64,000 nucleotides of DNA from Elusimicrobium sp. (GTDB lineage Bacteria; Elusimicrobiota; Elusimicrobia; Elusimicrobiales; Elusimicrobiaceae): assembly GCA_015062115.1 (NCBI GenBank), contig SUVG01000001.1, forward strand, positions 62,001-126,000. Reading direction: 5' to 3'. The first letter of the stretch is position 1, and every line of letters begins with the position of its first letter. Both the position numbers and the translations under genes were made by a program. Positions 1-64,000 of this stretch are shown piece after piece. The notes beneath the pieces were generated by a model, which did no database searches, had not been told where the DNA came from, and saw nothing but the letters and a program-made list of their open reading frames with translations.

Positions 1-405
1 GTCTACAAACAAAATACGGTCTCCCGGCATGATTCCGGCTTTGTAAGCGGGGGTGCCCGGCATAGGCGTAACCACGGTTACGAAATTATCTATTTTTTGA
101 AGACGCATGCCGACCCCGCCGAAATCCCCCCGGGTATCGTTTTTAAGGGACTTATAGTCCTTCGGTTCCAAGTATTGGGAGAAGTCGTCCAATTCGCCGA
201 TGACACCTTTGATAGCACCTTTAATCAACACATCGGTATCGGTTTTTTCTACATAGTTTTCTTTTACAAATTCAAGCACATCTACAAAAGTACGCAACTG
301 TTTCAAACTGTTATCCGCCGCCGCATAAGCATACGGAAAAAGCGTGCCGACAAAAAACAACACCGCGGCAACAATAACAAAACGATTTAATTTTTCTGTT
401 TTCAT
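1..405 (-). CDS. S41 family C-terminal processing protease, N-terminal part (cut by window edge)
   Basis: The first 135 residues of a carboxy-terminal processing protease run off the left edge of the window. The start at 405 follows a good ribosome site (AGGAAAGGAAT). A hydrophobic signal segment (about residues 9-30) is followed by the helical S41 N-terminal region with KENYVE and LDDFSQYLEP, then the start of a PDZ domain (GDFGGVGMRL, then AGIMPGDRIL). The catalytic Ser/Lys region lies outside the window. It sits 17 bp after the EnvC-like gene, and envC-ctpA is a common pair in bacteria: CtpA proteases cut envelope proteins, often including murein hydrolases or their regulators. Family assignment is firm; the substrate is unknown. 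Confidence 0.88.
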   Translation of the reverse strand, partial: MKTEKLNRFVIVAAVLFFVGTLFPYAYAAADNSLKQLRTFVDVLEFVKENYVEKTDTDVLIKGAIKGVIGELDDFSQYLEPKDYKSLKNDTRGDFGGVGMRLQKIDNFVTVVTPMPGTPAYKAGIMPGDRILFVD

Positions 406-422
406 ATTCCTTTCCTATCCCT

Positions 423-1586
423 CTATTGTAACCAATTTTGCGGATTAACGGCAGTCGCCCCTTGGCGGATTTCGAAGTAAACCGCACTTTGCCCGGTTCC
501 GGACGACGATTGCGTATCCTTGCCGGCCAAGCCCAAGGTGCCCTGCACAGGGAGTTTATCCCCCACGGATACTTTTATTTCGCTCAAGAATCCGTAAATA
601 CTGAAAAATCCTTTGTTGTGGTCCACAATCACCACGTTTCCGTACGAACGGAACGGCCCCGCGTAAATTACGCTTCCCGCCGCCACCGTTTTAACCGGCT
701 CGCCGTATTTAGCGGCAATTTTAATACCATCACGGAAAATCCAAGTATTCAAATCGGCTCTGTATTCTTTACCGAATTTACTGATTACTTTTCCGTTTAC
801 GGGCCAAGGCAAACTGTGGGCCGGCACATCAATTTTGGGCCCGTCCGTTTTTTTGCCCGCCGTTTTGGAAGACGAATCTTTTTGGGCGGCGGCCTTTCTT
901 TTGCGTTCAAACGACGCAAGCAAATTGTTTAATTCCTGGGCCGATTTGTTCAGCTCGTTAATTTCTTTACGAACCGCGGCCACTTTGCGTTTGGTAACAT
1001 CTAAATCTTTTTTCTTTTTATTAAAAGATTGTGAAATAACGGCTTGCTCTTCTTTGATTTTGGAAGTTTGCGCCAAGAGGTTACGGTTGCGTTCTTCAAA
1101 CGAGTGGATACGCTCTTTGGCTTCTTTATTTTCTTTTTTAAGTTTTGCGGCAAAAGCGGCTTTGTGGGTAATCATACGCTCCACAAAAATTTCTTCTTCC
1201 AAACTGTACCCGCCGGGGCAGGCCGGGCAAGCGGGTGTAAAATAATGGGCCAAAAGTTCTTCTTCCACTACCCCTTTCCACATAGGCATACTGCGCTCCA
1301 AAGCGGCGCGTTTTTCTTCTATGGATAAAATGTTTTGTTCCACATAGGAAATGTCGGACTCCAGTTGATTTTTCTTGCGTTGAGCCCGCACGCGTTGGTC
1401 TTCCAAAGCGGTCATTTCCCGCGAAATTTTCTTTTCCTGCTCGCGGTATTTTTTTAGTTCGCTTTCTTTTTGGGCGGCTTGTTTTTTTAAGCGTTCGATT
1501 TCACGCTTACGATCGGCGGCCTCGTCGCAAAAAAGCGGCGAAGCACAAAAAAACAAAGCCAGTAAAACCGTTAGAATTTTTGCCAT
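423..1586 (-). CDS. EnvC-like murein hydrolase activator with degenerate LytM domain
   Basis: The 387-residue protein has a signal peptide (about 1-20), a long charged coiled coil (about 22-240) and a C-terminal LytM/M23 fold (about 270-387). The metal ligands of active M23 peptidases are gone: the usual HxGxD region reads FRDGIK, the YAHL histidine is replaced in YGFL, and the HLHFE motif reads AVYFE. Known EnvC/NlpD proteins have the same loss and activate amidases instead of cutting peptidoglycan. The start overlaps the upstream ftsX by 16 bp, which fits the FtsEX-EnvC arrangement in which FtsX transmits ATP-driven changes to the coiled coil. The likely role is septal peptidoglycan splitting in the periplasm. 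Confidence 0.87.
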   Translation of the reverse strand: MAKILTVLLALFFCASPLFCDEAADRKREIERLKKQAAQKESELKKYREQEKKISREMTALEDQRVRAQRKKNQLESDISYVEQNILSIEEKRAALERSMPMWKGVVEEELLAHYFTPACPACPGGYSLEEEIFVERMITHKAAFAAKLKKENKEAKERIHSFEERNRNLLAQTSKIKEEQAVISQSFNKKKKDLDVTKRKVAAVRKEINELNKSAQELNNLLASFERKRKAAAQKDSSSKTAGKKTDGPKIDVPAHSLPWPVNGKVISKFGKEYRADLNTWIFRDGIKIAAKYGEPVKTVAAGSVIYAGPFRSYGNVVIVDHNKGFFSIYGFLSEIKVSVGDKLPVQGTLGLAGKDTQSSSGTGQSAVYFEIRQGATAVNPQNWLQ

Positions 1587-2362
1587 TTAGATAAAGTCCA
1601 CCCGAAAAGTCCGCAAAAGGCTATCAGTAAGATTTGCAGAAAAGGATTTGTAAACTGGGCAAAGGCTTCCGCCAAAAAACCGGTAGGATACACAAGCCCC
1701 GCAAAAAACAGGCACGCACACAACGCGGCTAATATGCCCGATACGGCGCCCCCCACATAATGCGAACGTTTTTCGCGAGATGGGTAGGCTTCGACCAAAA
1801 ACATAAAAGCCAAAAAGAGCAGTAACGAAAACGATACCGCCAAGCGCAACAGTTTGGCACACAACCCCACATAAAAAATCATATCGGCGTGTTCGACATT
1901 ATAACGGGCCGACAAAAGCGGATATTCCGAAGATAAATTATCCACAAACGGACGAATATTGTTTAACGCACGGAAGTTCACCTTTACTTCAAAATAGGGA
2001 GGCATTTTATCCTTACCCATCAACAGGAGCGATTCCGCCAGTTGCGGGTTTTGTTTGCGGACGGCTTCCAGTCCGTCTTGAGGAGAAAACAACCGCACAC
2101 CCGTGATATCCGTTTTTTGGTTCAACGATTCCCCGATTTGGTTTAAGGTATCGTTTGTGGTTTTGGTGTTTACCGTAAAAATAATCTTAAAGGAATTTTC
2201 CAATTCCTTATAATAACGGTTCAAACGCGTGCTGACAAACAACACACTTTGTCCCAATACGGCTACTGCCAGCACCAGCAAAAACAAACGGCGATGCAAA
2301 TGAAAAATATGTTTTACCTGATTTTTTTGTTTGCCAGGTTTTTCTTCAAAAAATTCTTCCAT
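1571..2362 (-). CDS. ftsX: FtsX-like cell division ABC permease subunit
   Basis: The 263-residue membrane protein has FtsX topology: a cytoplasmic N-terminus, TM1 at about 26-47, a periplasmic domain of about 110 residues, then three more TM segments in the last 95 residues. The periplasmic part has the FtsX pattern of repeated short helices and strands (KTDITGVRLFSPQDGLEAVRK is typical of the extracellular loop). FtsX normally partners the ATPase FtsE, but no ftsE lies next to it: the gene upstream is an alkaline phosphatase, one base away. The overlap with the EnvC-like gene downstream supports a joint role in activating septal hydrolases. Confidence 0.82.
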   Translation of the reverse strand: MEEFFEEKPGKQKNQVKHIFHLHRRLFLLVLAVAVLGQSVLFVSTRLNRYYKELENSFKIIFTVNTKTTNDTLNQIGESLNQKTDITGVRLFSPQDGLEAVRKQNPQLAESLLLMGKDKMPPYFEVKVNFRALNNIRPFVDNLSSEYPLLSARYNVEHADMIFYVGLCAKLLRLAVSFSLLLFLAFMFLVEAYPSREKRSHYVGGAVSGILAALCACLFFAGLVYPTGFLAEAFAQFTNPFLQILLIAFCGLFGWTLSKWQKF

Positions 2363-2363
2363 A

Positions 2364-3743
2364 TTATTTTTTATCCCAACCCAACGCTTTTAGCATACGG
2401 GGCAACATATCGGTATTGTGATACACCCCGGTAAACTCGTCCGCTTCCGGCCCGTAAGCAACGCTTAAAAGCATGGAGGAAGAGTGAGTGGGGGTTGCCC
2501 ACACAAGGCCGCGGGAAAGGTCGAACTGACGCATCACTCCCGGAATATCTTGTAAGTTTTCAAACCCGCTGACATCTACGGGATATCCCAAGGCTTCCGT
2601 TAATTTTTCCTGTACCAATTCGGCTGTTAATTGTTCGGCGGGAATCCGTTTCAATTCTTCTTGCACATAGTGCAAACTGCGTTTTTGTTTTTCAAACAGT
2701 TCATACTGCTTAAAGGAAGCATAGTCCATGTCTCCGCTGTAGAGCGCTTCACCCTGGGCGGTTTTCTTTTGGACTTGTTCTTTTCCTAAATGTTGATAGG
2801 TAAACGCACCGAGGCCGGTGTCGTGATCGGCATTAAGATAAATAAGGGTACCCGGATGCTCGTCCGCATATTTCTTGATATAGGCCAGGGCCTCATCAAG
2901 CACCTTCATTTCCGCCCATACACTTCCGGCATCGTTGGCGTGGGCGGCCCAGTCTATTTTCCCGGCTTCTACCATCAGTACAAAACCGTTTTTGTTTTTT
3001 TCCAACAGTTCAATCGATTTTTTTACCTGCTCGGTTAAAGAAGGCAAATGCGTATAGTTTTGCATTTCGATGGACAAAGGCATCGCTTCTTCGGAAAAAA
3101 GCCCCAGTAATTTTCCTTTTTGCACTCGTTCCAGTTCTTTTTTATTGCGGGCTACCTGATAACCTTTCTTTTTGGCATAATTGAGAAGTCCTTTATTTTC
3201 GCCGGTGGTAAAATACTTAAGTCCGCCTCCGGAGATAACATCTAATCCCAAATCAATTTGCTGACGGGCAATTTCCCTTTTTTCCCCGCGGTTGGAAGCA
3301 TGAGCGGAAAAGCCTGCCGGGGTAGCGTCCGTAACATACGAATCGGTAATTACACCGATAGATTTTCCCTTTTCTTTGGCAATTTCCAACAGGGTGGAAA
3401 CGGGCGCATCATTAAAATCTTTCCCGATGACCCCCGGCCGAGTAAAAGCCCCCGTCGCCATTTGGGTAGCGGAAGCGGCCGAATCGGTTACGACGGTATC
3501 GTAAGTGTTATTGAAATATACTCCCATTTGTCCTTCTTGGGTCAATTTTTCCAAATGAGAAATTTTCTCCGGATAGCCGGGCACATTTCCGTAGCGCACC
3601 CCTTGCATAAAGAAACCCATTAACTCCGGGCCCATGCCGTCGCCGATTACCCAAATTACATTTTTTACTTCTCCCGCAAAAAGTCCGCCCGCCAAAAGCA
3701 GGCAGAACCCCGCGCACAGAATTTTTTGAAAAAGTTTCATCAC
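2364..3743 (-). CDS. Alkaline phosphatase (PhoA family), secreted
   Basis: A 459-residue protein with a cleavable signal peptide (about 1-24). The metal site shows VIGDGMG (Asp35), and the nucleophile motif is TDSAASAT (Ser88). Further ligands appear in KIDWAAHANDAG, NADHDTGLGAF and the late TPTHSSS motif. This matches a full-length periplasmic alkaline phosphatase that releases phosphate from monoesters. It lies directly upstream of ftsX with one base between them and just after glgA, so it is probably co-transcribed with both. No PhoB box was recognised upstream, so phosphate control cannot be claimed. Confidence 0.93.
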   Translation of the reverse strand: MMKLFQKILCAGFCLLLAGGLFAGEVKNVIWVIGDGMGPELMGFFMQGVRYGNVPGYPEKISHLEKLTQEGQMGVYFNNTYDTVVTDSAASATQMATGAFTRPGVIGKDFNDAPVSTLLEIAKEKGKSIGVITDSYVTDATPAGFSAHASNRGEKREIARQQIDLGLDVISGGGLKYFTTGENKGLLNYAKKKGYQVARNKKELERVQKGKLLGLFSEEAMPLSIEMQNYTHLPSLTEQVKKSIELLEKNKNGFVLMVEAGKIDWAAHANDAGSVWAEMKVLDEALAYIKKYADEHPGTLIYLNADHDTGLGAFTYQHLGKEQVQKKTAQGEALYSGDMDYASFKQYELFEKQKRSLHYVQEELKRIPAEQLTAELVQEKLTEALGYPVDVSGFENLQDIPGVMRQFDLSRGLVWATPTHSSSMLLSVAYGPEADEFTGVYHNTDMLPRMLKALGWDKK

Positions 3744-3749
3744 TACTCC

Positions 3750-5198
3750 TTATACAATCGTTTTGCTGTACAATTCCAAATAGGCCTTGGCCGATTTATC
3801 CCAAGACAAGTCCTGACGCATGGCATTTTTTACCAGGCGAGTCCAAACCGTGCGGTTGTTATACACGCTAAGCGCAAATTCCAAGGTTTCGCAAATACCT
3901 TTTTGGCTATATTTTTCAATGAAAAATCCGGTAGCGGTTTCTTCGTTTCCGGGGTGATAACCACGCACCGTATCTACAAGTCCCCCCACTTTGGAAACAA
4001 TCGGCAAAGCACCGTATTGCATGGCAATCAGTTGCGAAAGCCCGCACGGCTCGAAACGGGAAGGCATCAAGAATAAGTCCGAACCGGCATAGATACGGTG
4101 GGCCAGTTCTTCGTCCAATCGTCCGTTATAACTGATTTTTCCGGGGTTATTGCGCGCTAAACTTTGGTAGGCTTTTTCAAGCATGGGGTCTCCCATACCC
4201 AAAATGACAAATTGAGCGCGATTTTTGTATTTTTCAATCAAATCTAATACGATATCCAATCCTTTTTGATAATCCAAGCGGGACACGATACCGATAAGCG
4301 GTTTTTCGGGGTCTTGTTCCAATTTACATTGTTGTTGCAAGGCCAGTTTGGCGGCCAATTTACCTTTAGCCGATTCGCTGGCATCGTAACCGACGGGAAG
4401 CACGGGATCCAGTTCCGGATCCCACACTTCGGTATCAATTCCGTTTACAATACCGCAGAAATTAGCACTGCGGTGGCGCAAAAGCCCTTCCAGACCGAAA
4501 CCCATGGCCGGGTCGTTTTGAACTTCGCGCGCGTAGTTCGGGCTGACGGTGTTGATGTTATCGGCAAAAACCAAACCGCTTTTTAAGAAACTGATTCCGC
4601 CGTAGTATTCAAACTTTTCGGGCGTATAATCAACCGGGTGGAAACCGGCTTTGCGGAAAGAGGAATAAGAGTAATGCCCTTGATAAGCGATGTTGTGAAT
4701 CGTATATAAACAGCGGGTGCGGGTATAGAACGCGTCCAATTTGTAAACGGTTTTTAAGTAAGCCGGGATAAGGCCTGTTTGCCAATCGTGGCAGTGAATC
4801 AAATCGGGGCGGAAGCCGATGAATTTGCATCCTTCCAATACGGCCCGGTTAAAAAGGATAAACCGCTCGTCGTTATCGGCATATTCTCCTTCTTTGGTGT
4901 GGTACAAAGAGGGACGGTCAAAATACTTGCGGTTTCCTACGAAGAAAACGAGTACATTTCCCCAATTTACATAAGAAAGGGAAACTTGTTCAATGCGGTC
5001 TCCGATCGGGATTAAAAACACCCCCGGTACTACCTTCAAGGAAGAAACCCGCACGATATTGCGGTAATGCGGCAGGAAAAGAAGCACTTTATTTCCTTTG
5101 CGGGAAGCGAATTGTTGGCAAAGGGCTCCCACTACATCGGCAAGCCCGCCCGTCTTACAAAAAGGGAAGGCCTCACTGGCGGCTAAAACGATATTCAT
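3750..5198 (-). CDS. glgA: Glycogen synthase (ADP-glucose type, GT5)
   Basis: A full-length 482-residue GT5 glycogen/starch synthase. The N-terminal ADP-glucose motif KTGGLADVVGAL begins at Lys15, and the C-terminal half has the GT-B donor-site motif in SRFEPCGLSQLIAMQYG. It extends alpha-1,4-glucan from ADP-glucose, so the organism should store glycogen. A small membrane-anchored protein with a glycogen-binding-type domain is encoded at 60604. The gene is flanked within 2-7 bp by scpB and the phosphatase gene, so it is part of a long minus-strand transcription unit of mixed function. Confidence 0.95.
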   Translation of the reverse strand: MNIVLAASEAFPFCKTGGLADVVGALCQQFASRKGNKVLLFLPHYRNIVRVSSLKVVPGVFLIPIGDRIEQVSLSYVNWGNVLVFFVGNRKYFDRPSLYHTKEGEYADNDERFILFNRAVLEGCKFIGFRPDLIHCHDWQTGLIPAYLKTVYKLDAFYTRTRCLYTIHNIAYQGHYSYSSFRKAGFHPVDYTPEKFEYYGGISFLKSGLVFADNINTVSPNYAREVQNDPAMGFGLEGLLRHRSANFCGIVNGIDTEVWDPELDPVLPVGYDASESAKGKLAAKLALQQQCKLEQDPEKPLIGIVSRLDYQKGLDIVLDLIEKYKNRAQFVILGMGDPMLEKAYQSLARNNPGKISYNGRLDEELAHRIYAGSDLFLMPSRFEPCGLSQLIAMQYGALPIVSKVGGLVDTVRGYHPGNEETATGFFIEKYSQKGICETLEFALSVYNNRTVWTRLVKNAMRQDLSWDKSAKAYLELYSKTIV

Positions 5199-5199
5199 A

Positions 5200-6153
5200 T
5201 TATTTTTCCTCCTGGGTTAAATCGGCTTGAACAGATGTTTCTGTTTCGGTTGGATTATCAACGGCAACTTCAACAACGGAAGAATTTTCCGTTTCTTCCG
5301 TTTGTGCGGCCGCGGCGGTTTCATTATCGGCAGATACTTCGGCCTCCTGCCCCAAAGATTGGGACAGCAAATCGTCCGAAAAGAAATCGGCGCGGTTGTA
5401 GGTATTGCGCGTAAAGAACGGATCGGCCGAAGAATCCAACGCTTGCAGTTTTTCTTCCCCTTCCAATTCTTCCAACGGAATAATAGCCGGCTCCGCGAGC
5501 GGCGGGAGCGGATCGCCGAACGGCAAATCTTCTTGTTTTTCGTGTAATTGTTTGGCGGCAAAAACCTGCAAGTCCGGTAATTCGGAAATTTTATTTAAGC
5601 CAAACAATCTCAAAAATTCGTCGGTCGTGCCATACACCATCGGGCGGCCGATGGTATCTTTTTTGCCGACCACACGCACCAAAGAACGCTCCAACAGGCG
5701 TTCAAGCGGCCCGGCCACATCTACCCCGCGGATAGATTCCATTTCGGCGCGGGTAATAGGCTGTTTGTAAGCGATAATAGCCAATGTTTCAAGCGCGGCG
5801 TTGGAAAGTTTGGTGGTCATTTTTTCGTTATATAAACGACGCACCCAACGGCCGTATTCGGGCTTGGTGGCCATTTGAAAACCTCCGCCGATTTCCACAA
5901 TCTGCACGGCACGGCCGTCGCGCACATATTCGGCTTGGAGTTCTTGGATAATTTCGCGCACGCGGCGCGCATCGGCGGCTTCCACCACATCGGCAATGCG
6001 GGTGGGCTTAATGGGCCGATCGGTAATAAACAAAAGCGTTTCAATAATTTTTTTCAAATCTTCCGTTTCCAACAAAGTATCCGCCACGGGGGCCGTGTTT
6101 TCTTCGGTTTCGGGTGCGGCGGGGGTTGTTTGTAACACTTCTTCGCTTTGCAT
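5200..6153 (-). CDS. scpB: Segregation and condensation protein B, with acidic C-terminal tail
   Basis: ScpB forms the SMC-ScpA-ScpB complex that compacts and segregates the chromosome. The core (about 30-215) has the paired winged-helix pattern, with LETLAIIAYKQPITRAEMESIRG and the RPMVYGTTDEFLRLFGL motif. The 317-residue length is well above the usual ~190 for the family. The surplus is a low-complexity acidic tail from about residue 215, rich in Glu, Thr and Val, plus a short acidic N-terminal extension. scpA lies 15 bp upstream in the usual order. The tail's function is unknown. Confidence 0.93.
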   Translation of the reverse strand: MQSEEVLQTTPAAPETEENTAPVADTLLETEDLKKIIETLLFITDRPIKPTRIADVVEAADARRVREIIQELQAEYVRDGRAVQIVEIGGGFQMATKPEYGRWVRRLYNEKMTTKLSNAALETLAIIAYKQPITRAEMESIRGVDVAGPLERLLERSLVRVVGKKDTIGRPMVYGTTDEFLRLFGLNKISELPDLQVFAAKQLHEKQEDLPFGDPLPPLAEPAIIPLEELEGEEKLQALDSSADPFFTRNTYNRADFFSDDLLSQSLGQEAEVSADNETAAAAQTEETENSSVVEVAVDNPTETETSVQADLTQEEK

Positions 6154-6168
6154 AAATCCTCCCGGCGG

Positions 6169-6927
6169 TTAATTGGTTTCGCCGTGCATCAGGGTTTTGA
6201 AATCTTTGTCTTTATTTTCGGGGTTTAGGTAAATGCGAATTTGCCCTTCTTTTTCGTCTTGACGGGCAAGCAATTTTTTAATTTTCATCAGTTCCAACAA
6301 GGCCATAAAGCAGGTAATTACCCCGCGTTTTTTAGTTTCCCCGACAAAAATATCATCTAACAAAACCCAAGTGCGGTGAGTAAACATATCCACCACTTTT
6401 TGCATTTTTACTTCGATAGGAAATTCTTCCACTTTCAAAAGTTCAATGCGTTTGCGTTCGTCTAAACGGTCAAAGGCGCGTTTTACCGCGGCAAGCAAAT
6501 CAAACATTTGCAGATTGATTACTTTTTCCCCTGCATCAAAAATGGGAGCGGAACGGTAGAACTTGTCTTTGTTTTCTTCCAACTTTTGGTTTAAGAATTT
6601 GCTGGCTTCCTTATACTTTTGATATTCCACCAATTTGGCAATCAATTCCTTGGCCGGGTTGGGGCCTTCGTCCTCGGTGGTAGGTGCCTGAGAGGGAAGC
6701 AGCGTCTTGGCCTTAATTTGCATCAGCGTACTGGCCATGACCAAAAATTCCCCCGCCACTTCCAAGTTGAGTTCCTGCATTACATTTAAGTAGTCCAGGT
6801 ACTGTTGGGTGATTTCGGCAATGTTGATATCGCAAATGTCTAAGTTGTCTTTTTTGATCAAATGCAACAACAGGTCCATCGGGCCTTCAAACACATTGAT
6901 ACGAACATTGATCGGGGCGGGGTTCAT
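6169..6927 (-). CDS. scpA: Segregation and condensation protein A (kleisin)
   Basis: A 252-residue kleisin subunit of the SMC complex. The N-terminal signature FEGPMDLLLHLIKKDNLDI, then EFLVMASTLMQIKAKTLLP, is characteristic of ScpA. The C-terminal winged helix that binds the SMC head shows VITCFMALLELMKIKKLLARQ. The start at 6927 gives the conventional N-terminus. It sits between trpS (15 bp upstream) and scpB. Confidence 0.95.
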   Translation of the reverse strand: MNPAPINVRINVFEGPMDLLLHLIKKDNLDICDINIAEITQQYLDYLNVMQELNLEVAGEFLVMASTLMQIKAKTLLPSQAPTTEDEGPNPAKELIAKLVEYQKYKEASKFLNQKLEENKDKFYRSAPIFDAGEKVINLQMFDLLAAVKRAFDRLDERKRIELLKVEEFPIEVKMQKVVDMFTHRTWVLLDDIFVGETKKRGVITCFMALLELMKIKKLLARQDEKEGQIRIYLNPENKDKDFKTLMHGETN

Positions 6928-6942
6928 AAATAAATTTTCCTT

Positions 6943-7998
6943 TTATTTTGTAATTTTCATTACTCTTTTTACTTCCGCCAATGTTTGTGCGGCAGAAGCA
7001 CAGGCGCGTTCTTTCCCTTCGGCTACAATTTTATCCAACAGGGCTTGATCTGCCGCAAAAATTTTACGGCGTTCCACAAAAGCGTTTAATTCGGGTTCCA
7101 TGAGTGCAAATAATTCTTTTTTACAGGCCACACACCCAAGCGCACCGGCTTTGCATTCTTCGCAACGCTTGGCGGCATCGGGATTATAGACCTTGTGGAA
7201 GGCGAACACCACACAACCGTCGGGGTTGGCGGGGTCGTTGGCTTTTTTCTTGTTGGGGTCGGTAAACATCGCCATCACTTTTTTGCGCACACTATCCAAA
7301 TCTTCCCCTAAAGCGATCGAGTTGTTGTAAGATTTGGACATTTTCCGCCCGTCAATGCCGGGCAGTCTTGCCACCGTGGTGTAGAGCGGTTTGGGTTCTA
7401 CAAACACCTGCTCGCCGTAAATTTCGGCAAAGCGGCGGGCTAAATCGCGTGCGATTTCCACATGGGCGGTTTGGTCTTCTCCCACGGGCACAAGGGCCGA
7501 TTTGTGAATCAAAATATCCGTAGACATCAATACCGGGTAACCCAAAAAACCGAACGAAGAAATTTCTTCGTCTCCTGCGATAGAGTTTAATTTTTCACCC
7601 AAAGATTTATCGTCCAGTTGTCCGGCATATTTTTGTTTTAAGAGTTCCTGGATTTGCTCTTTGTAGGTCGGGTTTCTAAGCAGCCACCCCAAGGGTGTTA
7701 CCATGCCGAGCAAGGTGTTAAGTTCGCTGATTTGGGGAACATCGGACTGAATAAAAATGGTGCATTTTTTCGGGTCTAATCCGGCGGTCAGCCAATCGAT
7801 TAACATGGCTTGCGAATTGGCCGCCAAGTTTTGCGTTTTGTCATACGCGGTAGTTAAAGAGTGTAAATCTGCCACAAAGAAAAAGCAGTTGTATTTATCC
7901 TGCAGAGAAACCCAATTTTTAAGGGCGCCGTGATAGTTGCCCAAATGGAGTTTGCCCGTAGGGCGCATACCGGAAAGTACAATTTTTTCGTTCGTCAT
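6943..7998 (-). CDS. trpS: Tryptophanyl-tRNA synthetase
   Basis: A class I aminoacyl-tRNA synthetase of 351 residues that charges tRNA-Trp. The HIGH-like motif appears as KLHLGNYHG near residue 17 and the KMSKS loop as GRKMSKSYNN. The sequence MRPTGKLHLGN is typical of TrpS. A cluster of cysteines (CEECKAGALGCVACKK) near the C-terminus resembles the zinc- or cluster-like insert seen in some TrpS proteins. A GAGGAATT ribosome site precedes the start. It lies 12 bp downstream of the M50 protease gene. Confidence 0.96.
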   Translation of the reverse strand: MTNEKIVLSGMRPTGKLHLGNYHGALKNWVSLQDKYNCFFFVADLHSLTTAYDKTQNLAANSQAMLIDWLTAGLDPKKCTIFIQSDVPQISELNTLLGMVTPLGWLLRNPTYKEQIQELLKQKYAGQLDDKSLGEKLNSIAGDEEISSFGFLGYPVLMSTDILIHKSALVPVGEDQTAHVEIARDLARRFAEIYGEQVFVEPKPLYTTVARLPGIDGRKMSKSYNNSIALGEDLDSVRKKVMAMFTDPNKKKANDPANPDGCVVFAFHKVYNPDAAKRCEECKAGALGCVACKKELFALMEPELNAFVERRKIFAADQALLDKIVAEGKERACASAAQTLAEVKRVMKITK

Positions 7999-8010
7999 AA
8001 TTCCTCGTAA

Positions 8011-8646
8011 TTACATTAAAAATTTAGAAAATAAACCTACGATAAAAGAGGCCGGCGGAAACAAAATATATTTCACCGCGCCGGTGGCTACCAAACCGAT
8101 AACCACCCACATACCCCACCGTGCCAAAAAAGCATCGTATATATAGGCGGCTTTTAACGGCAGTAATGCCGCCACGATTCTGCCCCCGTCCAACGGAGCA
8201 ATAGGCATTAAATTAAAAACGGCCAATATCACATTGATTGTCATGCCGTACTGCAATAAACTAAATAAGGTTTCCAACGTGGAGTAAGGAATCTGTTGGC
8301 GAAATATCAGCAAAACCTTCATCACAAGCACACACACTATCGCCAAAGCCAAGTTGGTAAGCGGGCCGGCCAAAGCCACTTTGCCCATATCGCGGCGGGG
8401 AGAAGGAAATTTCATCGGGTTAACGGGCACGGGGCGTGCCCAACCAAAAAGCGGGAAACCCATGATATAGCAAAAAAGAGGAACTGCCAACGTGCCGACA
8501 GGATCCACATGTTTAATGGGGTTGAGGGTTAAGCGTCCGCTGTAATAAGCGGTGTTATCCCCCATGCGATAGGCGGCATAACCGTGGGCAAATTCGTGCA
8601 AGACAATAGAAAAAAATAAAACCGGCAAAAAAATGATAATTTCCAT
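8011..8646 (-). CDS. Site-2 protease-type M50 membrane metallopeptidase
   Basis: A small 211-residue polytopic protein with the M50 zinc motif HEFAH (His17, His21) in TM1 and the second ligand motif in NLMPIAPLDGGRI. It lacks a PDZ domain, so it belongs to the compact M50 branch found next to scpA/trpS in many bacteria rather than to RseP. It is expected to cut substrates within the membrane; the substrate is unknown. A -10-like TAGAAT (8656-8661, minus strand) lies only 9 nt before the start codon, so the transcript may be leaderless. It is the first gene of the minus-strand run that ends at the window edge. Confidence 0.88.
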   Translation of the reverse strand: MEIIIFLPVLFFSIVLHEFAHGYAAYRMGDNTAYYSGRLTLNPIKHVDPVGTLAVPLFCYIMGFPLFGWARPVPVNPMKFPSPRRDMGKVALAGPLTNLALAIVCVLVMKVLLIFRQQIPYSTLETLFSLLQYGMTINVILAVFNLMPIAPLDGGRIVAALLPLKAAYIYDAFLARWGMWVVIGLVATGAVKYILFPPASFIVGLFSKFLM

Positions 8647-8735
8647 ATATATTGTATTCTACTAATTTATACCGATTCCTGCACACTTTCCCCTTTTATT
8701 TTTTCCTTCTTTTTGGGCCGAAGAAAAACAAAGAC

Positions 8736-8905
8736 TTGTATATTTAGTATAAATTGATTAAAATATACTTAATCTTAATTAACTATATTAAAATAATTAA
8801 GATTGATAACAAAACAAAAACAGAGGAACTTTGCAAAAAGCGCGCATCCTTTTTGCAAAGCGGAACCGAAAAAAAGGCGGCTGGTTGTTCAGCCGCCTTC
8901 TTGTT
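8736..8905 (+). ncRNA. Candidate structured RNA or long 5' UTR: promoter-like element plus three stem-loops
   Basis: The 355-bp gene-free stretch 8647-9001 contains three consecutive perfect inverted repeats. They are 8771-8781/8794-8804 (11 bp), 8829-8840/8849-8860 (12 bp, arms CTTTGCAAAAAG and its complement) and 8876-8883/8890-8897 (8 bp, GC-rich, followed by TTCTTGTTT). A promoter-like TTGTAT (8736-8741), 17 bp, TAAAAT (8759-8764) would start a transcript at about 8771, where the first hairpin begins. No convincing coding frame is present. It may be a ~130-nt small RNA ended by the third hairpin, or a leader of the lipoprotein gene at 9002. The third hairpin is also flanked by A7, so it could act as a terminator on the minus strand. 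Confidence 0.4.
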
Positions 8906-9001
8906 TGCAGGAAAAAAGATCTTGCAAAATAAAATCTTTTTTTTAACTCTTAAAAAAAGTAAAATAATTGCAACCAATTTTCAAAAAGGAGAACACACAA
9001 C

Positions 9002-9634
9002 ATGAAAAAAATGGTTTTAATTTGCATGGCTTGTGCCTTCTTGGCCACGGCCTGCACCACCCCCGGTAAAAACACCGCTTGGGGAGCCGCCGGCGGCGCT
9101 GCCGTAGGAGCTATCACCGGGGCTATCATTGCCAACAACACCGGCGGACAAAGCCACCAAGGTGCCATTTACGGTGCTTTGGCCGGGGCCACTGCCGGCG
9201 GTGCTTTGGGCAACTATTATGATAAACAAGCCAAAGAACTTGCCGCCATTGCCGAAGTGGTAAAAAGTGATGCGGGCATTCAAGTTTACTTGAAAAACGA
9301 CATTTTGTTCGCCACCAGCAGCGCGGAACTGACCGATGCTTCCCGCCAAACGCTGACGGACTTGAACAGAGTTCTCAAAAAATATCCCAAAAACCGCATT
9401 GTGGTACAAGGTTATACGGATTCCACCGGTGGCGATGCCATCAACATCCCCCTTTCCCAACAACGCGCCAAAGCCGTGTACGATTATTTGTTGGGCACCG
9501 GCCTTAAAACCTTGAGCATTTCCTATGTCGGCTACGGGTCTTCCAACCCGATTGCGTCCAACAGCACCGCTGAAGGCCGCGCCCAAAACCGCCGCGTAGT
9601 GCTCTCCATTACCGCTAACGAAAAAGACCTTTAA
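9002..9634 (+). CDS. OmpA-family lipoprotein with glycine-zipper segment
   Basis: A 210-residue lipoprotein. The signal sequence ends in the lipobox LATAC (Cys18). A glycine-zipper stretch (about 28-75, repeated GG/AG patterns, likely membrane-associated) is followed by an OmpA-like peptidoglycan-binding domain with TDSTGGDAINIPLSQQRA and the closing NRRVVLSI. The layout resembles YiaD-type proteins that tether the outer membrane to peptidoglycan. An AGGAG site lies 10 nt before the start. It is a single-gene unit with a strong terminator after it and the structured region 8736-8905 before it. Confidence 0.9.
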   Translation: MKKMVLICMACAFLATACTTPGKNTAWGAAGGAAVGAITGAIIANNTGGQSHQGAIYGALAGATAGGALGNYYDKQAKELAAIAEVVKSDAGIQVYLKNDILFATSSAELTDASRQTLTDLNRVLKKYPKNRIVVQGYTDSTGGDAINIPLSQQRAKAVYDYLLGTGLKTLSISYVGYGSSNPIASNSTAEGRAQNRRVVLSITANEKDL

Positions 9635-9652
9635 TTCACTTTTTCTTACGCA

Positions 9653-9686
9653 AAAAAACGGGGTTTACCACAAACCCCGTTTTTTT
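9653..9686 (+). terminator. Intrinsic terminator after the OmpA-like lipoprotein gene
   Basis: ACGGGGTTT pairs with AAACCCCGT around a 5-nt loop, flanked by A6 and T7 runs that lengthen the stem. It ends the 9002-9634 gene. Confidence 0.88.
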
Positions 9687-9759
9687 ATTTTTTCACTCCT
9701 TAAAATAACCCAAAAAATTATTGGAAAATCGCCCTTTAATTTGCTATTCTTTTACATAT

Positions 9760-10605
9760 ATGCACACATTGGAAAATGCCAAACTCAAAGCCCTTATCAA
9801 ACTCTTGGAAACAGAGTCGGAAACATACGGCCCTGTTTTGAAGGGAGAGTTGGCCGCGGCCATTAAAGAAAACCCGCTTCAGGTACAGTCTTTTATCGAA
9901 GAAGAATTTAAGACTTCCGCGCCGCGCCCGGTGTTAGACGCGTTGGAAGAAATTTGCTGGGAAGATTTAGCCACTGCCTTAACGCGATTTTCCGCTAAAA
10001 TCAATCCGGATTTGGAAGAAGGCCTCACCCTGCTTTCCAAATTCACCCGTCCCATTTGTGCCCGCGGCGATATTGCCGCCCCGCTCGATGAAATGGCCCG
10101 CGATTTACGCCCGGCACTGCTCAATGCAAAAAACCATGCGGAAATTGCCGCTATTTTAGGGCATTACTTTTTCCGCTTGCGCGGGTATCAAGCGTTGCAA
10201 ACCAATTTAGATGTAAAAGATATTTCCTTTGCCCGTTTCCTCAGGAAGGGGCGCGGTTCCAGCCTGTGCGTGGCTTGCCTTTATGCCACTATCGCGCACC
10301 GTTACGGTCTGGATATGGGGCTCATCGATTTGGCCGGCCGTATTTTAGTTTGCCTACATGATTATGTCCGCCACGAAACCATTTTTATTGATCCGTTAGA
10401 TAACGGCAAAATTCTAACGGAAAACGATTGCCGCCAGTACATTAAAGACCGCAACATTGAGTGGAACAAGGAGTTTTTCACTCCGCTCACTTCCCGCTTG
10501 ATTGTTCGGCGCTTTATTGCCAACATGATTTATGCGTTAAACAAAGTACGCGACGAACGCCGCTTGGCGTATCTGCGCAGATATTTGGAAATTATTAAAG
10601 GCTAA
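9760..10605 (+). CDS. SirB1-family transglutaminase-like protein
   Basis: A 281-residue cytoplasmic protein of the SirB1/transglutaminase-like family. The core contains GSSLCVACLYATIAHRYGL, where the Cys/Ser position and following helix match the family, then DLAGRILVCLHD and FIDPLDNGKILTENDC. Family members are seen near protein-synthesis and release-factor genes but their activity is uncertain. I chose the ATG at 9760: an extended -10 (TGCTATTCT, hexamer 9745-9750) ends 9 nt before it with no ribosome site, predicting a leaderless or near-leaderless message. A TTGGAA -35-like element lies 18 bp upstream of the hexamer. NfeD follows after 15 bp. Confidence 0.75.
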   Translation: MHTLENAKLKALIKLLETESETYGPVLKGELAAAIKENPLQVQSFIEEEFKTSAPRPVLDALEEICWEDLATALTRFSAKINPDLEEGLTLLSKFTRPICARGDIAAPLDEMARDLRPALLNAKNHAEIAAILGHYFFRLRGYQALQTNLDVKDISFARFLRKGRGSSLCVACLYATIAHRYGLDMGLIDLAGRILVCLHDYVRHETIFIDPLDNGKILTENDCRQYIKDRNIEWNKEFFTPLTSRLIVRRFIANMIYALNKVRDERRLAYLRRYLEIIKG

Positions 10606-10620
10606 CTCGGGAGGGACAAA

Positions 10621-11046
10621 ATGAACTACTATATTTATTTAATTTTGGCCGTGGGTTGTTTTGTAGGCGAAGTGTTTACCATGGAATTTTCCCTGGCGTG
10701 CATGGGCATCGGCCTTTTAGGTGCGGGGCTTATGGCCTGGCTGGGTTTCGGGCTATGGGTGCAAGCCCTTATTTTTACGGTGGTAGCCGCCGTATGCTGG
10801 GTGGGTATCCGCCCGTTTGCCTTGCGCCATTTATACGATAAAGCCGAACACATCACCACCCCGGCCGAAGAAGTACTGGGCAAAGAAGCCTTGGTGGAAA
10901 TTGCCATCGATCCCGTTAAAAACGAAGGACGCGTAAAAGTAGCGGGCGAAAGTTGGAAGGCCACCGCCGAAACCGCCCTGCCTGTAGGAACGGTGTGTGT
11001 GGTGGAAAAATTGGACGGAGTCACTTTAACCGTCAAACAAAAATAA
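10621..11046 (+). CDS. NfeD-like membrane protein
   Basis: A 141-residue protein with two to three TM segments (about 2-75) followed by a soluble OB-fold-like domain (about 85-140) containing LGKEALVEIAIDPVKNEGRVKVAGESW. NfeD proteins are typically encoded beside SPFH/stomatin proteins, as here (70 bp to the SPFH gene), and are thought to work with them at membrane microdomains. GGGAGGGACAAA precedes the start. The gene before it ends 15 bp away, suggesting co-transcription. Confidence 0.85.
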   Translation: MNYYIYLILAVGCFVGEVFTMEFSLACMGIGLLGAGLMAWLGFGLWVQALIFTVVAAVCWVGIRPFALRHLYDKAEHITTPAEEVLGKEALVEIAIDPVKNEGRVKVAGESWKATAETALPVGTVCVVEKLDGVTLTVKQK

Positions 11047-11116
11047 GCCAATCTTGGCAGAAACGATTTGTAAGCAGGGCCGCCTTCGGGCGTAATTTTA
11101 ATAAGGAGTGATTACT

Positions 11117-12142
11117 ATGGAAGGAATGACGGAATTAAGTATGGTATTTTTGATTGCATTTCTTTTCTTTGTTATTGTCATCATTGCCAAAGGGATTGTG
11201 GTAGTAAAACAAGGGCAAGTGATGATTATTGAACGGTTCGGGAAATATTTAACCGTTTTGAACCCCGGTATCAACTGGATTGTACCGATTATGGATAAAC
11301 CGCACTTGATGGAATGGCGCAACAGCCGTGAATATTTGGACGGAGCCGGCCACACCCGCACGATTCCGTTTACCGAAATGAAAGATACCATTGATATGCG
11401 CGAAATCGTATTTGACTTTGCCCGCCAAAGCGTAATCACCAAAGATAACGCCGGTATCGAAATCAACGCCGTTTTGTATTTCCAAATTACTTCTCCGTTA
11501 GATGCGGCCTACAAAGTGGAATCGTTACCGACGGCTATTGAAAAAATCACGCAAACCACTTTAAGAAACATCATCGGGGAAATGGACTTGGACCAAACCC
11601 TCAACTCCCGCGAAATCATCAACAGCAAATTGCAAGGCGTGTTGGACGAAGCCTCCAATAAATGGGGTGTAAAAGTAACCCGCGTGGAATTGCAGGACAT
11701 TATCCCCCCGGTAGCTATTCGCGAAGCCATGGAAAAACAAATGAAAGCCGAACGCGACCGCCGCGCCATGGTAACCGAAGCGGAAGGTACCAAAACCGCT
11801 CAAATTTTGAAAGCGGAAGCTATCCGCGAAGCGGAAATCAAAAAAGCCGAAGGGTTGAAACAAGCCGCTATTTTAGAAGCCGAAGGTATCGCCGAAGCCA
11901 AAATTAAAGTAGCCAACGCGGAAGCGGAATCCGTCAAAATCGTAGCCAGCACGGTAGCGCAGTCTTCCAACCCGGCCAGTTATATGATTTCACTTAAATA
12001 CATTGAAGCGCTTTCTAAAATGACCGAAGGCAAAGATAACAAAGTTATCTACATGCCTTACGAAGCTAGCAATGTACTCGGTGCCGTAGCTGCCATTAAA
12101 GACTTAACCGGCGGTGCAGGCTCCTTACAAGCCGGCAAATAA
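11117..12142 (+). CDS. SPFH/Band 7 domain protein (stomatin-like)
   Basis: A 341-residue membrane-anchored protein: one N-terminal TM (about 6-27), then a Band 7 domain beginning VVKQGQVMIIERFGKYL and reaching VTRVELQDIIPP. A long charged coiled coil follows (about 205-290, rich in repeated KAEAIREAE-type motifs). The architecture matches QmcA/paraslipin proteins that oligomerise on the membrane and control proteases or lipid domains. The ATG at 11117 is 8 nt after AGGAG (11104-11108). NfeD lies upstream, its usual partner. Between them are two tiny hairpins, including a UUCG-loop stem at 11081-11092. Confidence 0.92.
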   Translation: MEGMTELSMVFLIAFLFFVIVIIAKGIVVVKQGQVMIIERFGKYLTVLNPGINWIVPIMDKPHLMEWRNSREYLDGAGHTRTIPFTEMKDTIDMREIVFDFARQSVITKDNAGIEINAVLYFQITSPLDAAYKVESLPTAIEKITQTTLRNIIGEMDLDQTLNSREIINSKLQGVLDEASNKWGVKVTRVELQDIIPPVAIREAMEKQMKAERDRRAMVTEAEGTKTAQILKAEAIREAEIKKAEGLKQAAILEAEGIAEAKIKVANAEAESVKIVASTVAQSSNPASYMISLKYIEALSKMTEGKDNKVIYMPYEASNVLGAVAAIKDLTGGAGSLQAGK

Positions 12143-12162
12143 AAAATAGTAATTTATTAACT

Positions 12163-12191
12163 AAAAACCCCCGCTTACCGCGGGGGTTTTT
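12163..12191 (+). terminator. Intrinsic terminator after the SPFH gene
   Basis: CCCCCGC/GCGGGGG stem with a TTACC loop and flanking A5/T5. It may act in both directions and would also end the pilin remnant on the minus strand. Confidence 0.88.
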
Positions 12192-12197
12192 AATATG

Positions 12198-12284
12198 TTA
12201 CAATTCATACGCTCTATAAGCAGACAAGATACCAATGATTAACACCACGACCAAAAGTTCTATCAAAGTAAAACCCTTTTTCAT
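12198..12284 (-). pseudogene. Pilin remnant: type IV pilin with its middle deleted
   Basis: The 28-codon frame starts with MKKGFTLIELLVVV and reads to GILSA like the intact pilins, then jumps to YRAYEL and a stop. The final codons resemble the C-terminal end of the intact pilin at 59206 (...YAL), so it looks like an internal deletion of about 130 codons rather than simple truncation. Its upstream flank is the same repeat found before three intact pilins, but the promoter spacer is 11 bp instead of 16, so it is probably not expressed. The remaining peptide is little more than a prepilin leader and TM start. Confidence 0.8.
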
Positions 12285-12491
12285 ACAAAACCTCTTATAA
12301 ATAAGTTTTCGGTAAGCAAACAACATTTTAATTCTTCCTACCTGCCGATTAGGTACATTGTAAAAAAAAAACGGGTCAAGCCTTGGGCGACAAACCCCTT
12401 CTTTTCCGCCCTCTTTCAACGAGAGTAGCCACACTGTTTTAGAAATATTGCTCTTTTTTCTTCCATTAAAAAACACCTTTTCTTTTCTGTC
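12223..12491 (-). repeat. Pilin promoter/leader/N-terminus cassette, copy A (decayed)
   Basis: One of four copies of a ~275-bp sequence holding the first ~22 pilin codons, a ~70-nt 5' UTR with AAGAGG ribosome site, a promoter and ~120 bp of further upstream sequence. Copy A is the most diverged. Between the -10 (TACAAT) and -35 (TTGACC) only 11 bp remain; the other copies have exactly 16. The loss falls in the poly-A tract (10 A, the G lost; the others have AG then 12 A). A 16-17 bp spacer is needed for sigma-70 promoters, so this copy should be inactive. Confidence 0.85.
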
Positions 12492-12558
12492 ATAATGCGC
12501 AAACCTTTCTTTCCTTGTTTTCTTCCTCAAAGAAATCATAAATATGTATAATAACGGT

Positions 12559-12894
12559 ATGAACTGTATTTTTTGTGGCATTGCCGACGGCTCCGTAAAC
12601 ACCCAACTCGTTTACGAAGATGATGAAGTGGTGGCTTTCAAAGACTTAAACCCGCAAGCCCCCACCCACCTGTTAATTATTCCGCGCAAACACATTGCGC
12701 GCTTATCGGAAGCGGACGAACAAGATGCGCTCCTCTTGGGCAAAATTCTGTTAGTGGCGCAAAAACTGGCCAAACAGTTTAACATCAAGGACTTCCGCCT
12801 TGTAACCAACAACGGCAAAGGGGCCGGGCAAAGCGTGGATCATCTGCACTTTCACTTAATGGCCGGGCGTCGTTTTATGTGGCCGGCCGGGTAA
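12559..12894 (+). CDS. HIT family nucleotide-binding protein
   Basis: A 111-residue histidine-triad protein. It starts NCIFCGIADGS and ends with the catalytic triad motif DHLHFHLMAG. Such proteins (Hint type) hydrolyse AMP-linked small molecules such as AMP-lysine. The ATG at 12559 matches the conserved N-terminus. A consensus TATAAT (12547-12552) ends 6 nt upstream, so transcription would begin at the A of the start codon: a textbook leaderless configuration with no ribosome site. Confidence 0.93.
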   Translation: MNCIFCGIADGSVNTQLVYEDDEVVAFKDLNPQAPTHLLIIPRKHIARLSEADEQDALLLGKILLVAQKLAKQFNIKDFRLVTNNGKGAGQSVDHLHFHLMAGRRFMWPAG

Positions 12895-12921
12895 ATTTGC
12901 GCCAAAATACGCAAAATAAGG

Positions 12922-12927
12922 TATAAT
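12922..12927 (+). promoter_or_regulatory. -10 element of the rpsU-dnaG-rpoD operon promoter
   Basis: TATAAT precedes rpsU by 66 nt, in the only gap before the operon. A TTGCGC -35-like hexamer lies at 12897-12902 with a long 19-bp spacer. The leader includes an AGGTGG ribosome site near 12976. Confidence 0.55.
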
Positions 12928-12993
12928 ATCTATAAGGTAATTTTTTACTTTTTTATTTTGAACTACTAGCTGTAGAAGGTGGTGAAATTCGTA

Positions 12994-13188
12994 ATGGTTT
13001 TCGTAAAAGTCAGAGATGCCGAACACTTGGAAGAAGCCTTAAAACGCTTCAAAAGAGAATGCGAAAAAAACGGCATTTTGAAAGAAATCAAAAGACGCGA
13101 AACGTACATGCCTCCGAGCGTGAAACGCAAAATCAAATCGCAGGAAGCCCAACGCCGCGCCAGACGCACCAAACGCAGACGTTTTTAA
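12994..13188 (+). CDS. rpsU: 30S ribosomal protein S21
   Basis: A 64-residue basic protein of the small ribosomal subunit. MVFVKVRDAEHLEEALKRFK matches the S21 N-terminus and the tail is strongly basic (RRARRTKRRRF). I take the ATG at 12994 rather than a GTG at 12979 because S21 proteins begin right at this strand. It heads the macromolecular-synthesis operon (rpsU-dnaG-rpoD), an arrangement conserved in many bacteria. Confidence 0.95.
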   Translation: MVFVKVRDAEHLEEALKRFKRECEKNGILKEIKRRETYMPPSVKRKIKSQEAQRRARRTKRRRF

Positions 13189-13203
13189 TTAAAGAAGCAC
13201 CAC

Positions 13204-13241
13204 AGGCAATAGTCCTTTACGCAAGTATCGGGCTATTGCCT
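13204..13241 (+). terminator. Hairpin between rpsU and dnaG (possible partial terminator)
   Basis: AGGCAATAG pairs with CTATTGCCT around a 20-nt loop and is followed by TCTTTG rather than a clean T-run. In E. coli a terminator at the same place in this operon lowers dnaG relative to rpsU; this hairpin could do the same. Confidence 0.45.
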
Positions 13242-13279
13242 TCTTTGCCTTTAATCCAAGCGCATTTCGGCGGGACGGC

Positions 13280-15013
13280 GTGAACAACAATATCATCGAA
13301 GCAATCAAAGACAGAATAGACATTGTGGAATTTATCCGGCAATATGTACCGAGTCTTAAACGCGCGGGTAAAACCTACAAGGCCTGTTGTCCTTTTCATA
13401 AAGAGAAGACCCCTTCCTTCACTTGCAGTAGCGAAAAGGGGCTTTTCTACTGTTTCGGCTGCCAGGAAGGCGGCGATATCTTTGGGTTTTTGATGAAAAT
13501 GGAAGGGCTTTCTTTCAACGAAGCCCTGGAAAAATTGGCCGACATGGCAGGCGTAGAATACAAGCCCGTCAAACCCATGACCGGGGAAGAACACCGCCGC
13601 GCCAATTTGCGCCATTTGTTAGATTTTGCCAAGTCTTTTTACCATAAAGAACTTATGTCCGCCGGAGGCGAATTCGCGCGCGCGTACGCGAAGGGGCGGA
13701 ACTTAACCAAAGAAACCTGCCAAAAGTTTGAATTGGGTTTTGCCAAAAACGATGCCACCAACATCGCCCGTGCGGCCAAGGCCGCCGGATACAGCGAAGC
13801 CGATTTGAAAGATGCGGGTTTATGCGTGGGCACTCAATTCGGCCCGCGCGACTATTACCGCAACCGCTTTATGTTCCCCATCATCAACCAACGGGGCGAT
13901 ACGGTGGGTTTCGGCGGACGCATTTTGGGAGAAGGCGAACCCAAATACTTAAACTCGCCCGAAACGGTTTTGTTTACCAAAAGCCATGTTCTTTACGGGC
14001 TCAATTTTGCAGGCCCGGCCATACGCAAAGCAGGCAGAGCCGTTCTGCTGGAAGGCTACATGGATGTAATTGCCTGCCACCAGGCGGGAGTGGAATACAC
14101 GGTAGCCCCGCTCGGCACCAGTTTAACCGAGGAACACGCGCGCCTGCTCAAGCGCTATACGGACAATGTAACCGTCCTTTTCGACCCCGATGCCGCCGGT
14201 ATCAAAGCGGCTTTGCGCGGGGCGCTTATTTTGATTGAACGCGGGCTTTTTGTGCAGGTGGCCTCTCTGCCCGAAGGCCTTGACCCGGACGAATACATCG
14301 CCAAATACGGCAAAGATGCTTTTGAAAAGATTTTAGACCAAGGGCAAGATTTAATTGCCTTTCACACGGCGTTGCAACTGGAAATGTACGAAAAACCGTT
14401 GCAAGCGCAAGATAAAACCCGCATTATCAGCGAACTGGCGGAAACCATCGCCAAACAGCCGGACGAAATCGTCCGCCGCGAGTGGGCCAAATATGTGGCG
14501 GAACATATCGGCGTAGATGAGCAACTGGTACTGGAACGGCTTAGAAAGCCCGTTACCCCTTTTGTGCGCCGTCCGCAAGCGGCCCCGGTTAACTCCCCCC
14601 CGGCTACCCCGGCGGAAGAAGAATTGACCGCTTGGCTGATGCGCTCGCCCGAATATGCGGCTTTATGTGCGGGCCTGACGGCGAGAGATTTTTCCTCTCC
14701 CTTGGCTTGGAGAACTTTTGAGGCGGTACTTACTTGCGCCCAAGAAGACCCCGAAGCCCAAACCTTGCCCGAGCGGGCGGTGTTAAAAGCCCCCGAGTGC
14801 AAAAACGAAATTTTCAAATTGGCGTTATTGCAAACGCCGGCCGATTTTGACCCCCAGCGCGATATTGCGGCGGGCACGGCCAAACTGGCGCAGGCCGGTA
14901 TGCAAAAAAGACTGGACGAAATAAAACATCAAATGAAAAAATTAGGCGCAGGCAACGTGCCGCCGGAAATTTTCAAAGAATATATGCAGTTGCAAACCAA
15001 ATTAAAAAAATAA
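13280..15013 (+). CDS. dnaG: DNA primase
   Basis: Replicative primase of 577 residues that makes RNA primers at the fork. The N-terminal CHC2 zinc finger has Cys37, His40, Cys58 and Cys61. The catalytic TOPRIM core shows [12 protein letters not shown] and LFDPDAAG. The C-terminal region (about 430-577) is the less conserved helicase-binding domain. The start is a GTG at 13280, the first in-frame start that keeps the conserved N-terminus, with little ribosome-site signal, which would keep translation low. It is the middle gene of the rpsU-dnaG-rpoD operon. Confidence 0.96.
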
Positions 15014-15029
15014 GGCAGTTGAGGACATT

Positions 15030-16739
15030 ATGGCAACCGGAAATAAAGCGTTAAAAGATTTATTGGAAGAAGGTAAAGAAAGCGGTTTTCTGTCGTTGGA
15101 GGAACTAAACCGCTCTATCGCAGCAGCAGACATGAGCGCCGAAGATATTGACGGCGTAATGGGCACTTTGGACGATTTGGGTATCCAAGTGGTGGATCAG
15201 AAAAAATTCAAATCCGTCGCCGCCCAAGAAAAAGAAGCCTTAAGCGAAGATTGGTCTGCCAGTCCCGATATTTCCAACTCTATTCGCATGTATCTTTCCG
15301 AAATGGGTAAAGTGCCGCTTTTGTCCCGCGATGAAGAAATTACCCTGGCCCGCAATATCCGCGAACGCGAAAAAGAACTTCGCAAATTGGTGTTGGAATC
15401 GCCCATCACCATGCGCGAAATTTGCAACTGGGAAGAATTGGTGGATCAAGAAGAAATGACCACCAAAGAGCTTATGCCCCGCGGTAAACGCACCACGCGC
15501 GAACTCAACAACATGCGCAAAAAACTCAAAGACGCCGCCACCTTTATCGGCAAACGCGAACAAGAAATCACCAAACTGATGAAGGAACTGCGCGAAGGCG
15601 AACTGAGCGATAAAAAACGCAACAATTACATTGAAAAACTGGAAGCCAAACAAAAAGAAGTGGTAACCACCATTACCAAATTAAACTTAAACCAAAACAA
15701 AATCAAACGCTTAACCAACAAAATCAAAAACTTGGCCAACCGTTTGAACGAAACCCGCGGCGACATGAACCGTTTTGACGAATACTTCGGTGCTTATGCC
15801 GATGTAAAAAAATTGGTTTATAAGGTTACCCACAAAAAAATTACCGAAAAAGAATTCAAAAAACAAACCAAATTTACCTTGCCCGAATTGGAACGCGCGT
15901 TGGCTAACATTGAAGATGTAAAACGCCGCCACGAACAAATGGTGGAAATGTTGCCCATGACGGAAAAAGAATTTCTCTCCTTCAATGACCGCATCGTGTT
16001 TTTTGAAGATATGATTTTGCAAGACAAATTAAAACTCATCAAAGCCAACTTGCGTTTGGTAGTGTCTATCGCCAAAAAACATGTGAACTCTAATTTGGAA
16101 CTTTCCGACCTTATTCAAGAAGGCGGCTTGGGGCTGATGAAAGCCGTGGAAAAATTTGAATACAAACGCGGATTTAAGTTTTCCACTTATGCCACGTGGT
16201 GGATTCGCCAAAGCATCAACCGCGCTATTGCCGACCAAGCCAACACGATTCGTATTCCCGTGCACATGAAAGAGTTGGTTTCCAAACTCACTAAAGTAAC
16301 CAACAAATTCCGCCAAGAACACGGCCGCGAGCCCACCTTGGAAGATTATTCCAAAACGCTCCGCCTGTCTGTGGAAAAAGTGAAAAGCGTGCTCAAAATC
16401 ATGCAAGATCCTATTTCCCTTTCTACCCCGATTGGCGAAGACGAGGATTCCAACCTGGAAGATTTTATTGAGGATAAGAACGGGCCGAACCCCACCAGCG
16501 CGGCGGTGGATTTCCTGCGCAAGCAAGAAGTGGCCGATGTGTTGGCTACCTTATCCGAACGCGAAGCCAAAATCATCAGCCTGCGCTTTGGGATTGATTC
16601 GGGCTATCCCCGCACCTTGGAAGAAGTGGGTAAAATGTTTAATGTAACGCGCGAACGCGTGCGCCAAATTGAAGCCAAGGCTATTCGCAAACTGCGCCAC
16701 CCCAGCCGCACCAAGATGCTCAAAGATTACCAAGAGTAA
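15030..16739 (+). CDS. rpoD: RNA polymerase primary sigma factor (sigma-70)
   Basis: A housekeeping sigma factor of 569 residues. An N-terminal region 1.1-like part (1-80) is followed by region 1.2 ([21 protein letters not shown]). A charged, helical non-conserved insert spans about 130-300. Region 2 has [20 protein letters not shown], which melts and reads the -10. Region 4 contains the helix-turn-helix [19 protein letters not shown]. It ends the macromolecular-synthesis operon, followed by a strong terminator. Confidence 0.97.
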
Positions 16740-16744
16740 AAATA

Positions 16745-16778
16745 AAAACACCCCCGCCAAATTGGCGGGGGTGTTTTA
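16745..16778 (+). terminator. Bidirectional terminator after rpoD
   Basis: A long near-perfect palindrome (ACCCCCGCCA pairs with TGGCGGGGGT) with flanking A and T runs. It lies between the convergent rpoD and the MscS-like gene and can serve both. Confidence 0.92.
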
Positions 16779-16798
16779 TAAATGTTTTCGCGGAAAAA

Positions 16799-17482
16799 TT
16801 ATTTTTCTTTCTTTTCGGCAAACATACCGCGTAAAAATTCTTCCACCAAAGGTTTGGAGCCTAACCCTACCCCAATCGCAAACGCAAGCCCCAAAGAGGC
16901 CAACATAATCGTTACCACCGTGCTTACCAACTGCGAGGCAAAGCCCAAGTTTTCTATAGCCAAAAGCGCACAGAAAAACACAATAAACGCATTTACACAG
17001 CGGGAGATAACAAATCCCCCCGTTAAATTATTGGCTTTGGCCGAGTTTTCAACAATGTTCCCCACCAACTTGCCGAACAACAACCCGGCAAACAAAATAA
17101 CCACCGACACAAAAAGCGTGGGGATAAATTCCAAAAAGCGGGTAAACAGGTCGCGTATGGCAGTTAAGTGTAACACATCGGCCGCCAGGACAATCGCATA
17201 AAAAATAACCGCCCAGGCCAACACAAACGCCAAAATATAGGTGGGCGACTTCCCCAACCCGAACCGCAAACACAGTTCGTTAATACCCAATTTGGCGGTT
17301 TTATCATCAAACGAAATCTTGTTCAGCACTTTTTTAATAAAAGCCCCCACCCAACGGGAAAGATAGAGCCCCAACACCAAAATAAGCAGTGCAATCAGTA
17401 ACGAACAAAACACTTTCAAACTGCTTTGCCCCACCCCGAGCAAATGCTCGCTGATTTGACGGGAGATAACTTCAAAATCCAT
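16799..17482 (-). CDS. Small MscS-like membrane protein (conserved TM helix family)
   Basis: A 227-residue protein with four to five TM helices. The last, LASLGLAFAIGVGLGSK, followed by VEEFLRG, resembles the pore-lining TM3 of MscS channels. No beta or C-terminal cage domain follows, so it belongs to the short conserved-TM-helix group related to mechanosensitive channels. Channel activity is unproven. A GGAGGAAG ribosome site precedes the start. An extended -10 (TGCTACAAT, minus strand) lies just upstream in the 62-bp divergent gap with recG. Confidence 0.8.
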   Translation of the reverse strand: MDFEVISRQISEHLLGVGQSSLKVFCSLLIALLILVLGLYLSRWVGAFIKKVLNKISFDDKTAKLGINELCLRFGLGKSPTYILAFVLAWAVIFYAIVLAADVLHLTAIRDLFTRFLEFIPTLFVSVVILFAGLLFGKLVGNIVENSAKANNLTGGFVISRCVNAFIVFFCALLAIENLGFASQLVSTVVTIMLASLGLAFAIGVGLGSKPLVEEFLRGMFAEKKEK

Positions 17483-17544
17483 TTTTTCTTCCTCCTTTTT
17501 TTTAATTGTAGCATATATTATTTGTAAAATAAGAGTATAGCACT

Positions 17545-19641
17545 ATGGTAAACAGCACTCAAATTCAGTACCTAAAAGGCATCGGGCCCGCGAAGGCAAA
17601 ACTTTTCGACCGTTTGGAAGTTTCCACGGTGGAAGATTTGCTCCATTATTATCCCCGCACCTATCAAGACCGCCGACTGGGAGTGCCCCCCAATGAGTAT
17701 AACTCGGACGCCTTGGTGGTATTCAAAGGCCGCGTACTTCGCACGCAGGAAATACCTGCCCGCAGCGTGCTGATTTTCAAAGCATTTTTGGAAGATGAAA
17801 AAGGCCAACAAATAGAGTGTACCTGGTTCAAAAAACGCATGTACCGCGCGTTTCGGTTTGACCCGTTCGGGCAACTGAAAAAAGATTTCCGCATGAACAG
17901 CGAAGTATGGGTAATCGGCAAACGGGACGACAAAAGCAATTTTTTCGGCAACAAAGTAACCGTGGACGAACAATACCCGGCCGAAGATGCCCTAACCGCT
18001 TTGCACGCGGGGCGCCTAACGCCGATTTATTCCCTCACGGAAGGACTTACAAACAAGCAATTTCGCCTGTTTGTACACGAGGCTTTACAAACCGATTCTT
18101 TGGCACGCGAGCCGGAAATTCTGCCCCCCTCTTTATTATCCAAACGCAAACTTTTAAGTGCGCCTCAAGCCTTAAAAGCAATTCATTTCCCTAACTCTAT
18201 CGCCGAGTTGGAAAGCGCACGCAGACGCCTTGCCTATGAGGAATTTTTACTCTTGGCAACGGCCTGGGGTATCAAACGCACCCAAACAAAAATTCTGGAT
18301 AAGGACTACACCTACGAAATCAAAAAAAATTTATTAACCCCTTTCCGCGAACAACTGGGTTTTGAGTTTACCAACAGCCAAAAGAAAGTAATTAACGAAA
18401 TTTTTAAGGATTTATGTTCCCCCCGCCCCATGAACCGCCTGTTGCAGGGTGATGTGGGTTCCGGGAAAACGGTGGTAGCGTTGTGTGCCATGTTACTGGC
18501 TGTGGAAAACGGCTATCAGGCCGCGCTTATGGCTCCCACGGAAATTTTAGCGGAACAACACTACCTTACCTTTAAGCGCATCTTAAAAGGGCTCCCCGTC
18601 AATATAGCGGTGCTTACTTCCAGCACCAAAGCCGCCGCCAAAAAGAAAATCTTAAAAGAATTAGCCGACGGAACTTTGCACCTCTTGGTAGGCACGCACT
18701 CCGTGATTCAAGACGATGTAAAATTTAACAATTTGCGTTTAGCCGTTATTGACGAGCAACACCGCTTCGGCGTAAAACAACGCAGTAAATTAAAGGAAAA
18801 AACCGCCAAATTAGATTTGCTGACTATGACGGCCACCCCAATCCCGCGTACCCTGGCCCTCGCTTTTTACGGCGATTTGGAAGTTTCCACTTTAAGCGAA
18901 CTCCCCCCCGGCCGCCAGCCGATTCAAACAGAAACCGCCACCAGCAAACTGGCTTACGCGCGCGTGCGGGAAGAAGTTGAAAAAGGACGCCAAGCCTATA
19001 TTGTTTTCCCTTTAATTGAGGAAAGCGAAAAAATTTCCGCCAAGGCCGTTACCGAAGAATTTGAAAAATTAAAAAAAGTATTTCCGTCACACCGATTGGG
19101 CATTTTGCACGGGCAAATGAGCCAAGCCGAAAAGGAAAGTGTCATGGCCGATTTTGCCGCACACCGACTTGATATTTTGGTAGCCACCCCCGTTATTGAG
19201 GTAGGCATTGATGTTAAAAATGCTACAGTTATGGTGATTGAAAATGCCGAACGATTTGGCCTGGCCAGTTTGCACCAGTTGCGCGGCCGTGTAGGCCGAG
19301 GCGAACACGAAAGTTACTGCATTTTGGTACCCCAACACGCAGGAAGCGTAGCCAAGGAACGGGTGGACATTATTTGTGCCACGCGAGACGGCTTTAAGAT
19401 TGGTGAGCGAGATATGCAACTGCGCGGGCCGGGTGAAATTTTAGGCACACGCCAAAGCGGGGAACTGGAATTTAAGGCCGGCGATATTTTCAAAGACCGC
19501 GATATCCTTTACTGGGCCATTGAAGACCGCGACGAACTTTTATCCGCCGACCCGGGGCTTATCCAACCCGAGCACGCCCTTTTCCGCCGCAAATTAGCCG
19601 AACTATACGAAAAGAACTGGCACTTGATTGATTTAAGTTAA
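17545..19641 (+). CDS. recG: ATP-dependent DNA helicase RecG
   Basis: A full-length 698-residue RecG that remodels stalled forks and Holliday junctions. The N-terminal wedge/OB region includes LKGIGPAKAKLFDRL and VEDLLHYYPRTYQDRR. The helicase core has Walker A GDVGSGKTVVAL, the DEQHRFGVKQR box and motif VI LRGRVGRG. The ATG at 17545 gives the standard N-terminus. It ends 5 bp from the convergent pilin at 19647, with no terminator visible between them. Confidence 0.96.
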   Translation: MVNSTQIQYLKGIGPAKAKLFDRLEVSTVEDLLHYYPRTYQDRRLGVPPNEYNSDALVVFKGRVLRTQEIPARSVLIFKAFLEDEKGQQIECTWFKKRMYRAFRFDPFGQLKKDFRMNSEVWVIGKRDDKSNFFGNKVTVDEQYPAEDALTALHAGRLTPIYSLTEGLTNKQFRLFVHEALQTDSLAREPEILPPSLLSKRKLLSAPQALKAIHFPNSIAELESARRRLAYEEFLLLATAWGIKRTQTKILDKDYTYEIKKNLLTPFREQLGFEFTNSQKKVINEIFKDLCSPRPMNRLLQGDVGSGKTVVALCAMLLAVENGYQAALMAPTEILAEQHYLTFKRILKGLPVNIAVLTSSTKAAAKKKILKELADGTLHLLVGTHSVIQDDVKFNNLRLAVIDEQHRFGVKQRSKLKEKTAKLDLLTMTATPIPRTLALAFYGDLEVSTLSELPPGRQPIQTETATSKLAYARVREEVEKGRQAYIVFPLIEESEKISAKAVTEEFEKLKKVFPSHRLGILHGQMSQAEKESVMADFAAHRLDILVATPVIEVGIDVKNATVMVIENAERFGLASLHQLRGRVGRGEHESYCILVPQHAGSVAKERVDIICATRDGFKIGERDMQLRGPGEILGTRQSGELEFKAGDIFKDRDILYWAIEDRDELLSADPGLIQPEHALFRRKLAELYEKNWHLIDLS

Positions 19642-19646
19642 TACAA

Positions 19647-20138
19647 TTAAAATTCGTGTTCTAAGGTTTTCCAACCTTGCCCTTCCAATGATTTACAAAA
19701 TGAGCGTCCGGAATCGGTATAAACGGTGTGACACCGCATGACCCACTCATTTTCTACATCTTGTTCAAAATCTCCCTTTGTCGCAGGTTTTACCACACTA
19801 ATTTGATAAATAGGGTCATTATCCGTATGGGATAAACCAAAATGACAGCCATGGGAAGCACAATAAGCGGAATCAAACACAAAAAACTTACTTTTGGACA
19901 AATCAGGCATTTCTAATGTAGAATAATCCTCAAAATTTACTTGTTCGGAAGGATATCCCCCATTTTCAAGCAAAAAAGCATCACTCCCCTTCTTAAAAGC
20001 ATCAACAGCCGGTATAACCTCTGCTGCAAACCGTGCTTTGGCAACAGCCTTTTGATATTGCGGAAGTGCCACCGCCGACAAGATACCAATGATTAACACC
20101 ACGACCAAAAGTTCTATCAAAGTAAAACCCTTTTTCAT
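19647..20138 (-). CDS. Type IV pilin-like protein (cassette copy B)
   Basis: A 163-residue prepilin. The class III leader KKG is cut before Phe (G-FTLIEL, Glu at +5), followed by a ~20-residue hydrophobic helix ending VALPQYQKAV. The C-terminal globular part is unlike the other pilins of the window and has four cysteines. A prepilin peptidase would process it for a pilus or pseudopilus; no assembly genes lie nearby. The first ~30 codons and the upstream flank are nearly identical to copies at 51253 and 59206. It stands alone between recG and the carboxyltransferase gene. Confidence 0.88.
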   Translation of the reverse strand: MKKGFTLIELLVVVLIIGILSAVALPQYQKAVAKARFAAEVIPAVDAFKKGSDAFLLENGGYPSEQVNFEDYSTLEMPDLSKSKFFVFDSAYCASHGCHFGLSHTDNDPIYQISVVKPATKGDFEQDVENEWVMRCHTVYTDSGRSFCKSLEGQGWKTLEHEF

Positions 20139-20354
20139 ACAAAACCTCTTATAAATAAGTTTTCGGCAAACAAACAGTACTACAATTCTTCCTGCCTGCC
20201 GATTAGGTACATTGTAAGAAAAAAAAAAAACGGGTCAAGGCCCAGCGCCCGGGCTCCCCTTTTTTCCGCCCTCTTTCGACGGAAAGAGCCACACTGTTTT
20301 AGAAATGTTGCTCTTTTTTCTTCAATTAAAAAACAACTCTTTCTTTTTCTGCCA
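20077..20354 (-). repeat. Pilin promoter/leader/N-terminus cassette, copy B
   Basis: A copy of the ~275-bp repeat. On the minus strand the -35 TTGACC (20233-20238) is separated by exactly 16 bp, including 12 consecutive T, from the -10 TACAAT (20211-20216). A 5' UTR of ~70 nt follows, with CGGCA/TGCCG arms able to pair and an AAGAGG ribosome site, then the pilin start at 20138. Confidence 0.88.
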
Positions 20355-20368
20355 GCAGAAAAACAAAT

Positions 20369-20392
20369 AAAAAGCCTCCCTTTTGGGGAGGC
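20369..20392 (-). terminator. Terminator of the PKS-PPTase-carboxyltransferase operon
   Basis: On the minus strand GCCTCCC pairs with GGGAGGC around CAAAA, followed by TTTTT. It lies 23 bp after the last gene of the operon. Confidence 0.9.
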
Positions 20393-20414
20393 CTTAAATT
20401 TTGAACCGTGCTCA

Positions 20415-22022
20415 TTACAACGGGATATTCCCTTTTTTCGGGTTTTTGTGTTTTGGGTCGCGTTTGTTTTTAAGCACTTGGAACGCACGGATAATTTTTC
20501 CGCGGGCTTCGGAAGGTTCAATAATTTCATCAATAGAACCGTTCGTGGCCGCCTGATAGGGAGAGGCAAACTTATCGGAATATTCCTGCGTCATTTTTTG
20601 TTTCAATTCTTCTTTTTTGGCGGGGTCTTGCTCGGCTTTTAAGTCGCGCGAATACAAGATTTCCACCGCGCCGCGCGGGCCCATTACGGCAATTTCCGCA
20701 CTGGGGAAGGCAAAGTTAAAGTCCCCACGCAAGTATTTGGAACCCATGGCAATATACGCACCGCCGTAGGCTTTGCGAAGTACCAGGGTTACTTTCGGGA
20801 TATCCGCTTCGGAATAGGCGTATAAGAGTTTCGCACCGTGGCGAATAATACCGCCATGTTCTTGGGCAACACCGGGCAAATAACCGCCGGTATCCACTAA
20901 AGTCAAAAGCGGAATATTAAAAGCATTTAAGAAGCGAATAAAGCGGGCGGCTTTGTCGCTGGCGTCACAATCTAAAGCACCGCCCAAGCAGGCCGGGTTG
21001 TTGGCGACTACACCCACCACCTGTCCGCCTAAGCGAATAAAACCGGTAACAATGTTCTTGGCAAAATTTTGGTGAATTTCAAAGAAACCGAAATCGTCTG
21101 CCAAACGCCAAATGATGTGATGAATACGGAACGCCTTTTTCGGATCCATTTCGCATACGCGTTCCAACACGGGTACACTGCGGTTGATTTCGTCGCTGGT
21201 GGTATCCAACGGCGGATTTTCTTCGCAGTTTTGCGGTAGGAAAGACAAAAGTTCGCGCACTTGGCGGAAGCAGTCCTGCTCGGACTTGGCCACAAATTGG
21301 CACACACCGCTTTTTTCGCTGTGAGGTTGGCTGCCGCCCAAGGTATCAAAATCTACTTCTTCGCCCGTGGCGGCTTTTACGGCACCGGGGCCGGTGATGA
21401 ACATATGGCTGATGCCTTCCACCATAAAGATAAAGTCCGTAAGGGCTGGAGAATACGCCGCACCGCCCGCACAGGGGCCCAAGATAACGGAAATCTGCGG
21501 AATCACGCCGGAGGCTTTTACATTGCGATAAAAAATTTCGCCATATCCGTTTAAGCTATCCACCCCTTCCTGGATACGCGCGCCGCCGGAATCAAACAAA
21601 CCGATAACCGGAATTTTGGCTTCTAAAGCGCGGTCCATCAAGGTAGCAATTTTTTGGGCATGAGCCAAACCGAGGGATCCGCCCAATTGGGTAAAATCTT
21701 GCGCGAAAAGGGCTACTTCTCTGCCGTTAATGCGGCCAAACCCTGTGATAACTCCGTCCCCTTTGATATGTTTATCTTTGATACCAAAGTCGCTGCAGGA
21801 ACTTTCCATCAGGCTTTTCATTTCAAAAAAACTGTCTGTATCCAATAAATAGGAAATGCGTTCGCGGGCCGTCATCTTGCCTTTATCTTTCTGGGCTTTG
21901 ATGCGGGCTTCGCCGGCACCTTTTAAGGCATCTTGGGAAATTTGTCTGAACTTCACTAAACTCGCCGGAGCGGGTTGGGCGGACGGTTTGTCCTGTTTCG
22001 GGTCCTCAAAAAGTTCTATCAT
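20415..22022 (-). CDS. Acyl-CoA carboxylase carboxyltransferase subunit (PccB/MmdA type)
   Basis: A 535-residue carboxyltransferase of the propionyl/acetyl-CoA carboxylase beta family, also the alpha subunit of methylmalonyl-CoA decarboxylase. The first half has GDGVITGFGRINGREVALFAQDFT and the oxyanion motif GLFDSGGARIQEGV; the second half has VDTGGYLPGVAQE and AYGGAYIAMGSK. It moves CO2 between carboxybiotin and an acyl-CoA. No biotin carboxylase or BCCP gene is adjacent, so partners must lie elsewhere. As the last gene of the PKS operon it may supply malonyl- or methylmalonyl-CoA extender units, although an energy-conserving decarboxylase role remains possible. GGAGGGA precedes the start. 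Confidence 0.87.
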   Translation of the reverse strand: MIELFEDPKQDKPSAQPAPASLVKFRQISQDALKGAGEARIKAQKDKGKMTARERISYLLDTDSFFEMKSLMESSCSDFGIKDKHIKGDGVITGFGRINGREVALFAQDFTQLGGSLGLAHAQKIATLMDRALEAKIPVIGLFDSGGARIQEGVDSLNGYGEIFYRNVKASGVIPQISVILGPCAGGAAYSPALTDFIFMVEGISHMFITGPGAVKAATGEEVDFDTLGGSQPHSEKSGVCQFVAKSEQDCFRQVRELLSFLPQNCEENPPLDTTSDEINRSVPVLERVCEMDPKKAFRIHHIIWRLADDFGFFEIHQNFAKNIVTGFIRLGGQVVGVVANNPACLGGALDCDASDKAARFIRFLNAFNIPLLTLVDTGGYLPGVAQEHGGIIRHGAKLLYAYSEADIPKVTLVLRKAYGGAYIAMGSKYLRGDFNFAFPSAEIAVMGPRGAVEILYSRDLKAEQDPAKKEELKQKMTQEYSDKFASPYQAATNGSIDEIIEPSEARGKIIRAFQVLKNKRDPKHKNPKKGNIPL

Positions 22023-22080
22023 ACTCCCTCCAAAATCTGTATTACTTATATTTTACTAAATATGTACGGTTTGCGCCCGC

Positions 22081-22710
22081 TTAACGGGGCTTGCCTAACG
22101 CCACGGAAAACATAAACCCGGGCACTAAACCCTCGGTTTTTAATGTAATTTCCGGGGAGCCCAACCGGTTATATACTTGTGCGGCACGGTCAAAAAACTG
22201 TGCGGAACCGTTTACGCACCGCACCTCATAACTATTTAACGAGAGCCCGGTACCTAACAGTTTTACCAAGGCTTCCTTTTGTGTCCACAACGCGGTTAAA
22301 AATTCTTCCCCCTCTCCCGTTATTTCGGAAGAGTGAAAAAAATCTCTCGCCCACGCATCAATACGCTTTTCGATGCGTTCCAAATCAATACCGATTAGCG
22401 GATAAGTTTGGCTGACGGCAGCCACCGCATATCCGTGGCTGTGGGTAATGCTAAAGGAAAGCGGACTTTCTTGCCCGTGTACTGCCAAGGTGGGTTTACC
22501 GTCCGCCTGCGGGAGCACTTCTATCTCATGCAAGTCCGTTAATTGTAAAATTTGGGCCACTAGGGTTTTTAACGCAAATCTGCCTCCAAGCCACTCGGTA
22601 CGCCGCTTGGGGAAACGGAGCGTTTGGTAAAACGCTCCTTCCCGTTCGCTTAAAATACCGTCAGCCGGAGGCAGACTGGATAAATCTACAACTTTTACTT
22701 GATAAGGCAT
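22081..22710 (-). CDS. 4'-phosphopantetheinyl transferase (Sfp type)
   Basis: A 209-residue enzyme that moves the phosphopantetheine arm from CoA onto carrier proteins. The magnesium-binding motif reads GIDLERI and the second motif WTQKEALVKLLGTGLSL, both typical of the Sfp/EntD family. SITHSHGYAVAAV is the usual HSxxxxxxA element. Its start lies 12 bp after the giant synthase gene, so its natural partners are probably that protein's four ACP domains, although these carry Thr at the usual Ser. Confidence 0.92.
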   Translation of the reverse strand: MPYQVKVVDLSSLPPADGILSEREGAFYQTLRFPKRRTEWLGGRFALKTLVAQILQLTDLHEIEVLPQADGKPTLAVHGQESPLSFSITHSHGYAVAAVSQTYPLIGIDLERIEKRIDAWARDFFHSSEITGEGEEFLTALWTQKEALVKLLGTGLSLNSYEVRCVNGSAQFFDRAAQVYNRLGSPEITLKTEGLVPGFMFSVALGKPR

Positions 22711-22722
22711 TTCGCCCCGTGA

Positions 22723-25700
22723 TTACTGGCCGATGGCCTGATAACCGTGGATTTCCACCCACACTTCGCCGTTAGCATCAAACACATAGGCATCGTGCAA
22801 AGTTTTTCCATCAGCCGTATTACCGCGGTTTACCCCGTACAAATACAACTGGGCAGGCGGTACTTGGTTCTTAAGCACGGCCACTTCGGCGATACCGTCG
22901 GGCAAGGTCATTTTGTGTTCCACGCTCATGTCTTGGAAACCGCAGCATTGGAAAGCGGCTTCAATAAGCATCGGGTTAGCCAAAAGCGTGCGCGGGCCAT
23001 CGTTCCATTGCGGGCGCGGAGTGGTGTTGTACACGGCTAAAGAGGTTTCTTTATTTACGCGTACAATACCGGCAAGCACTTGGAAGGACGGGCCATGGAA
23101 ATACTTTTGGTAAATTTCATCTTTGCTGACCGTAAACGGAGCATGAATCCCGGCCATGGCATTTTCTTTTACACTGTTCCAGGTGGAGGTAAAAGCACCC
23201 AAGGTTTTTGCCGTAAAGTGACGGCGGGTGTTACCCATTTTCACCCCTTTGCTGTTAATAAAGTCGGACTCGATTTCCATATCCGCTTCATTACCGGCGG
23301 CTTTACCGATAACACGCACAGCCTGCGGGCGATTGCGCAACAACTTAATCGGCAAGTAGAAGTGAACATCTTTCAACCCTTGCGGAACATTACCCGTCAA
23401 AGCGGTAGCCGTTTCCATAAAGGTTTCAATGCCCATTACACCCGGCACATACGGGGTACCTTCGATGGCATGGTCGGCCAGGTAGGGGTCGGAATCTAAG
23501 TTAAATTCTTTTTCCAAGTGAATTTCACTCCCTTTTTGCAAGGAAGTTACATTTCCCAAGAAGTGAGTGGCACTTACCGCATTTACCGCAGGCGTAGCCG
23601 CGGGAACGGGTGCGGCCGGGGTAACTTCGGGCGTGGCCGGAGCGGCGGGGCCTTGGGGGGCGTCGTCGGAGCCGTTTTCTTCTTCGGCTCCGATTTCGTC
23701 CCAATCAATTTTCAATTGTTTGTCCCAGTCCAGTCTGCCCAAAGAACCGGTAAGTACAATTTCCGGCACTTGGCCATAGACGATTTCATCCAAGAAAATT
23801 TGCATTCCGTCTTCGGGGTCTACAAAGTCAACTCCGTTGGAGCGCAAGAAAGTTTCCACGCCGGCACGCACACCCATACCTACATTTTTGTAAGCACTCA
23901 TGGCAATGCTGATAGCGCGATAACCTTGGTTGGAAAGCATCAAAGCACACTTGGCTAAATAATCGTTGGCGGAGGCATAATCGCTTTGGCCCAAGTTACC
24001 GTATTTTCCGGCAATAGAGGAGGCAAAGGCGAAGAAGCCGTCATCACGCACAATGTTATTTGCCAAGAAGGAGATAAAACTGGTGGCCTTTACATCAAAG
24101 ATGCGGTAGTATTCGGCCGGGTCTTTATCGTAAATAAGTTTGGAGCGTTCCAAACCGGCAAAGTGGATAAGCCCGTCCACACGACCGTTTTTAGCTTTGA
24201 TTTTCGTGCAAACTTCCTTCATCATGGAGGAGTTCATCACGTCGCAGTGGTAGTATTCCACTTCACTTCCCAACTCGCGCAGTTTTTGCAAGTTGTTGTA
24301 AAGCGTAATAGAATCTTTCACACGGCCAAAGGCGCGTTCCAAAAGCACCGGAGTGGCTTTTTGGGTCGGGTCGGCTTTCAAATCTTCCCAGATTTGTTTT
24401 TTAAGAGCCGCGAGTTCAGCCTCGTTCATAGAAGCCCAGAGCGGTGTTTTTTCTTGGAGTTCAATGATGTCTAGCACAATGATTTTGCTGTGATACTGCG
24501 CAGCAATTTTTTGGCTGAGCATCGCCCCGATACCGCGACCGGAACCCGTGAAGATAATGGTTTTACCGGCCAAGTCGAAATGTTTTTTGCTCTTGTTTAA
24601 GCGAACCGGCAAGGACAAAATCGTAGAACGGACATTGTCCTTTGTGCCTACTAACAAGCGCATATCTCCGTGGAGAACTTCGTCCATGGTTTTTTGGGCC
24701 ATTTCGTCCGGAGTGGCGGTGGGTTCAAAATCCATCAGCTTGCCGATAGCACCGGTGCGTTCGTATACATCTTTGCGATAGCAAGATGTACCGCCCGTCA
24801 AGGCGCCCACGATGGGGTTGAATTCGTCTTTGGTGCTGTAACCGAAGTTACCGTCCACTTTCGTATTTACGGCAAAGAAGGTGTCGGCATCGGCACGATT
24901 GGCCAAGCCCTTTTCAAAAACACGCAAGGCAATGAACAGCGGCATGACATACTTGGTAAGTTCGTTATGCGGGCTCACTTTTTTGTCAAACTTTTTGACA
25001 GTTGCCCCAAGCAAGTACACAATACCTTGCACATTGGGATCTTCGGCCGCATAATCTTTCAAGGCAGCTTCGGTTTCTTCGTAAGATTCCCAGTTCACGA
25101 TGCTGGTATTTTTGCTACGGGTTTTGAGCGTGGTGAATACATGGTATTTTACGCCCAATTCCTTAAATTCTTCCGTGTAGGCTTTAATCAACTGCGAGTT
25201 ATCCGCAAATAATAAGATGGTGCGGTCTTTGGACAAACGTCTGTTTTCGCGTTGAGCAAGCGGTGCATCGGCTACCGTGGTAACAAAGCGGAGTTTCTTT
25301 TCGTGGCAATGTTCGCCTTGGTACCCTTCGCGTTCCGGGCGTTCAGCCAAAGATTCGCGGCGCACAATGGGAGCCGTCGGGTTGGTTTCCAACGCATCGA
25401 CAGTCGGCGCGGAAATATGATCTTCGGTTACCACATGAGCCGGTTTTTTAGCCAAGGCGGGAGCAACCGGTTCTTCAACCGGGGTTACCGCAGGAGTTTC
25501 TACTACAGGAGCAGAAACAACCGGGGTTTCCACCACAGGGGCGGGAGCCGCTACAGGGGCCGCCGCAGGGGCAGAAGCACCTGCATTGGAAAGCACAAAG
25601 TTGATGCAGTGGCGAATCGTCGGGTAGTCTTTGAGTTGGATACCGTCTTGTTGGGCAATACCGTAATGTTCGCGCATCGCGGCAAACAGTTCGGCTTGTT

Positions 25701-28700
25701 TCACCGTATCAATGCCCAAGTCAGCTTCCATATCCAAATCAAGTTCCAACATATCTTCCGGATAGCCCGTTTTTTCCGCTACCATGGTTACTACTTCTTT
25801 GGTAACCGTGGCTTCATCTAATGCTTTAGAGGTAGCAGTCGTTACAGCTACGGAAGCGGGTTGCGCCACAGGAGTTTCTACTACGGGAGTAGAAACAATC
25901 GGGGCTTCCACCACAGGAGCGGGAGCCGCTACCGGGGCTTCCACTACGGGAACAGGAGCCACTACAGGCGCCGCCGCAGGGGCGGAAGCGCCCGCATTGG
26001 AAAGTACAAAGTTGATGCAGTGGCGAATCGTCGGGTAGTCTTTTAATTGGATACCGTCTTGTTGGGCAATACCGTAATGTTCGCGCATTGCGGCAAACAA
26101 TTCGGCTTGTTTCACCGTATCAATACCCAGGTCGGCTTCCATATCCAAATCAAGTTCCAACATATCTTCCGGATAACCTGTTTTTTCCGCTACCATGGTT
26201 ACTACTTCTTTGGTAACCGCGGCTTCGTCAAGTGCTTTGGCGGGAGCCGCTACAGGCGCGGGGGCTACCACAGGAGCAGAAACAACCGGAGTTTCCACTA
26301 CCGGGGCAGGAGCCGCTACAGGGGTGGAAGCACCTGCATTGGAAAGTACAAAGTTGATGCAGTGGCGAATCGTCGGGTAGTCTTTAAGTTGGATACCGTC
26401 TTGTTGGGCAATACCGTAATGTTCGCGCATCGCGGCAAACAATTCGGCTTGTTTCACCGTATCAATGCCCAAGTCAGCTTCCATATCCAAATCAAGTTCC
26501 AGCATATCTTCCGGATAACCCGTTTTTTCGCCAACCATGGTTACTACTTCTTTGGTAACCGTGGCTTCGTCGAGCGCTTTGGCGGGAGCCGCTACAGGCG
26601 CGGGGGCGGCCACAGGGGTCACAACCGGGGTTTCTACTACGGGAGCAGGAGTTACTACAGGGGCCGCCGCAGGGGCGGAAGCGCCCGCATTGGAAAGTAC
26701 AAAGTTGATGCAGTGGCGAATCGTCGGGTAGTCTTTTAATTGGATACCGTCTTGTTGGACAATACCGTAATGTTCGCGCAACGAAGCAAACAGTTCGGCT
26801 TGTTTTACCGTATCAATACCCAAATCGGCTTCCATGTCCAAATCAATATCCAACATATCTTCCGGATAGCCCGTTTTTTCGCCAACCATGGTTACTACTT
26901 CTTTGGTAACCGTGGCTTCGTCGAGCGCTTTGGCGGGAGCCGCTACAGGCGCGGGGGCGGCCACAGGGGTCACAACCGGGGTTTCTACCACGGGAGCAGG
27001 AGCCGCTACAGGCGCTTGCACAGGCGCGGCAACCGCAGGTTGGGCGGCAGGAATCGCTTTCACTTTATCTACAAACGCTTGGGAACCTTCCATCACCAAG
27101 GCCGGTTTTACACCGTGTTTGTAGTTGTCTTTGATACGAAGGGTGTTTTGTACCACTTCCAAGACAGGGGCTTCTTGCCCGGAAATTTCTTTCAACCAAG
27201 CTTCGTGTTTGGCGGTATCCGCAATGCGCGGTTCGCCTTCTTGCCAGGCTTTTTCTAATAAAGTCATACCTAATTGGGAACCAAAACCGGCGGCTAAGCG
27301 CAAGGCATATTTGAAGTTGTAATGACCGCCTTTACTCAAAGTAATACCTTCCAATTCGGGGTCGGCTTCTTTGAAGTTGGCAATCGGCGGCACAAGGCCC
27401 GTGTTCAAACAGCGCACGGCAATGGCATCTTCCAAACCGGCACCCATAGAGTGACCGGTGAAACCTTTGGTGTTGCTGACAATAACACTGCTTACATCAG
27501 CACCAAAGGTAGATTTCAACGCATACGCTTCCGCACTGGCAGAACCGCCGCGGGCAGGCGTATAAGTTTCATGCGAAATGAAAACGAGTTGTTTGGCAAT
27601 ATCCGAGCGGTTAAGGCCGTATTGTTTTTCAGCCGTAGCCACCAGGCGATTCATTACATGAGCCACATGGCCCACATCTAAGCGGGTTACATGGAAACCA
27701 CTGTTGGCAATTTCGGCAGATAACAACTTGGCAAGCGGTTTCATACCGCGTTTGGACACTTCGGCTTCATCTTCCACAATCAAAGACACGGCGCCCATAC
27801 CCACAATCATACCGTTGCGGCGGCGGTCAAACGGAAGCGCGGCTTTGGTTACATCGGCTTCCGTAGTAGCGGCACCGGAGGCCAAGAAGGCGGTTAAAAT
27901 CCATTCGGACACATTATCGTTCGTGATATCATCAGCACTGATAACGATTACGCGTTTGCAGCGGCCCAACTTAATCCAGTCCTGCGCCACGGCAATGGCT
28001 TGGGCGGTAGAGGCGCAAGCCGCACTCATGGCAGTAGCCGGCCCGCGGGCACGAATCCATTGGCAGAAATGGGAGTGGGCAATGATAATGGTTTTTAAGA
28101 TAAATTCGGAAGTAAAGGCTTCGGGTTCCACTTCTTTATCTTTGAAGTTTTCCTGATACCAGGCTTCAATTTCGGCTTTTAAGGCCGGGTCGGAAATTTG
28201 GGCAATAAATTTGTCGCAGAAGGCGCGTACTTCCTGAGCGGTTTTGTTGTTCAAAAGACCGCGTACGCGTTTGGTCAAATCGCCCATCATGCTATTGGCT
28301 ACCGGGAAGGCAGAGGTAAAGATTACACCGGTTTCGTCAATCATGTCGGCAGGGAGACCCCAACGATCCGGTAAATATCCACCTGTAGAAGTGGGTTTAT
28401 AATAAAGCACCAACGGAATACCCGCATCTTTGAGCGCAAGCATACCTGCAGCAATCGCCAATTGGAAACTGCGATCCATGGATTTCACCCATTTAGCAGG
28501 CAAGCCAAATTCTTTTTCCAAATCAAACGCACCGCCTTTAGCCGAGAGTTTAATGGCCTGGCTGGCAGAGGTTAAGCGTTCAAAGCGGTGGTTACCGTCT
28601 TTAGATTTGATGACAAACTCTACATGTTTATCAATTTGTTTCTGTTGGGTAGCGGCATCCACGGGTTCAATCATATTGCGCCCGGAAAGAATTTCATCAA

Positions 28701-31700
28701 GCACCCCTTCGCGGAAGATTTTATCCCAAGAACCGGGCCCGCCGGCAGCAATACCGCTGATAACTACATTTTTGGCAGTGGCAGGCACTCCTTGAGCCGG
28801 AGCGGTTTGACACACGCACGGAGTATTCGCTTTAACGGTACCTTCGGTTTTTTCTACTGCGGTAGCGTTGCCGGTTACCCAACCCGTAAAAGCGGGGTTG
28901 TAAGTGGCATTGTTACCAAACATATCGGTACCCGTCCAATCCAAAGCGATACCGGAAGAAATCAAGTTGGCGAACAAGTCGTTAAATTCCACAATGCCGC
29001 CTTTTTTGGGGTGATTGGAAGCCAACACTTTGATGTCTTTTTTATCGGCTAAAGTGTTGGAAGCCAAAGCGGAAAGCACACGTTTCGGCCCGCATTCCAC
29101 AAACAAGCGTACGCCGGAATCGTAAGTGGTTTTAAGTTGTTTAATCCACTCCACGGAATGAGAAATCTGCGTGACCATTAAGTCTTTGATTTTTTCCGGA
29201 TCGTTCGGGTAGAATTCCGCCGTTACGTTCGTAGTAATCGGCATTTTGGGGGAGTTAAACTGAAGCGTATCTAAGAAAGCACGATACTGCGGCATGGCCG
29301 GTTCGATGATGGCGGAGTGGAAGGCGTGAGAAACCGGAATTTGTACCGCTTGGATACCCATATCCGTAAACATTTTAATGGCATCATCAATCGCTTTGGA
29401 AGCACCGGCAATTACGGTTTGGGTGGGGCAGTTTTTGTTGGCTACGGCCACATAACCGTTCACGCGGGCGAGTTCGGGTTCTACTTTTTCCACCGTCGCG
29501 GCGATAGAAGCCATTTTACCGTTATCTTCTACTCTGATTTCGCTCATCACTTTTCCGCGGGTGCAAACGGCTTTCAAACCGTTTTCAAAGTCAAAAATAC
29601 CGGCAGCCACCGCCGCGGCATATTCACCCAAACTGTGACCCATTACCACATCCGGCTTAATGCCGAAGGAGGACAACAAGCGCATCATGGCGATGTCGGC
29701 CGTTAACATGGCGGGTTGGGTCATTTCGGTTCTCTTGATGGCGGCTTCGCGTTCGGCAATTTGTTCTTTGGTTTCGCCGGGTTTGCTCCACAAGGTTTCC
29801 GTTAAGGTTTGGCCAATAATATCCGTCAATAAGCGGTCGGCTTCGTCAAAGGTATCTTGTACGATTTTGTATTTGGTGGCCAAGTCTTTCATCATGTCCA
29901 CATACTGGGAACCTTGACCGGGGAACATAAAGCAGACTTTGGGTTTAATTTCGGAAGGAGTAAACGGATAAATACCTTTCATGCGCAAATACAAAGATTC
30001 CTGTTCCCACACATCTTGAGAAGAGGCCGTTTTCTTGAAAAATTCAATTTTTTCTTTCAATTTTTCCGGGCTTTCCACATTGATGGTTACCGCAAATTTG
30101 GCGGGCTTGGCAATGTGGTTTTTGTAAGAAATGCTGGGGAGGTAGGTGGGATCGTATTGAATAGCCACGACGGCTTTATCCAATACATTAAAAAGTTCCT
30201 GTTTTGTGTCGGCAGAAAAAGTTAATACATCACCTTGAATTTTTTCACCGGGCACATGAAGGGTATAGTTGCTGCTCATGTTTACATTCTCCTGTTTGGG
30301 GGTAGCGGGTACAGCACATTGGCAAACTTGGGTTTCTTCGGTTTTCTTGAGTAAACCGTCGTTCATTTCTTCCATTGCCACGTGGAAGTTGGTTCCGCCG
30401 AAGCCGAAGGCAGACACATTGGCACGGCGCACTTTGTCGGTCGTCCAATCCTGCGTTTTGGTAATCACGCGGAAGGGGCAGGTGCTCCAATCCACAATGG
30501 GGTTCGGGGTTTCAAAATTGACAGAGGGCGGCAATACCTTATTATATAAGGCCAGCGAGGTTTTGATTAACGAAGCAATACCGGCCGCGGCTTTGGCGTG
30601 ACCGATTTGGCTTTTTACACTACCAAGCCCAATGGTACCGGGCTTAGCATACGGAGCAAAAATTTCGTTCAGCGCGCCCAATTCCACGGCATCACCTACG
30701 CGGGTACCGGTGCCGTGCGCTTCCACCAGGCCTACTTCGCCGGGGGTATAGTCGAGTTGTTCGAAGGCTTTTTCCACGGCAATTTTTTGACCTTTGGGGT
30801 TAGGAGCGGTAATCCCTTTTCCTTTTCCGTCGGAAGAAGCACCTACCGCACGAATGACGGCATACACTCTGTCTCCGTCTTTTACGGCATCGCTTAAGCG
30901 TTTCAAAATAACCATACCGGCGCCTTCGGCCATTACAAATCCGTTGGCACGGGCATCAAAAGGATAGGAACCCGTTTCGGACAAGGCACCGATTTTGCAG
31001 AATTTAATGTAAGCGGAGGGAGACATCATTTGATCCACGCCGCCGGCAATAGCCATATCAAAATTGCCCATGCGAAGACCATTGACGGCTTGGTCGATGG
31101 CGGCCAAAGAGGTAGCACACGCGGCATCGACGGCAAAGTTAGTACCGTGCAAATCAAAAAGGTTGGCTACACGACCGGGAATTACGTTGGCAAGTTCACC
31201 CGGCATGGAGTCTTCGGTAATGGGAGTGAATTTTTCCCGTACGCCCGCGTCAATTTCATCAATCATTTTTTGGGCGTCTACCGGAGAAAGAGATTTGTAG
31301 GTTGTGGTATTTTTCAAAATTTCATACAAGAACGGGCGGTTCAAGCGAGTGTTGGACATTTCGTTCTTCATGCCGCCCATAGAGTTGCCGATAATGACCG
31401 CGGTGCGGTTATGGTCAAACTCTTTTTTATCGTAGCCGGAATCTTCCAACGCCATACGGGTCGTTTCAATGGCTAAGTGTTGGACGGTATCCATTTGCTT
31501 GGCAATTTGCGGAGGGATACGATATTTTAAGGAATTAAATTTGAAAGTTTCGGGAATAAAACCGCCGATTTTGGAATATAATTTATCTTCGGCTTTGTGA
31601 TCGGGACTGTAGAACAATTTGTAATCCCAATAAGATGCGGGGATTTCGGTGATGCAATATTTACCTTCTTTAATGTTGTTCCAGAATTCGTCTTTCGTTA

Positions 31701-31764
31701 ACGCTCCGGGCATAATAGCGCCAATACCAACAATGGCGATAGGTTCCAGGTTCTTATTTTTCAT
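22723..31764 (-). CDS. Giant PKS / PUFA-synthase-like enzyme: KS-AT-KS-ACPx4-KR-DH
   Basis: A 3013-residue iterative type I synthase resembling PfaA-type polyunsaturated or secondary-lipid synthases. Order: KS1 (about 1-465, Cys216 in DAACATS, then VEAHGTGT and a GHAKAAAG histidine). AT (about 610-900, Ser711 in GHSLGEYAA). A second KS (about 1000-1540, Cys1250 in AACAST, histidines in ISHETY and GFTGHSMG). Four ACP repeats (near 1652, 1769, 1883, 2020) joined by Ala/Pro linkers. A structural sub-domain and active-type KR follow (about 2140-2680, Tyr2596 in SDYASAND). Last is a hot-dog DH (His2765 in DHAIEGTPYVPG). No ER or thioesterase was seen. All four ACP motifs read LGIDT where Ser is expected. 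I start at 31764, after AGGAGATCAA. The product is unknown. Confidence 0.88.
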   Translation of the reverse strand: MKNKNLEPIAIVGIGAIMPGALTKDEFWNNIKEGKYCITEIPASYWDYKLFYSPDHKAEDKLYSKIGGFIPETFKFNSLKYRIPPQIAKQMDTVQHLAIETTRMALEDSGYDKKEFDHNRTAVIIGNSMGGMKNEMSNTRLNRPFLYEILKNTTTYKSLSPVDAQKMIDEIDAGVREKFTPITEDSMPGELANVIPGRVANLFDLHGTNFAVDAACATSLAAIDQAVNGLRMGNFDMAIAGGVDQMMSPSAYIKFCKIGALSETGSYPFDARANGFVMAEGAGMVILKRLSDAVKDGDRVYAVIRAVGASSDGKGKGITAPNPKGQKIAVEKAFEQLDYTPGEVGLVEAHGTGTRVGDAVELGALNEIFAPYAKPGTIGLGSVKSQIGHAKAAAGIASLIKTSLALYNKVLPPSVNFETPNPIVDWSTCPFRVITKTQDWTTDKVRRANVSAFGFGGTNFHVAMEEMNDGLLKKTEETQVCQCAVPATPKQENVNMSSNYTLHVPGEKIQGDVLTFSADTKQELFNVLDKAVVAIQYDPTYLPSISYKNHIAKPAKFAVTINVESPEKLKEKIEFFKKTASSQDVWEQESLYLRMKGIYPFTPSEIKPKVCFMFPGQGSQYVDMMKDLATKYKIVQDTFDEADRLLTDIIGQTLTETLWSKPGETKEQIAEREAAIKRTEMTQPAMLTADIAMMRLLSSFGIKPDVVMGHSLGEYAAAVAAGIFDFENGLKAVCTRGKVMSEIRVEDNGKMASIAATVEKVEPELARVNGYVAVANKNCPTQTVIAGASKAIDDAIKMFTDMGIQAVQIPVSHAFHSAIIEPAMPQYRAFLDTLQFNSPKMPITTNVTAEFYPNDPEKIKDLMVTQISHSVEWIKQLKTTYDSGVRLFVECGPKRVLSALASNTLADKKDIKVLASNHPKKGGIVEFNDLFANLISSGIALDWTGTDMFGNNATYNPAFTGWVTGNATAVEKTEGTVKANTPCVCQTAPAQGVPATAKNVVISGIAAGGPGSWDKIFREGVLDEILSGRNMIEPVDAATQQKQIDKHVEFVIKSKDGNHRFERLTSASQAIKLSAKGGAFDLEKEFGLPAKWVKSMDRSFQLAIAAGMLALKDAGIPLVLYYKPTSTGGYLPDRWGLPADMIDETGVIFTSAFPVANSMMGDLTKRVRGLLNNKTAQEVRAFCDKFIAQISDPALKAEIEAWYQENFKDKEVEPEAFTSEFILKTIIIAHSHFCQWIRARGPATAMSAACASTAQAIAVAQDWIKLGRCKRVIVISADDITNDNVSEWILTAFLASGAATTEADVTKAALPFDRRRNGMIVGMGAVSLIVEDEAEVSKRGMKPLAKLLSAEIANSGFHVTRLDVGHVAHVMNRLVATAEKQYGLNRSDIAKQLVFISHETYTPARGGSASAEAYALKSTFGADVSSVIVSNTKGFTGHSMGAGLEDAIAVRCLNTGLVPPIANFKEADPELEGITLSKGGHYNFKYALRLAAGFGSQLGMTLLEKAWQEGEPRIADTAKHEAWLKEISGQEAPVLEVVQNTLRIKDNYKHGVKPALVMEGSQAFVDKVKAIPAAQPAVAAPVQAPVAAPAPVVETPVVTPVAAPAPVAAPAKALDEATVTKEVVTMVGEKTGYPEDMLDIDLDMEADLGIDTVKQAELFASLREHYGIVQQDGIQLKDYPTIRHCINFVLSNAGASAPAAAPVVTPAPVVETPVVTPVAAPAPVAAPAKALDEATVTKEVVTMVGEKTGYPEDMLELDLDMEADLGIDTVKQAELFAAMREHYGIAQQDGIQLKDYPTIRHCINFVLSNAGASTPVAAPAPVVETPVVSAPVVAPAPVAAPAKALDEAAVTKEVVTMVAEKTGYPEDMLELDLDMEADLGIDTVKQAELFAAMREHYGIAQQDGIQLKDYPTIRHCINFVLSNAGASAPAAAPVVAPVPVVEAPVAAPAPVVEAPIVSTPVVETPVAQPASVAVTTATSKALDEATVTKEVVTMVAEKTGYPEDMLELDLDMEADLGIDTVKQAELFAAMREHYGIAQQDGIQLKDYPTIRHCINFVLSNAGASAPAAAPVAAPAPVVETPVVSAPVVETPAVTPVEEPVAPALAKKPAHVVTEDHISAPTVDALETNPTAPIVRRESLAERPEREGYQGEHCHEKKLRFVTTVADAPLAQRENRRLSKDRTILLFADNSQLIKAYTEEFKELGVKYHVFTTLKTRSKNTSIVNWESYEETEAALKDYAAEDPNVQGIVYLLGATVKKFDKKVSPHNELTKYVMPLFIALRVFEKGLANRADADTFFAVNTKVDGNFGYSTKDEFNPIVGALTGGTSCYRKDVYERTGAIGKLMDFEPTATPDEMAQKTMDEVLHGDMRLLVGTKDNVRSTILSLPVRLNKSKKHFDLAGKTIIFTGSGRGIGAMLSQKIAAQYHSKIIVLDIIELQEKTPLWASMNEAELAALKKQIWEDLKADPTQKATPVLLERAFGRVKDSITLYNNLQKLRELGSEVEYYHCDVMNSSMMKEVCTKIKAKNGRVDGLIHFAGLERSKLIYDKDPAEYYRIFDVKATSFISFLANNIVRDDGFFAFASSIAGKYGNLGQSDYASANDYLAKCALMLSNQGYRAISIAMSAYKNVGMGVRAGVETFLRSNGVDFVDPEDGMQIFLDEIVYGQVPEIVLTGSLGRLDWDKQLKIDWDEIGAEEENGSDDAPQGPAAPATPEVTPAAPVPAATPAVNAVSATHFLGNVTSLQKGSEIHLEKEFNLDSDPYLADHAIEGTPYVPGVMGIETFMETATALTGNVPQGLKDVHFYLPIKLLRNRPQAVRVIGKAAGNEADMEIESDFINSKGVKMGNTRRHFTAKTLGAFTSTWNSVKENAMAGIHAPFTVSKDEIYQKYFHGPSFQVLAGIVRVNKETSLAVYNTTPRPQWNDGPRTLLANPMLIEAAFQCCGFQDMSVEHKMTLPDGIAEVAVLKNQVPPAQLYLYGVNRGNTADGKTLHDAYVFDANGEVWVEIHGYQAIGQ
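25575..26940 (-). repeat. Four tandem ACP-coding repeats with Ala/Pro linkers
   Basis: Within the giant synthase, four ~250-bp ACP segments lie at about 26687-26932, 26333-26582, 25997-26240 and 25575-25832. They are nearly identical in DNA from KALDEA to CINFVLSNAGAS, separated by Ala/Pro/Val-rich linkers of 20-50 residues. Copies 2-4 (lower coordinates) are closest to each other. Such arrays change copy number by recombination. Confidence 0.9.
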
Positions 31765-32025
31765 TTGATCTCCTGCTGCAAATCCTCTTTTCAATTTGCA
31801 ACTATATAGATATATTTTATTAAATTAAGCAGGAGCAAACAAATTTTGGGAACATTTTTTTGTAATTAGGGTTGACAAAATTTAATTCAGTCTGTCAGGT
31901 TTTTACTATTTTTCACCTTGTTTTTTTGCCTTCTCGTCTAAAACAACAAATCAAACAGATGGCGTTTTTTGCAAATTTACCCTCCTTTTTGCTTTTTTGG
32001 TTGTCTTTGTTTTTCATAAAAAGCA
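31765..32025. other. Upstream region of the giant synthase gene
   Basis: AT-rich, no gene found. On the minus strand a promoter-like TTGTTT, 17 bp, TAAAAT lies about 45-90 bp before the synthase start, followed by a long AT-rich leader. A TGACA...TGTCA inverted pair (31873-31877 and 31893-31897) could be an operator, but it is short and may be chance. Confidence 0.35.
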
Positions 32026-32054
32026 AAACCGTCGCTATTTTTGCGACGGTTTTC
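32026..32054 (-). terminator. Terminator at the end of the lysine operon
   Basis: AAAACCGTCGC (32026-32036) pairs with GCGACGGTTTT (32044-32054) around a 7-nt loop. It lies 20 bp after the last gene (32075) and closes the minus-strand unit that starts with the lysine leader. Confidence 0.88.
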
Positions 32055-32074
32055 AAAAACAAAAAAGGGTGCTT

Positions 32075-32512
32075 CTATTCTTCCGGGTGGCTTTCGGCCA
32101 CTTTCATTTTTTCCAATTCTTCAATCAAACTAAGCAAAGTCGGCTGCAATTTTGTGATGTATTCTTGTTCAAAAGTGCTGATACGTTGTTCCATACGGGC
32201 CAACTGTTTAGCCAAATCTCCGTTTGATTTATCATGCGCCATTTTCAATTCTTCTAAGCGGTAGTGCAACTCTTTCGTTTTTTCCTTCAAGTCCGCCACA
32301 TCCATAGAAGCCCCCCCTTGCAACGATTGCAAAATAGAGGCACGCGGTTTGAAAGCCGGCGGTTGGGAAACGGTTACCACGGTTAAATCTTCCACGGCGG
32401 GTTCAAAATCCGTTTCATGGGCAAGCGCCGCACGGTATTTGGCCGTAAAGACAAACAACAAAATAAAACAAACGGTAAAGCCGATTAGTTGTAAAATGAT
32501 TGTAGTTTCCAT
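32075..32512 (-). CDS. Membrane-anchored coiled-coil protein of unknown function
   Basis: A 145-residue protein not recognised as a known family. One N-terminal TM segment (about 4-23) is followed by a short linker and a coiled coil (about 75-140) rich in Glu, Lys and Leu. It is the last gene of the putative lysine operon, 38 bp after the 80-residue membrane protein, and is followed by the operon terminator. The topology suggests a cytoplasmic coiled coil anchored in the inner membrane. Confidence 0.65.
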   Translation of the reverse strand: METTIILQLIGFTVCFILLFVFTAKYRAALAHETDFEPAVEDLTVVTVSQPPAFKPRASILQSLQGGASMDVADLKEKTKELHYRLEELKMAHDKSNGDLAKQLARMEQRISTFEQEYITKLQPTLLSLIEELEKMKVAESHPEE

Positions 32513-32550
32513 ACTCTTATATTAGCATATTTTTAATTATACTTTGTGGT

Positions 32551-32793
32551 TTAGTTGTCATCTCCCCTGTCAATACGGGTATACGGATCTTTGAAGATGG
32601 AAGCAAGCTTCGAAGGCAAAACACGCACAAAGCGGGAACATAACCACACCCCCCACAATACCATTACCAACACCACAAATCTTCCCGCTGCGGGGTGGGC
32701 ATGGTACCACCTCACAAACCAACCCCATGCAATAAACCCCAAAATAACAACGGCTACCGCAGCATATATCAATTTGTTTTGAGTGTGTTTCAC
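32551..32793 (-). CDS. Small two-TM membrane protein of unknown function
   Basis: An 80-residue protein with a GTG start preceded by AAGGAAAAAGG. Two hydrophobic segments (about 8-28 and 38-56) are followed by a basic, then acidic C-terminus ending DRGDDN. No family recognised. It lies 41 bp after the CofE-like ligase gene and 38 bp before the coiled-coil gene, and is probably co-transcribed with both. Confidence 0.55.
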   Translation of the reverse strand: MKHTQNKLIYAAVAVVILGFIAWGWFVRWYHAHPAAGRFVVLVMVLWGVWLCSRFVRVLPSKLASIFKDPYTRIDRGDDN

Positions 32794-32834
32794 TGCCTTT
32801 TTCCTTGCCCTTTCAACGGGGGAGTCTTTTTTGA

Positions 32835-33959
32835 TTATTCCGTATAGTAATTATCAAAATAACCCGTAATGTAAATAACCGGGGTTCCCTTGTCGCCGGA
32901 ACCGCTGGTTAAGTCGCACAGGGAACCCAACAGATCGGTCAACCGGCGGGGAGTCGTTCCCAAGGCTTGTCCGCCCGTGTTAGATTCCACCGCCTTACGA
33001 ACATCTGCACCGGAGTCAATCAACGATTTTAATTTCGTTTCATGCGGCATACCGCCAAGACCTTCCGTAGCGGCAGGGCTTACAAGAGGATCAGCCAATT
33101 CCCAAATACCGGTGGCAGGGTCTTTATAGGCACCGTCCCCATAGATAAACACTTCCGTATCCACGGCCGTTTTCTCTTTGAGAGCGGCTTGCAAGCGTTC
33201 CACAAAGGTGCGGCAGTCGCGCGGGAAAAGTTTTACGCGGTCTTCGTTGGAATAGTTGGCACCCAACAAGCCGAAATCCGGGTTATAGCCGGCTCCTTCG
33301 CGGCGCGGTTTGGCACAGATATCGGCTAAAGTGTGAACCGTAAAACCGGCTTCTTGAAATTTTTGCGCATATACATGGCGGTTATGCACCGTACATACCA
33401 GCACTTGCCCGCCTTGCGCCTTGCGTTCGCGGATAAAATTATCAATGCCCCACACAAATGAAACGGAAATCTTGTCCGGGTCGATATCCTTATATAATTT
33501 GGCATAATTGGCGCCCGTAATCGGGTGCACAAATTGGAAGTACTCGCTGTCTTCGCCAAAGATGCCTTCCTTATAGGCGTAGGCATCTTGGCAGGACGGA
33601 TTTCCCACTTCGTCCGAAGGCAAGGTAAATACAATGTTTACTTTTCCCTGAATCCCGCGCACGATACCTTTAAGCATGGGCCAAAAACGGTTACGGCTGA
33701 AAATAGGAGAGAAAATAGTTACATCGCCTTGCGGGAAAAGTTCTTTTGTATCGGCGGCGATATCGTCCAGTGTTACAAAATTCCCTTGGCTGCGGGCCAC
33801 CAAAGATTCGGTTACCCCCACTACCCCGCGCGGCTTAAAAACAAAACCTTCTTCCTGAGAGGCTTGCCATAAAGTTTCGGCAATCACGGGTACTAAATCG
33901 GTTCCTTCTTTAATAAGCGGCATACGAATACCGCGGGAAACAACACCACTATAACGCAT
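32835..33959 (-). CDS. CofE-like (coenzyme F420-0:L-glutamate ligase family) protein
   Basis: A 374-residue protein resembling the F420-0:gamma-glutamyl ligase family found in many anaerobes without F420. Features include the N-terminal RGIRMPLIKEGTDLVPVI, then VVGVTESLVARSQGNFVTLDDIA, the glycine-rich FIYGDGAYKDPATGIWELADP and TEGLGGMPHETKLKSL. Family members form amide bonds between an acid and an amino acid using a nucleotide triphosphate. No F420 biosynthesis gene is nearby; it lies in a lysine operon, so the acceptor may be something else. CAGGAG precedes the start. The family call is from memory of the motifs. Confidence 0.7.
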   Translation of the reverse strand: MRYSGVVSRGIRMPLIKEGTDLVPVIAETLWQASQEEGFVFKPRGVVGVTESLVARSQGNFVTLDDIAADTKELFPQGDVTIFSPIFSRNRFWPMLKGIVRGIQGKVNIVFTLPSDEVGNPSCQDAYAYKEGIFGEDSEYFQFVHPITGANYAKLYKDIDPDKISVSFVWGIDNFIRERKAQGGQVLVCTVHNRHVYAQKFQEAGFTVHTLADICAKPRREGAGYNPDFGLLGANYSNEDRVKLFPRDCRTFVERLQAALKEKTAVDTEVFIYGDGAYKDPATGIWELADPLVSPAATEGLGGMPHETKLKSLIDSGADVRKAVESNTGGQALGTTPRRLTDLLGSLCDLTSGSGDKGTPVIYITGYFDNYYTE

Positions 33960-33997
33960 AAAAACTCCTGAATATAAGTTAACAACCGTTCAAATTT

Positions 33998-34165
33998 TTA
34001 CTTCTGTTGGCTTACCACTACAAAGCAAGCGAAAAAAAGCGCACCGTACATACCCACCGTACAAGCGGCACGAACCAGACCGTTTACTCCCGGCCCCCAA
34101 AGGTAGATAACACTACCCAACAAAAGAAAGGTAATAAATCCTGTAATATTCCATTTCAGTTTCAT
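33998..34165 (-). CDS. Small hydrophobic membrane protein (55 residues)
   Basis: A short frame between lysC and the CofE-like gene. It starts with ATG 8 bp after lysC, preceded by a clear AGGAAG ribosome site. It encodes a basic N-terminus (MKLKWN) and two hydrophobic segments (about 8-24 and 31-51) joined by GPGVNG. No family recognised. Tight spacing, ribosome site and protein-like composition support a real gene; function is unknown. Confidence 0.6.
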   Translation of the reverse strand: MKLKWNITGFITFLLLGSVIYLWGPGVNGLVRAACTVGMYGALFFACFVVVSQQK

Positions 34166-34173
34166 ATTTCTTC

Positions 34174-34902
34174 CTATTTAATAACGGTACCCGTTTGACC
34201 TGTTTGATAATGCACGATACGAATTTCCACCCCTTTTTCTTTGGCTAAGCGCACAGCATCGGGGTGGAGCACATTGGCACCGTTCAAGGCCAACTTATAC
34301 ATTTCGTCAAAATCTAAAACTTCGTATTTTTGGGCCTTTGTGTCTTTGTTGGGGTCTGCGGAATAAACGCCGTCCACATCTTTTACCATTTCTACATGGT
34401 CAGCCCCTAATTGAGCGGCCAAAAACACGGCCGACACATCGGATCCGCCGCGCTTAAGCGTGGTGATTTCTTTGTTTTCGCCAATCCCTTGGAAACCGGC
34501 CACTATCGGCACATGGCCTTCTTGCACTTCTTTTACCAAACGGTCTCCTTTAAGGGACAGAATATCGGCCCCCGTATGCGTGCAGGTAGTAATAAGGCCG
34601 ATTTGGGAACCCGTTAAAGATACGGACGGTACCCCTTGGGCACGCAGAGCAATGGAAAGAAGGGCCACGCTGACACGCTCCCCGGTGGTAACCAGCATAT
34701 CCAATTCCCGTTTATCCGGATTGGGAGCAATGCTGTAGGCATGGTCTAAAAGAACATCGGTTAAATTCCCGTTAGCGGAAGCCACCACCACCGGAATATA
34801 ATTATCCTCGTAGCGGGACTTAATCAATTCCGCCGCCATTAAAAGTTTTTGTTTGTTGGCCAGCGTATTGCCGCCAAATTTCATGATGCAAATTTGTCTC
34901 AT
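34174..34902 (-). CDS. lysC: Aspartokinase catalytic domain, lacking ACT regulatory domains
   Basis: Phosphorylates aspartate in the first step of the lysine/threonine/methionine pathway. The kinase fold is complete: MKFGGNTL, TTGERVSVALL, TLKRGGSDVSAV and KDVDGVYSADP. The protein ends at 242 residues, right after the catalytic domain, while usual aspartokinases continue ~150 residues with two ACT domains that bind lysine or threonine. It may therefore escape allosteric feedback, leaving control to transcription; a lysine attenuator precedes the operon. I start at 34902, after AGGACAAAAT, 8 bp behind lysA. The frame extends to a GTG at 34920, which would overlap lysA and is less likely. Confidence 0.88.
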   Translation of the reverse strand: MRQICIMKFGGNTLANKQKLLMAAELIKSRYEDNYIPVVVASANGNLTDVLLDHAYSIAPNPDKRELDMLVTTGERVSVALLSIALRAQGVPSVSLTGSQIGLITTCTHTGADILSLKGDRLVKEVQEGHVPIVAGFQGIGENKEITTLKRGGSDVSAVFLAAQLGADHVEMVKDVDGVYSADPNKDTKAQKYEVLDFDEMYKLALNGANVLHPDAVRLAKEKGVEIRIVHYQTGQTGTVIK

Positions 34903-34910
34903 ATTTTGTC

Positions 34911-36161
34911 CTATAACCACGGAGCTACCGCGTGGCCGGAAAGCATCTCTTCGTAAGAAGTCCGCTTCCGCACGACGGCAAACTCGCCGCCGCGAACCAT
35001 CACTTCGGGCACTAACGGGCGGAAATTATAAATGGAAGACATCGCCGCGCCATAAGCCCCAGCACACATTATAGCAAGTAGTTCGCCCGCTTGGGTAGGC
35101 TCAATAATACGCGCATGGGCAAAAACATCTCCCGATTCGCAAATCGGGCCGACGATATCGGCAATGATGGGGGCTGTGCCGTGTTTGGTAACGGGCAAAA
35201 TAGTGTGCCACGCATCATATAAGGCCGGACGAATCAAATCGTTCATACCCGCATCCACAATAATAAAATTCTTTTCCCCGTTGGTTTTGTTATACACCAC
35301 TTCCGTAACCAAAATACCGGCGTTTCCCACAATAGAGCGCCCCGGCTCCACAATAATATGTTTATTCAGGTGCCCGAGCGTTTCTTTGACCACTTGCGCA
35401 TAGGCCGCACAGGTGGGCGGGAGTTCCACATTATAGTTAATTCCCATACCGCCGCCTAAGTCGATATTGCTAATTTCAATACCTTCCTTTTCCAGTTCTT
35501 GTACCATAGAAGCAATTTTGGTAAATGCCAGACGGAAAGGTTCCACATCTAAAAGTTGTGAGCCGATATGCACCGCAATCCCCGCGATACGCACTCCTTC
35601 CATTTGTGCGGCACGGCGGTAAAGCGACAGGGCCTCTTCCCAAGCCACCCCGAATTTATTTTCTTTTTTACCCGTTGTAATTTTTACATGGGTCAACGCA
35701 TCTACATCGGGGTTTACCCGCAGGGCCACATTGGCTTTTTTGCCTTGTTCTACAGCCAAGCGGTTGATGAGTTCCAGTTCGGCTTCGGATTCGGCATTGA
35801 TTTGCAAAATATTCATTTTAATTGCTTCCGCCAATTCTTCCCGCGTTTTCCCCACACCGGAAAAAACAATTTTGTCCGCCGGAATACCCGCCTTCAACGC
35901 CACATACATTTCCCCGGCCGACACCACATCGGCCCCTCCCCCCAGGCGGGCCAAGGCAGCCACCACGCTTAGATTGGGGTTGGCCTTTACAGAGTAACAA
36001 ATGGTGGCGTTTTCGTCGGCCAGTGCGCGGCGGTAAGCGTCAAAATTGCGGGTCAATTTTTCCGTAGAGTAACAATAAAAGGGCGTACCGACTTGTTCAG
36101 CTATTTTTTTGATGGAAACTTCCTCCGCGCGAAGTTCTCCGTTTTGGTAATGAAAGCACAT
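34911..36161 (-). CDS. lysA: Diaminopimelate decarboxylase
   Basis: A PLP enzyme (416 residues) that turns meso-diaminopimelate into lysine, the last step of the pathway. It shows the fold III PLP lysine in CYSVKANPNLSVVAAL, the HIGSQ motif, GGGMGINY and the C-terminal CESGDVF and GAYGAAM motifs. The start at 36161 follows AAAGGAGAAAATACT; an upstream in-frame extension would reach into the attenuator hairpin and is unlikely. It is the first large gene after the leader peptide and terminator, and the only route to it from the visible promoter passes that terminator. Confidence 0.96.
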   Translation of the reverse strand: MCFHYQNGELRAEEVSIKKIAEQVGTPFYCYSTEKLTRNFDAYRRALADENATICYSVKANPNLSVVAALARLGGGADVVSAGEMYVALKAGIPADKIVFSGVGKTREELAEAIKMNILQINAESEAELELINRLAVEQGKKANVALRVNPDVDALTHVKITTGKKENKFGVAWEEALSLYRRAAQMEGVRIAGIAVHIGSQLLDVEPFRLAFTKIASMVQELEKEGIEISNIDLGGGMGINYNVELPPTCAAYAQVVKETLGHLNKHIIVEPGRSIVGNAGILVTEVVYNKTNGEKNFIIVDAGMNDLIRPALYDAWHTILPVTKHGTAPIIADIVGPICESGDVFAHARIIEPTQAGELLAIMCAGAYGAAMSSIYNFRPLVPEVMVRGGEFAVVRKRTSYEEMLSGHAVAPWL

Positions 36162-36182
36162 AGTATTTTCTCCTTTTGCAAT

Positions 36183-36213
36183 AAAAAAACCTCCGCTTAC
36201 AATTAAGCGGAGG
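36183..36213 (-). terminator. Attenuator terminator in the lysA leader
   Basis: A perfect 10-bp stem (CCTCCGCTTA/TAAGCGGAGG on the minus strand), ATTG loop and T7 tail end 22 bp before the lysA start and lie after the leader peptide stop. The loop and upper 3' arm (AATTGTAAGC) are exactly complementary to GCTTACAATT near the end of the leader ORF (36257-36266), so a competing antiterminator can form. Confidence 0.88.
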
Positions 36214-36242
36214 TCATGCAAATTTATAAATTTTAGGTGGCT

Positions 36243-36335
36243 TTAATTATCCGCAAAATTGTAAGCAAAAGCGCAAGAGTGTTTTTTGCTCTTGTTTTGT
36301 TTGCTTACGCGTTTAACGAATAATTGTGTTGCCAT
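36243..36335 (-). CDS. Candidate lysine leader peptide (30 residues)
   Basis: A short ORF between the lysA promoter and its terminator. The 30 codons contain five Lys (positions 8, 12, 15, 17, 18) and one Arg, clustered in the first 18 residues: a stall site for ribosomes short of Lys-tRNA. Codons 10-12 carry GTAAGCAAA, which pairs with TTTGCTTAC (36261-36269) further along the ORF; that segment also pairs with the terminator. A -10 ends 6 nt before the ATG, so the peptide would be translated from a leaderless mRNA. The layout matches classical transcription attenuation. No similar leader is known to me for this phylum. Confidence 0.72.
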   Translation of the reverse strand: MATQLFVKRVSKQNKSKKHSCAFAYNFADN

Positions 36336-36341
36336 ACGCTT

Positions 36342-36371
36342 AGTATAACATAAATAAAAATCTTTGCGCAA
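36342..36371 (-). promoter_or_regulatory. Promoter of the lysine operon, leaderless configuration
   Basis: On the minus strand TTGCGC (36366-36371), an 18-bp spacer and an extended -10 TGTTATACT (hexamer 36342-36347) are followed by only AAGCGT before the leader peptide ATG. Transcription should begin at or next to the A of that ATG. Confidence 0.65.
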
Positions 36372-36445
36372 CAATCTTATAACCTTTTTTCCTGCAGGGA
36401 AATGACACTTTGGGCAAGCATACTAACTAAAAGGGGGAAACAAAT

Positions 36446-37198
36446 ATGAACAAAAAAATTGTACTGCTACGCCACGGGCAAAGCACTTGGAATTTAGAAA
36501 ACCGTTTTACGGGTTGGACAGATGTTGATTTAACAGCGCAGGGCACGCAGGAAGCCAGGCAGGCGGGAAAGATTCTTAAAGACGAGGGCTTCCTTTTTAA
36601 TATAACTTACACATCTTATTTGAAACGGGCGATAAAAACTCTTAATTCGGTATTGGAACAGATGAACTTAGATTGGTTACCCGTTCACAAATCGTGGCGC
36701 CTTAATGAAAAGCATTACGGGGCTTTACAGGGACTCAACAAACAGGAGACCGCCCAAAAATATGGGGAAGAACAAGTAAGGAAGTGGCGCAGAAGTTATA
36801 CAATCCGGCCGCCGGCTTTACAACCGGACGACCCGCGGGCCCCTACGCGTGACCCGAGATATTGGGCAGTTTCCCCCGCGCTTCTTCCGTTGACAGAATC
36901 GCTGCAGGACACCGTCGCACGCATTGTTCCTTACTGGCAAGCGGAAATTTTCCCGAAACTGCAATCGGCAGACCAATTGTTAATCGTGGCGCACGGTAAC
37001 AGCCTGCGCGGTATTATCAAGCACCTTAAACAAATGACGGACGAAGAAATTATCCGTTTTAACTTGCCCACCGCCGTGCCGTATGTGTTGGAATTTGATG
37101 AGCAAGGAAAACTGCAAAAAGATTATTTTTTGGGAAACACGGCAGAAATTGAACAAAAAATAAAAATGGTGGAAAATCAGGGCAAAGCAAGCAATTAA
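36446..37198 (+). CDS. gpmA: 2,3-bisphosphoglycerate-dependent phosphoglycerate mutase
   Basis: A 250-residue glycolytic mutase interconverting 3- and 2-phosphoglycerate. The catalytic histidine motif is [10 protein letters not shown], followed by [11 protein letters not shown] and the second histidine in [11 protein letters not shown]. Length and motifs match the cofactor-dependent type. AAAGGGGG precedes the start. It is transcribed alone, divergent from the lysine operon, and followed by a terminator. Enolase, the next enzyme in glycolysis, is at 47332. Confidence 0.95.
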
Positions 37199-37204
37199 AA
37201 ATAA

Positions 37205-37240
37205 AAAACCGCGCTTGGGGATTATCCGTTGCGCGGTTTT
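37205..37240 (+). terminator. Terminator after gpmA
   Basis: AAAACCGCGC pairs with GCGCGGTTTT around a 16-nt loop, between the convergent gpmA and def genes; it can serve both. Confidence 0.85.
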
Positions 37241-37255
37241 GTGAATTTTCAAAAT

Positions 37256-37780
37256 TCAGTTCCAATTGGGGCGAAGTTTTTTGATGGCTTTTTTAACCTC
37301 GGTTTTTAGTTTCGGATCCACCAAATCTACAAACATTTTACCGTCTAAATGGTCAACTTCGTGCTGGAAGGCTTTAGCCAAAAGACCCCGCGCTCGCTTG
37401 ACCTGTTCTTTTCCGTGTTCATCCGTATATTTAATGGTTACATCCGTGGCGCGTTTTACTTCGGCCCATAAACCGGGCAAAGAAAGGCAACCTTCTTCTT
37501 CCAGTTTTTCCCCTCTTTTTTCAATGATTTCGGGATTGATAATCACATAGCGTTTCAAAGGGGCATCTTCTTCGTCCGATTCCGGAATTAAAATAAGTGC
37601 CAGGCGGTAATCCAAACCGATTTGGTTAGCCGCCAAACCTACCCCGCGCACCGCCAAACAGGTTTCCTCCATGTCCTTTAATAACTGCGGAAGAATAGGT
37701 TCCAATGTCTTAAAATCCACGGGTTTTAATTTTTGGCGGAGAATATCCTCTCCGTATTTCGTAATGCGTAAGATAGCCAT
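37256..37780 (-). CDS. def: Peptide deformylase
   Basis: A 174-residue metalloenzyme that removes the formyl group from new proteins. All three family motifs are intact: GVGLAANQIG, EGCLSLPG and the zinc motif QHEVDHLDG. It lies 31 bp after the EIIA gene on the same strand. def is often next to fmt, but no fmt is visible here. Confidence 0.97.
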   Translation of the reverse strand: MAILRITKYGEDILRQKLKPVDFKTLEPILPQLLKDMEETCLAVRGVGLAANQIGLDYRLALILIPESDEEDAPLKRYVIINPEIIEKRGEKLEEEGCLSLPGLWAEVKRATDVTIKYTDEHGKEQVKRARGLLAKAFQHEVDHLDGKMFVDLVDPKLKTEVKKAIKKLRPNWN

Positions 37781-37811
37781 AAATCTATTTTATCATATTG
37801 TGCCGTTGCTT

Positions 37812-38291
37812 TTATGAACGGTCGTTTAATAAAGCGGCCACAGCGCTCGCGTCCTTTTGTGCGCAAAGTTTTTCCACAAACGGGTGGGTAAACTTTTCCG
37901 CCAGTGATGCCAAAAGTTGCAAATGTTTGGAGAAAAAAGGCGTTTGCGCAGGGGACAAAAGCAAAAACATCACCCGTACCGAAGCCCCCGTCGGGGTAAT
38001 AAGCGGTGCGGGCAGCACCGCAAAGGCTGCGGCAAAATCTTCCAGTTCTTCTACGCGAGCATGCGGAATACCGAGCCCCGTTTCCAAAGTAGTACCGATG
38101 CCTTGCTCGCGCTTTAATACTTGCTCGGCCACTTCCTGCGCGTTCAGTTGGGGCAAATGTTTGCAGGCCAACTGCGCTAAGCGCATTATCAGTTCCGCTT
38201 GGGAAGGTACTTCTTTGGGAAGCCACACTTGTTCGGCCGATACCAACCCGCAAAATCCTTGTTTACATGGTGTCTGTTCTAACATAAGCAA
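37812..38291 (-). CDS. PTS EIIA domain protein (fructose/nitrogen type)
   Basis: A 159-residue single EIIA domain of the fructose/mannitol/PtsN family. The phosphorylated histidine lies in GTTLETGLGIPHARVEEL. No EIIB, EIIC, HPr or sigma-54 gene is adjacent, so a regulatory PtsN-like role is as likely as sugar transport. It precedes def by 31 bp. A run of six cysteines in the full protein, including CKQGFCGL near the N-terminus, is unusual for EIIA but has no clear meaning. Confidence 0.85.
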   Translation of the reverse strand: MLMLEQTPCKQGFCGLVSAEQVWLPKEVPSQAELIMRLAQLACKHLPQLNAQEVAEQVLKREQGIGTTLETGLGIPHARVEELEDFAAAFAVLPAPLITPTGASVRVMFLLLSPAQTPFFSKHLQLLASLAEKFTHPFVEKLCAQKDASAVAALLNDRS

Positions 38292-38381
38292 TAAATGGTA
38301 TGCTACAAAAAAACAATGTATATTGGCAAGGCAGAAAAAACGGTTTTATTCCCCCTTCAAAAAAGATAGAATACTAATAAG

Positions 38382-39872
38382 ATGACAGAACAAGACCTGC
38401 AACTTTTGTTTCAAAAACTTTCGGACGGACGCACCCCCGACAAGCAAGATTTTAATGCTTCCAAGATGTTTTCTCTATTGGAAGACCCTTTTAGCATTTG
38501 GTGTTCCTTCCATGCCCCGCGCGAGGAAGCCGTCCACGAAACAAACCGCTACGAAAACCTAAAGATACGCACAGACCGCAACACCCGGGACGAGTGGATA
38601 AAAAAAGAATTTCCGGGGGTGATATTCGTGGCGGGAGAAAATGAAAGTGAACGGTTCAAAAACACACTCTCCGCTATGGCCAAAGGCGAAAGTGCTATTG
38701 CCAACGCCGTCTTATGGAACCTGCCCGAAAACTGCTACGGAAGCGTAAACTTATTGGTACGTGCCGACCAAGGCAAAAGTGTCTTCGGCAAGTATCACTA
38801 TCATATTTTTCAATTCAAACGCGCACACGACTTGAAGGAACATTATGCTTTGCAAGTCTGTCTGTTAAGCCGCATTTTGGGCCGCGTACAAAACTTTACC
38901 CCCGAAAGCACACGCGTATTCTTAAAAAACCGCCACATAGATGTTCTGTACCAGGATCATGGGGAACGCCTGGCCCGCGAACTGGCCTATTGGCGTGCAA
39001 TCCGCGACGGGCAAGCCAAGCCCGAGGCGCATAAACCGCCCAAGGCCGCAGCCGCACCGTGGCGCGTATATGCCAACAAACTCATGGCCCAGACCAAAGA
39101 TTTGTTGATGCTTCCCGGCCTTAATACCGAAATGCGCCAATGCTTAAAAATTAACGGAATTTATAATACGGACGATGTGGCCCGTGCAGGCTTGGAAAAA
39201 TTGCAGGGCATCTTGGAAGAACCGCACGCAACCGATTCTTATTATAACGCACAAGCATATTTGCACAATAAGCCGGTACTGCGCGAAGCAGGCCATTTTC
39301 CGCCTCCCGTTAAAAAATACAATCTGTATTTTGATTTCGAAGCCACCGAAACTTTTACCAAAGACAATGCTTCCTTTGTCTACCTAATCGGTATTTGGGA
39401 TAAAGAAGAAAACAAATATGTCAGTTTTGTAGCCAAAACGCCGGAAGAAGAAATCAAAATTTTTGAACAGTTTTACGATTATATAAAAGATTTTGAACAT
39501 ACCGCCCTTTATCACTGGACGGAATATGAAGTAAAAAAGATGAAAAATCTGGCAGGCAAAAACCCGCAGGACGCCGCCAAATTAAAAGCCCTTTGCAATA
39601 TCTGCTACGACTTAAAAGTAGCCGTTAATAAAGCCTTCTATTTGCCGGCCCCCAGCTTTTCGCTTAAAGCCGCCGCGCCGGCCTTCGGGTTTAATTGGCG
39701 CCAGGACGATTGCGGCGCCATGGACAGCATGGTCTATTTTACCAACTGGCTTAAAACGGGCAATCAAGAACTTTTGGATAAAGTACTGATGTACAACGAA
39801 GACGATTGCAAAGCCATGCTCGACTTGGAAGAAAAATTAAAAGCTGCCAAAATTTTGGAACTGAAAAAATGA
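38382..39872 (+). CDS. TM0106-family RecB-like nuclease with RNase H-like domain
   Basis: A 496-residue protein. The N-terminal ~200 residues resemble a PD-(D/E)XK RecB-like nuclease. A helix-hairpin-helix-like middle (LLMLPGLNTEMRQCLKINGIYNTDDVA) follows, then a C-terminal RNase H-like exonuclease domain beginning YFDFEATETF and ending YNEDDCKAMLDL, with acidic residues in the expected places. The combination matches the TM0106 family, whose function is unknown. TAGAAT (38367-38372) lies 9 nt before the ATG without a ribosome site, suggesting a leaderless message. The suhB-like gene overlaps its end by 4 bp. Confidence 0.8.
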   Translation: MTEQDLQLLFQKLSDGRTPDKQDFNASKMFSLLEDPFSIWCSFHAPREEAVHETNRYENLKIRTDRNTRDEWIKKEFPGVIFVAGENESERFKNTLSAMAKGESAIANAVLWNLPENCYGSVNLLVRADQGKSVFGKYHYHIFQFKRAHDLKEHYALQVCLLSRILGRVQNFTPESTRVFLKNRHIDVLYQDHGERLARELAYWRAIRDGQAKPEAHKPPKAAAAPWRVYANKLMAQTKDLLMLPGLNTEMRQCLKINGIYNTDDVARAGLEKLQGILEEPHATDSYYNAQAYLHNKPVLREAGHFPPPVKKYNLYFDFEATETFTKDNASFVYLIGIWDKEENKYVSFVAKTPEEEIKIFEQFYDYIKDFEHTALYHWTEYEVKKMKNLAGKNPQDAAKLKALCNICYDLKVAVNKAFYLPAPSFSLKAAAPAFGFNWRQDDCGAMDSMVYFTNWLKTGNQELLDKVLMYNEDDCKAMLDLEEKLKAAKILELKK

Positions 39873-40654
39873 AAAAAGAACGCGCCGTCTTACAAGAGTG
39901 TTTACAGGTAGCCGCCCGTATTATCCGCCGCCATTTCGGCAAGGTGGGATACGAACTCAAAAGCAAAGCCAACCTGGTAACCATGGCCGATTTAGCCGTG
40001 CAAAAGGCCGTCCTTTCCCTGATTCGCAAGAATTTTCCGGGGCACGATTTCCTGGCCGAAGAAGATGACCTTAAAAACACAGGGGCCGAATACACTTGGG
40101 TATTAGACCCTATCGACGGTACTACCAATTTTGCCCACGGGTTTCCGCAATGCAGTATTTCTTTGGCCCTTTTTCATAAAAACGAACCTGTTTTAGGCGG
40201 GGTTTTTAACCCGATTTCCAACGAACTCTTTTTCGCCCAAAAAGGGAAAGGGGCTACCCTTAACGGGAAAAAAATTCATGTTTCCCAAACCAAAAAACTG
40301 GAAGATTCCCTACTGATTACGGGATTTCCTTACAACCGCTTTGAACGCATGGAAGAACTTATTAACCGGTTTTCTCTCTTCTTAACCTCCTCCCATGATG
40401 TACGACGCTTAGGCTCGGCCGCACTTGATTTATGTTGGGTAGCCGCCGGACGGGCAGACGGATATTGGGAAGATAATTTGAACCCGTGGGACGCCTCGGC
40501 CGGCACTTTAATTTTGCAGGAAGCCGGCGGAAAAGTTACCGATTACAACGGGAAAAAATACAAAAAAATAAAAGACTATGGCAGCAAATTGCTTGCCAGC
40601 AACGGTAAGATTCACAAGCAAATGCTGGGCATTATCCGCCAAAGCATTAAATAA
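39869..40654 (+). CDS. Inositol monophosphatase family protein (SuhB-like)
   Basis: A 261-residue magnesium-dependent sugar phosphatase. Metal motifs are intact: AEEDDLKNTG, then VLDPIDGTTNFAHGFP, and the late NPWDASAGTLILQEAGG. Substrates in this family include inositol phosphates, fructose-1,6-bisphosphate and histidinol phosphate, so the exact one is open. The ATG overlaps the stop of the upstream nuclease gene (ATGA), indicating translational coupling. Confidence 0.92.
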   Translation: MKKERAVLQECLQVAARIIRRHFGKVGYELKSKANLVTMADLAVQKAVLSLIRKNFPGHDFLAEEDDLKNTGAEYTWVLDPIDGTTNFAHGFPQCSISLALFHKNEPVLGGVFNPISNELFFAQKGKGATLNGKKIHVSQTKKLEDSLLITGFPYNRFERMEELINRFSLFLTSSHDVRRLGSAALDLCWVAAGRADGYWEDNLNPWDASAGTLILQEAGGKVTDYNGKKYKKIKDYGSKLLASNGKIHKQMLGIIRQSIK

Positions 40655-40787
40655 CTGTTCTTTGTAAACATTTTTCAACAGATTCCTTCCCTTTATCGGG
40701 GGATATCCGTTTTTTTCAGGCCTTCTTTCGCAAGGTTTGATATAATAAAGAGAAAGACGTAAATGTCATGACGAAAAAGGGGTTTGC

Positions 40788-41198
40788 ATGGCTATTAACG
40801 TAGTAAAACAATACAGTGTATTCTTAATTAACGAACCGGGAGCGCTTAAAAACTTTGCAGAACTGTTTGTGCGCGAAAATGTGGATATCATTGCTATTTC
40901 GCAAGATGTCCGCTACGACGCGGCAGTGGTAAGGTTGGCTGTGAACTATAACGAAGAAATCAGCCACGCGCTGACCAAAGCAGGTTTTACCAGCGTAAAA
41001 ACAGATGCTATTTGTGTTGATGCACCCAACCGTGTGGGTTTGGCACGGGATATCGGGGCTACCTTGTTTGCACAGGGCATCAACATTACTACCATTTACG
41101 GTAGTGCGGGGCCGGGTAATACCAGCCGGTGGATAGTAGTAGTAAGCGATATTACCAAAGCCCTCAACGCATTAGAAGCAAGCGGTCTTTTTAATTAG
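40788..41198 (+). CDS. Tandem ACT-domain protein
   Basis: A 136-residue protein made of two ACT domains: the first begins KQYSVFLINEPGALKNFAELF, the second APNRVGLARDIGATLFAQGINI. Stand-alone ACT pairs bind amino acids and often regulate neighbouring enzymes, but none is adjacent. The window's aspartokinase lacks its ACT domains, so a link is conceivable but unsupported. A consensus TATAAT (40741-40746, extended TGA) lies 41 bp upstream, and AAAGGGG precedes the start. Confidence 0.85.
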   Translation: MAINVVKQYSVFLINEPGALKNFAELFVRENVDIIAISQDVRYDAAVVRLAVNYNEEISHALTKAGFTSVKTDAICVDAPNRVGLARDIGATLFAQGINITTIYGSAGPGNTSRWIVVVSDITKALNALEASGLFN

Positions 41199-41208
41199 AA
41201 TATAGAAC

Positions 41209-41241
41209 AAAACTCCCTGGATTAGAACCGGGGAGTTTTTA
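41209..41241 (+). terminator. Terminator after the ACT-domain gene
   Basis: AAAACTCCC pairs with GGGAGTTTT around an imperfect GG/CC-closed loop, followed by T5. It lies between the convergent ACT and pilin genes. Confidence 0.8.
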
Positions 41242-41246
41242 TTATA

Positions 41247-41723
41247 TTACTGAATAGTGTAGCGGGCATATCCTGAACTGGTTGAAAGATGCGGCCCCAA
41301 ACTCTTACATAAGTTGACGGCTTTTGCATCGGAGGTTATGGCCCAACAATATAATTTGTTTGCAAGAGCCGTATTATCGGAACGGTGCTGGAAGGAATAA
41401 ATAATTCCCCAGTTAGTATTTCCGGTGCGGTGGGCAGACATTTTATCGTAGGTGTTACCGGGCTCCCGCGAATCGCCGCGCAAAAGGCAAGTCCAGCCGT
41501 CCGGGCACGTCCAATCTATGTCTAAATTTTCCTTATCGCTCGTATAGACTCCGTTGGCCATATAATACACTTCTTCGGCATCTTTGGCCGCCTTCAAAAG
41601 ATTAACTACTTGGGCCACCCGGGATTTTTCTACCGCCTTGGTGTACTGGGGCAAGGCTACAGCGGACAAAATCCCAATAATTAAAACTACTACCAATAAT
41701 TCTATCAGTGTAAACCCTTTCAT
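41247..41723 (-). CDS. Type IV pilin-like protein, divergent lineage without the cassette flank
   Basis: A 158-residue prepilin with leader MKG, cut before FTLIELLVVV, and a hydrophobic helix ending LPQYTKAVEKS. The protein N-terminus matches the other pilins, but synonymous codons differ throughout and the ~200-bp upstream repeat is absent; instead a secreted protein gene sits 9 bp upstream. The C-terminal part has the frequent pilin pattern YYMANGVYTSDKENLDI and late cysteines including NLCKSLGPH. It probably belongs to a two-gene unit with 41733-42239. Confidence 0.87.
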   Translation of the reverse strand: MKGFTLIELLVVVLIIGILSAVALPQYTKAVEKSRVAQVVNLLKAAKDAEEVYYMANGVYTSDKENLDIDWTCPDGWTCLLRGDSREPGNTYDKMSAHRTGNTNWGIIYSFQHRSDNTALANKLYCWAITSDAKAVNLCKSLGPHLSTSSGYARYTIQ

Positions 41724-41732
41724 ATTACTACC

Positions 41733-42239
41733 CTATTTCACTTTCTTTTTGGCTTCTTTAAGTTGTTTCTTCCAAGCCTTTTTGGCGGCTTTGTGTTTCT
41801 TTTCGGCGGCACCGGATAACAAATCTTCCACCCGCAAAGTTTTTACTTCATCTAAATTAGCCTCTTGCTCTTTCACTTTGGCTTCCCAATTATCCAAATT
41901 GGCCCGTTCGGCGGCGATACGGTCCTTCATGTAAGACAACCCATTGTCAACCGCCACGGATACCAATTCCGTCAGTTGTGCTTTGATAGCCGGTTTTTCC
42001 GCCGAAGAGGCTTTGCGATAGGCTTTTACCAGTTTCTTAATTTGTTTGCGGCGTTCTTTGGCTTGTTTTTTTCGTTCGGCCGGGGTTAATTCCTTTTGGG
42101 CAGAAGGCAAAGCGGCGGCGGGTTCTTCCGCTTTTACTTGTTCGGCGGTAACAGCAGAGGAATCTTGCTTTTGTTCTTCCCCCGCCCACAGGCTACCGGC
42201 CACGCATAATAAGAAAAAAACCCACAATAATTTTCTCAT
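41733..42239 (-). CDS. Secreted, highly charged helical protein of unknown function
   Basis: A 168-residue protein with a signal peptide (about 1-19, ending SLWAG). The rest is low-complexity and strongly charged: an acidic Ala/Glu stretch, then Lys/Arg-rich helices (ERKKQAKERRKQIKKL and a Lys-rich C-terminus) that could form coiled coils. No family recognised. It is the gene immediately before a pilin (9 bp) and follows queC by 9 bp, so it is part of the queC-to-pilin unit. Confidence 0.65.
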   Translation of the reverse strand: MRKLLWVFFLLCVAGSLWAGEEQKQDSSAVTAEQVKAEEPAAALPSAQKELTPAERKKQAKERRKQIKKLVKAYRKASSAEKPAIKAQLTELVSVAVDNGLSYMKDRIAAERANLDNWEAKVKEQEANLDEVKTLRVEDLLSGAAEKKHKAAKKAWKKQLKEAKKKVK

Positions 42240-42248
42240 AAAATCTCC

Positions 42249-44225
42249 TTAATCTAAAGCGGTGTCACGCACACCCGCTTCTTCAAAACCTTTCGCACGA
42301 AGTTTGCATGAATCACAACGTCCGCACGGCTTTTGACCACCGGCATAGCAACTCCAAGTTAATTCAAAAGGCACTTTTAATTGGGCGGCCATTTTAACAA
42401 TTTCCGCCTTGGACAAGCGCATCAAAGGGGCCAATACTTCAATTCCTTCGTTCACACCCGTTACCGTCCCACGGTTAAGTGCATCGGCGGCCGCCTTAAA
42501 GAAAGCAGGGGTGCAATCGGGGTAACCCGAGAAATCAATAGCGTTCGGCCCGGCGACAATCGCTTCTGCACCGACGGAATCCAACAAAGAACCGGCAATA
42601 GACAAAAACATCAGGTTGCGCCCCGGCACATAGGTGCTGGGAACGCCGTTTTTCGGGATATCTTCTACCGCGACATCGGGGATGGTTTGGTTTTTATCTA
42701 CCAAAGAACTCGTGGCAAGCCACGGCAAATTTAGAGTAATCAAATGATGTTTTACTCCCAAGTTGCGGGCAATCATTTGTGCGGCCAATACTTCCCGGTC
42801 GTGGCGTTGCCCGTAGGACACGGTCAAGGCTTCACACTCGTAGCCTTGGGACATCGCCCAATATAAACAGGTAGTGGAATCAAGCCCGCCCGAAAAGAGC
42901 ACGATGGCTTTTTTATTCTTTTTCCCGCCGAACGAGTCCGCCTTTGCCGTTGCAGGAGCTTCCTTAACGGGGGCCGCCGTTTCTTCGGCCAGTTTAACGG
43001 AAGCGGGTGCTGGCGCTACAGTTTCTTGAGGGGCAGGAGTTTCTTTCACCGCGGATTCGGCCTGAGGGAGGCTTTCCTCACTCGGTTTCTCATCGGCGGT
43101 TTTTTTCAAAATATTGTCCAACGGGTCGTCCGTAACGGGGGCAGGTTCCGCGGCTTGTGCAGAAGATTGATTTTTGCGGAAAAAAGCCTGTTCCAACTCT
43201 TCTTTTTCCTCTTTGACGGAACGCACAATATTGGAAAAGAACCCTTTTATTTTAGATTTGGCTTCCTGCGCCTTCTCTTGCATTTCGGCGGAGGATATTT
43301 TCTCATGAAATTCGGTGGCTTTTCCTTGCACGGAACTGGAAACGCCTTTTAGAAAACCGGTCAATTTACTTTCGGTCTTTCCCGTTTCCTTTTTAGCGGG
43401 ATTGGGAACCGGTACAGAGGCAAAAGGCTCATCACCCAACTGGCCTAAAGAAACATTTGCCATCAATTGGGTGGCTTCTCCCGGCGTGTAAGAAGTGGTG
43501 GACACCCCCGCCTCGGCCATGCGGGCCGTTTGGATAATCCAATTATCCGGGGCCGGGGTTCCCGCTTGATGAATAGCGGCAAAAGTTTGTTGTGAGCTGA
43601 AAGAAATTTGCGGCACGGAATCTAAACAATTTATTTTGAAGGCCAAGGCCGCATCTTTGGCAGCCGTTTTAGATCCCTGTTCAATGTATTCGTTCAAACG
43701 CAAGGTATTGCCGATTTCGCTTACGGCGCGTTCCGGCAGACCGATTCCTTGCAAATAATCTTTCATGGCTTCGGCACACAAAACATCTTCCACATCATCG
43801 GGAGAAGTGAACAAAGAAGTAGGAATCAGCAAAACATCTTGCCCGATACGAGACAATTCTTTAGCCAACTTAAAAAAGTTACAAAAACCACCCAAAAAAA
43901 CGACGGAAGAATTATGGCAGGCAAATGCCGCTAAAGAAGCACCGCTGACCAAAAGCCCCGGTTTTTTGGCGGAAGATTTACCGGCCAAAAAAGGAGAATC
44001 GTGTTGAAACGGAACCGACATCTTCCACTCGGAAAACACCTCAAAATCGGTATGTTCGCGAGCGAATTTTTCAGCACCTTCCACATCGGGGAAAAGCAAA
44101 ATATCACTTTTCCCTTTTTCCAAAAGAGCGCAAGCCGTTGTGGAGCCGCAAAGCAAATCAAAAACAACACTCACACCCTTCCAAGCACTACATTCTTCTT
44201 TGTTTTTAGCTATCAGAACGTTCAT
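42249..44225 (-). CDS. queC: ComB-like domain fused to 7-cyano-7-deazaguanine synthase (QueC)
   Basis: One uninterrupted 658-residue frame. Residues ~438-658 are a complete QueC: PP-loop FSGGLDSTTC (Ser445), VSYGQRHDREV, STYVPGRNLMFLS and the zinc cysteines in SCYAGGQKPCGRCDSC. QueC makes preQ0 for queuosine. Residues ~1-205 resemble 2-phosphosulfolactate phosphatase (ComB): VVFDLLCGSTT for the usual VVFDVLRATTT, and DDVEDVLCAEAM for the C-terminal signature. The Arg of the first motif and the TTNGT motif (here LVSGAS) are lost, so that part is probably not catalytic. A ~230-residue charged then Ala/Pro-rich linker joins the two. The start overlaps the lipoprotein gene by 20 bp. Confidence 0.85.
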   Translation of the reverse strand: MNVLIAKNKEECSAWKGVSVVFDLLCGSTTACALLEKGKSDILLFPDVEGAEKFAREHTDFEVFSEWKMSVPFQHDSPFLAGKSSAKKPGLLVSGASLAAFACHNSSVVFLGGFCNFFKLAKELSRIGQDVLLIPTSLFTSPDDVEDVLCAEAMKDYLQGIGLPERAVSEIGNTLRLNEYIEQGSKTAAKDAALAFKINCLDSVPQISFSSQQTFAAIHQAGTPAPDNWIIQTARMAEAGVSTTSYTPGEATQLMANVSLGQLGDEPFASVPVPNPAKKETGKTESKLTGFLKGVSSSVQGKATEFHEKISSAEMQEKAQEAKSKIKGFFSNIVRSVKEEKEELEQAFFRKNQSSAQAAEPAPVTDDPLDNILKKTADEKPSEESLPQAESAVKETPAPQETVAPAPASVKLAEETAAPVKEAPATAKADSFGGKKNKKAIVLFSGGLDSTTCLYWAMSQGYECEALTVSYGQRHDREVLAAQMIARNLGVKHHLITLNLPWLATSSLVDKNQTIPDVAVEDIPKNGVPSTYVPGRNLMFLSIAGSLLDSVGAEAIVAGPNAIDFSGYPDCTPAFFKAAADALNRGTVTGVNEGIEVLAPLMRLSKAEIVKMAAQLKVPFELTWSCYAGGQKPCGRCDSCKLRAKGFEEAGVRDTALD

Positions 44226-44643
44226 TCAAAATCCCCAGTACTTTGAAATCTTCAATGGCTTTTTCATCTTCTTCCGTCAAGTTATCTACATACTTGATGG
44301 CATAAATGATAAGCGTTACACGCGGTTCGCTTGCGCCGTCCTCGGCACTGTTATATTGGCCGATTTGGATAGCATCAGCCCCTTTGGAAGCAGCAATTTT
44401 ACGGCCTTTTTCCACTCCCATAAGCAACGTTTGGCGATCCGGTTTAAGGTTCTTGATACGAAGTAAGCCCAAATTTCCGTACGGGCGGGAAACATCTTCT
44501 CTCCCCCCGATAATTTCTACATCTTTGGCTTTGGTAGCCGGAAAATCCGGCCCTATCGGAATCCAATCTACATTGGTTTGATCCAAGGTGGCGCAGGCCC
44601 CCAAGCCGATGCAAGCAAAAGTTAAAAGCAATAATTTTTTCAT
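44206..44643 (-). CDS. Lipoprotein of unknown function
   Basis: A 145-residue protein with signal peptide and lipobox LGAC (Cys17), so it should be lipid-anchored. The body includes DFPATKAKDVEIIGGRED and GADAIQIGQYNS, reminiscent of small YbjQ/SHOCT-like lipoproteins, but I cannot assign it. It overlaps the downstream ComB-QueC gene by 20 bp and follows rlmN closely, forming one minus-strand unit. Confidence 0.7.
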   Translation of the reverse strand: MKKLLLLTFACIGLGACATLDQTNVDWIPIGPDFPATKAKDVEIIGGREDVSRPYGNLGLLRIKNLKPDRQTLLMGVEKGRKIAASKGADAIQIGQYNSAEDGASEPRVTLIIYAIKYVDNLTEEDEKAIEDFKVLGILNERSDS

Positions 44644-44652
44644 CTTTTTCTC

Positions 44653-45675
44653 CTATCTTTTTTGTGAGGCTAATTGACCGCACGCCGCCAGGATATCATT
44701 TCCCATGCTTTTACGAATCGTTACACCGATACCCATGGCCTTCAAACCGGCCGCAAAATCTTTCACTACGCGATCATCTGTCTTTTCGCCGCGGCCCAAG
44801 TTACACGCAATCAAGTTCACATGCAACAAATAATTGTCTTTAATGGAATAAATCCAGTCTGCCAATTTGCGTAAGTGTTCCGGGCGGCTGTTGATGTTTT
44901 CGATAACCGAGTATTCCAAAAATACTTGGCGGCCCGTCATGGCAATGTATTCTTCCAAGGCTTTTTTCAAATCGTCCAAATCAAAGCGGCGGTTAACGGG
45001 CATAATTTGGCTGCGTTCGGCATTGTCGGCATTATGCAAGGACAGGGCTAAATTGGCCTGGGGTAAATCTACCGCCAATTTATGGAATTTATCGGCAATA
45101 CCCGAGGTGGAAACCGAAATATGGCGGGCACCGATGTTCAGATAGTCCGGGTTGGACAAATCGCGGGCGGCTTTGATGACATTTAAGTAGTTCAAAAGCG
45201 GTTCACCCATACCCATAAATACCACGCTGGAAATTCGTTCGCCCAGTTTTTCCTTACGCACATACTGATACCACATAAGTACCTGGTCGGTAATTTCTTC
45301 CTGTGTTAAGTCGCGCTTAAAACCCATTTTCCCCGTACTGCAAAACGAACAGCGAAGCGGACAACCCACTTGGCTGGATACGCACACGCTCCAAGTATCT
45401 TGCGGTTTTAATAAAACCGTTTCAATTTGCAGACCGTCTTTGAGCGTTAACAGGGCTTTGGCCACTCTGTCCTGCTGGGAACAGACGATTTTACTTACTT
45501 TGAAAGATAAAATAGGGCGATCCTTTTGCAGATTGGCGCGCAAATCAGCCGGCAAAGAAGAAGCCTCTTCCCACGAAGAAATGCCGCGTTTGAAAATAGC
45601 ATCTTTCACTTGAGCAATGCGAAAATTGGGAAGGCCGGCATCTTTAATATACTGTTTTACATACTCAAAATTCAT
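44653..45675 (-). CDS. rlmN: Dual-specificity 23S rRNA/tRNA adenine-C2 methyltransferase
   Basis: A radical SAM enzyme (340 residues) that methylates A2503 of 23S rRNA and A37 of some tRNAs. The cluster motif is CPLRCSFC (CxxxCxxC), followed by STGKMGFKRDL. SSVVFMGMGEPLLNY and the C-terminal RKSMGNDILAACGQL, with the resolving cysteine, are family hallmarks. It heads the minus-strand unit with the lipoprotein and queC genes. Confidence 0.96.
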   Translation of the reverse strand: MNFEYVKQYIKDAGLPNFRIAQVKDAIFKRGISSWEEASSLPADLRANLQKDRPILSFKVSKIVCSQQDRVAKALLTLKDGLQIETVLLKPQDTWSVCVSSQVGCPLRCSFCSTGKMGFKRDLTQEEITDQVLMWYQYVRKEKLGERISSVVFMGMGEPLLNYLNVIKAARDLSNPDYLNIGARHISVSTSGIADKFHKLAVDLPQANLALSLHNADNAERSQIMPVNRRFDLDDLKKALEEYIAMTGRQVFLEYSVIENINSRPEHLRKLADWIYSIKDNYLLHVNLIACNLGRGEKTDDRVVKDFAAGLKAMGIGVTIRKSMGNDILAACGQLASQKR

Positions 45676-45808
45676 ACTTCTTTCCTCATAATGGGTTTAT
45701 TCTATTTTACCATTTTCCAAGGGGGCTGACACCCTTTTTCCCTTTATTTTATATTAGTTTTTACCTAAAGATGAAAAAAAACCTCTTTTTTAGTATAATA
45801 CCTGCACG

Positions 45809-47296
45809 ATGAGTGAAGATATTAAATTTAGTACAGCCGGCTTCCGGGCCGTTACTGCAGACGGGCTAACCGCCCAGTCCGTGCAACGTTTGGCTTACGG
45901 GATTTCCGAACATATTTTGGAACATCCTTTTTATGGATTTGAAGGTACCGGGTACCGCAAATACTGCCAAGAACAAGGCAAAAAACCCAAAAAACCCCTC
46001 GTACTTGTGGGGTTTGATACCCGCTTTTTGTCCAAACAGTTGGCTTATGTAGCCGCCAATGCTTTGGTGCAAAACGGCATTACGGTAAAAATGGCGGAAC
46101 TTCCGCTTCCGACCCCGGTGGCCGAGTGGGCCGTTCGCAACGAGTGTGCCGTCGGTGCCGTAGTGGTAACCGGCAGTGAGGCCGAATACTATGTAAACGG
46201 GGTAAAATGGATTTCTTATTACGGCGGTATTGCCAATAATGAAATCGTGCAGGATATCGAAAAGCGTATTCCTTCCCCGAGTGCCCAAATCTTAAAAGCC
46301 TCTTCTACGGAATTTGGCACCCTTAACGCGGCCGTCAGCGTAACAAAAGACTTACGCAAAACCTATTTTGCCCACTTGGAAAAATTATTAGATGTAAAAG
46401 CCCTCAAGAAAGCCAAACTAAAAATTGCGGTAGATCCGCTTTTCGGTACGGCTAAAAACTATTTCCGCGATTTCTTGGAAAAATACGGCATTACCGTAGA
46501 AGGTATCCACGAAGGGGAAGATGCCCTTTTCGGCGGAGCGGTTCCCAATGCAGGGCCGGTCAGTTTAACCGAACTTAAAAAACTGGTTACCGGTAAAAAA
46601 ATGCACTTGGGGATTGCCTGCAACCCGGATTGCGACAAATTTGGACTCATCGATGCCGAAGGAAACTGGGTTTCCCCCAACGAAATTGCCCCCATGCTTT
46701 TAGACCACTTGGTACGCAACAAAAAATTAAAAGGACGCGTCTGTAGAAGCGTTATTACTTCCAACCTCATCGACCAAGTAGCCAAGGCAAACGGACTTAT
46801 GTTACGCGAAACCCCGGTAGGTTTCAAGTACATTACCGAACTGATGATTACGGGCCAATATGTAATGGGCGTGGAAGAATCCGGCGGGCTTGCTATTGCC
46901 AACCATATTCCCGATAAGGACGGCCTTTTGGCATGCTTATTGGTGGTGGATATGTTGGCGGTAGAAGGCAAAACGCTTAAACAAATTAGAAAAGAATTTT
47001 ACAAAAAATACAAACAACTTTTTGACCAAAAAGTCAGTATCCCCAAAACGGAAACGGAGATCAACCGCATCATGGAACGGCTTGATATTCGCCCTCCGCT
47101 TTCCATACACAAAACCTCCGTATGGCGTATCGACTCTACGGACGGGTTTAAGTTTATCTTAAAAGGTGGCAGTTGGCTGGCAATTCGCCCCTCCGGTACG
47201 GAACGGTTAATTCGTATGTACGCGGAATCTATGGACGAAAAACTGCCGGCTGTGCTCATCAAAGAAGGTAAAAAAATAATAGACAGTATTGTTTAA
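45809..47296 (+). CDS. Phosphohexomutase family protein with altered active-site loops
   Basis: A 495-residue alpha-D-phosphohexomutase (phosphogluco/mannomutase). All four domains are traceable: STAGFRAV at the start, the phosphoserine loop, the metal loop, the sugar loop GVEESGGLA and the phosphate-binding RPSGTERLIRMYAE. Two loops deviate: the phosphoserine loop reads VVTGSEAEYYVNGVKW instead of TASHNP...NGxK, keeping the Ser, and the metal loop reads NPDCDK instead of DxDxDR. Activity or substrate may differ from standard PGM. TATAAT (45794-45799) ends 9 nt before the ATG, so the message is probably leaderless. Enolase follows after 35 bp. Confidence 0.85.
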   Translation: MSEDIKFSTAGFRAVTADGLTAQSVQRLAYGISEHILEHPFYGFEGTGYRKYCQEQGKKPKKPLVLVGFDTRFLSKQLAYVAANALVQNGITVKMAELPLPTPVAEWAVRNECAVGAVVVTGSEAEYYVNGVKWISYYGGIANNEIVQDIEKRIPSPSAQILKASSTEFGTLNAAVSVTKDLRKTYFAHLEKLLDVKALKKAKLKIAVDPLFGTAKNYFRDFLEKYGITVEGIHEGEDALFGGAVPNAGPVSLTELKKLVTGKKMHLGIACNPDCDKFGLIDAEGNWVSPNEIAPMLLDHLVRNKKLKGRVCRSVITSNLIDQVAKANGLMLRETPVGFKYITELMITGQYVMGVEESGGLAIANHIPDKDGLLACLLVVDMLAVEGKTLKQIRKEFYKKYKQLFDQKVSIPKTETEINRIMERLDIRPPLSIHKTSVWRIDSTDGFKFILKGGSWLAIRPSGTERLIRMYAESMDEKLPAVLIKEGKKIIDSIV

Positions 47297-47331
47297 CGGC
47301 CGCATTTTGCGGCCAAGGGGGTAGTTGTATT

Positions 47332-48600
47332 ATGGTTCGCATTAAAAAAATAACAGCCCGGGAAATATTAGATTCCCGCGGTTATCCGACTGTGGCGGCA
47401 GATGTTCTGTTAGATGATCAAACCACCGGTACCGCTTCGGTACCAAGCGGAGCCTCTACCGGCTCTCACGAAGCCTTGGAACTGCGCGACGGCGGGGCCC
47501 GTTACAAAGGAAAAGGCGTCCTGAAAGCCGTAGCCAATGTGGAAAAAATTTCCGCGCGTTTGGCAGGCTTGAACCCGTTTGAGGTGCGCGAAATCGACAA
47601 TCAAATGCTTGCCTTGGACGGAACGGAAAACAAATCGAACCTGGGGGCCAACGCCACACTGGCCGTATCCATGGCCGTTTTGCGTGCAGGCGCAAACAGC
47701 GCCCGCCGTCCGTTATACGAGCATATCCGCGCGGTTTACGGACTAAACGAAAAAGATTTCCTGTTGCCGACCCCGATGCTTAATATCATCAACGGGGGCA
47801 AGCATGCCGATTCGGGCTTAGATGTGCAAGAATTTATGATTGTGCCCACCTCGGCCCACACCTTTTCTTCGGCACTCGGGCAAGCCTGCGAAACGTACCA
47901 CACCTTGCGTGAAGTTCTAAAAAATCAAGGTATGGTTATTGCCGTGGGGGACGAAGGCGGTTTCGCCCCTAAAATTACCCGGCACGAAGAGGTACTGAAA
48001 ACAATTTTATCCGCCGCCGAAAAAGCCGCTCACCCGGATATGTGCCTGGCTATGGACTGTGCCGCCAGTGAGTTTTTCAAAGACGGGAACTATCATTTTG
48101 AAGGCAAAACTTATACGAGCGCCCAACTGACGGATATTTATGCCAAGTGGTGCCAAGCCTATCCTATTTTATCGATAGAAGACCCGTTGCAGGAAGACGA
48201 CTGGAACGGTTGGCAACAAATTACCCAAAAATTGGGGCAACAAATCAATTTGGTGGGGGACGATTTATTCGTTACTAACCTAAAGCGTTTGCAAAAAGGG
48301 ATTGAGCAACAAGCCGCCAACTCCATTTTAATCAAGGTCAACCAAATCGGTACGGTTACGGAAACAATTGATGTGATGAATTTGGCCAAACAACACGGTT
48401 ATTCTTGCATTGTATCGCACCGATCCGGCGAAACGGAGGACACCTTTATTGCCGATTTAGCCGTTGCCACCAACGCCGGCGCCATTAAAACGGGTGCGCC
48501 TGCACGGGCCGAGCGAACAGCCAAATATAACCGTTTGCTACAAATAGAGCACGAGTTAAAAGGCAAAGCCTTTTACGCCCAACGCAAAGCATTTAAGTAA
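47332..48600 (+). CDS. eno: Enolase
   Basis: A 422-residue enolase converting 2-phosphoglycerate to phosphoenolpyruvate. It shows ITAREILDSRGYPTV, SGASTGSHEALELRDG, the catalytic GDEGGFAP, the metal-binding SIEDPL and ILIKVNQIGT, and the C-terminal SHRSGETEDTFIADLAV. ftsB follows at once (2 bp), a widespread pairing. GpmA, the preceding glycolytic enzyme, is at 36446. Confidence 0.98.
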   Translation: MVRIKKITAREILDSRGYPTVAADVLLDDQTTGTASVPSGASTGSHEALELRDGGARYKGKGVLKAVANVEKISARLAGLNPFEVREIDNQMLALDGTENKSNLGANATLAVSMAVLRAGANSARRPLYEHIRAVYGLNEKDFLLPTPMLNIINGGKHADSGLDVQEFMIVPTSAHTFSSALGQACETYHTLREVLKNQGMVIAVGDEGGFAPKITRHEEVLKTILSAAEKAAHPDMCLAMDCAASEFFKDGNYHFEGKTYTSAQLTDIYAKWCQAYPILSIEDPLQEDDWNGWQQITQKLGQQINLVGDDLFVTNLKRLQKGIEQQAANSILIKVNQIGTVTETIDVMNLAKQHGYSCIVSHRSGETEDTFIADLAVATNAGAIKTGAPARAERTAKYNRLLQIEHELKGKAFYAQRKAFK

Positions 48601-48602
48601 AC

Positions 48603-48905
48603 ATGGCAAATAAAGTAAAAAAGACAATTCTTCAAAATAAAAAACCACTGCTATGGGCTGTCATCGCCATAGCGGTGGTGCTTCTTTTTTTGGGGAGCAG
48701 TTTTCATAGTTTAATTCACAACAAACGGGAAATGCACAAACTTAATGCACAACTGCTTTTACTGGAAAAAGAATACAAACAGTTGCAAGAGCAAATGGAA
48801 CAGTTGGAAAAGCAAGACCCCAAACTGATAGAAAAAACCGCTCGCGTGCAATACCACATGTTAAAACCGAACGAAATAGAGTTTCGTTTTCAAACCAAAA
48901 AATAG
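48603..48905 (+). CDS. ftsB: FtsB/DivIC-like septum formation initiator
   Basis: A 100-residue bitopic protein: short basic cytoplasmic N-terminus, one TM (about 17-38), then a periplasmic coiled coil (about 40-80) with Leu heptads and the closing LIEKTARVQYHMLKPNE, typical of the FtsB/DivIC family. It belongs to the divisome FtsQ-B-L subcomplex. Two bases separate it from eno. Confidence 0.85.
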   Translation: MANKVKKTILQNKKPLLWAVIAIAVVLLFLGSSFHSLIHNKREMHKLNAQLLLLEKEYKQLQEQMEQLEKQDPKLIEKTARVQYHMLKPNEIEFRFQTKK

Positions 48906-48912
48906 GAATTTT

Positions 48913-49521
48913 ATGAATATAGAAGTCATCAATTTAGGGCCCATGGATAACTGCACTTACCTGGTTACACAAGGAGATAGTGCACTACTTATTGATCCGG
49001 CTTGGGACATGAATTTTTTGGAACACACCTTGAAAGAGAAAAAATTAAATCTTTTGGCGGTGTTTTTTACTCACGGACATTTCGACCATGTTAAATTTGC
49101 CCAAGATTTACTGCAACGCACCGGGGTAAAAGCATATATAGAAGAAAAGGATATCCTTTTATCCGGTATAGATGCGCAATACCTGCACCCCTACTGCGGC
49201 AAACAAACCTTTGACTTGGGCCCTTTTCATATCGATATTCTCCCCACTCCCGGGCATACGGCCGGGTGCGTGTGTATCCAAATCGGCAATGCGCTTTTTA
49301 CGGGGGATACTCTTTTCCCCGGGGCTTGCGGACGCGTAGATTTGCCCACTTCCAATCCGCGCCAGATGCGCCAGAGTTTGCTGGCCCTGTCCAAACTGCC
49401 GGAAGATACGCAAATTTTCGCCGGGCACAGTTACGGCGGGAAATGCAGTTCCACCATTGGCTACGAACGCATCAAAAACCCTTTTATGCGTAATGCAATC
49501 CGTGATGAGGAAACCCTGTAA
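48913..49521 (+). CDS. Metallo-beta-lactamase fold hydrolase (glyoxalase II-like)
   Basis: A 202-residue MBL-fold hydrolase. Zinc motifs: THGHFDHV, PTPGHTAGCVCI, the bridging Asp in FTGDTLFPG and a final FAGHSYGGK. The length fits the short YcbL-type glyoxalase II-like group; the substrate is uncertain. It is directly followed by lgt with no gap and is part of the eno-ftsB-lgt run. Confidence 0.92.
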   Translation: MNIEVINLGPMDNCTYLVTQGDSALLIDPAWDMNFLEHTLKEKKLNLLAVFFTHGHFDHVKFAQDLLQRTGVKAYIEEKDILLSGIDAQYLHPYCGKQTFDLGPFHIDILPTPGHTAGCVCIQIGNALFTGDTLFPGACGRVDLPTSNPRQMRQSLLALSKLPEDTQIFAGHSYGGKCSSTIGYERIKNPFMRNAIRDEETL

Positions 49522-50310
49522 ATGCACCCGGTACTTTTTCAAATAGGTTCTTTTGAATTGGCCAGTTACGGCGCGATGACGGCGCTGGGCTACATGGCGG
49601 CGGCTTTTTATCTGTTGCCGCGCCTTAAAAAAATCAATTTGGATAAAGATACTTTTTGGAACCTCATTTTTATCGCTTTTATGGGGGCGATTATCGGGGC
49701 AAAACTGCTGTTTATTATCGTTTCTTGGCACCAGTTGGGAGATTCGTTGGCGGATAAATTGACCGCGATTATCAAAGATTTTCGCTACGGATTTGTATTT
49801 TTCGGCGGCATGATTGTGTCGGTTCTTTCCCTTATTTTCTATATGAAAAAGAAAGGGCTTGATGTACTGAAGACTTCTGACTTTATGATTGTAGCCCTGC
49901 CGTTGGGGCATGCCTTGGGGCGCATCGGGTGTTTTTTGGCGGGTTGTTGCTACGGAAGACCCACCCAAATGCCGTGGGGAGTTTCTTTTACCCATGCCAA
50001 ATCGCTCGTTCCGCAAGAACTTTTAGGCGTCCCCCTTCACCCCACGCAACTTTACGAAAGTGCCGCCAATTTGCTTTTGTTCTTTTTATTACACAAACTG
50101 TACAAAAAGCCCCACAAAAAAGGCTCTATTCTGTTAATGTATGTGGCGTGTTACAGTTTGCTCCGCTTTGTGATTGAATTCTTCCGCGGGGATTTCCGCG
50201 GAGCCTATATTTTAGGGCTTTCGCCCTCGCAAACAATCGCCGTCATCATTTCGCTACTGGCATTTGGCGGGTGGTTGTGGCTTAGAAAAAAGGATATCAA
50301 AAATGGCTGA
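49522..50310 (+). CDS. lgt: Prolipoprotein diacylglyceryl transferase
   Basis: A 262-residue polytopic enzyme that adds diacylglycerol to the lipobox cysteine. Seven TM segments are traceable, with the signature GRIGCFLAGCCYGRP around the catalytic arginine and the later HPTQLYES and FRGDFRG motifs. At least two predicted lipoproteins in this window (9002, 44206) would be substrates. It overlaps the pseudouridine synthase gene by 8 bp. Confidence 0.96.
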   Translation: MHPVLFQIGSFELASYGAMTALGYMAAAFYLLPRLKKINLDKDTFWNLIFIAFMGAIIGAKLLFIIVSWHQLGDSLADKLTAIIKDFRYGFVFFGGMIVSVLSLIFYMKKKGLDVLKTSDFMIVALPLGHALGRIGCFLAGCCYGRPTQMPWGVSFTHAKSLVPQELLGVPLHPTQLYESAANLLLFFLLHKLYKKPHKKGSILLMYVACYSLLRFVIEFFRGDFRGAYILGLSPSQTIAVIISLLAFGGWLWLRKKDIKNG

Positions 50311-51211
50311 AAAAAAGACCGTTGTATTTACAGGCTATTCCCGCCGACTGGATATTTTCGTTTCCGACGAACTGGAAAACTTTTCGCGTTCGCTCGTGCA
50401 AAAACTGATTAAAGACGGCAAAGTAACCGTCAACGGGAAGAAGGTAAAACCCTCTTGGCCTCTTGCCGAAGGCGAAGTGGTGGAAATTGAACTTCCCCAA
50501 GCCGGAAGCAAAACCCAATTAAAAGATTTAATTATTCACGATGCCAAAGATTTTTTTGTCATCATCAAACCGGCCGGTATGCTGGTACACCCGCAAAGCC
50601 CCATTTGGGAAGAACACCCCGAAACGGTCTTCTCTTCCGAAGAAACTTTGGTGTCTGTTATTTTGGCAAACCCGCCCAAAGGGTTTGATACCTCCATGCC
50701 CCGCGCGGGCTTGGTGCACCGTTTAGACCGCGAAACAAGCGGGGTGATGGTTATTGCCAAAAACGAAGAGTTCCAAGCCGAAATGGTGGCGCTTTTCTCC
50801 AACCGCGAAGTACACAAAACCTACCACTCCATTGCCTGCGGAGAAGTGCCGGACAATGAAGGTACCATTGATGTGCCGATCGGGCGCGTGGCAGGAGGGA
50901 AAATAAAAGCCTCCGAAGTAGGGCGCGAAGCCATTACCGGTTATAAAGTATTAGAACGCAAAAACGGCTTTACTTACATTGAACTTTACCCCAAAACGGG
51001 CCGCACCAATCAGTTGCGCGTACATTTAAGTTGGTTGGGATACCCCGTCCTGGGAGACTGGCTTTATAAAGGGGCCACGGCAGACCGCCTGATGCTCCAC
51101 GCACGGCGCATTGAGTTTAACCACCCGTTAACGGGCAAAGCGTTAAAATTTGAAGCCCCGGTGCCTGATGATTTTATGAGAGCCTGGCACCGCGTAACCG
51201 AAAAGAAATAA
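50303..51211 (+). CDS. RluA/RluD-family pseudouridine synthase
   Basis: A 302-residue RNA pseudouridine synthase. An N-terminal S4 RNA-binding domain (SRSLVQKLIKDGKVTVNGKKV) is followed by the catalytic domain with HRLDRETSGVMV (catalytic Asp), then TGRTNQLRVHLSWLGYPVLGD. The target is probably 23S rRNA, as for RluD, but the specificity cannot be read from sequence. I start at the ATG at 50303, which overlaps the end of lgt by 8 bp. Confidence 0.92.
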   Translation: MAEKKTVVFTGYSRRLDIFVSDELENFSRSLVQKLIKDGKVTVNGKKVKPSWPLAEGEVVEIELPQAGSKTQLKDLIIHDAKDFFVIIKPAGMLVHPQSPIWEEHPETVFSSEETLVSVILANPPKGFDTSMPRAGLVHRLDRETSGVMVIAKNEEFQAEMVALFSNREVHKTYHSIACGEVPDNEGTIDVPIGRVAGGKIKASEVGREAITGYKVLERKNGFTYIELYPKTGRTNQLRVHLSWLGYPVLGDWLYKGATADRLMLHARRIEFNHPLTGKALKFEAPVPDDFMRAWHRVTEKK

Positions 51212-51215
51212 TTTC

Positions 51216-51250
51216 AAAAACCCCCCAAGTGCAAAACTTGGGGAGTTCTT
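51216..51250. terminator. Bidirectional terminator between the RluD-like gene and a pilin
   Basis: CCCCAAG (51223-51229) pairs with CTTGGGG (51237-51243), with A5 on one side and T-rich sequence on both strands. It serves the two convergent genes. Confidence 0.83.
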
Positions 51251-51252
51251 TA

Positions 51253-51750
51253 TTAAGGCAATCTGTAAATAGTACCATTGCTTGAATTTTCCTCTTTATA
51301 AACACCACCTAAACTCTTACAAATTCCTTTACCTCTTTCTTCTCTTCTTATAGCACGACATTGCCGTTCCCCGCCAAGATTTTCTCCTGTATGTTGATAA
51401 TAAATCACAAGATTTACCCCCATAGAAGAATCTTGAGCAATCACCGCGAGACTCTGGTCCGGATTTAATGATAAAGCCAGATTTTTAGAAGTGTCCCGAA
51501 TCCAAGGTGCAGTATAACTATCAAAACTGTTGGGCAAGGCAATATCCAATTCGTCCCACTCCTTTGCATATTTCCCATTTGCTAAATAATATAGTTCCTG
51601 GGCTTCGGCAATGCCTTTTGCCAACACGAATAGTTGAGAGTACTTCGCCTTATCCACTGCTTTTTGATACTGTGGTAATGCCACCGAAGACAAGATACCA
51701 ATGATTAACACTACAACTAAAAGTTCTATCAAAGTAAAACCCTTTTTCAT
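51253..51750 (-). CDS. Type IV pilin-like protein (cassette copy C)
   Basis: A 165-residue prepilin, leader KKG cut before FTLIELLVVV, helix ending VALPQYQKAVDKAK. The variable part contains QELYYLANGKYAKEWDELDIALP and a late cysteine pair including GICKSLGG. Start at 51750 (AAGAGG ribosome site); a longer frame reaching the flank was rejected. It carries the intact promoter cassette. Pilus, pseudopilus or adhesion role unknown. Confidence 0.88.
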   Translation of the reverse strand: MKKGFTLIELLVVVLIIGILSSVALPQYQKAVDKAKYSQLFVLAKGIAEAQELYYLANGKYAKEWDELDIALPNSFDSYTAPWIRDTSKNLALSLNPDQSLAVIAQDSSMGVNLVIYYQHTGENLGGERQCRAIRREERGKGICKSLGGVYKEENSSNGTIYRLP

Positions 51751-51964
51751 ACAAAACCTCTTATAAATAAGTTTTCGGCAAACAAACAACACTACAATTC
51801 TCCCTGCCTGCCGATTAGGTACATTGTAAGAAAAAAAAAAAACGGGTCAAGCCTTGGGCGAGAAACCCCTTCTTTTCCGCCTTCTTTCGACGGAGAGAGC
51901 CACACTGTTTTAGAAATGTTGCTCTTTTTTCTTCAATTAAAAAACAACTTTTTCTTTTTCTGCC
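51689..51964 (-). repeat. Pilin promoter/leader/N-terminus cassette, copy C
   Basis: The best-preserved copy of the ~275-bp repeat. On the minus strand TTGACC (51845-51850), a 16-bp spacer with 12 T, and TACAAT (51823-51828). The 5' UTR and first pilin codons follow. Nearly identical to copies B and D, including the far upstream part that ends in TTTTTCTG. Confidence 0.88.
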
Positions 51965-51980
51965 ACTCAACAAATTAAAA

Positions 51981-52010
51981 ACCCCGACCGCTTATTTGAG
52001 CGGTCGGGGT
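51981..52010. terminator. Terminator of the pyrophosphatase gene
   Basis: A perfect 12-bp stem (ACCCCGACCGCT/AGCGGTCGGGGT) with a 6-nt loop. On the minus strand it ends the pyrophosphatase transcript and separates it from the pilin cassette. Confidence 0.9.
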
Positions 52011-52028
52011 TTAATTCAACGGAAAAAT

Positions 52029-52610
52029 TTATTTGTCGCAGCAAGACGAAAAGTTGCTGTAGTTCACAAATTTTTCTTCGTAAGCGATAAAGGCTTCCTG
52101 CAGAATTTTGATAGCAGTTTTTTTATCAAAAATCTTTTCCACCACTACCGTTTTGTTTTCCAGCTTTTTGTAGTCTTCAAAGAAACTCATGGTTTCTACG
52201 AGCAAATGTTCCGGAAGTTCGGTAATGTCGGTATAGTGGCTTACATTGGGGTCGCCTTGGGCCACGGCAATGATTTTATCGTCGGCTTCGCCGTTATCCA
52301 ACATGCGCATAACACCGATGATTTTAGCCGGCACAATGCACAGCGGCACCACTTCGGCTTGGGATAAAATTAAAATATCCAAGGGGTCTTTATCGGCCCC
52401 GTAAGTACGCGGAATAAAACCGTAGTTGGCGGGGTAATACACGGACGAATAAAGCACGCGATCCAAGCGCAACAGGCCGCTTTCTTTGTCCAATTCGTAT
52501 TTAGCGCGGGTACCTTTCGGGATTTCAATAATGCCGTTTACAATATCGGGCAAGGTTTCTTTTTTTCCGGGCGATACATGGTGCCACGGGTTAAAATTAT
52601 TACCAAACAT
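52029..52610 (-). CDS. ppa: Inorganic pyrophosphatase (family I)
   Basis: A 193-residue soluble pyrophosphatase. It shows [20 protein letters not shown], then [20 protein letters not shown] with the metal-binding aspartates, and the later [17 protein letters not shown]. It pulls biosynthetic reactions forward by hydrolysing pyrophosphate. A three-residue Cys-Cys near the C-terminus (SSCCDK) is unusual but probably minor. Single-gene unit with its own terminator. Confidence 0.96.
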
Positions 52611-52680
52611 CTTTTCCTCTCTTTTCCTATAAGTTCTTTAATATTATAGCAGTTTAACAAGGCCCTTCTCTACATAAAAA

Positions 52681-52708
52681 TTCCCCCAACTTTTAACAGT
52701 CGGGGGAA
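52681..52708 (-). terminator. Terminator of the RND efflux operon
   Basis: On the minus strand TTCCCCCGACT pairs with AGTTGGGGGAA (one G-T pair) around GTTAAA, followed by TTTTT. It lies 16 bp after the RND permease stop. Confidence 0.87.
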
Positions 52709-52724
52709 GGAAATAAACTATTCA

Positions 52725-55700
52725 CTAATTTTGCGGGGCTTCTTCTTTCTTTTGGTGGCGGTTCGTCCATTTTTCTACCAAGGTTTGTACCAAGATGTAG
52801 AACAACGGAATTAAAAACAACCCCGCCATGGTACCCAAAAGCATACCGTAGAACACCGGCACCCCTAAAGCACGGCGGCTGGCCGCACCTGCACCGGTGG
52901 CAATAATCATGGGAATCATACCCAAGATGAAGGTAAATGCCGTCATCAGTACGGGGCGAAAGCGTTGGGAAAGCCCGTCCATGGCCGCATCATAAACAGA
53001 CGCACCTTGGGAGTGTTCATCACGGGCAAACTCCACAATTAAAATAGCGTTTTTGGCAGATAAACCTACCAAAAGCACCAACCCTAATTGAGCATAAATA
53101 CTCATCGGCAGGTTGGTAATCCACAGCCCCAGCATACCGCCGGCTACGGCCGCTACTACGGACATCAACACCGGCACGGGAATCGTCCAACTTTCGTACT
53201 GGGCTACCAAGAACAGATACGCAAACAAAATAGCCAACATAATCAAAATGTTAATTTGCCCTTTGTTTTGTTTTTCTTGGTAACTCATACCGCTCCACTC
53301 GTAGGCATAATCGCCGGGCAGAGATTTTAAGATTTCCTCGGTTTTTGCCATGGCTTCCCCGGTGCTTCCTCCGGCTACGGGCGTAGCGCTAATGGAAGCG
53401 GAGGGATATTGGTTATAGCGCAAAATTTGGCGGGGCGAAAGAACATAACGCAAATTCACCAAAGAGCGCAACGGCACCATTTCCCCTTTGTTGTTCATCA
53501 CATACATTTTGTTGATGTTGTCCGGGTTTAAGCGGTATTTGGCATCGGACTGCAAGATAACTTTGTTCACCTGCGTACCGAAGTTCACATCCCCTACATA
53601 GGAAGAACCTAAGTAGTTTTCCAAAATGGCGAACACGCTGGAAACGGGCACTTGCATGGCTTCGGCTTTGGTACGATCCACATCTAAATAGATGTTGGGC
53701 GTATTGGCCTTGAAGGTGGAGTACGCAAGTTGCATGGAAGGATCCATCATCATTTTGAAGGAAGTTCCTTCCGCCGTGGTAGCCAGGCGCGTATAGTCAA
53801 AATCGTTCAACGATTGAATACGCAAATCTAACCCGCCGGAAGTACCCAACCCCGGAATAGACGGCAGTTCAATTACACGGATAGTGGCTTCGGCAATGCC
53901 GGCCAATTTGCCGTTTAATTGGTTTACCACCGAGGTTTGGTGCAGGGCGGCATCTTGGCGGTCTTCCCAAGGAGTCAAGGAAACAAACCCGATTGCTACG
54001 TTTTCACCGGAGCCGGACATCAAACTGTGCCCGATAATGGTGGTTAAGTCTTCCACCCCGGTCGTTTCACGAATCATGGGCGTAACTTTATTGATAACTT
54101 CCTGCGTGCGGGCAAAAGAAGCACCTTCGGGGAGTTGAATATCCATGAGTACAACCCCTTGGTCTTCCACCGGAATAAAAGAGGTCTGCGAGAATTTCAA
54201 AAACGCCAAGTTGACCAACACAAAACCCAAGAACAAAATGCCGATAATCAGCAGTTTCCGCGCTACTTTGCGTACCCAGGAGCGATACGTGCGGGCCCCA
54301 CGCTGTACGGCAAAGTTAAACCAACGAAGCGGGAAAAATTTTGTTTCGTCAATGGGTTTTAACATGGTGGCACAAATTGCCGGAGACAGCGAAAGTGCGT
54401 TAAGCGTAGAGAAACACACCGCCAAGGAAATGGTAATAGCGAATTGTTTGTAAATTTCCCCGGTGATACCGCCCAAGAAACAAATCGGCACGAAAATAGC
54501 CAAAAGTACCAAGGTGGTAGCAATCAAAGCACCGGAAAGTTCTTCCATGGCTTGCGTAGTGGCCTCCACGGCGGTTTTGCGTTCTTTATTCATTAAGAAC
54601 ACTACGCGTTCCACTACACAAATGGCGTCGTCCACTACTACCCCGATAGCAAGCACCAACCCAAAGAGAGTAAAGGTGTTAATGGAGTATCCCAAGGCCA
54701 ACATAACCGCGAAAGTACCGAGCAAAGACACGGGAATCGTGGCAGAAGGCACCAAGGTGGCGCGCCAATCTTGCAAGAAGATATAACAAACGAGCACTAC
54801 CAAAATAAAAGTAATAATAAGCGTCAGTACCACTTCTTCAATGGAAGCATCAATAAATTTAGTGGTATCCATGGCGAATTTGTATTCCAAATCTTCCGGG
54901 AAGAATTGGGCCAAACGCTTTAGTTCCGCCTGCACCAACTTCATGGTTTCCATAGCGTTGGCACCGGAGGATAAGTTAATCATCATGGGCACGGCGGTGG
55001 CAGCATTGTATTCAGCCGCGTAACTATAAGTTTCTTGGCCTTCTTCCACTTTGGCAATTTGTTTTAAGCGCACCAAACCGCCTTGAGCGTCCGTGCGGAC
55101 GATGATATCTTCAAACTGGGCGGCATTGTTCAAGCGTCCGTCCGTTTGCAAGGCGTACACCGTCATTACATTATTTGTGGTCGGGCGTGCGCCGATTTTA
55201 CCCAAAGAAGGTTGGTAGTTTTGGCTGGAAATGGCAGCTTTTACATCTGCAATGGAAATGTTAAGGGCGGCCATTTTATCCGCATCTAACCACACGCGCA
55301 TACTTTTGCTGGAGCCGAACACCATGGCGTCCCCTACACCGGAAACACGCATCACGTTCTTTTGCACGTTGTTATTTAAGTAGTCGCTGATTTCCAGGGG
55401 CGTCATCGTCCCTTTGGGAGAATAGAAAGCCAATACCCCCAAAATGTTGGACGATTTACGGAACACCGTTACCCCTTGGCGGGTTACATCTCCGGGAAGT
55501 AACGGAGAGGCCTGGGAAACGCGGTTTTGTACTTTTACTTGGGCCAAGTCCGGGTCGGTACCGGTTTTGAAAGTAATGGTAAGGTTGTAAGAACCATCGG
55601 AAGAGGAAGAACTCATATAGAGCATATCTTCCACCCCGTTTACTTTACTTTCAAGCGGAATCCCCACCGTTTTAGCGATTACTTCCGCGCTGGCACCCGG

Positions 55701-55850
55701 ATAGCGGGCAATGACCACTACTTCGGGCGGTGTGATTTCCGGGTACAAAGCAACCGGAAGCGTGAATAAAGAAATGAACCCCGCCAAACACAAGATTAGC
55801 GAAATAACAATAGCAAAGCGGGGACGCTTAATAAAGAATTTAGCAAACAT
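52725..55850 (-). CDS. RND multidrug efflux permease (AcrB/HAE1 family)
   Basis: A 1041-residue inner-membrane proton-driven exporter. The N-terminus MFAKFFIKRPRFAIVISL, LPVALYPEITPPEV and SGVGDAMVFGSS are typical. The proton-relay TM4 carries GLVLAIGVVVDDAICVVERV with the key aspartates. Twelve TM segments and two large periplasmic loops are traceable. It forms a trimer working with the adaptor and TolC-like protein encoded just upstream. It is the last gene of a four-gene unit that starts with the TetR regulator. Confidence 0.96.
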   Translation of the reverse strand: MFAKFFIKRPRFAIVISLILCLAGFISLFTLPVALYPEITPPEVVVIARYPGASAEVIAKTVGIPLESKVNGVEDMLYMSSSSSDGSYNLTITFKTGTDPDLAQVKVQNRVSQASPLLPGDVTRQGVTVFRKSSNILGVLAFYSPKGTMTPLEISDYLNNNVQKNVMRVSGVGDAMVFGSSKSMRVWLDADKMAALNISIADVKAAISSQNYQPSLGKIGARPTTNNVMTVYALQTDGRLNNAAQFEDIIVRTDAQGGLVRLKQIAKVEEGQETYSYAAEYNAATAVPMMINLSSGANAMETMKLVQAELKRLAQFFPEDLEYKFAMDTTKFIDASIEEVVLTLIITFILVVLVCYIFLQDWRATLVPSATIPVSLLGTFAVMLALGYSINTFTLFGLVLAIGVVVDDAICVVERVVFLMNKERKTAVEATTQAMEELSGALIATTLVLLAIFVPICFLGGITGEIYKQFAITISLAVCFSTLNALSLSPAICATMLKPIDETKFFPLRWFNFAVQRGARTYRSWVRKVARKLLIIGILFLGFVLVNLAFLKFSQTSFIPVEDQGVVLMDIQLPEGASFARTQEVINKVTPMIRETTGVEDLTTIIGHSLMSGSGENVAIGFVSLTPWEDRQDAALHQTSVVNQLNGKLAGIAEATIRVIELPSIPGLGTSGGLDLRIQSLNDFDYTRLATTAEGTSFKMMMDPSMQLAYSTFKANTPNIYLDVDRTKAEAMQVPVSSVFAILENYLGSSYVGDVNFGTQVNKVILQSDAKYRLNPDNINKMYVMNNKGEMVPLRSLVNLRYVLSPRQILRYNQYPSASISATPVAGGSTGEAMAKTEEILKSLPGDYAYEWSGMSYQEKQNKGQINILIMLAILFAYLFLVAQYESWTIPVPVLMSVVAAVAGGMLGLWITNLPMSIYAQLGLVLLVGLSAKNAILIVEFARDEHSQGASVYDAAMDGLSQRFRPVLMTAFTFILGMIPMIIATGAGAASRRALGVPVFYGMLLGTMAGLFLIPLFYILVQTLVEKWTNRHQKKEEAPQN

Positions 55851-55859
55851 AACTGACTA

Positions 55860-57092
55860 CTAGGCCTCCGTACCTGTGGCTTTGGCACTTTGCGTTTCTG
55901 CATTGACGGAAGTGGCCAAGGCTTCGGCTTTGGCCGTTTCGCGGGCGCTTAATTGAGCCGCGGTGTGGCTTTCGCTCACATTTACTTTTTGTCCGTTTTG
56001 CAGTTTTTGGTGGCCCACCGGAACTACGCGGTCGCCTTCTTCCAAGCCGGAGATAACCACATATTGATTTTCCACGGCATCACCCACCGTAATGTATTTT
56101 TGTACGACTACATTTTCGGCGTTGACGGTCATTACATACTGGCCGCTGGCATCTTGCGCTACAGCGGTTTGCGCAATCAAAATAGACGGCATGAATTTAG
56201 AAGCACTGACCGTTACATTCACATAGTTACCGGGAATCAATTTGCGGTCTGCGTTGGTGCTTTGGGCATATACCGCCATGGTGGCCGTATCGGCATTGAT
56301 TTCGTTATCGGTAAACAAGGAGGCGCCGGCAATTTCAATGGTTTCACCGTTCGGCAAAGATACTTGAATATCCGGGTTGCTCGTAAGCAACTGATCCATA
56401 CCGGCCAAGCGTTCCTTATCCGTTACGGAAAACACCACACGAATCGGATCCATTTGAATTACGCGGGCTAATTTGCTGGAGGCAGCATTGGTATAGTTCC
56501 CTTTAGTCATCAAGGCTTTACCCACATAACCGCTAATCGGAGAGCGGACTTCGGTATAAGCCAAATCGAGTTTAGCCAAATCGAAACTGGCTTGGGCTGC
56601 TTTCACATTGGCTTTGGCGTTAGCCAAGTTACTTTCGGAAACTTCCAAATCGGCTTTGGAAAGCATTTTTTCTTTGTATAAAGAAAGTTCGCGGTTGTAA
56701 TCGCTTTCAATTTGTTTCAGCGTAGCTTTGGCTTTTTCCAAAGAAGCTTCAGCCGCGGAAACTGCTGCTTTATAACGGGCTTGATCAATCACAAACAAGA
56801 CATCGCCTTCTTTCACAAAAGACCCGTCTTTGAAAAGAACTTTATCAATATAACCGGATACTTGGGGAGTAACATCCGAAGCGTTGATAGCTTCCACTTT
56901 GGCAATAAAAGTTTTGCCTAAAGCCACCGGGCGCTTATAGACTTTTTCCGTCAGTACGCTGGTTTGGCCGGCCGCGCCGTAGTTCATTTGGGCACCGCCG
57001 GAGAGTTTGCCTTTAATCACAAACCCGAGTAATCCCCCCACGAGCAACACGAGGGCATATTTGGTTAAGCGAATAGCAGTTCTTTTTTTCAT
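55860..57092 (-). CDS. RND efflux periplasmic adaptor (AcrA/MexA family)
   Basis: A 410-residue membrane fusion protein: N-terminal TM/signal (about 11-27), lipoyl-like barrel halves, and a coiled-coil hairpin (about 95-175: AEASLEKAKATLKQIESDYN...). A beta-barrel region has TEVRSPISGYVGKALMTKGN and the C-terminal part has GLEEGDRVVPVGHQKLQNG. No lipobox cysteine, so it is anchored by the uncleaved TM. It bridges the RND pump and the outer-membrane channel. It lies 9 bp before the permease gene. Confidence 0.95.
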   Translation of the reverse strand: MKKRTAIRLTKYALVLLVGGLLGFVIKGKLSGGAQMNYGAAGQTSVLTEKVYKRPVALGKTFIAKVEAINASDVTPQVSGYIDKVLFKDGSFVKEGDVLFVIDQARYKAAVSAAEASLEKAKATLKQIESDYNRELSLYKEKMLSKADLEVSESNLANAKANVKAAQASFDLAKLDLAYTEVRSPISGYVGKALMTKGNYTNAASSKLARVIQMDPIRVVFSVTDKERLAGMDQLLTSNPDIQVSLPNGETIEIAGASLFTDNEINADTATMAVYAQSTNADRKLIPGNYVNVTVSASKFMPSILIAQTAVAQDASGQYVMTVNAENVVVQKYITVGDAVENQYVVISGLEEGDRVVPVGHQKLQNGQKVNVSESHTAAQLSARETAKAEALATSVNAETQSAKATGTEA

Positions 57093-57095
57093 AAA

Positions 57096-58433
57096 TTAGT
57101 ATTTCCCTATGCTTCTATATAAGTTGGCTTTGCTCAAAAGTAACGAGTAAAAAGCCGTGATTTTATTTTGGCGGGCATCAGCCAGTTGGGCCACCGCCGT
57201 AAGCAAATTGATAATATCGCCTTTTCCCACTTCATAATAGCGGAAGGCTACACGTTCGTTTTCTTCGGCACTTTCCAACACGGTTTGGCTGATTTCATAC
57301 GAGCGCACGGCCGTTTTGTAGTTTTGATAGGCGTTCCATACTTCGTTTTCCACTTGGCGTTTCAAACCTTCCGTTTGGTTTTTGGCTTGTTTGTACTGAT
57401 AAGAAGCCTGTTGCGTTTGATACACGGTAGAAAAACCCGAGAAAAGCGGCCAAGAAAGCATCAACCCGGCAGATGCGTCCGTTTTATAGGGACTGCTGTA
57501 TTTCCAATTATCGTTGTAAGAAGCCGAGGCCACCGCACTTAACTTAGGAAGGAAACCCGTTTTAGTGGCTTGCAAGTTTTCTTTGCTGGCTTCTGCCGTG
57601 CTTTCCTGCGCGTGAATTTCCGGGCGATTTTCCAAGGCAAGTTGCATTAGTTCTTGCACATTATCGTTTTCGATTTGCACGGTTTTATCGTCAAATTGGG
57701 GTTTGGCTAAGCGAATTTGAGCATCGGGCGAAAGGTTCACAAGCACCGCCAAAGCACCGCTGAATTGTTTTACGCGGTTCTCCGCCTGAACAACCGTTAA
57801 AAGGGCTTGTTCGTAGCGGGTTTTGGCTTGTAATTTATCACTCAAAGATACCATGCCCAATTTGTAGCGTTTTTTGGCTTCATCGTAAGATTGTTTATAA
57901 GTATCCAAACTGGCATTGGCACTTACCAAAGATTCTTGCGCGGCAAGCAAATTCAGGTAAGCGGTTTGAACGGAAAGCACCATTTCTTGCAGGGCCGCAT
58001 TGTAGGCGAAGTTGGCGGCGTCCAAATAGGCGCGCGTACGACCGATGCGAGACCCGCGCCCGCCGAAATCAAACAACAGCCACGAGGCTTCGGCTTTGCC
58101 GGAGTACGGTTCTTGTTGGGCATAGGAAGCACCTTCCAGCCTTTCCCCTACAATATTACCCGTACCCGTCAAGGTAATACTGGGCAAGTATTCCGAGCGG
58201 GAAGACCCCAACCCGGCTTCACTTGCTTTTACCCCCATATACTGCGCCGCCAAAGACGGATTGGTGCAAATGCTTACTTGGATTAAGTCTTCCAAATTCA
58301 TTTCTTCGGAAGTTACATCTTTATCCACGCACCCCTCCGGCGGACGAACGCTATAGGCACCCAGTACATCTAACGCCGTACCGGGTAGTACGCAGCAACA
58401 CGCTGCCAGCACTAACAGATATTTTTTCATCAT
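57096..58433 (-). CDS. TolC-family outer-membrane efflux protein
   Basis: A 445-residue channel with signal peptide (about 1-20). Two repeats of long helices of the outer-membrane-efflux family are visible: NLEDLIQVSICTNPSL starts the first, and ENRPEIHAQESTAEASKENL the second. It forms the exit duct of the tripartite pump. Its ATG overlaps the stop of the TetR gene by 4 bp, and the adaptor gene follows after 3 bp. Confidence 0.94.
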   Translation of the reverse strand: MMKKYLLVLAACCCVLPGTALDVLGAYSVRPPEGCVDKDVTSEEMNLEDLIQVSICTNPSLAAQYMGVKASEAGLGSSRSEYLPSITLTGTGNIVGERLEGASYAQQEPYSGKAEASWLLFDFGGRGSRIGRTRAYLDAANFAYNAALQEMVLSVQTAYLNLLAAQESLVSANASLDTYKQSYDEAKKRYKLGMVSLSDKLQAKTRYEQALLTVVQAENRVKQFSGALAVLVNLSPDAQIRLAKPQFDDKTVQIENDNVQELMQLALENRPEIHAQESTAEASKENLQATKTGFLPKLSAVASASYNDNWKYSSPYKTDASAGLMLSWPLFSGFSTVYQTQQASYQYKQAKNQTEGLKRQVENEVWNAYQNYKTAVRSYEISQTVLESAEENERVAFRYYEVGKGDIINLLTAVAQLADARQNKITAFYSLLLSKANLYRSIGKY

Positions 58434-59086
58434 GCGTTTGTTTCCTTTTCTACTTTATAAGATTCTAAAATCGCACATGTATTTTTCCACACGATTTTTT
58501 TAATGAGTTCTCTTAATTCCGGGGTATATTCCCGTTTTTTAAGCGAGTGCAGAACAACAAAGCGACCGAAATCGGACTGGTAAACCTGAGAAAAAATGGT
58601 ATTGGCCAAAATCACAAGTTCGCCCGAGTTTTTTTCAAACCCCGTCAAGCGGGAAAGAATTTGATACAAAATTTCATTAAAGCGGGTTTTATACTCAAGT
58701 AAAATTTCTACCAAATCTTTACTGGTCTCCATATCCGCATGGCGGAAAATTCGTTCCAAAAGAACCGTCCGGCGGGAAAACACCAATTCCAACATCCGTT
58801 CTTGGATTTGCTTAAACAGGCTTAACATTTCTTCACGAGAAAAAGAAGAAATATCCGTGGGAAGCACTATCCCCTTTTCTCCACCGAACATCCACTCGTT
58901 TGTTTGTTCCACCAAATAACGAATCGTTGCCAAGTACAAACCGCGTTTATCGCCAAAATGGTAGTTAATAGCGGCGATGTTTACATCGGCCTCTTCCACA
59001 ATTTGGCGCACGGAAGTACCCGAAAACCCGTTCTGGGCAAACAGGTGGGCGGCCGTCTGTAAAAGTTTAACTTGAGTATCTTTCAT
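58430..59086 (-). CDS. TetR-family transcriptional regulator of the efflux operon
   Basis: A 218-residue regulator. The N-terminal helix-turn-helix reads ARHLFAQ-like: AAHLFAQNGFSGTSVRQIVEEADVN then AINYHFGDKRGLYLATI. The larger C-terminal ligand domain is unassigned. It is the first gene of the efflux unit, so it probably represses its own promoter and the pump, released by a pump substrate. A TCAAAC-N4-GTTTGA palindrome upstream is the likely operator. Confidence 0.92.
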   Translation of the reverse strand: MKDTQVKLLQTAAHLFAQNGFSGTSVRQIVEEADVNIAAINYHFGDKRGLYLATIRYLVEQTNEWMFGGEKGIVLPTDISSFSREEMLSLFKQIQERMLELVFSRRTVLLERIFRHADMETSKDLVEILLEYKTRFNEILYQILSRLTGFEKNSGELVILANTIFSQVYQSDFGRFVVLHSLKKREYTPELRELIKKIVWKNTCAILESYKVEKETNA

Positions 59087-59113
59087 ACAAAAATTCCTTT
59101 TTCAAGTAATAAT

Positions 59114-59144
59114 ATTATAGCACATTTTTCAAACAAACGTTTGA
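59114..59144 (-). promoter_or_regulatory. TetR/efflux promoter with putative operator palindrome
   Basis: On the minus strand the extended -10 TGCTATAAT (hexamer 59114-59119) lies 27 nt before the TetR start, and AAGGAA precedes the ATG. A palindrome, TCAAAC-AAAC-GTTTGA (59129-59144), covers the -35 region, where a bound repressor would block RNA polymerase. Confidence 0.6.
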
Positions 59145-59159
59145 TTTATTTAAGGTTAG

Positions 59160-59187
59160 AAAAAACCCCACCGGGTTCAGGTGGGGT
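59160..59187 (-). terminator. Terminator of pilin copy D
   Basis: On the minus strand ACCCCACC pairs with GGTGGGGT around TGAACCC, followed by a T-run. It lies 19 bp after the pilin stop. Confidence 0.87.
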
Positions 59188-59205
59188 GCACAAATTTAGA
59201 GATGC

Positions 59206-59682
59206 TTACAATGCATAGCAAGTATAGTCAGAAGATACACAGGGGACAACAGTTGTAGAAAAACTTTTGCATAAATTATTTGCTTCAGCATCTGAAACAG
59301 GGGCTGCACAAACCAGTTTTTCTGTATCTAGATAATAGTTAATTCTCCAAGTGAAATTTCCATTTTTTATATATCTCCCCACAACAAAGGGTCGAATCAT
59401 CTCAGGGTGAAGAACCTCGTATGTAAAATGGCCATTAGAAAAAGTACTTCCCGTGGGGTTACCCGGCATACTGATATCCAAATCCTCAAAATTTCGCGCA
59501 TAAGTTCCGTTTGCCATATAATAAATTTTTTGCGCATCAGCAATACTTTTGACCAAAGTCATGGCTTGGGTAGCGCGAGATTTTTCCACGGCGCGCGTGT
59601 ATTGCGGCATAGCCACCGCAGATAAGATACCAATGATTAACACTACGACCAAAAGTTCTATCAAAGTAAAACCCTTTTCCAT
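59206..59682 (-). CDS. Type IV pilin-like protein (cassette copy D)
   Basis: A 158-residue prepilin. Leader MEKG (Glu instead of Lys at position 2) is cut before FTLIELLVVV; the helix ends VAMPQYTRAVEKS. The variable part has AQKIYYMANGTYARNFEDLDISMP and cysteines near the C-terminus (VPCVSSDYTCYAL). Start at 59682 with the AAGAGG ribosome site; the intact promoter cassette lies upstream. Pilus or pseudopilus subunit; assembly genes are outside the window. Confidence 0.87.
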   Translation of the reverse strand: MEKGFTLIELLVVVLIIGILSAVAMPQYTRAVEKSRATQAMTLVKSIADAQKIYYMANGTYARNFEDLDISMPGNPTGSTFSNGHFTYEVLHPEMIRPFVVGRYIKNGNFTWRINYYLDTEKLVCAAPVSDAEANNLCKSFSTTVVPCVSSDYTCYAL

Positions 59683-59894
59683 ACAAAACCTCTTATAAAT
59701 AAGTTTTCGGCGAGAAAACAACACTACAATTCTTTCTGCCTGCCGATTAGGTACATTGTAAGAAAAAAAAAAAACGGGTCAAGCCTTGGGCGAGAAACCC
59801 CTTCTTTTCCGCGCTCTTTCGACAAGGGTAGCCACACTGTTTTAGAAATGTTGCCCTTTTTTCTTCCATTAAAAAACAACTTTTTCTTTTTCTG
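59620..59894 (-). repeat. Pilin promoter/leader/N-terminus cassette, copy D
   Basis: A copy of the ~275-bp repeat with TTGACC (59777-59782), a 16-bp spacer with 12 T, and TACAAT (59755-59760) on the minus strand. Some base changes in the distal flank separate it from B and C. The far end stops about 70 bp before the next gene on the plus strand. Confidence 0.87.
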
Positions 59895-59963
59895 TACAAC
59901 AACCTAAAAAATAAAACTTTTCTCTAACAGCCCTTGCAACCTAAATTGCTATAATAGGTATAT

Positions 59964-60617
59964 ATGGAAAACAACCAACCGGCTAAAATTATCTATCGCT
60001 TCGGGGACGGAGTTTATATCAACTTAACCAACCGTTGCCCCAATTTATGTGCTTTTTGCATTAAAACAAAATGGCAAATGGACTTTCACGGGAATAATTT
60101 GAATTTGCAAGGAAACGAGCCCTCCCCCACTCAAGTGGTAGCCGCGTTGGACGAAGAACTCAAAAAAGCCCCTTTTAAGGAAGTTGTTTTTTGCGGATAC
60201 GGAGAGCCGACCATGCGGTTGGACGCCCTTTTATTTACGGCACAAATGCTAAAAGGTTGGAAGGCCCAATGCAAATATCCGCCGTTTACCGTCCGTGTAA
60301 ACACAAACGGCTTGGGAAATTTAATCAATCATAAAGATATCGTGCCGGAACTGGCTAAGTTGGTAGATGACATCAACATCAGCCTCAATGCTCAAAACGA
60401 AGAAACTTGGCAAAAAATCGTCCGCCCTGCGGAAGGGTACGAACACGGTTTTGAAGCGGTGCGGGAATTTATCCGCAGTTGCGCACAAGCCGGTTTTAGA
60501 AAAGTGCTAGCCAGTTGTGTAGATCAAACGGGGGCCGACAATCAGGCCGTCCAGAAAATAGCCGAAGAAGATGGCGCTACCTTTTATTTGAGGAGTTTTT
60601 TAGATGCCCAAAATTAA
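59964..60617 (+). CDS. TatD-associated-type radical SAM protein
   Basis: A 217-residue radical SAM enzyme. INLTNRCPNLCAFC holds the CxxxCxxC cluster, followed by EVVFCGYGEPTMRLDALL, VRVNTNGLGNLI and DINISLNAQNEETW. These match the small family often fused or adjacent to TatD; no tatD is visible here. The reaction is unknown. TATAAT (59950-59955, extended TGC) ends 8 nt before the ATG with no ribosome site: probable leaderless transcript. It overlaps the next gene by 14 bp. Confidence 0.82.
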   Translation: MENNQPAKIIYRFGDGVYINLTNRCPNLCAFCIKTKWQMDFHGNNLNLQGNEPSPTQVVAALDEELKKAPFKEVVFCGYGEPTMRLDALLFTAQMLKGWKAQCKYPPFTVRVNTNGLGNLINHKDIVPELAKLVDDINISLNAQNEETWQKIVRPAEGYEHGFEAVREFIRSCAQAGFRKVLASCVDQTGADNQAVQKIAEEDGATFYLRSFLDAQN

Positions 60618-61065
60618 ACGCCCCGGCCCGCTTTTTGTGCTTTTTTTACTTTTAATCGCTTTCACGCTAACTTGGTTTTTCGTCGTGAGCGAAGATTATT
60701 ATGCCTTTTCGGCGGGCTCCATTGAAAGTGCGTCCGGGGTGGCTCCGCTTAACAAAGAAAGCTTCCTCTCCCGCAAAAAAGTCCCTACCGTTTCTTACGA
60801 CACGGAAGTGAAATACCGCAAATTTTACCTTACAGCCCCCGGAGCCAAAAAGGTGGAACTGTTAGCCGATTTTAACCGTTGGGGAAAAGACCCCATTGTA
60901 CTAAAACCCTACCGCAAAGGATATTTTGAAACCTCCATTGCGTTAACGGGCGGAGAATACAAGTATGTTTTTTCGGTGGACGGAAAAGATGTTTTAGACC
61001 CGATGAACAAAGACCGGCAAACCTTAGCCGACGGACGGGAAATTTGTATTAAAACGGTGCGTTAA
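60604..61065 (+). CDS. Membrane-anchored protein with glycogen-binding-like (AMPK/CBM48) domain
   Basis: A 153-residue protein. A short basic N-terminus and one TM segment (about 8-28) are followed by a linker and a C-terminal domain (about 72-150) of the glycogen-binding/isoamylase N-terminal type: FYLTAPGAKKVELLADFNRWG, then GGEYKYVFSVDGKDVLDP. It may bind glucan at the membrane or be a structural remnant of the fold. It overlaps the radical SAM gene (14 bp) and is followed directly by tsaE. A ribosome site AGGAG is inside the upstream gene. Confidence 0.75.
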   Translation: MPKIKRPGPLFVLFLLLIAFTLTWFFVVSEDYYAFSAGSIESASGVAPLNKESFLSRKKVPTVSYDTEVKYRKFYLTAPGAKKVELLADFNRWGKDPIVLKPYRKGYFETSIALTGGEYKYVFSVDGKDVLDPMNKDRQTLADGREICIKTVR

Positions 61066-61542
61066 ATGCAAGAAACTCATATTTCCACTTCTTCGAGGGA
61101 AGAAACCCTGGCCTTGGCCGAAAAATTTGCGTGCGCCCTTCGCGGAGGAGAAATTATTTTCCTGCGCGGGCCTATCGGCGCGGGGAAAACCGTTTTTGTA
61201 AAGGGCGTAGCCGCCGCCTTGGGGCTTAAAAGTTCCCCCACCAGTGCAAGTTTCAGTTTAATGAAGGAATACAAAAGCAAAAAGCGCCGCCTGTTTCACA
61301 TCGATTTGTTCCGCCTGGAAGAAGGGGAAGTTTTTAATTTAGGCTTTGAAGAAATGCTGGAAGATGAAGAGGCTATTATTTTGGCGGAATGGCCGGCCCC
61401 GATCCGCCATCTTCTGCCGCAAGACCGGCTGGAAATGGATTTCATCTTGCAAGAAGGCGATGACCGCGTGATAAAACTGGCATCACACGGGCGCGTATCA
61501 AACCGTTTATTGGAGGCTTTATGCAACGCCGCGAAAAAGTAA
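61066..61542 (+). CDS. tsaE: tRNA threonylcarbamoyladenosine biosynthesis ATPase TsaE
   Basis: A 158-residue P-loop ATPase of the t6A pathway. Walker A reads GPIGAGKTVFVKG; SPTSASFSLMKEY, FHIDLFRLEEG and ILAEWP are typical of TsaE. It drives turnover of the TsaB-TsaD complex that modifies A37 of ANN-decoding tRNAs. Overlaps tsaB by 22 bp. Confidence 0.95.
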   Translation: MQETHISTSSREETLALAEKFACALRGGEIIFLRGPIGAGKTVFVKGVAAALGLKSSPTSASFSLMKEYKSKKRRLFHIDLFRLEEGEVFNLGFEEMLEDEEAIILAEWPAPIRHLLPQDRLEMDFILQEGDDRVIKLASHGRVSNRLLEALCNAAKK

Positions 61543-62216
61543 TTTTAGGGTTGGACACTTCCGGTTCTCCGCTTTTGCTCGCCGTTCAAAAAAACGGTAA
61601 AGTATGGAGCAGAAAAAAATCGGGAGTAAAGCAAGAACGCCTGCTTTTCCCGACATTAAACAGCGCTTTACAGGCCGCCGAAGCGGAAATGAAGGATATT
61701 TCCCGCATTTTTATTATTCGCGGCCCGGGGCGTTTTACCGGGATTCGCATTTCTCTCACCTTTGCCTCCATGCTTAAATACTTAAATCACACCGAAGTGC
61801 GCGGGGCCACTTTGTTTGAAGCCTTGCACCGCCAAGCACAACAGTCTGCCGCCTTTAAGAAATGGAAAAAACAACACCCTGCCGGGGCTATCGGCATTGT
61901 GTTGCACGCATTTCGTGAAGAATATTTTTTACAGTTTTTTGACGACAAAAACGAAGGCCCCGCCTGGTTGACTCGCGAAGAACTTCTTTCCCGCCTGCAA
62001 GATTATCCCTACCCGTTGTTTTTAGCCGGACAGGATAAAAACCACGAACCGTTGGAAGGCTTGGTGGGCAACCGCTACACCTTGGCAGATGCCAAAATAT
62101 CAGCCTTGCAACCCAAAACCTTAATCGAAATGGCACAAGATGATTCCCTGGCCGAAAACGCCTTGGAACCGCTTTACTTAAAGCCGGCTCGTTTTGAACT
62201 GATTACCCCCAAATGA
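61521..62216 (+). CDS. tsaB: tRNA threonylcarbamoyladenosine biosynthesis protein TsaB
   Basis: A 231-residue protein, the inactive paralog partner of TsaD. ILGLDTSGSPLLLAV and IIRGPGRFTGIRISLTFA match TsaB. It scaffolds the t6A complex. The order tsaE-tsaB-rimI is a conserved cluster in bacteria; tsaD is not within the window. It overlaps tsaE (22 bp) and rimI (4 bp). Confidence 0.93.
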   Translation: MQRREKVILGLDTSGSPLLLAVQKNGKVWSRKKSGVKQERLLFPTLNSALQAAEAEMKDISRIFIIRGPGRFTGIRISLTFASMLKYLNHTEVRGATLFEALHRQAQQSAAFKKWKKQHPAGAIGIVLHAFREEYFLQFFDDKNEGPAWLTREELLSRLQDYPYPLFLAGQDKNHEPLEGLVGNRYTLADAKISALQPKTLIEMAQDDSLAENALEPLYLKPARFELITPK

Positions 62217-62647
62217 AATTTCGCCTGGCCACCCCGTTAGATGCCGAACGATTGGCATACATCGAAACCCAACAACCGTTAAGCGCCCATTGGGGAGCCA
62301 AAGGTTTTGCCTCGGAAACAATCCAACCCTCCGCCCGAGTGTGGTGTTGGGAAGAAAACGGGGAAGTTTTAGGGTTCTTGGCCATGCGCCTGACAGCAGG
62401 ATTTGGGGAAATTCTAAATTTAGCCGTTCTGCCGCAGGCCTGCAGACAGGGAATCGGCTTTCGGTTAATTACCAAAGCCTTGGCCGACGCGCGGGAAAAA
62501 GACGGACACGAAATTACTCTGGAAGTAAATGTGCATAACACGCCTGCCATTTCTTTATATATGAAAGCCGGCCTGAAAGAACTGGGCCGCCGCGAAAAAT
62601 TCTACAACAATCAAGATGACGCGCTGATTATGGGAATAACCTTATGA
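62213..62647 (+). CDS. rimI: GNAT acetyltransferase, RimI-like
   Basis: A 144-residue GNAT acetyltransferase: the acetyl-CoA-binding motif region reads AVLPQACRQGIGFRLITKAL, followed by LEVNVHNTPAISLYMKAGLKELGRR, typical of RimI, which acetylates the N-terminus of ribosomal protein S18. The position after tsaEB supports this. It overlaps the next gene by ATGA. Confidence 0.9.
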   Translation: MKFRLATPLDAERLAYIETQQPLSAHWGAKGFASETIQPSARVWCWEENGEVLGFLAMRLTAGFGEILNLAVLPQACRQGIGFRLITKALADAREKDGHEITLEVNVHNTPAISLYMKAGLKELGRREKFYNNQDDALIMGITL

Positions 62648-64000
62648 AAAAATTTCTGCTGTTTATTTTTCTTCTTCCCGGCGCGTTAAACACCTTTGCC
62701 TTTACCCTTAGCCCGGAAGCAAAACAGGAAGCCGCCCTTTTTAACACTTTCTTACAAGCCACCTATGCATTACGGGAAGAAGACCCGAAGGCCTTTCTGT
62801 ATCTGCAAAAAGCTTTACAAGCCGATCCGGATTCCAAATATCTAAAACGCCTGTTGGTTTCTTCCGCCTTGGCCAATGGCACCCCCGAAGATGCCACACC
62901 ATATGCGGACTTTATCAACCAAGGGGAAAACTCCGCCGAAGATTGGAGCATCTACGGGGCCTATCAATGGAAAACCGGAGATTTGAAAGGAGCCAAAGAA
63001 TCATACGAGAAGGCCCTTACGTTGGATCCGGAAGATACGCGGACCCTTTACCAATATGTGCTGTTGCTCTCTACCTTTCCCGTAGATGAAGCCGCCGAAA
63101 ACTTTACAAAAATAGCACAAAAATATCCCGACCTCGCTTGCGATGCTTACACGGAAACGGGCCATTTATACTTACGACGGCAAAATTTTCAAAAAGCCTT
63201 GGAATACTATGGAAAGGCCGTAGAAGCCGACCCGACGGAGCCCACCCCCCGTTTGGGCCGAGGAGAAATTTACGAAAAAACCAATCAATTTTTCCTGATG
63301 CTCCACGAATTTGAAGAACTGGAAAAAATGGGATATGCCAACGCGGGGACGTTGTCTCGCATGGGGTCGGTTTACTTTTTGGTAAAAGATTACGAAAATG
63401 CCGAAAAATATTTTCTAAAAGCCAAGGAACATTTCAATGCCGATGCACCTTCCGCCTACTTTTTGGCATTACTGGCCGAGCAAAAAGGTGACTTTTCCCG
63501 CGCCGTGGGCTACCTGCGCGAAGCATCCGATTACGATGTCAATCCCTCCAAACAACTGCAGGCAGCCTTCTACTTAAAACGCTTAAACCAGCCGAAGGAA
63601 AGCCTAAAAGCGTTGCAACAAGCTTACCGTGCCTTTCCGGATAATATAGAAATTGCGTATTTCTATGCCTTGGCTTTACATGATGATGCCCAATACAAAA
63701 AAGCCAACAAAGTATTAAAAAAATTGCTGCTTACGGCTCCGCTTTATCACGATGCCCGCCTGCAATATGCTTATTCGTTGGAATCCGCCCGCAATTACCA
63801 AGAAATGGAAAACCAACTTAACATTTTACTGGAATATCAACCCAACAATGCCGCCGCGCTTAACTTATACGCGTACTCGTTAGCGCAACGCGGGGAACGC
63901 TTGCCAAAAGCGCAGGAATTTATTGCCAAAGCCTTGGCCCTAAACCCCACCGATTATTCTTTTATAGACACGCAAGCCTGGGTTTATTTTAAGCAGAAAA
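62644..64000 (+). CDS. TPR-repeat protein (cut by window edge)
   Basis: At least 452 residues read to the right edge with no stop. A signal peptide (about 1-20) is followed by repeated 34-residue TPR motifs, for example GDLKGAKESYEKALTLDPED, QKALEYYGKAVEADPT and KAQEFIAKALALNPTD, all with the usual Ala, Gly, Tyr and Pro positions. It is likely a secreted or outer-membrane scaffold; similar proteins assist outer-membrane assembly or secretion. It overlaps rimI by 4 bp (ATGA), so it belongs to the same operon. Confidence 0.85.
   Translation, partial: MKKFLLFIFLLPGALNTFAFTLSPEAKQEAALFNTFLQATYALREEDPKAFLYLQKALQADPDSKYLKRLLVSSALANGTPEDATPYADFINQGENSAEDWSIYGAYQWKTGDLKGAKESYEKALTLDPEDTRTLYQYVLLLSTFPVDEAAENFTKIAQKYPDLACDAYTETGHLYLRRQNFQKALEYYGKAVEADPTEPTPRLGRGEIYEKTNQFFLMLHEFEELEKMGYANAGTLSRMGSVYFLVKDYENAEKYFLKAKEHFNADAPSAYFLALLAEQKGDFSRAVGYLREASDYDVNPSKQLQAAFYLKRLNQPKESLKALQQAYRAFPDNIEIAYFYALALHDDAQYKKANKVLKKLLLTAPLYHDARLQYAYSLESARNYQEMENQLNILLEYQPNNAAALNLYAYSLAQRGERLPKAQEFIAKALALNPTDYSFIDTQAWVYFKQK

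Follow-up and report, generated by a model that had tools for sequence, protein, structure and literature searches.

The window analysed here, a stretch of 64,000 nt, belongs to the 1.44 Mb genome of a member of the Elusimicrobiaceae (Elusimicrobiota), in the genus called Avelusimicrobium, which comprises gut bacteria. On its minus strand, lysA (34911..36161, ATG at 36161, preceded by AAAGGAG) encodes diaminopimelate decarboxylase, as judged from a score of 493.7 bits with TIGR01048, which is above the cut-off. It is followed by lysC (34174..34902) encoding aspartate kinase, which overlaps the end of lysA and likewise scores above the cut-off with TIGR00657 (226.5 bits). The start of lysC is probably located at 34902 (MRQICIMKFGG), judging from the relatives. 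PF00696 is the only Pfam domain of the protein, i.e. LysC, with approximately 242 residues, consists of the catalytic domain alone and lacks an ACT domain. The same short form occurs in those relatives whose downstream stretch contains the whole gene, and no other aspartokinase was found in the genome. Past lysC and a 55-codon ORF, the same strand encodes an F420-0:gamma-glutamyl ligase-like protein (PF01996, 32835-33959).

The region upstream of lysA carries a promoter (36342..36371, minus strand) composed of the -35 element TTGCGC (36371-36366), an 18-bp spacer and the TG-extended -10 element TATACT (36347-36342); relatives have a promoter at the same place, following the pattern TTGC..-17/18-TA[TCA]A[CG]T. 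Six nt past the -10 element, the ATG at 36335 opens a candidate leaderless leader ORF of 30 codons (MATQLFVKRVSKQNKSKKHSCAFAYNFADN, 36243..36335), which is without a Shine-Dalgarno sequence and in which five codons (8, 12, 15, 17 and 18) specify Lys. On the same strand, segment 1 (GTAAGCAAA, 36300..36308), corresponding to codons 10-12, pairs with segment 2 and thereby protects the terminator. Nested inside this 1:2 pairing, a small hairpin CAAGAG/CTCTTG (36274..36294; arms 36294-36289 and 36279-36274) lies over Lys15-Lys18. Segment 2 (36250..36269), the 5' strand of the antiterminator, comprises TTTGCTTACAATT (36269-36257) and GCGGA (36254-36250); the former consists of TTTGCTTAC (36269-36261) continuing through GCTTACAATT (36266-36257). 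Its counterpart, segment 3 (36195..36211), provides the 3' strand of the antiterminator and comprises TCCGC (36211-36207) in the 5' arm of the terminator as well as AATTGTAAGC (36204-36195) in the loop and the upper 3' arm. The intrinsic terminator (CCTCCGCTT / AAGCGGAGG, 36183..36213) has its stem at 36213-36190 and its T7 run at 36189-36183, 21 nt before lysA. Since sequence located just 3' of segment 2 is also complementary to the 5' half of the ORF, the entire ORF forms one long protector hairpin in many relatives. The neighbouring gene upstream of the leader is encoded on the opposite strand and differs between genomes. Promoter, ORF, segments and terminator had all been proposed in a first-pass annotation and were confirmed base by base, including an additional GCGG/CCGC pairing, which is represented by GCGGA facing TCCGC in the antiterminator. 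A start between terminator and lysA had been named in that annotation as an objection to its reading; the 21 nt that separate the T-run from lysA are too short to accommodate a promoter.

For comparison, the regions upstream of lysA were taken from relatives, and 28 distinct ones were aligned; these sequences are related and do not represent independent samples. Promoter, an ORF of approximately 30 codons and intrinsic terminator are kept in front of lysA-lysC in 28 of 28 cases. Codons 8, 12, 15, 17 and 18 specify Lys in every sequence, while AAA and AAG are exchanged at four of these five positions: at the third position of the Lys codons, A was counted 88 times and G 52 times in the 28 sequences, C or T never. 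The ORF and its Lys codons, whose loss or replacement in related genomes would have spoken against the earlier reading, thus persist throughout the alignment. The residues between the lysines do change (Q/H, N/I/D/S, S/G/A), and within the first 19 codons no position besides the start and the five Lys codons is invariant at the amino acid level, Q13 being retained in 27 of 28 sequences. The core conserved across the genus can be written as K-x3/4-KQNKSKK, and insertions and deletions located 5' of it comprise whole codons. One relative (L013) carries a one-base insertion after Lys18, which shifts the frame, and another (L030) has a stop at codon 22; both keep the Lys codons and segment 2. Coding constraint ends after Lys18, and conservation concerns the RNA together with the Lys codons and not the peptide.

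The distance between the -10 element and the ATG is exactly 6 nt in all 28 sequences, with the six nucleotides themselves varying freely. Constant spacing with free sequence is what a leaderless start requires, and the same layout of TA-box, 6 nt and ATG is found at other genes of the genome, among them genes that we take from their translations to encode nucleoside diphosphate kinase and ribosomal protein L21. Both observations back the leaderless reading of the ORF given in the first-pass annotation. In the genome (G000, loci L142-L168), a TATAAT-like hexamer precedes the ATG of many genes by 6 nt, and leaderless messages may be common in Elusimicrobiota. Among the ATGs located behind TATACT-like -10 sites, the lysine leader is the only case that combines a short ORF, a terminator and a gene, so that no second attenuator of this layout was found in this set; most of the others are ordinary genes with probable leaderless starts.

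Next, we consider the RNA structure. The leader folds with -50.6 kcal/mol, as compared to -30.4 kcal/mol (sd 3.5) for dinucleotide shuffles (z = -5.84), and none of 200 shuffles reached a value as low. In the free fold, the 1:2 protector forms. When the RNA up to segment 1 was removed, in keeping with the folding check that had been suggested previously, the minimum-energy fold switched to the long 2:3 antiterminator, which occupies the 5' arm, the loop and the upper 3' arm of the terminator. RNAalifold, provided with the alignment alone, also returned the antiterminator and not the terminator. Across the 28 relatives, 93.5% of the cells of the 2:3 pairing are paired and six pairs changed on both sides; double-change cells amount to 22, versus 6.0 in shuffles (0 of 500 as high). 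When the partner was displaced by one to three columns, pairing fell to 35-40%. The most informative positions are columns 155-160, which change together with segment 2 even though they belong to the terminator loop or to the uppermost part of the terminator stem. The terminator is kept in position with a GC stem followed by T7, and 90% of its stem cells are paired. The most divergent clade (L029, L030 and L038) has a rewritten terminator stem, and its segment 2 has changed along with the stem. Segments 2 and 3 of the same sequence bind each other better than partners swapped across clades in 489 of 540 comparisons. Covariation of the 1:2 pairing is weaker than that of 2:3, with 83.9% of cells paired and one pair showing double changes, and the nested hairpin CAAGAG/CTCTTG has 95.8% of cells paired with two such pairs. 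Covariation, which might have contradicted the alternative pairing, supports it in the case of 2:3.

The effect of ribosome position was addressed with an equilibrium folding model, in which partial transcripts of the 28 sequences ended just past segment 3 and the ribosomal A-site was placed at individual codons. In the model, the mean probability of the antiterminator was 0.12 in the absence of a ribosome and 0.01 with the ribosome at the stop codon. A ribosome stalled at Lys12 or Lys15 raised the mean to 0.90 and 0.88, respectively, with values above 0.5 in 27 of 28 sequences. At Lys17 the mean was 0.69 (21 of 28), and a stall at Lys18 alone freed segment 2 in only 12 of 28 models. When the stall was moved along the ORF in the model, permissive positions extended over approximately codons 2-17, containing four of the five invariant lysines and bordering the fifth. 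In L207 and L200, the antiterminator was predicted for the truncated RNA also in the absence of a ribosome. For full-length transcripts carrying a stalled ribosome, the equilibrium still mostly favours the terminator (mean 0.71-0.76). Antitermination must therefore be kinetic, with the decision falling while the RNA is being synthesised; the same is accepted for classical attenuators of the trp type.

Taken together, the data very probably reflect a classical ribosome-mediated transcription attenuator of the trp/his type, in which the regulatory codons specify Lys and the leader gene is leaderless. The Lys codons present in 28 of 28 sequences, the covariation of 2:3 and the two-state folding all argue for classical attenuation, which had been the proposal of the first-pass annotation. 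The leader shares with the trp/his type an ORF containing codons for the end product, a terminator, a mutually exclusive 2:3 pairing and a 1:2 protector located over the regulatory codons; the behaviour that a stall at Lys frees the antiterminator and a ribosome at the stop codon does not is reproduced in the folding model. We infer that the transcript starts at or beside the AUG, that the ORF is translated and that the ribosome loads at once. With Lys-tRNA charged, the ribosome would reach the stop codon and cover segment 2 or let 1:2 re-form, whereupon the 3:4 terminator would fold and transcription end before lysA. When charged Lys-tRNA is scarce, the ribosome would wait at Lys codons 8-18 and block segment 1, so that segment 2 could pair with the emerging segment 3. 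The terminator would then not be made in time, and lysA-lysC would be transcribed.

The breadth of the permissive codon range raises the question of specificity. A general sensor of translation rate would antiterminate upon any stall within codons 2-17, be it caused by starvation or by translation inhibitors, and the model does behave in this way, which is however also true of classical attenuators. Within this codon range, invariance is limited to the start and the Lys codons, and the genes under control serve lysine synthesis. We regard a switch that is not specific for lysine as unlikely. Still less probable, in our estimate, is that the ORF product acts as a nascent arrest peptide or represents a functional small protein, in which case the peptide sequence and not the charging of Lys-tRNA would be sensed. 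Lys-rich nascent chains can slow ribosomes and conservation of the core K-x3/4-KQNKSKK extends through the genus, but the lysines stay constant whereas the intervening residues vary, and the frame beyond Lys18 is lost or terminated early in the two relatives described above. Moreover, leader peptides in sister genera (see below) are unrelated and share nothing but Lys richness and position.

A metabolite-binding riboswitch or a T-box might alternatively drive the terminator, the ORF being incidental. Lysine riboswitches likewise employ a terminator and an antiterminator upstream of lysA. However, conservation in the leader proceeds codon by codon, with AAA/AAG exchanges and whole-codon indels, and no known aptamer matched. 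Searches of the window with Rfam yielded no match at the gathering score, the best sub-threshold matches lying far below the cut-off. The lysine riboswitch (RF00168) was found in none of 90 genomes of the family, while the control search was positive in four known genomes. T-boxes gave no match at the gathering score in the window, nor up to an E-value of 10 around the leader. Accordingly, we rate this explanation as very improbable. Finally, a terminator that belongs to the upstream region or is plainly polar, accompanied by features arising by chance, has a negligible probability and stands refuted by the comparison of relatives: a single AT-rich sequence may well show short complementarities, but no shuffle folds as well, conservation and covariation extend over 28 relatives, and the neighbouring gene lies on the opposite strand and varies between genomes.

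To see how far the attenuator extends, we turned to its distribution. lysA is present in 35 of 66 genomes of the genus. The leader was detected in 34 of these 35 genomes and in none of the 31 genomes without lysA (Fisher p = 5e-18, calculated ignoring kinship); in the remaining lysA genome, the gene is cut by the start of the contig. About half of the genomes of the genus are without lysA, some of them being more than 95% complete, and lysine auxotrophy seems to have arisen often in the genus. When matches to the Lys core were collected with a 20-nt pattern, those with two mismatches proved too loose and were excluded. In one genome (G037; L194, approximately 979-1150) the Lys leader occurs a second time as an orphan. 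This copy has a promoter-like site and a terminator, but no gene follows on the same strand; a relic or a small RNA are candidate readings.

Beyond the genus, one genome of sister genus g12 and two of g15 have leaders at the same place before lysA, which encode Lys-rich peptides unrelated in sequence (MLKNAKKTDSVKKGSKKTLGA, MVNLISLKKAGIKIMGIKKSPYLSACDFVGK and MLTATVLKKAGKMTMGLKKAPYTFACDFADR). Each of these ORFs begins 6-7 nt past a -10 site and precedes a terminator, for which a matching segment 2 is present. In a third genome of g15, there is a Lys-rich ORF without the appearance of a leaderless gene. No leader was found before lysA in L201 (g12) and L204 (g15), nor at five lysA genes of g15 that follow an ABC-transporter gene. 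In part of g15 (L203, L208, L209 and L210), the gene immediately preceding lysA encodes an LptB-like ABC transporter; lysA itself is more divergent here and has no leader. In the next family of the order (f2), 20 lysA upstream regions were read and no leader was found; here, lysA mostly follows a tRNA-Leu gene. LysA of the genus is 52-57% identical to alphaproteobacterial LysA and approximately 45% or less to LysA of the neighbouring family within the order, a pattern which suggests lateral transfer. Upstream of alphaproteobacterial lysA genes, nine scattered matches to K-rich short ORFs were obtained, which amount to no consistent leader.

Bacterial control of lysine synthesis is known mainly from the lysine riboswitch, Lys T-boxes and allosteric aspartokinases. 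Since LysC of this lineage has no ACT domain, lysine feedback on the lysA-lysC operon may operate mainly through the leader; with LysC being single-domain and the sole aspartokinase found, allosteric lysine feedback may be missing altogether. If the attenuator operates as proposed, sensing of charged tRNA by the translating ribosome also serves lysine, and classical attenuation extends to Elusimicrobiota, for which the one paper found describes a histidine repressor instead (PMC9413887). The constant leaderless start would provide a clean case of transcription-translation coupling from nucleotide one. While attenuation of this type is textbook knowledge and leaderless cases have been described, specificity for lysine is likely to be new. 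In the literature searched, which took in only a minority of subscription papers, we found no earlier description of a lysine leader peptide. A survey of premature terminators does not mention lysine (PMC2965389), and a survey of Actinobacteria reports no lysine RNA elements there, naming the riboswitch for lysine elsewhere (PMC1262725). On balance we favour the view that this is the first leader-peptide attenuator specific for lysine and, within Elusimicrobiota, the first ribosome-mediated attenuator of any kind. It would represent a leaderless main lysine feedback in a lineage devoid of the lysine riboswitch and of an ACT-domain aspartokinase, and the peptide would have been rewritten from one sister genus to another, retaining nothing but its Lys codons and the logic of the antiterminator.

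Among known systems, the attenuators of trpL, hisL, thrL, leuL and pheL (Rfam Trp_leader, His_leader, Phe_leader and others) resemble the lysine leader in their end-product codons, in the 1:2, 2:3 and 3:4 pairings and in their place before a biosynthetic gene. In contrast to trpL-type attenuators, the present leader has Lys codons and no Shine-Dalgarno sequence, belongs to another phylum and shows no sequence relation at Rfam cut-offs. The lysine riboswitch also exerts lysine feedback through a terminator and an antiterminator, but binds lysine directly and is absent from genome and family. A suggested leader peptide of Sinorhizobium meliloti, SEP5, located upstream of an aspartate dehydrogenase gene, contains Thr and some Lys codons; this mixed cluster is a suggestion of the authors and was presented without an attenuator structure (PMC10117765). 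In mycobacteria, leaderless polycysteine ORFs act as attenuators, according to Canestrari et al. 2020 (doi 10.1111/mmi.14498) as cited in PMC13236596; as far as that citation goes, they are alike in being leaderless short ORFs with codons for the end product, and differ in amino acid and phylum. Upstream of mycobacterial cys operons, intrinsic terminators were not observed (PMC1262725). The S. meliloti trpL leader (rnTrpL/peTrpL) is likewise a leaderless attenuator, as its mRNA begins with the AUG of the ORF and is subject to classical attenuation (PMC10117765). It differs from the lysine leader in responding to tryptophan, in comprising 14 codons and in belonging to an alphaproteobacterium, in which both peptide and RNA have additional roles in trans (PMC10117765).
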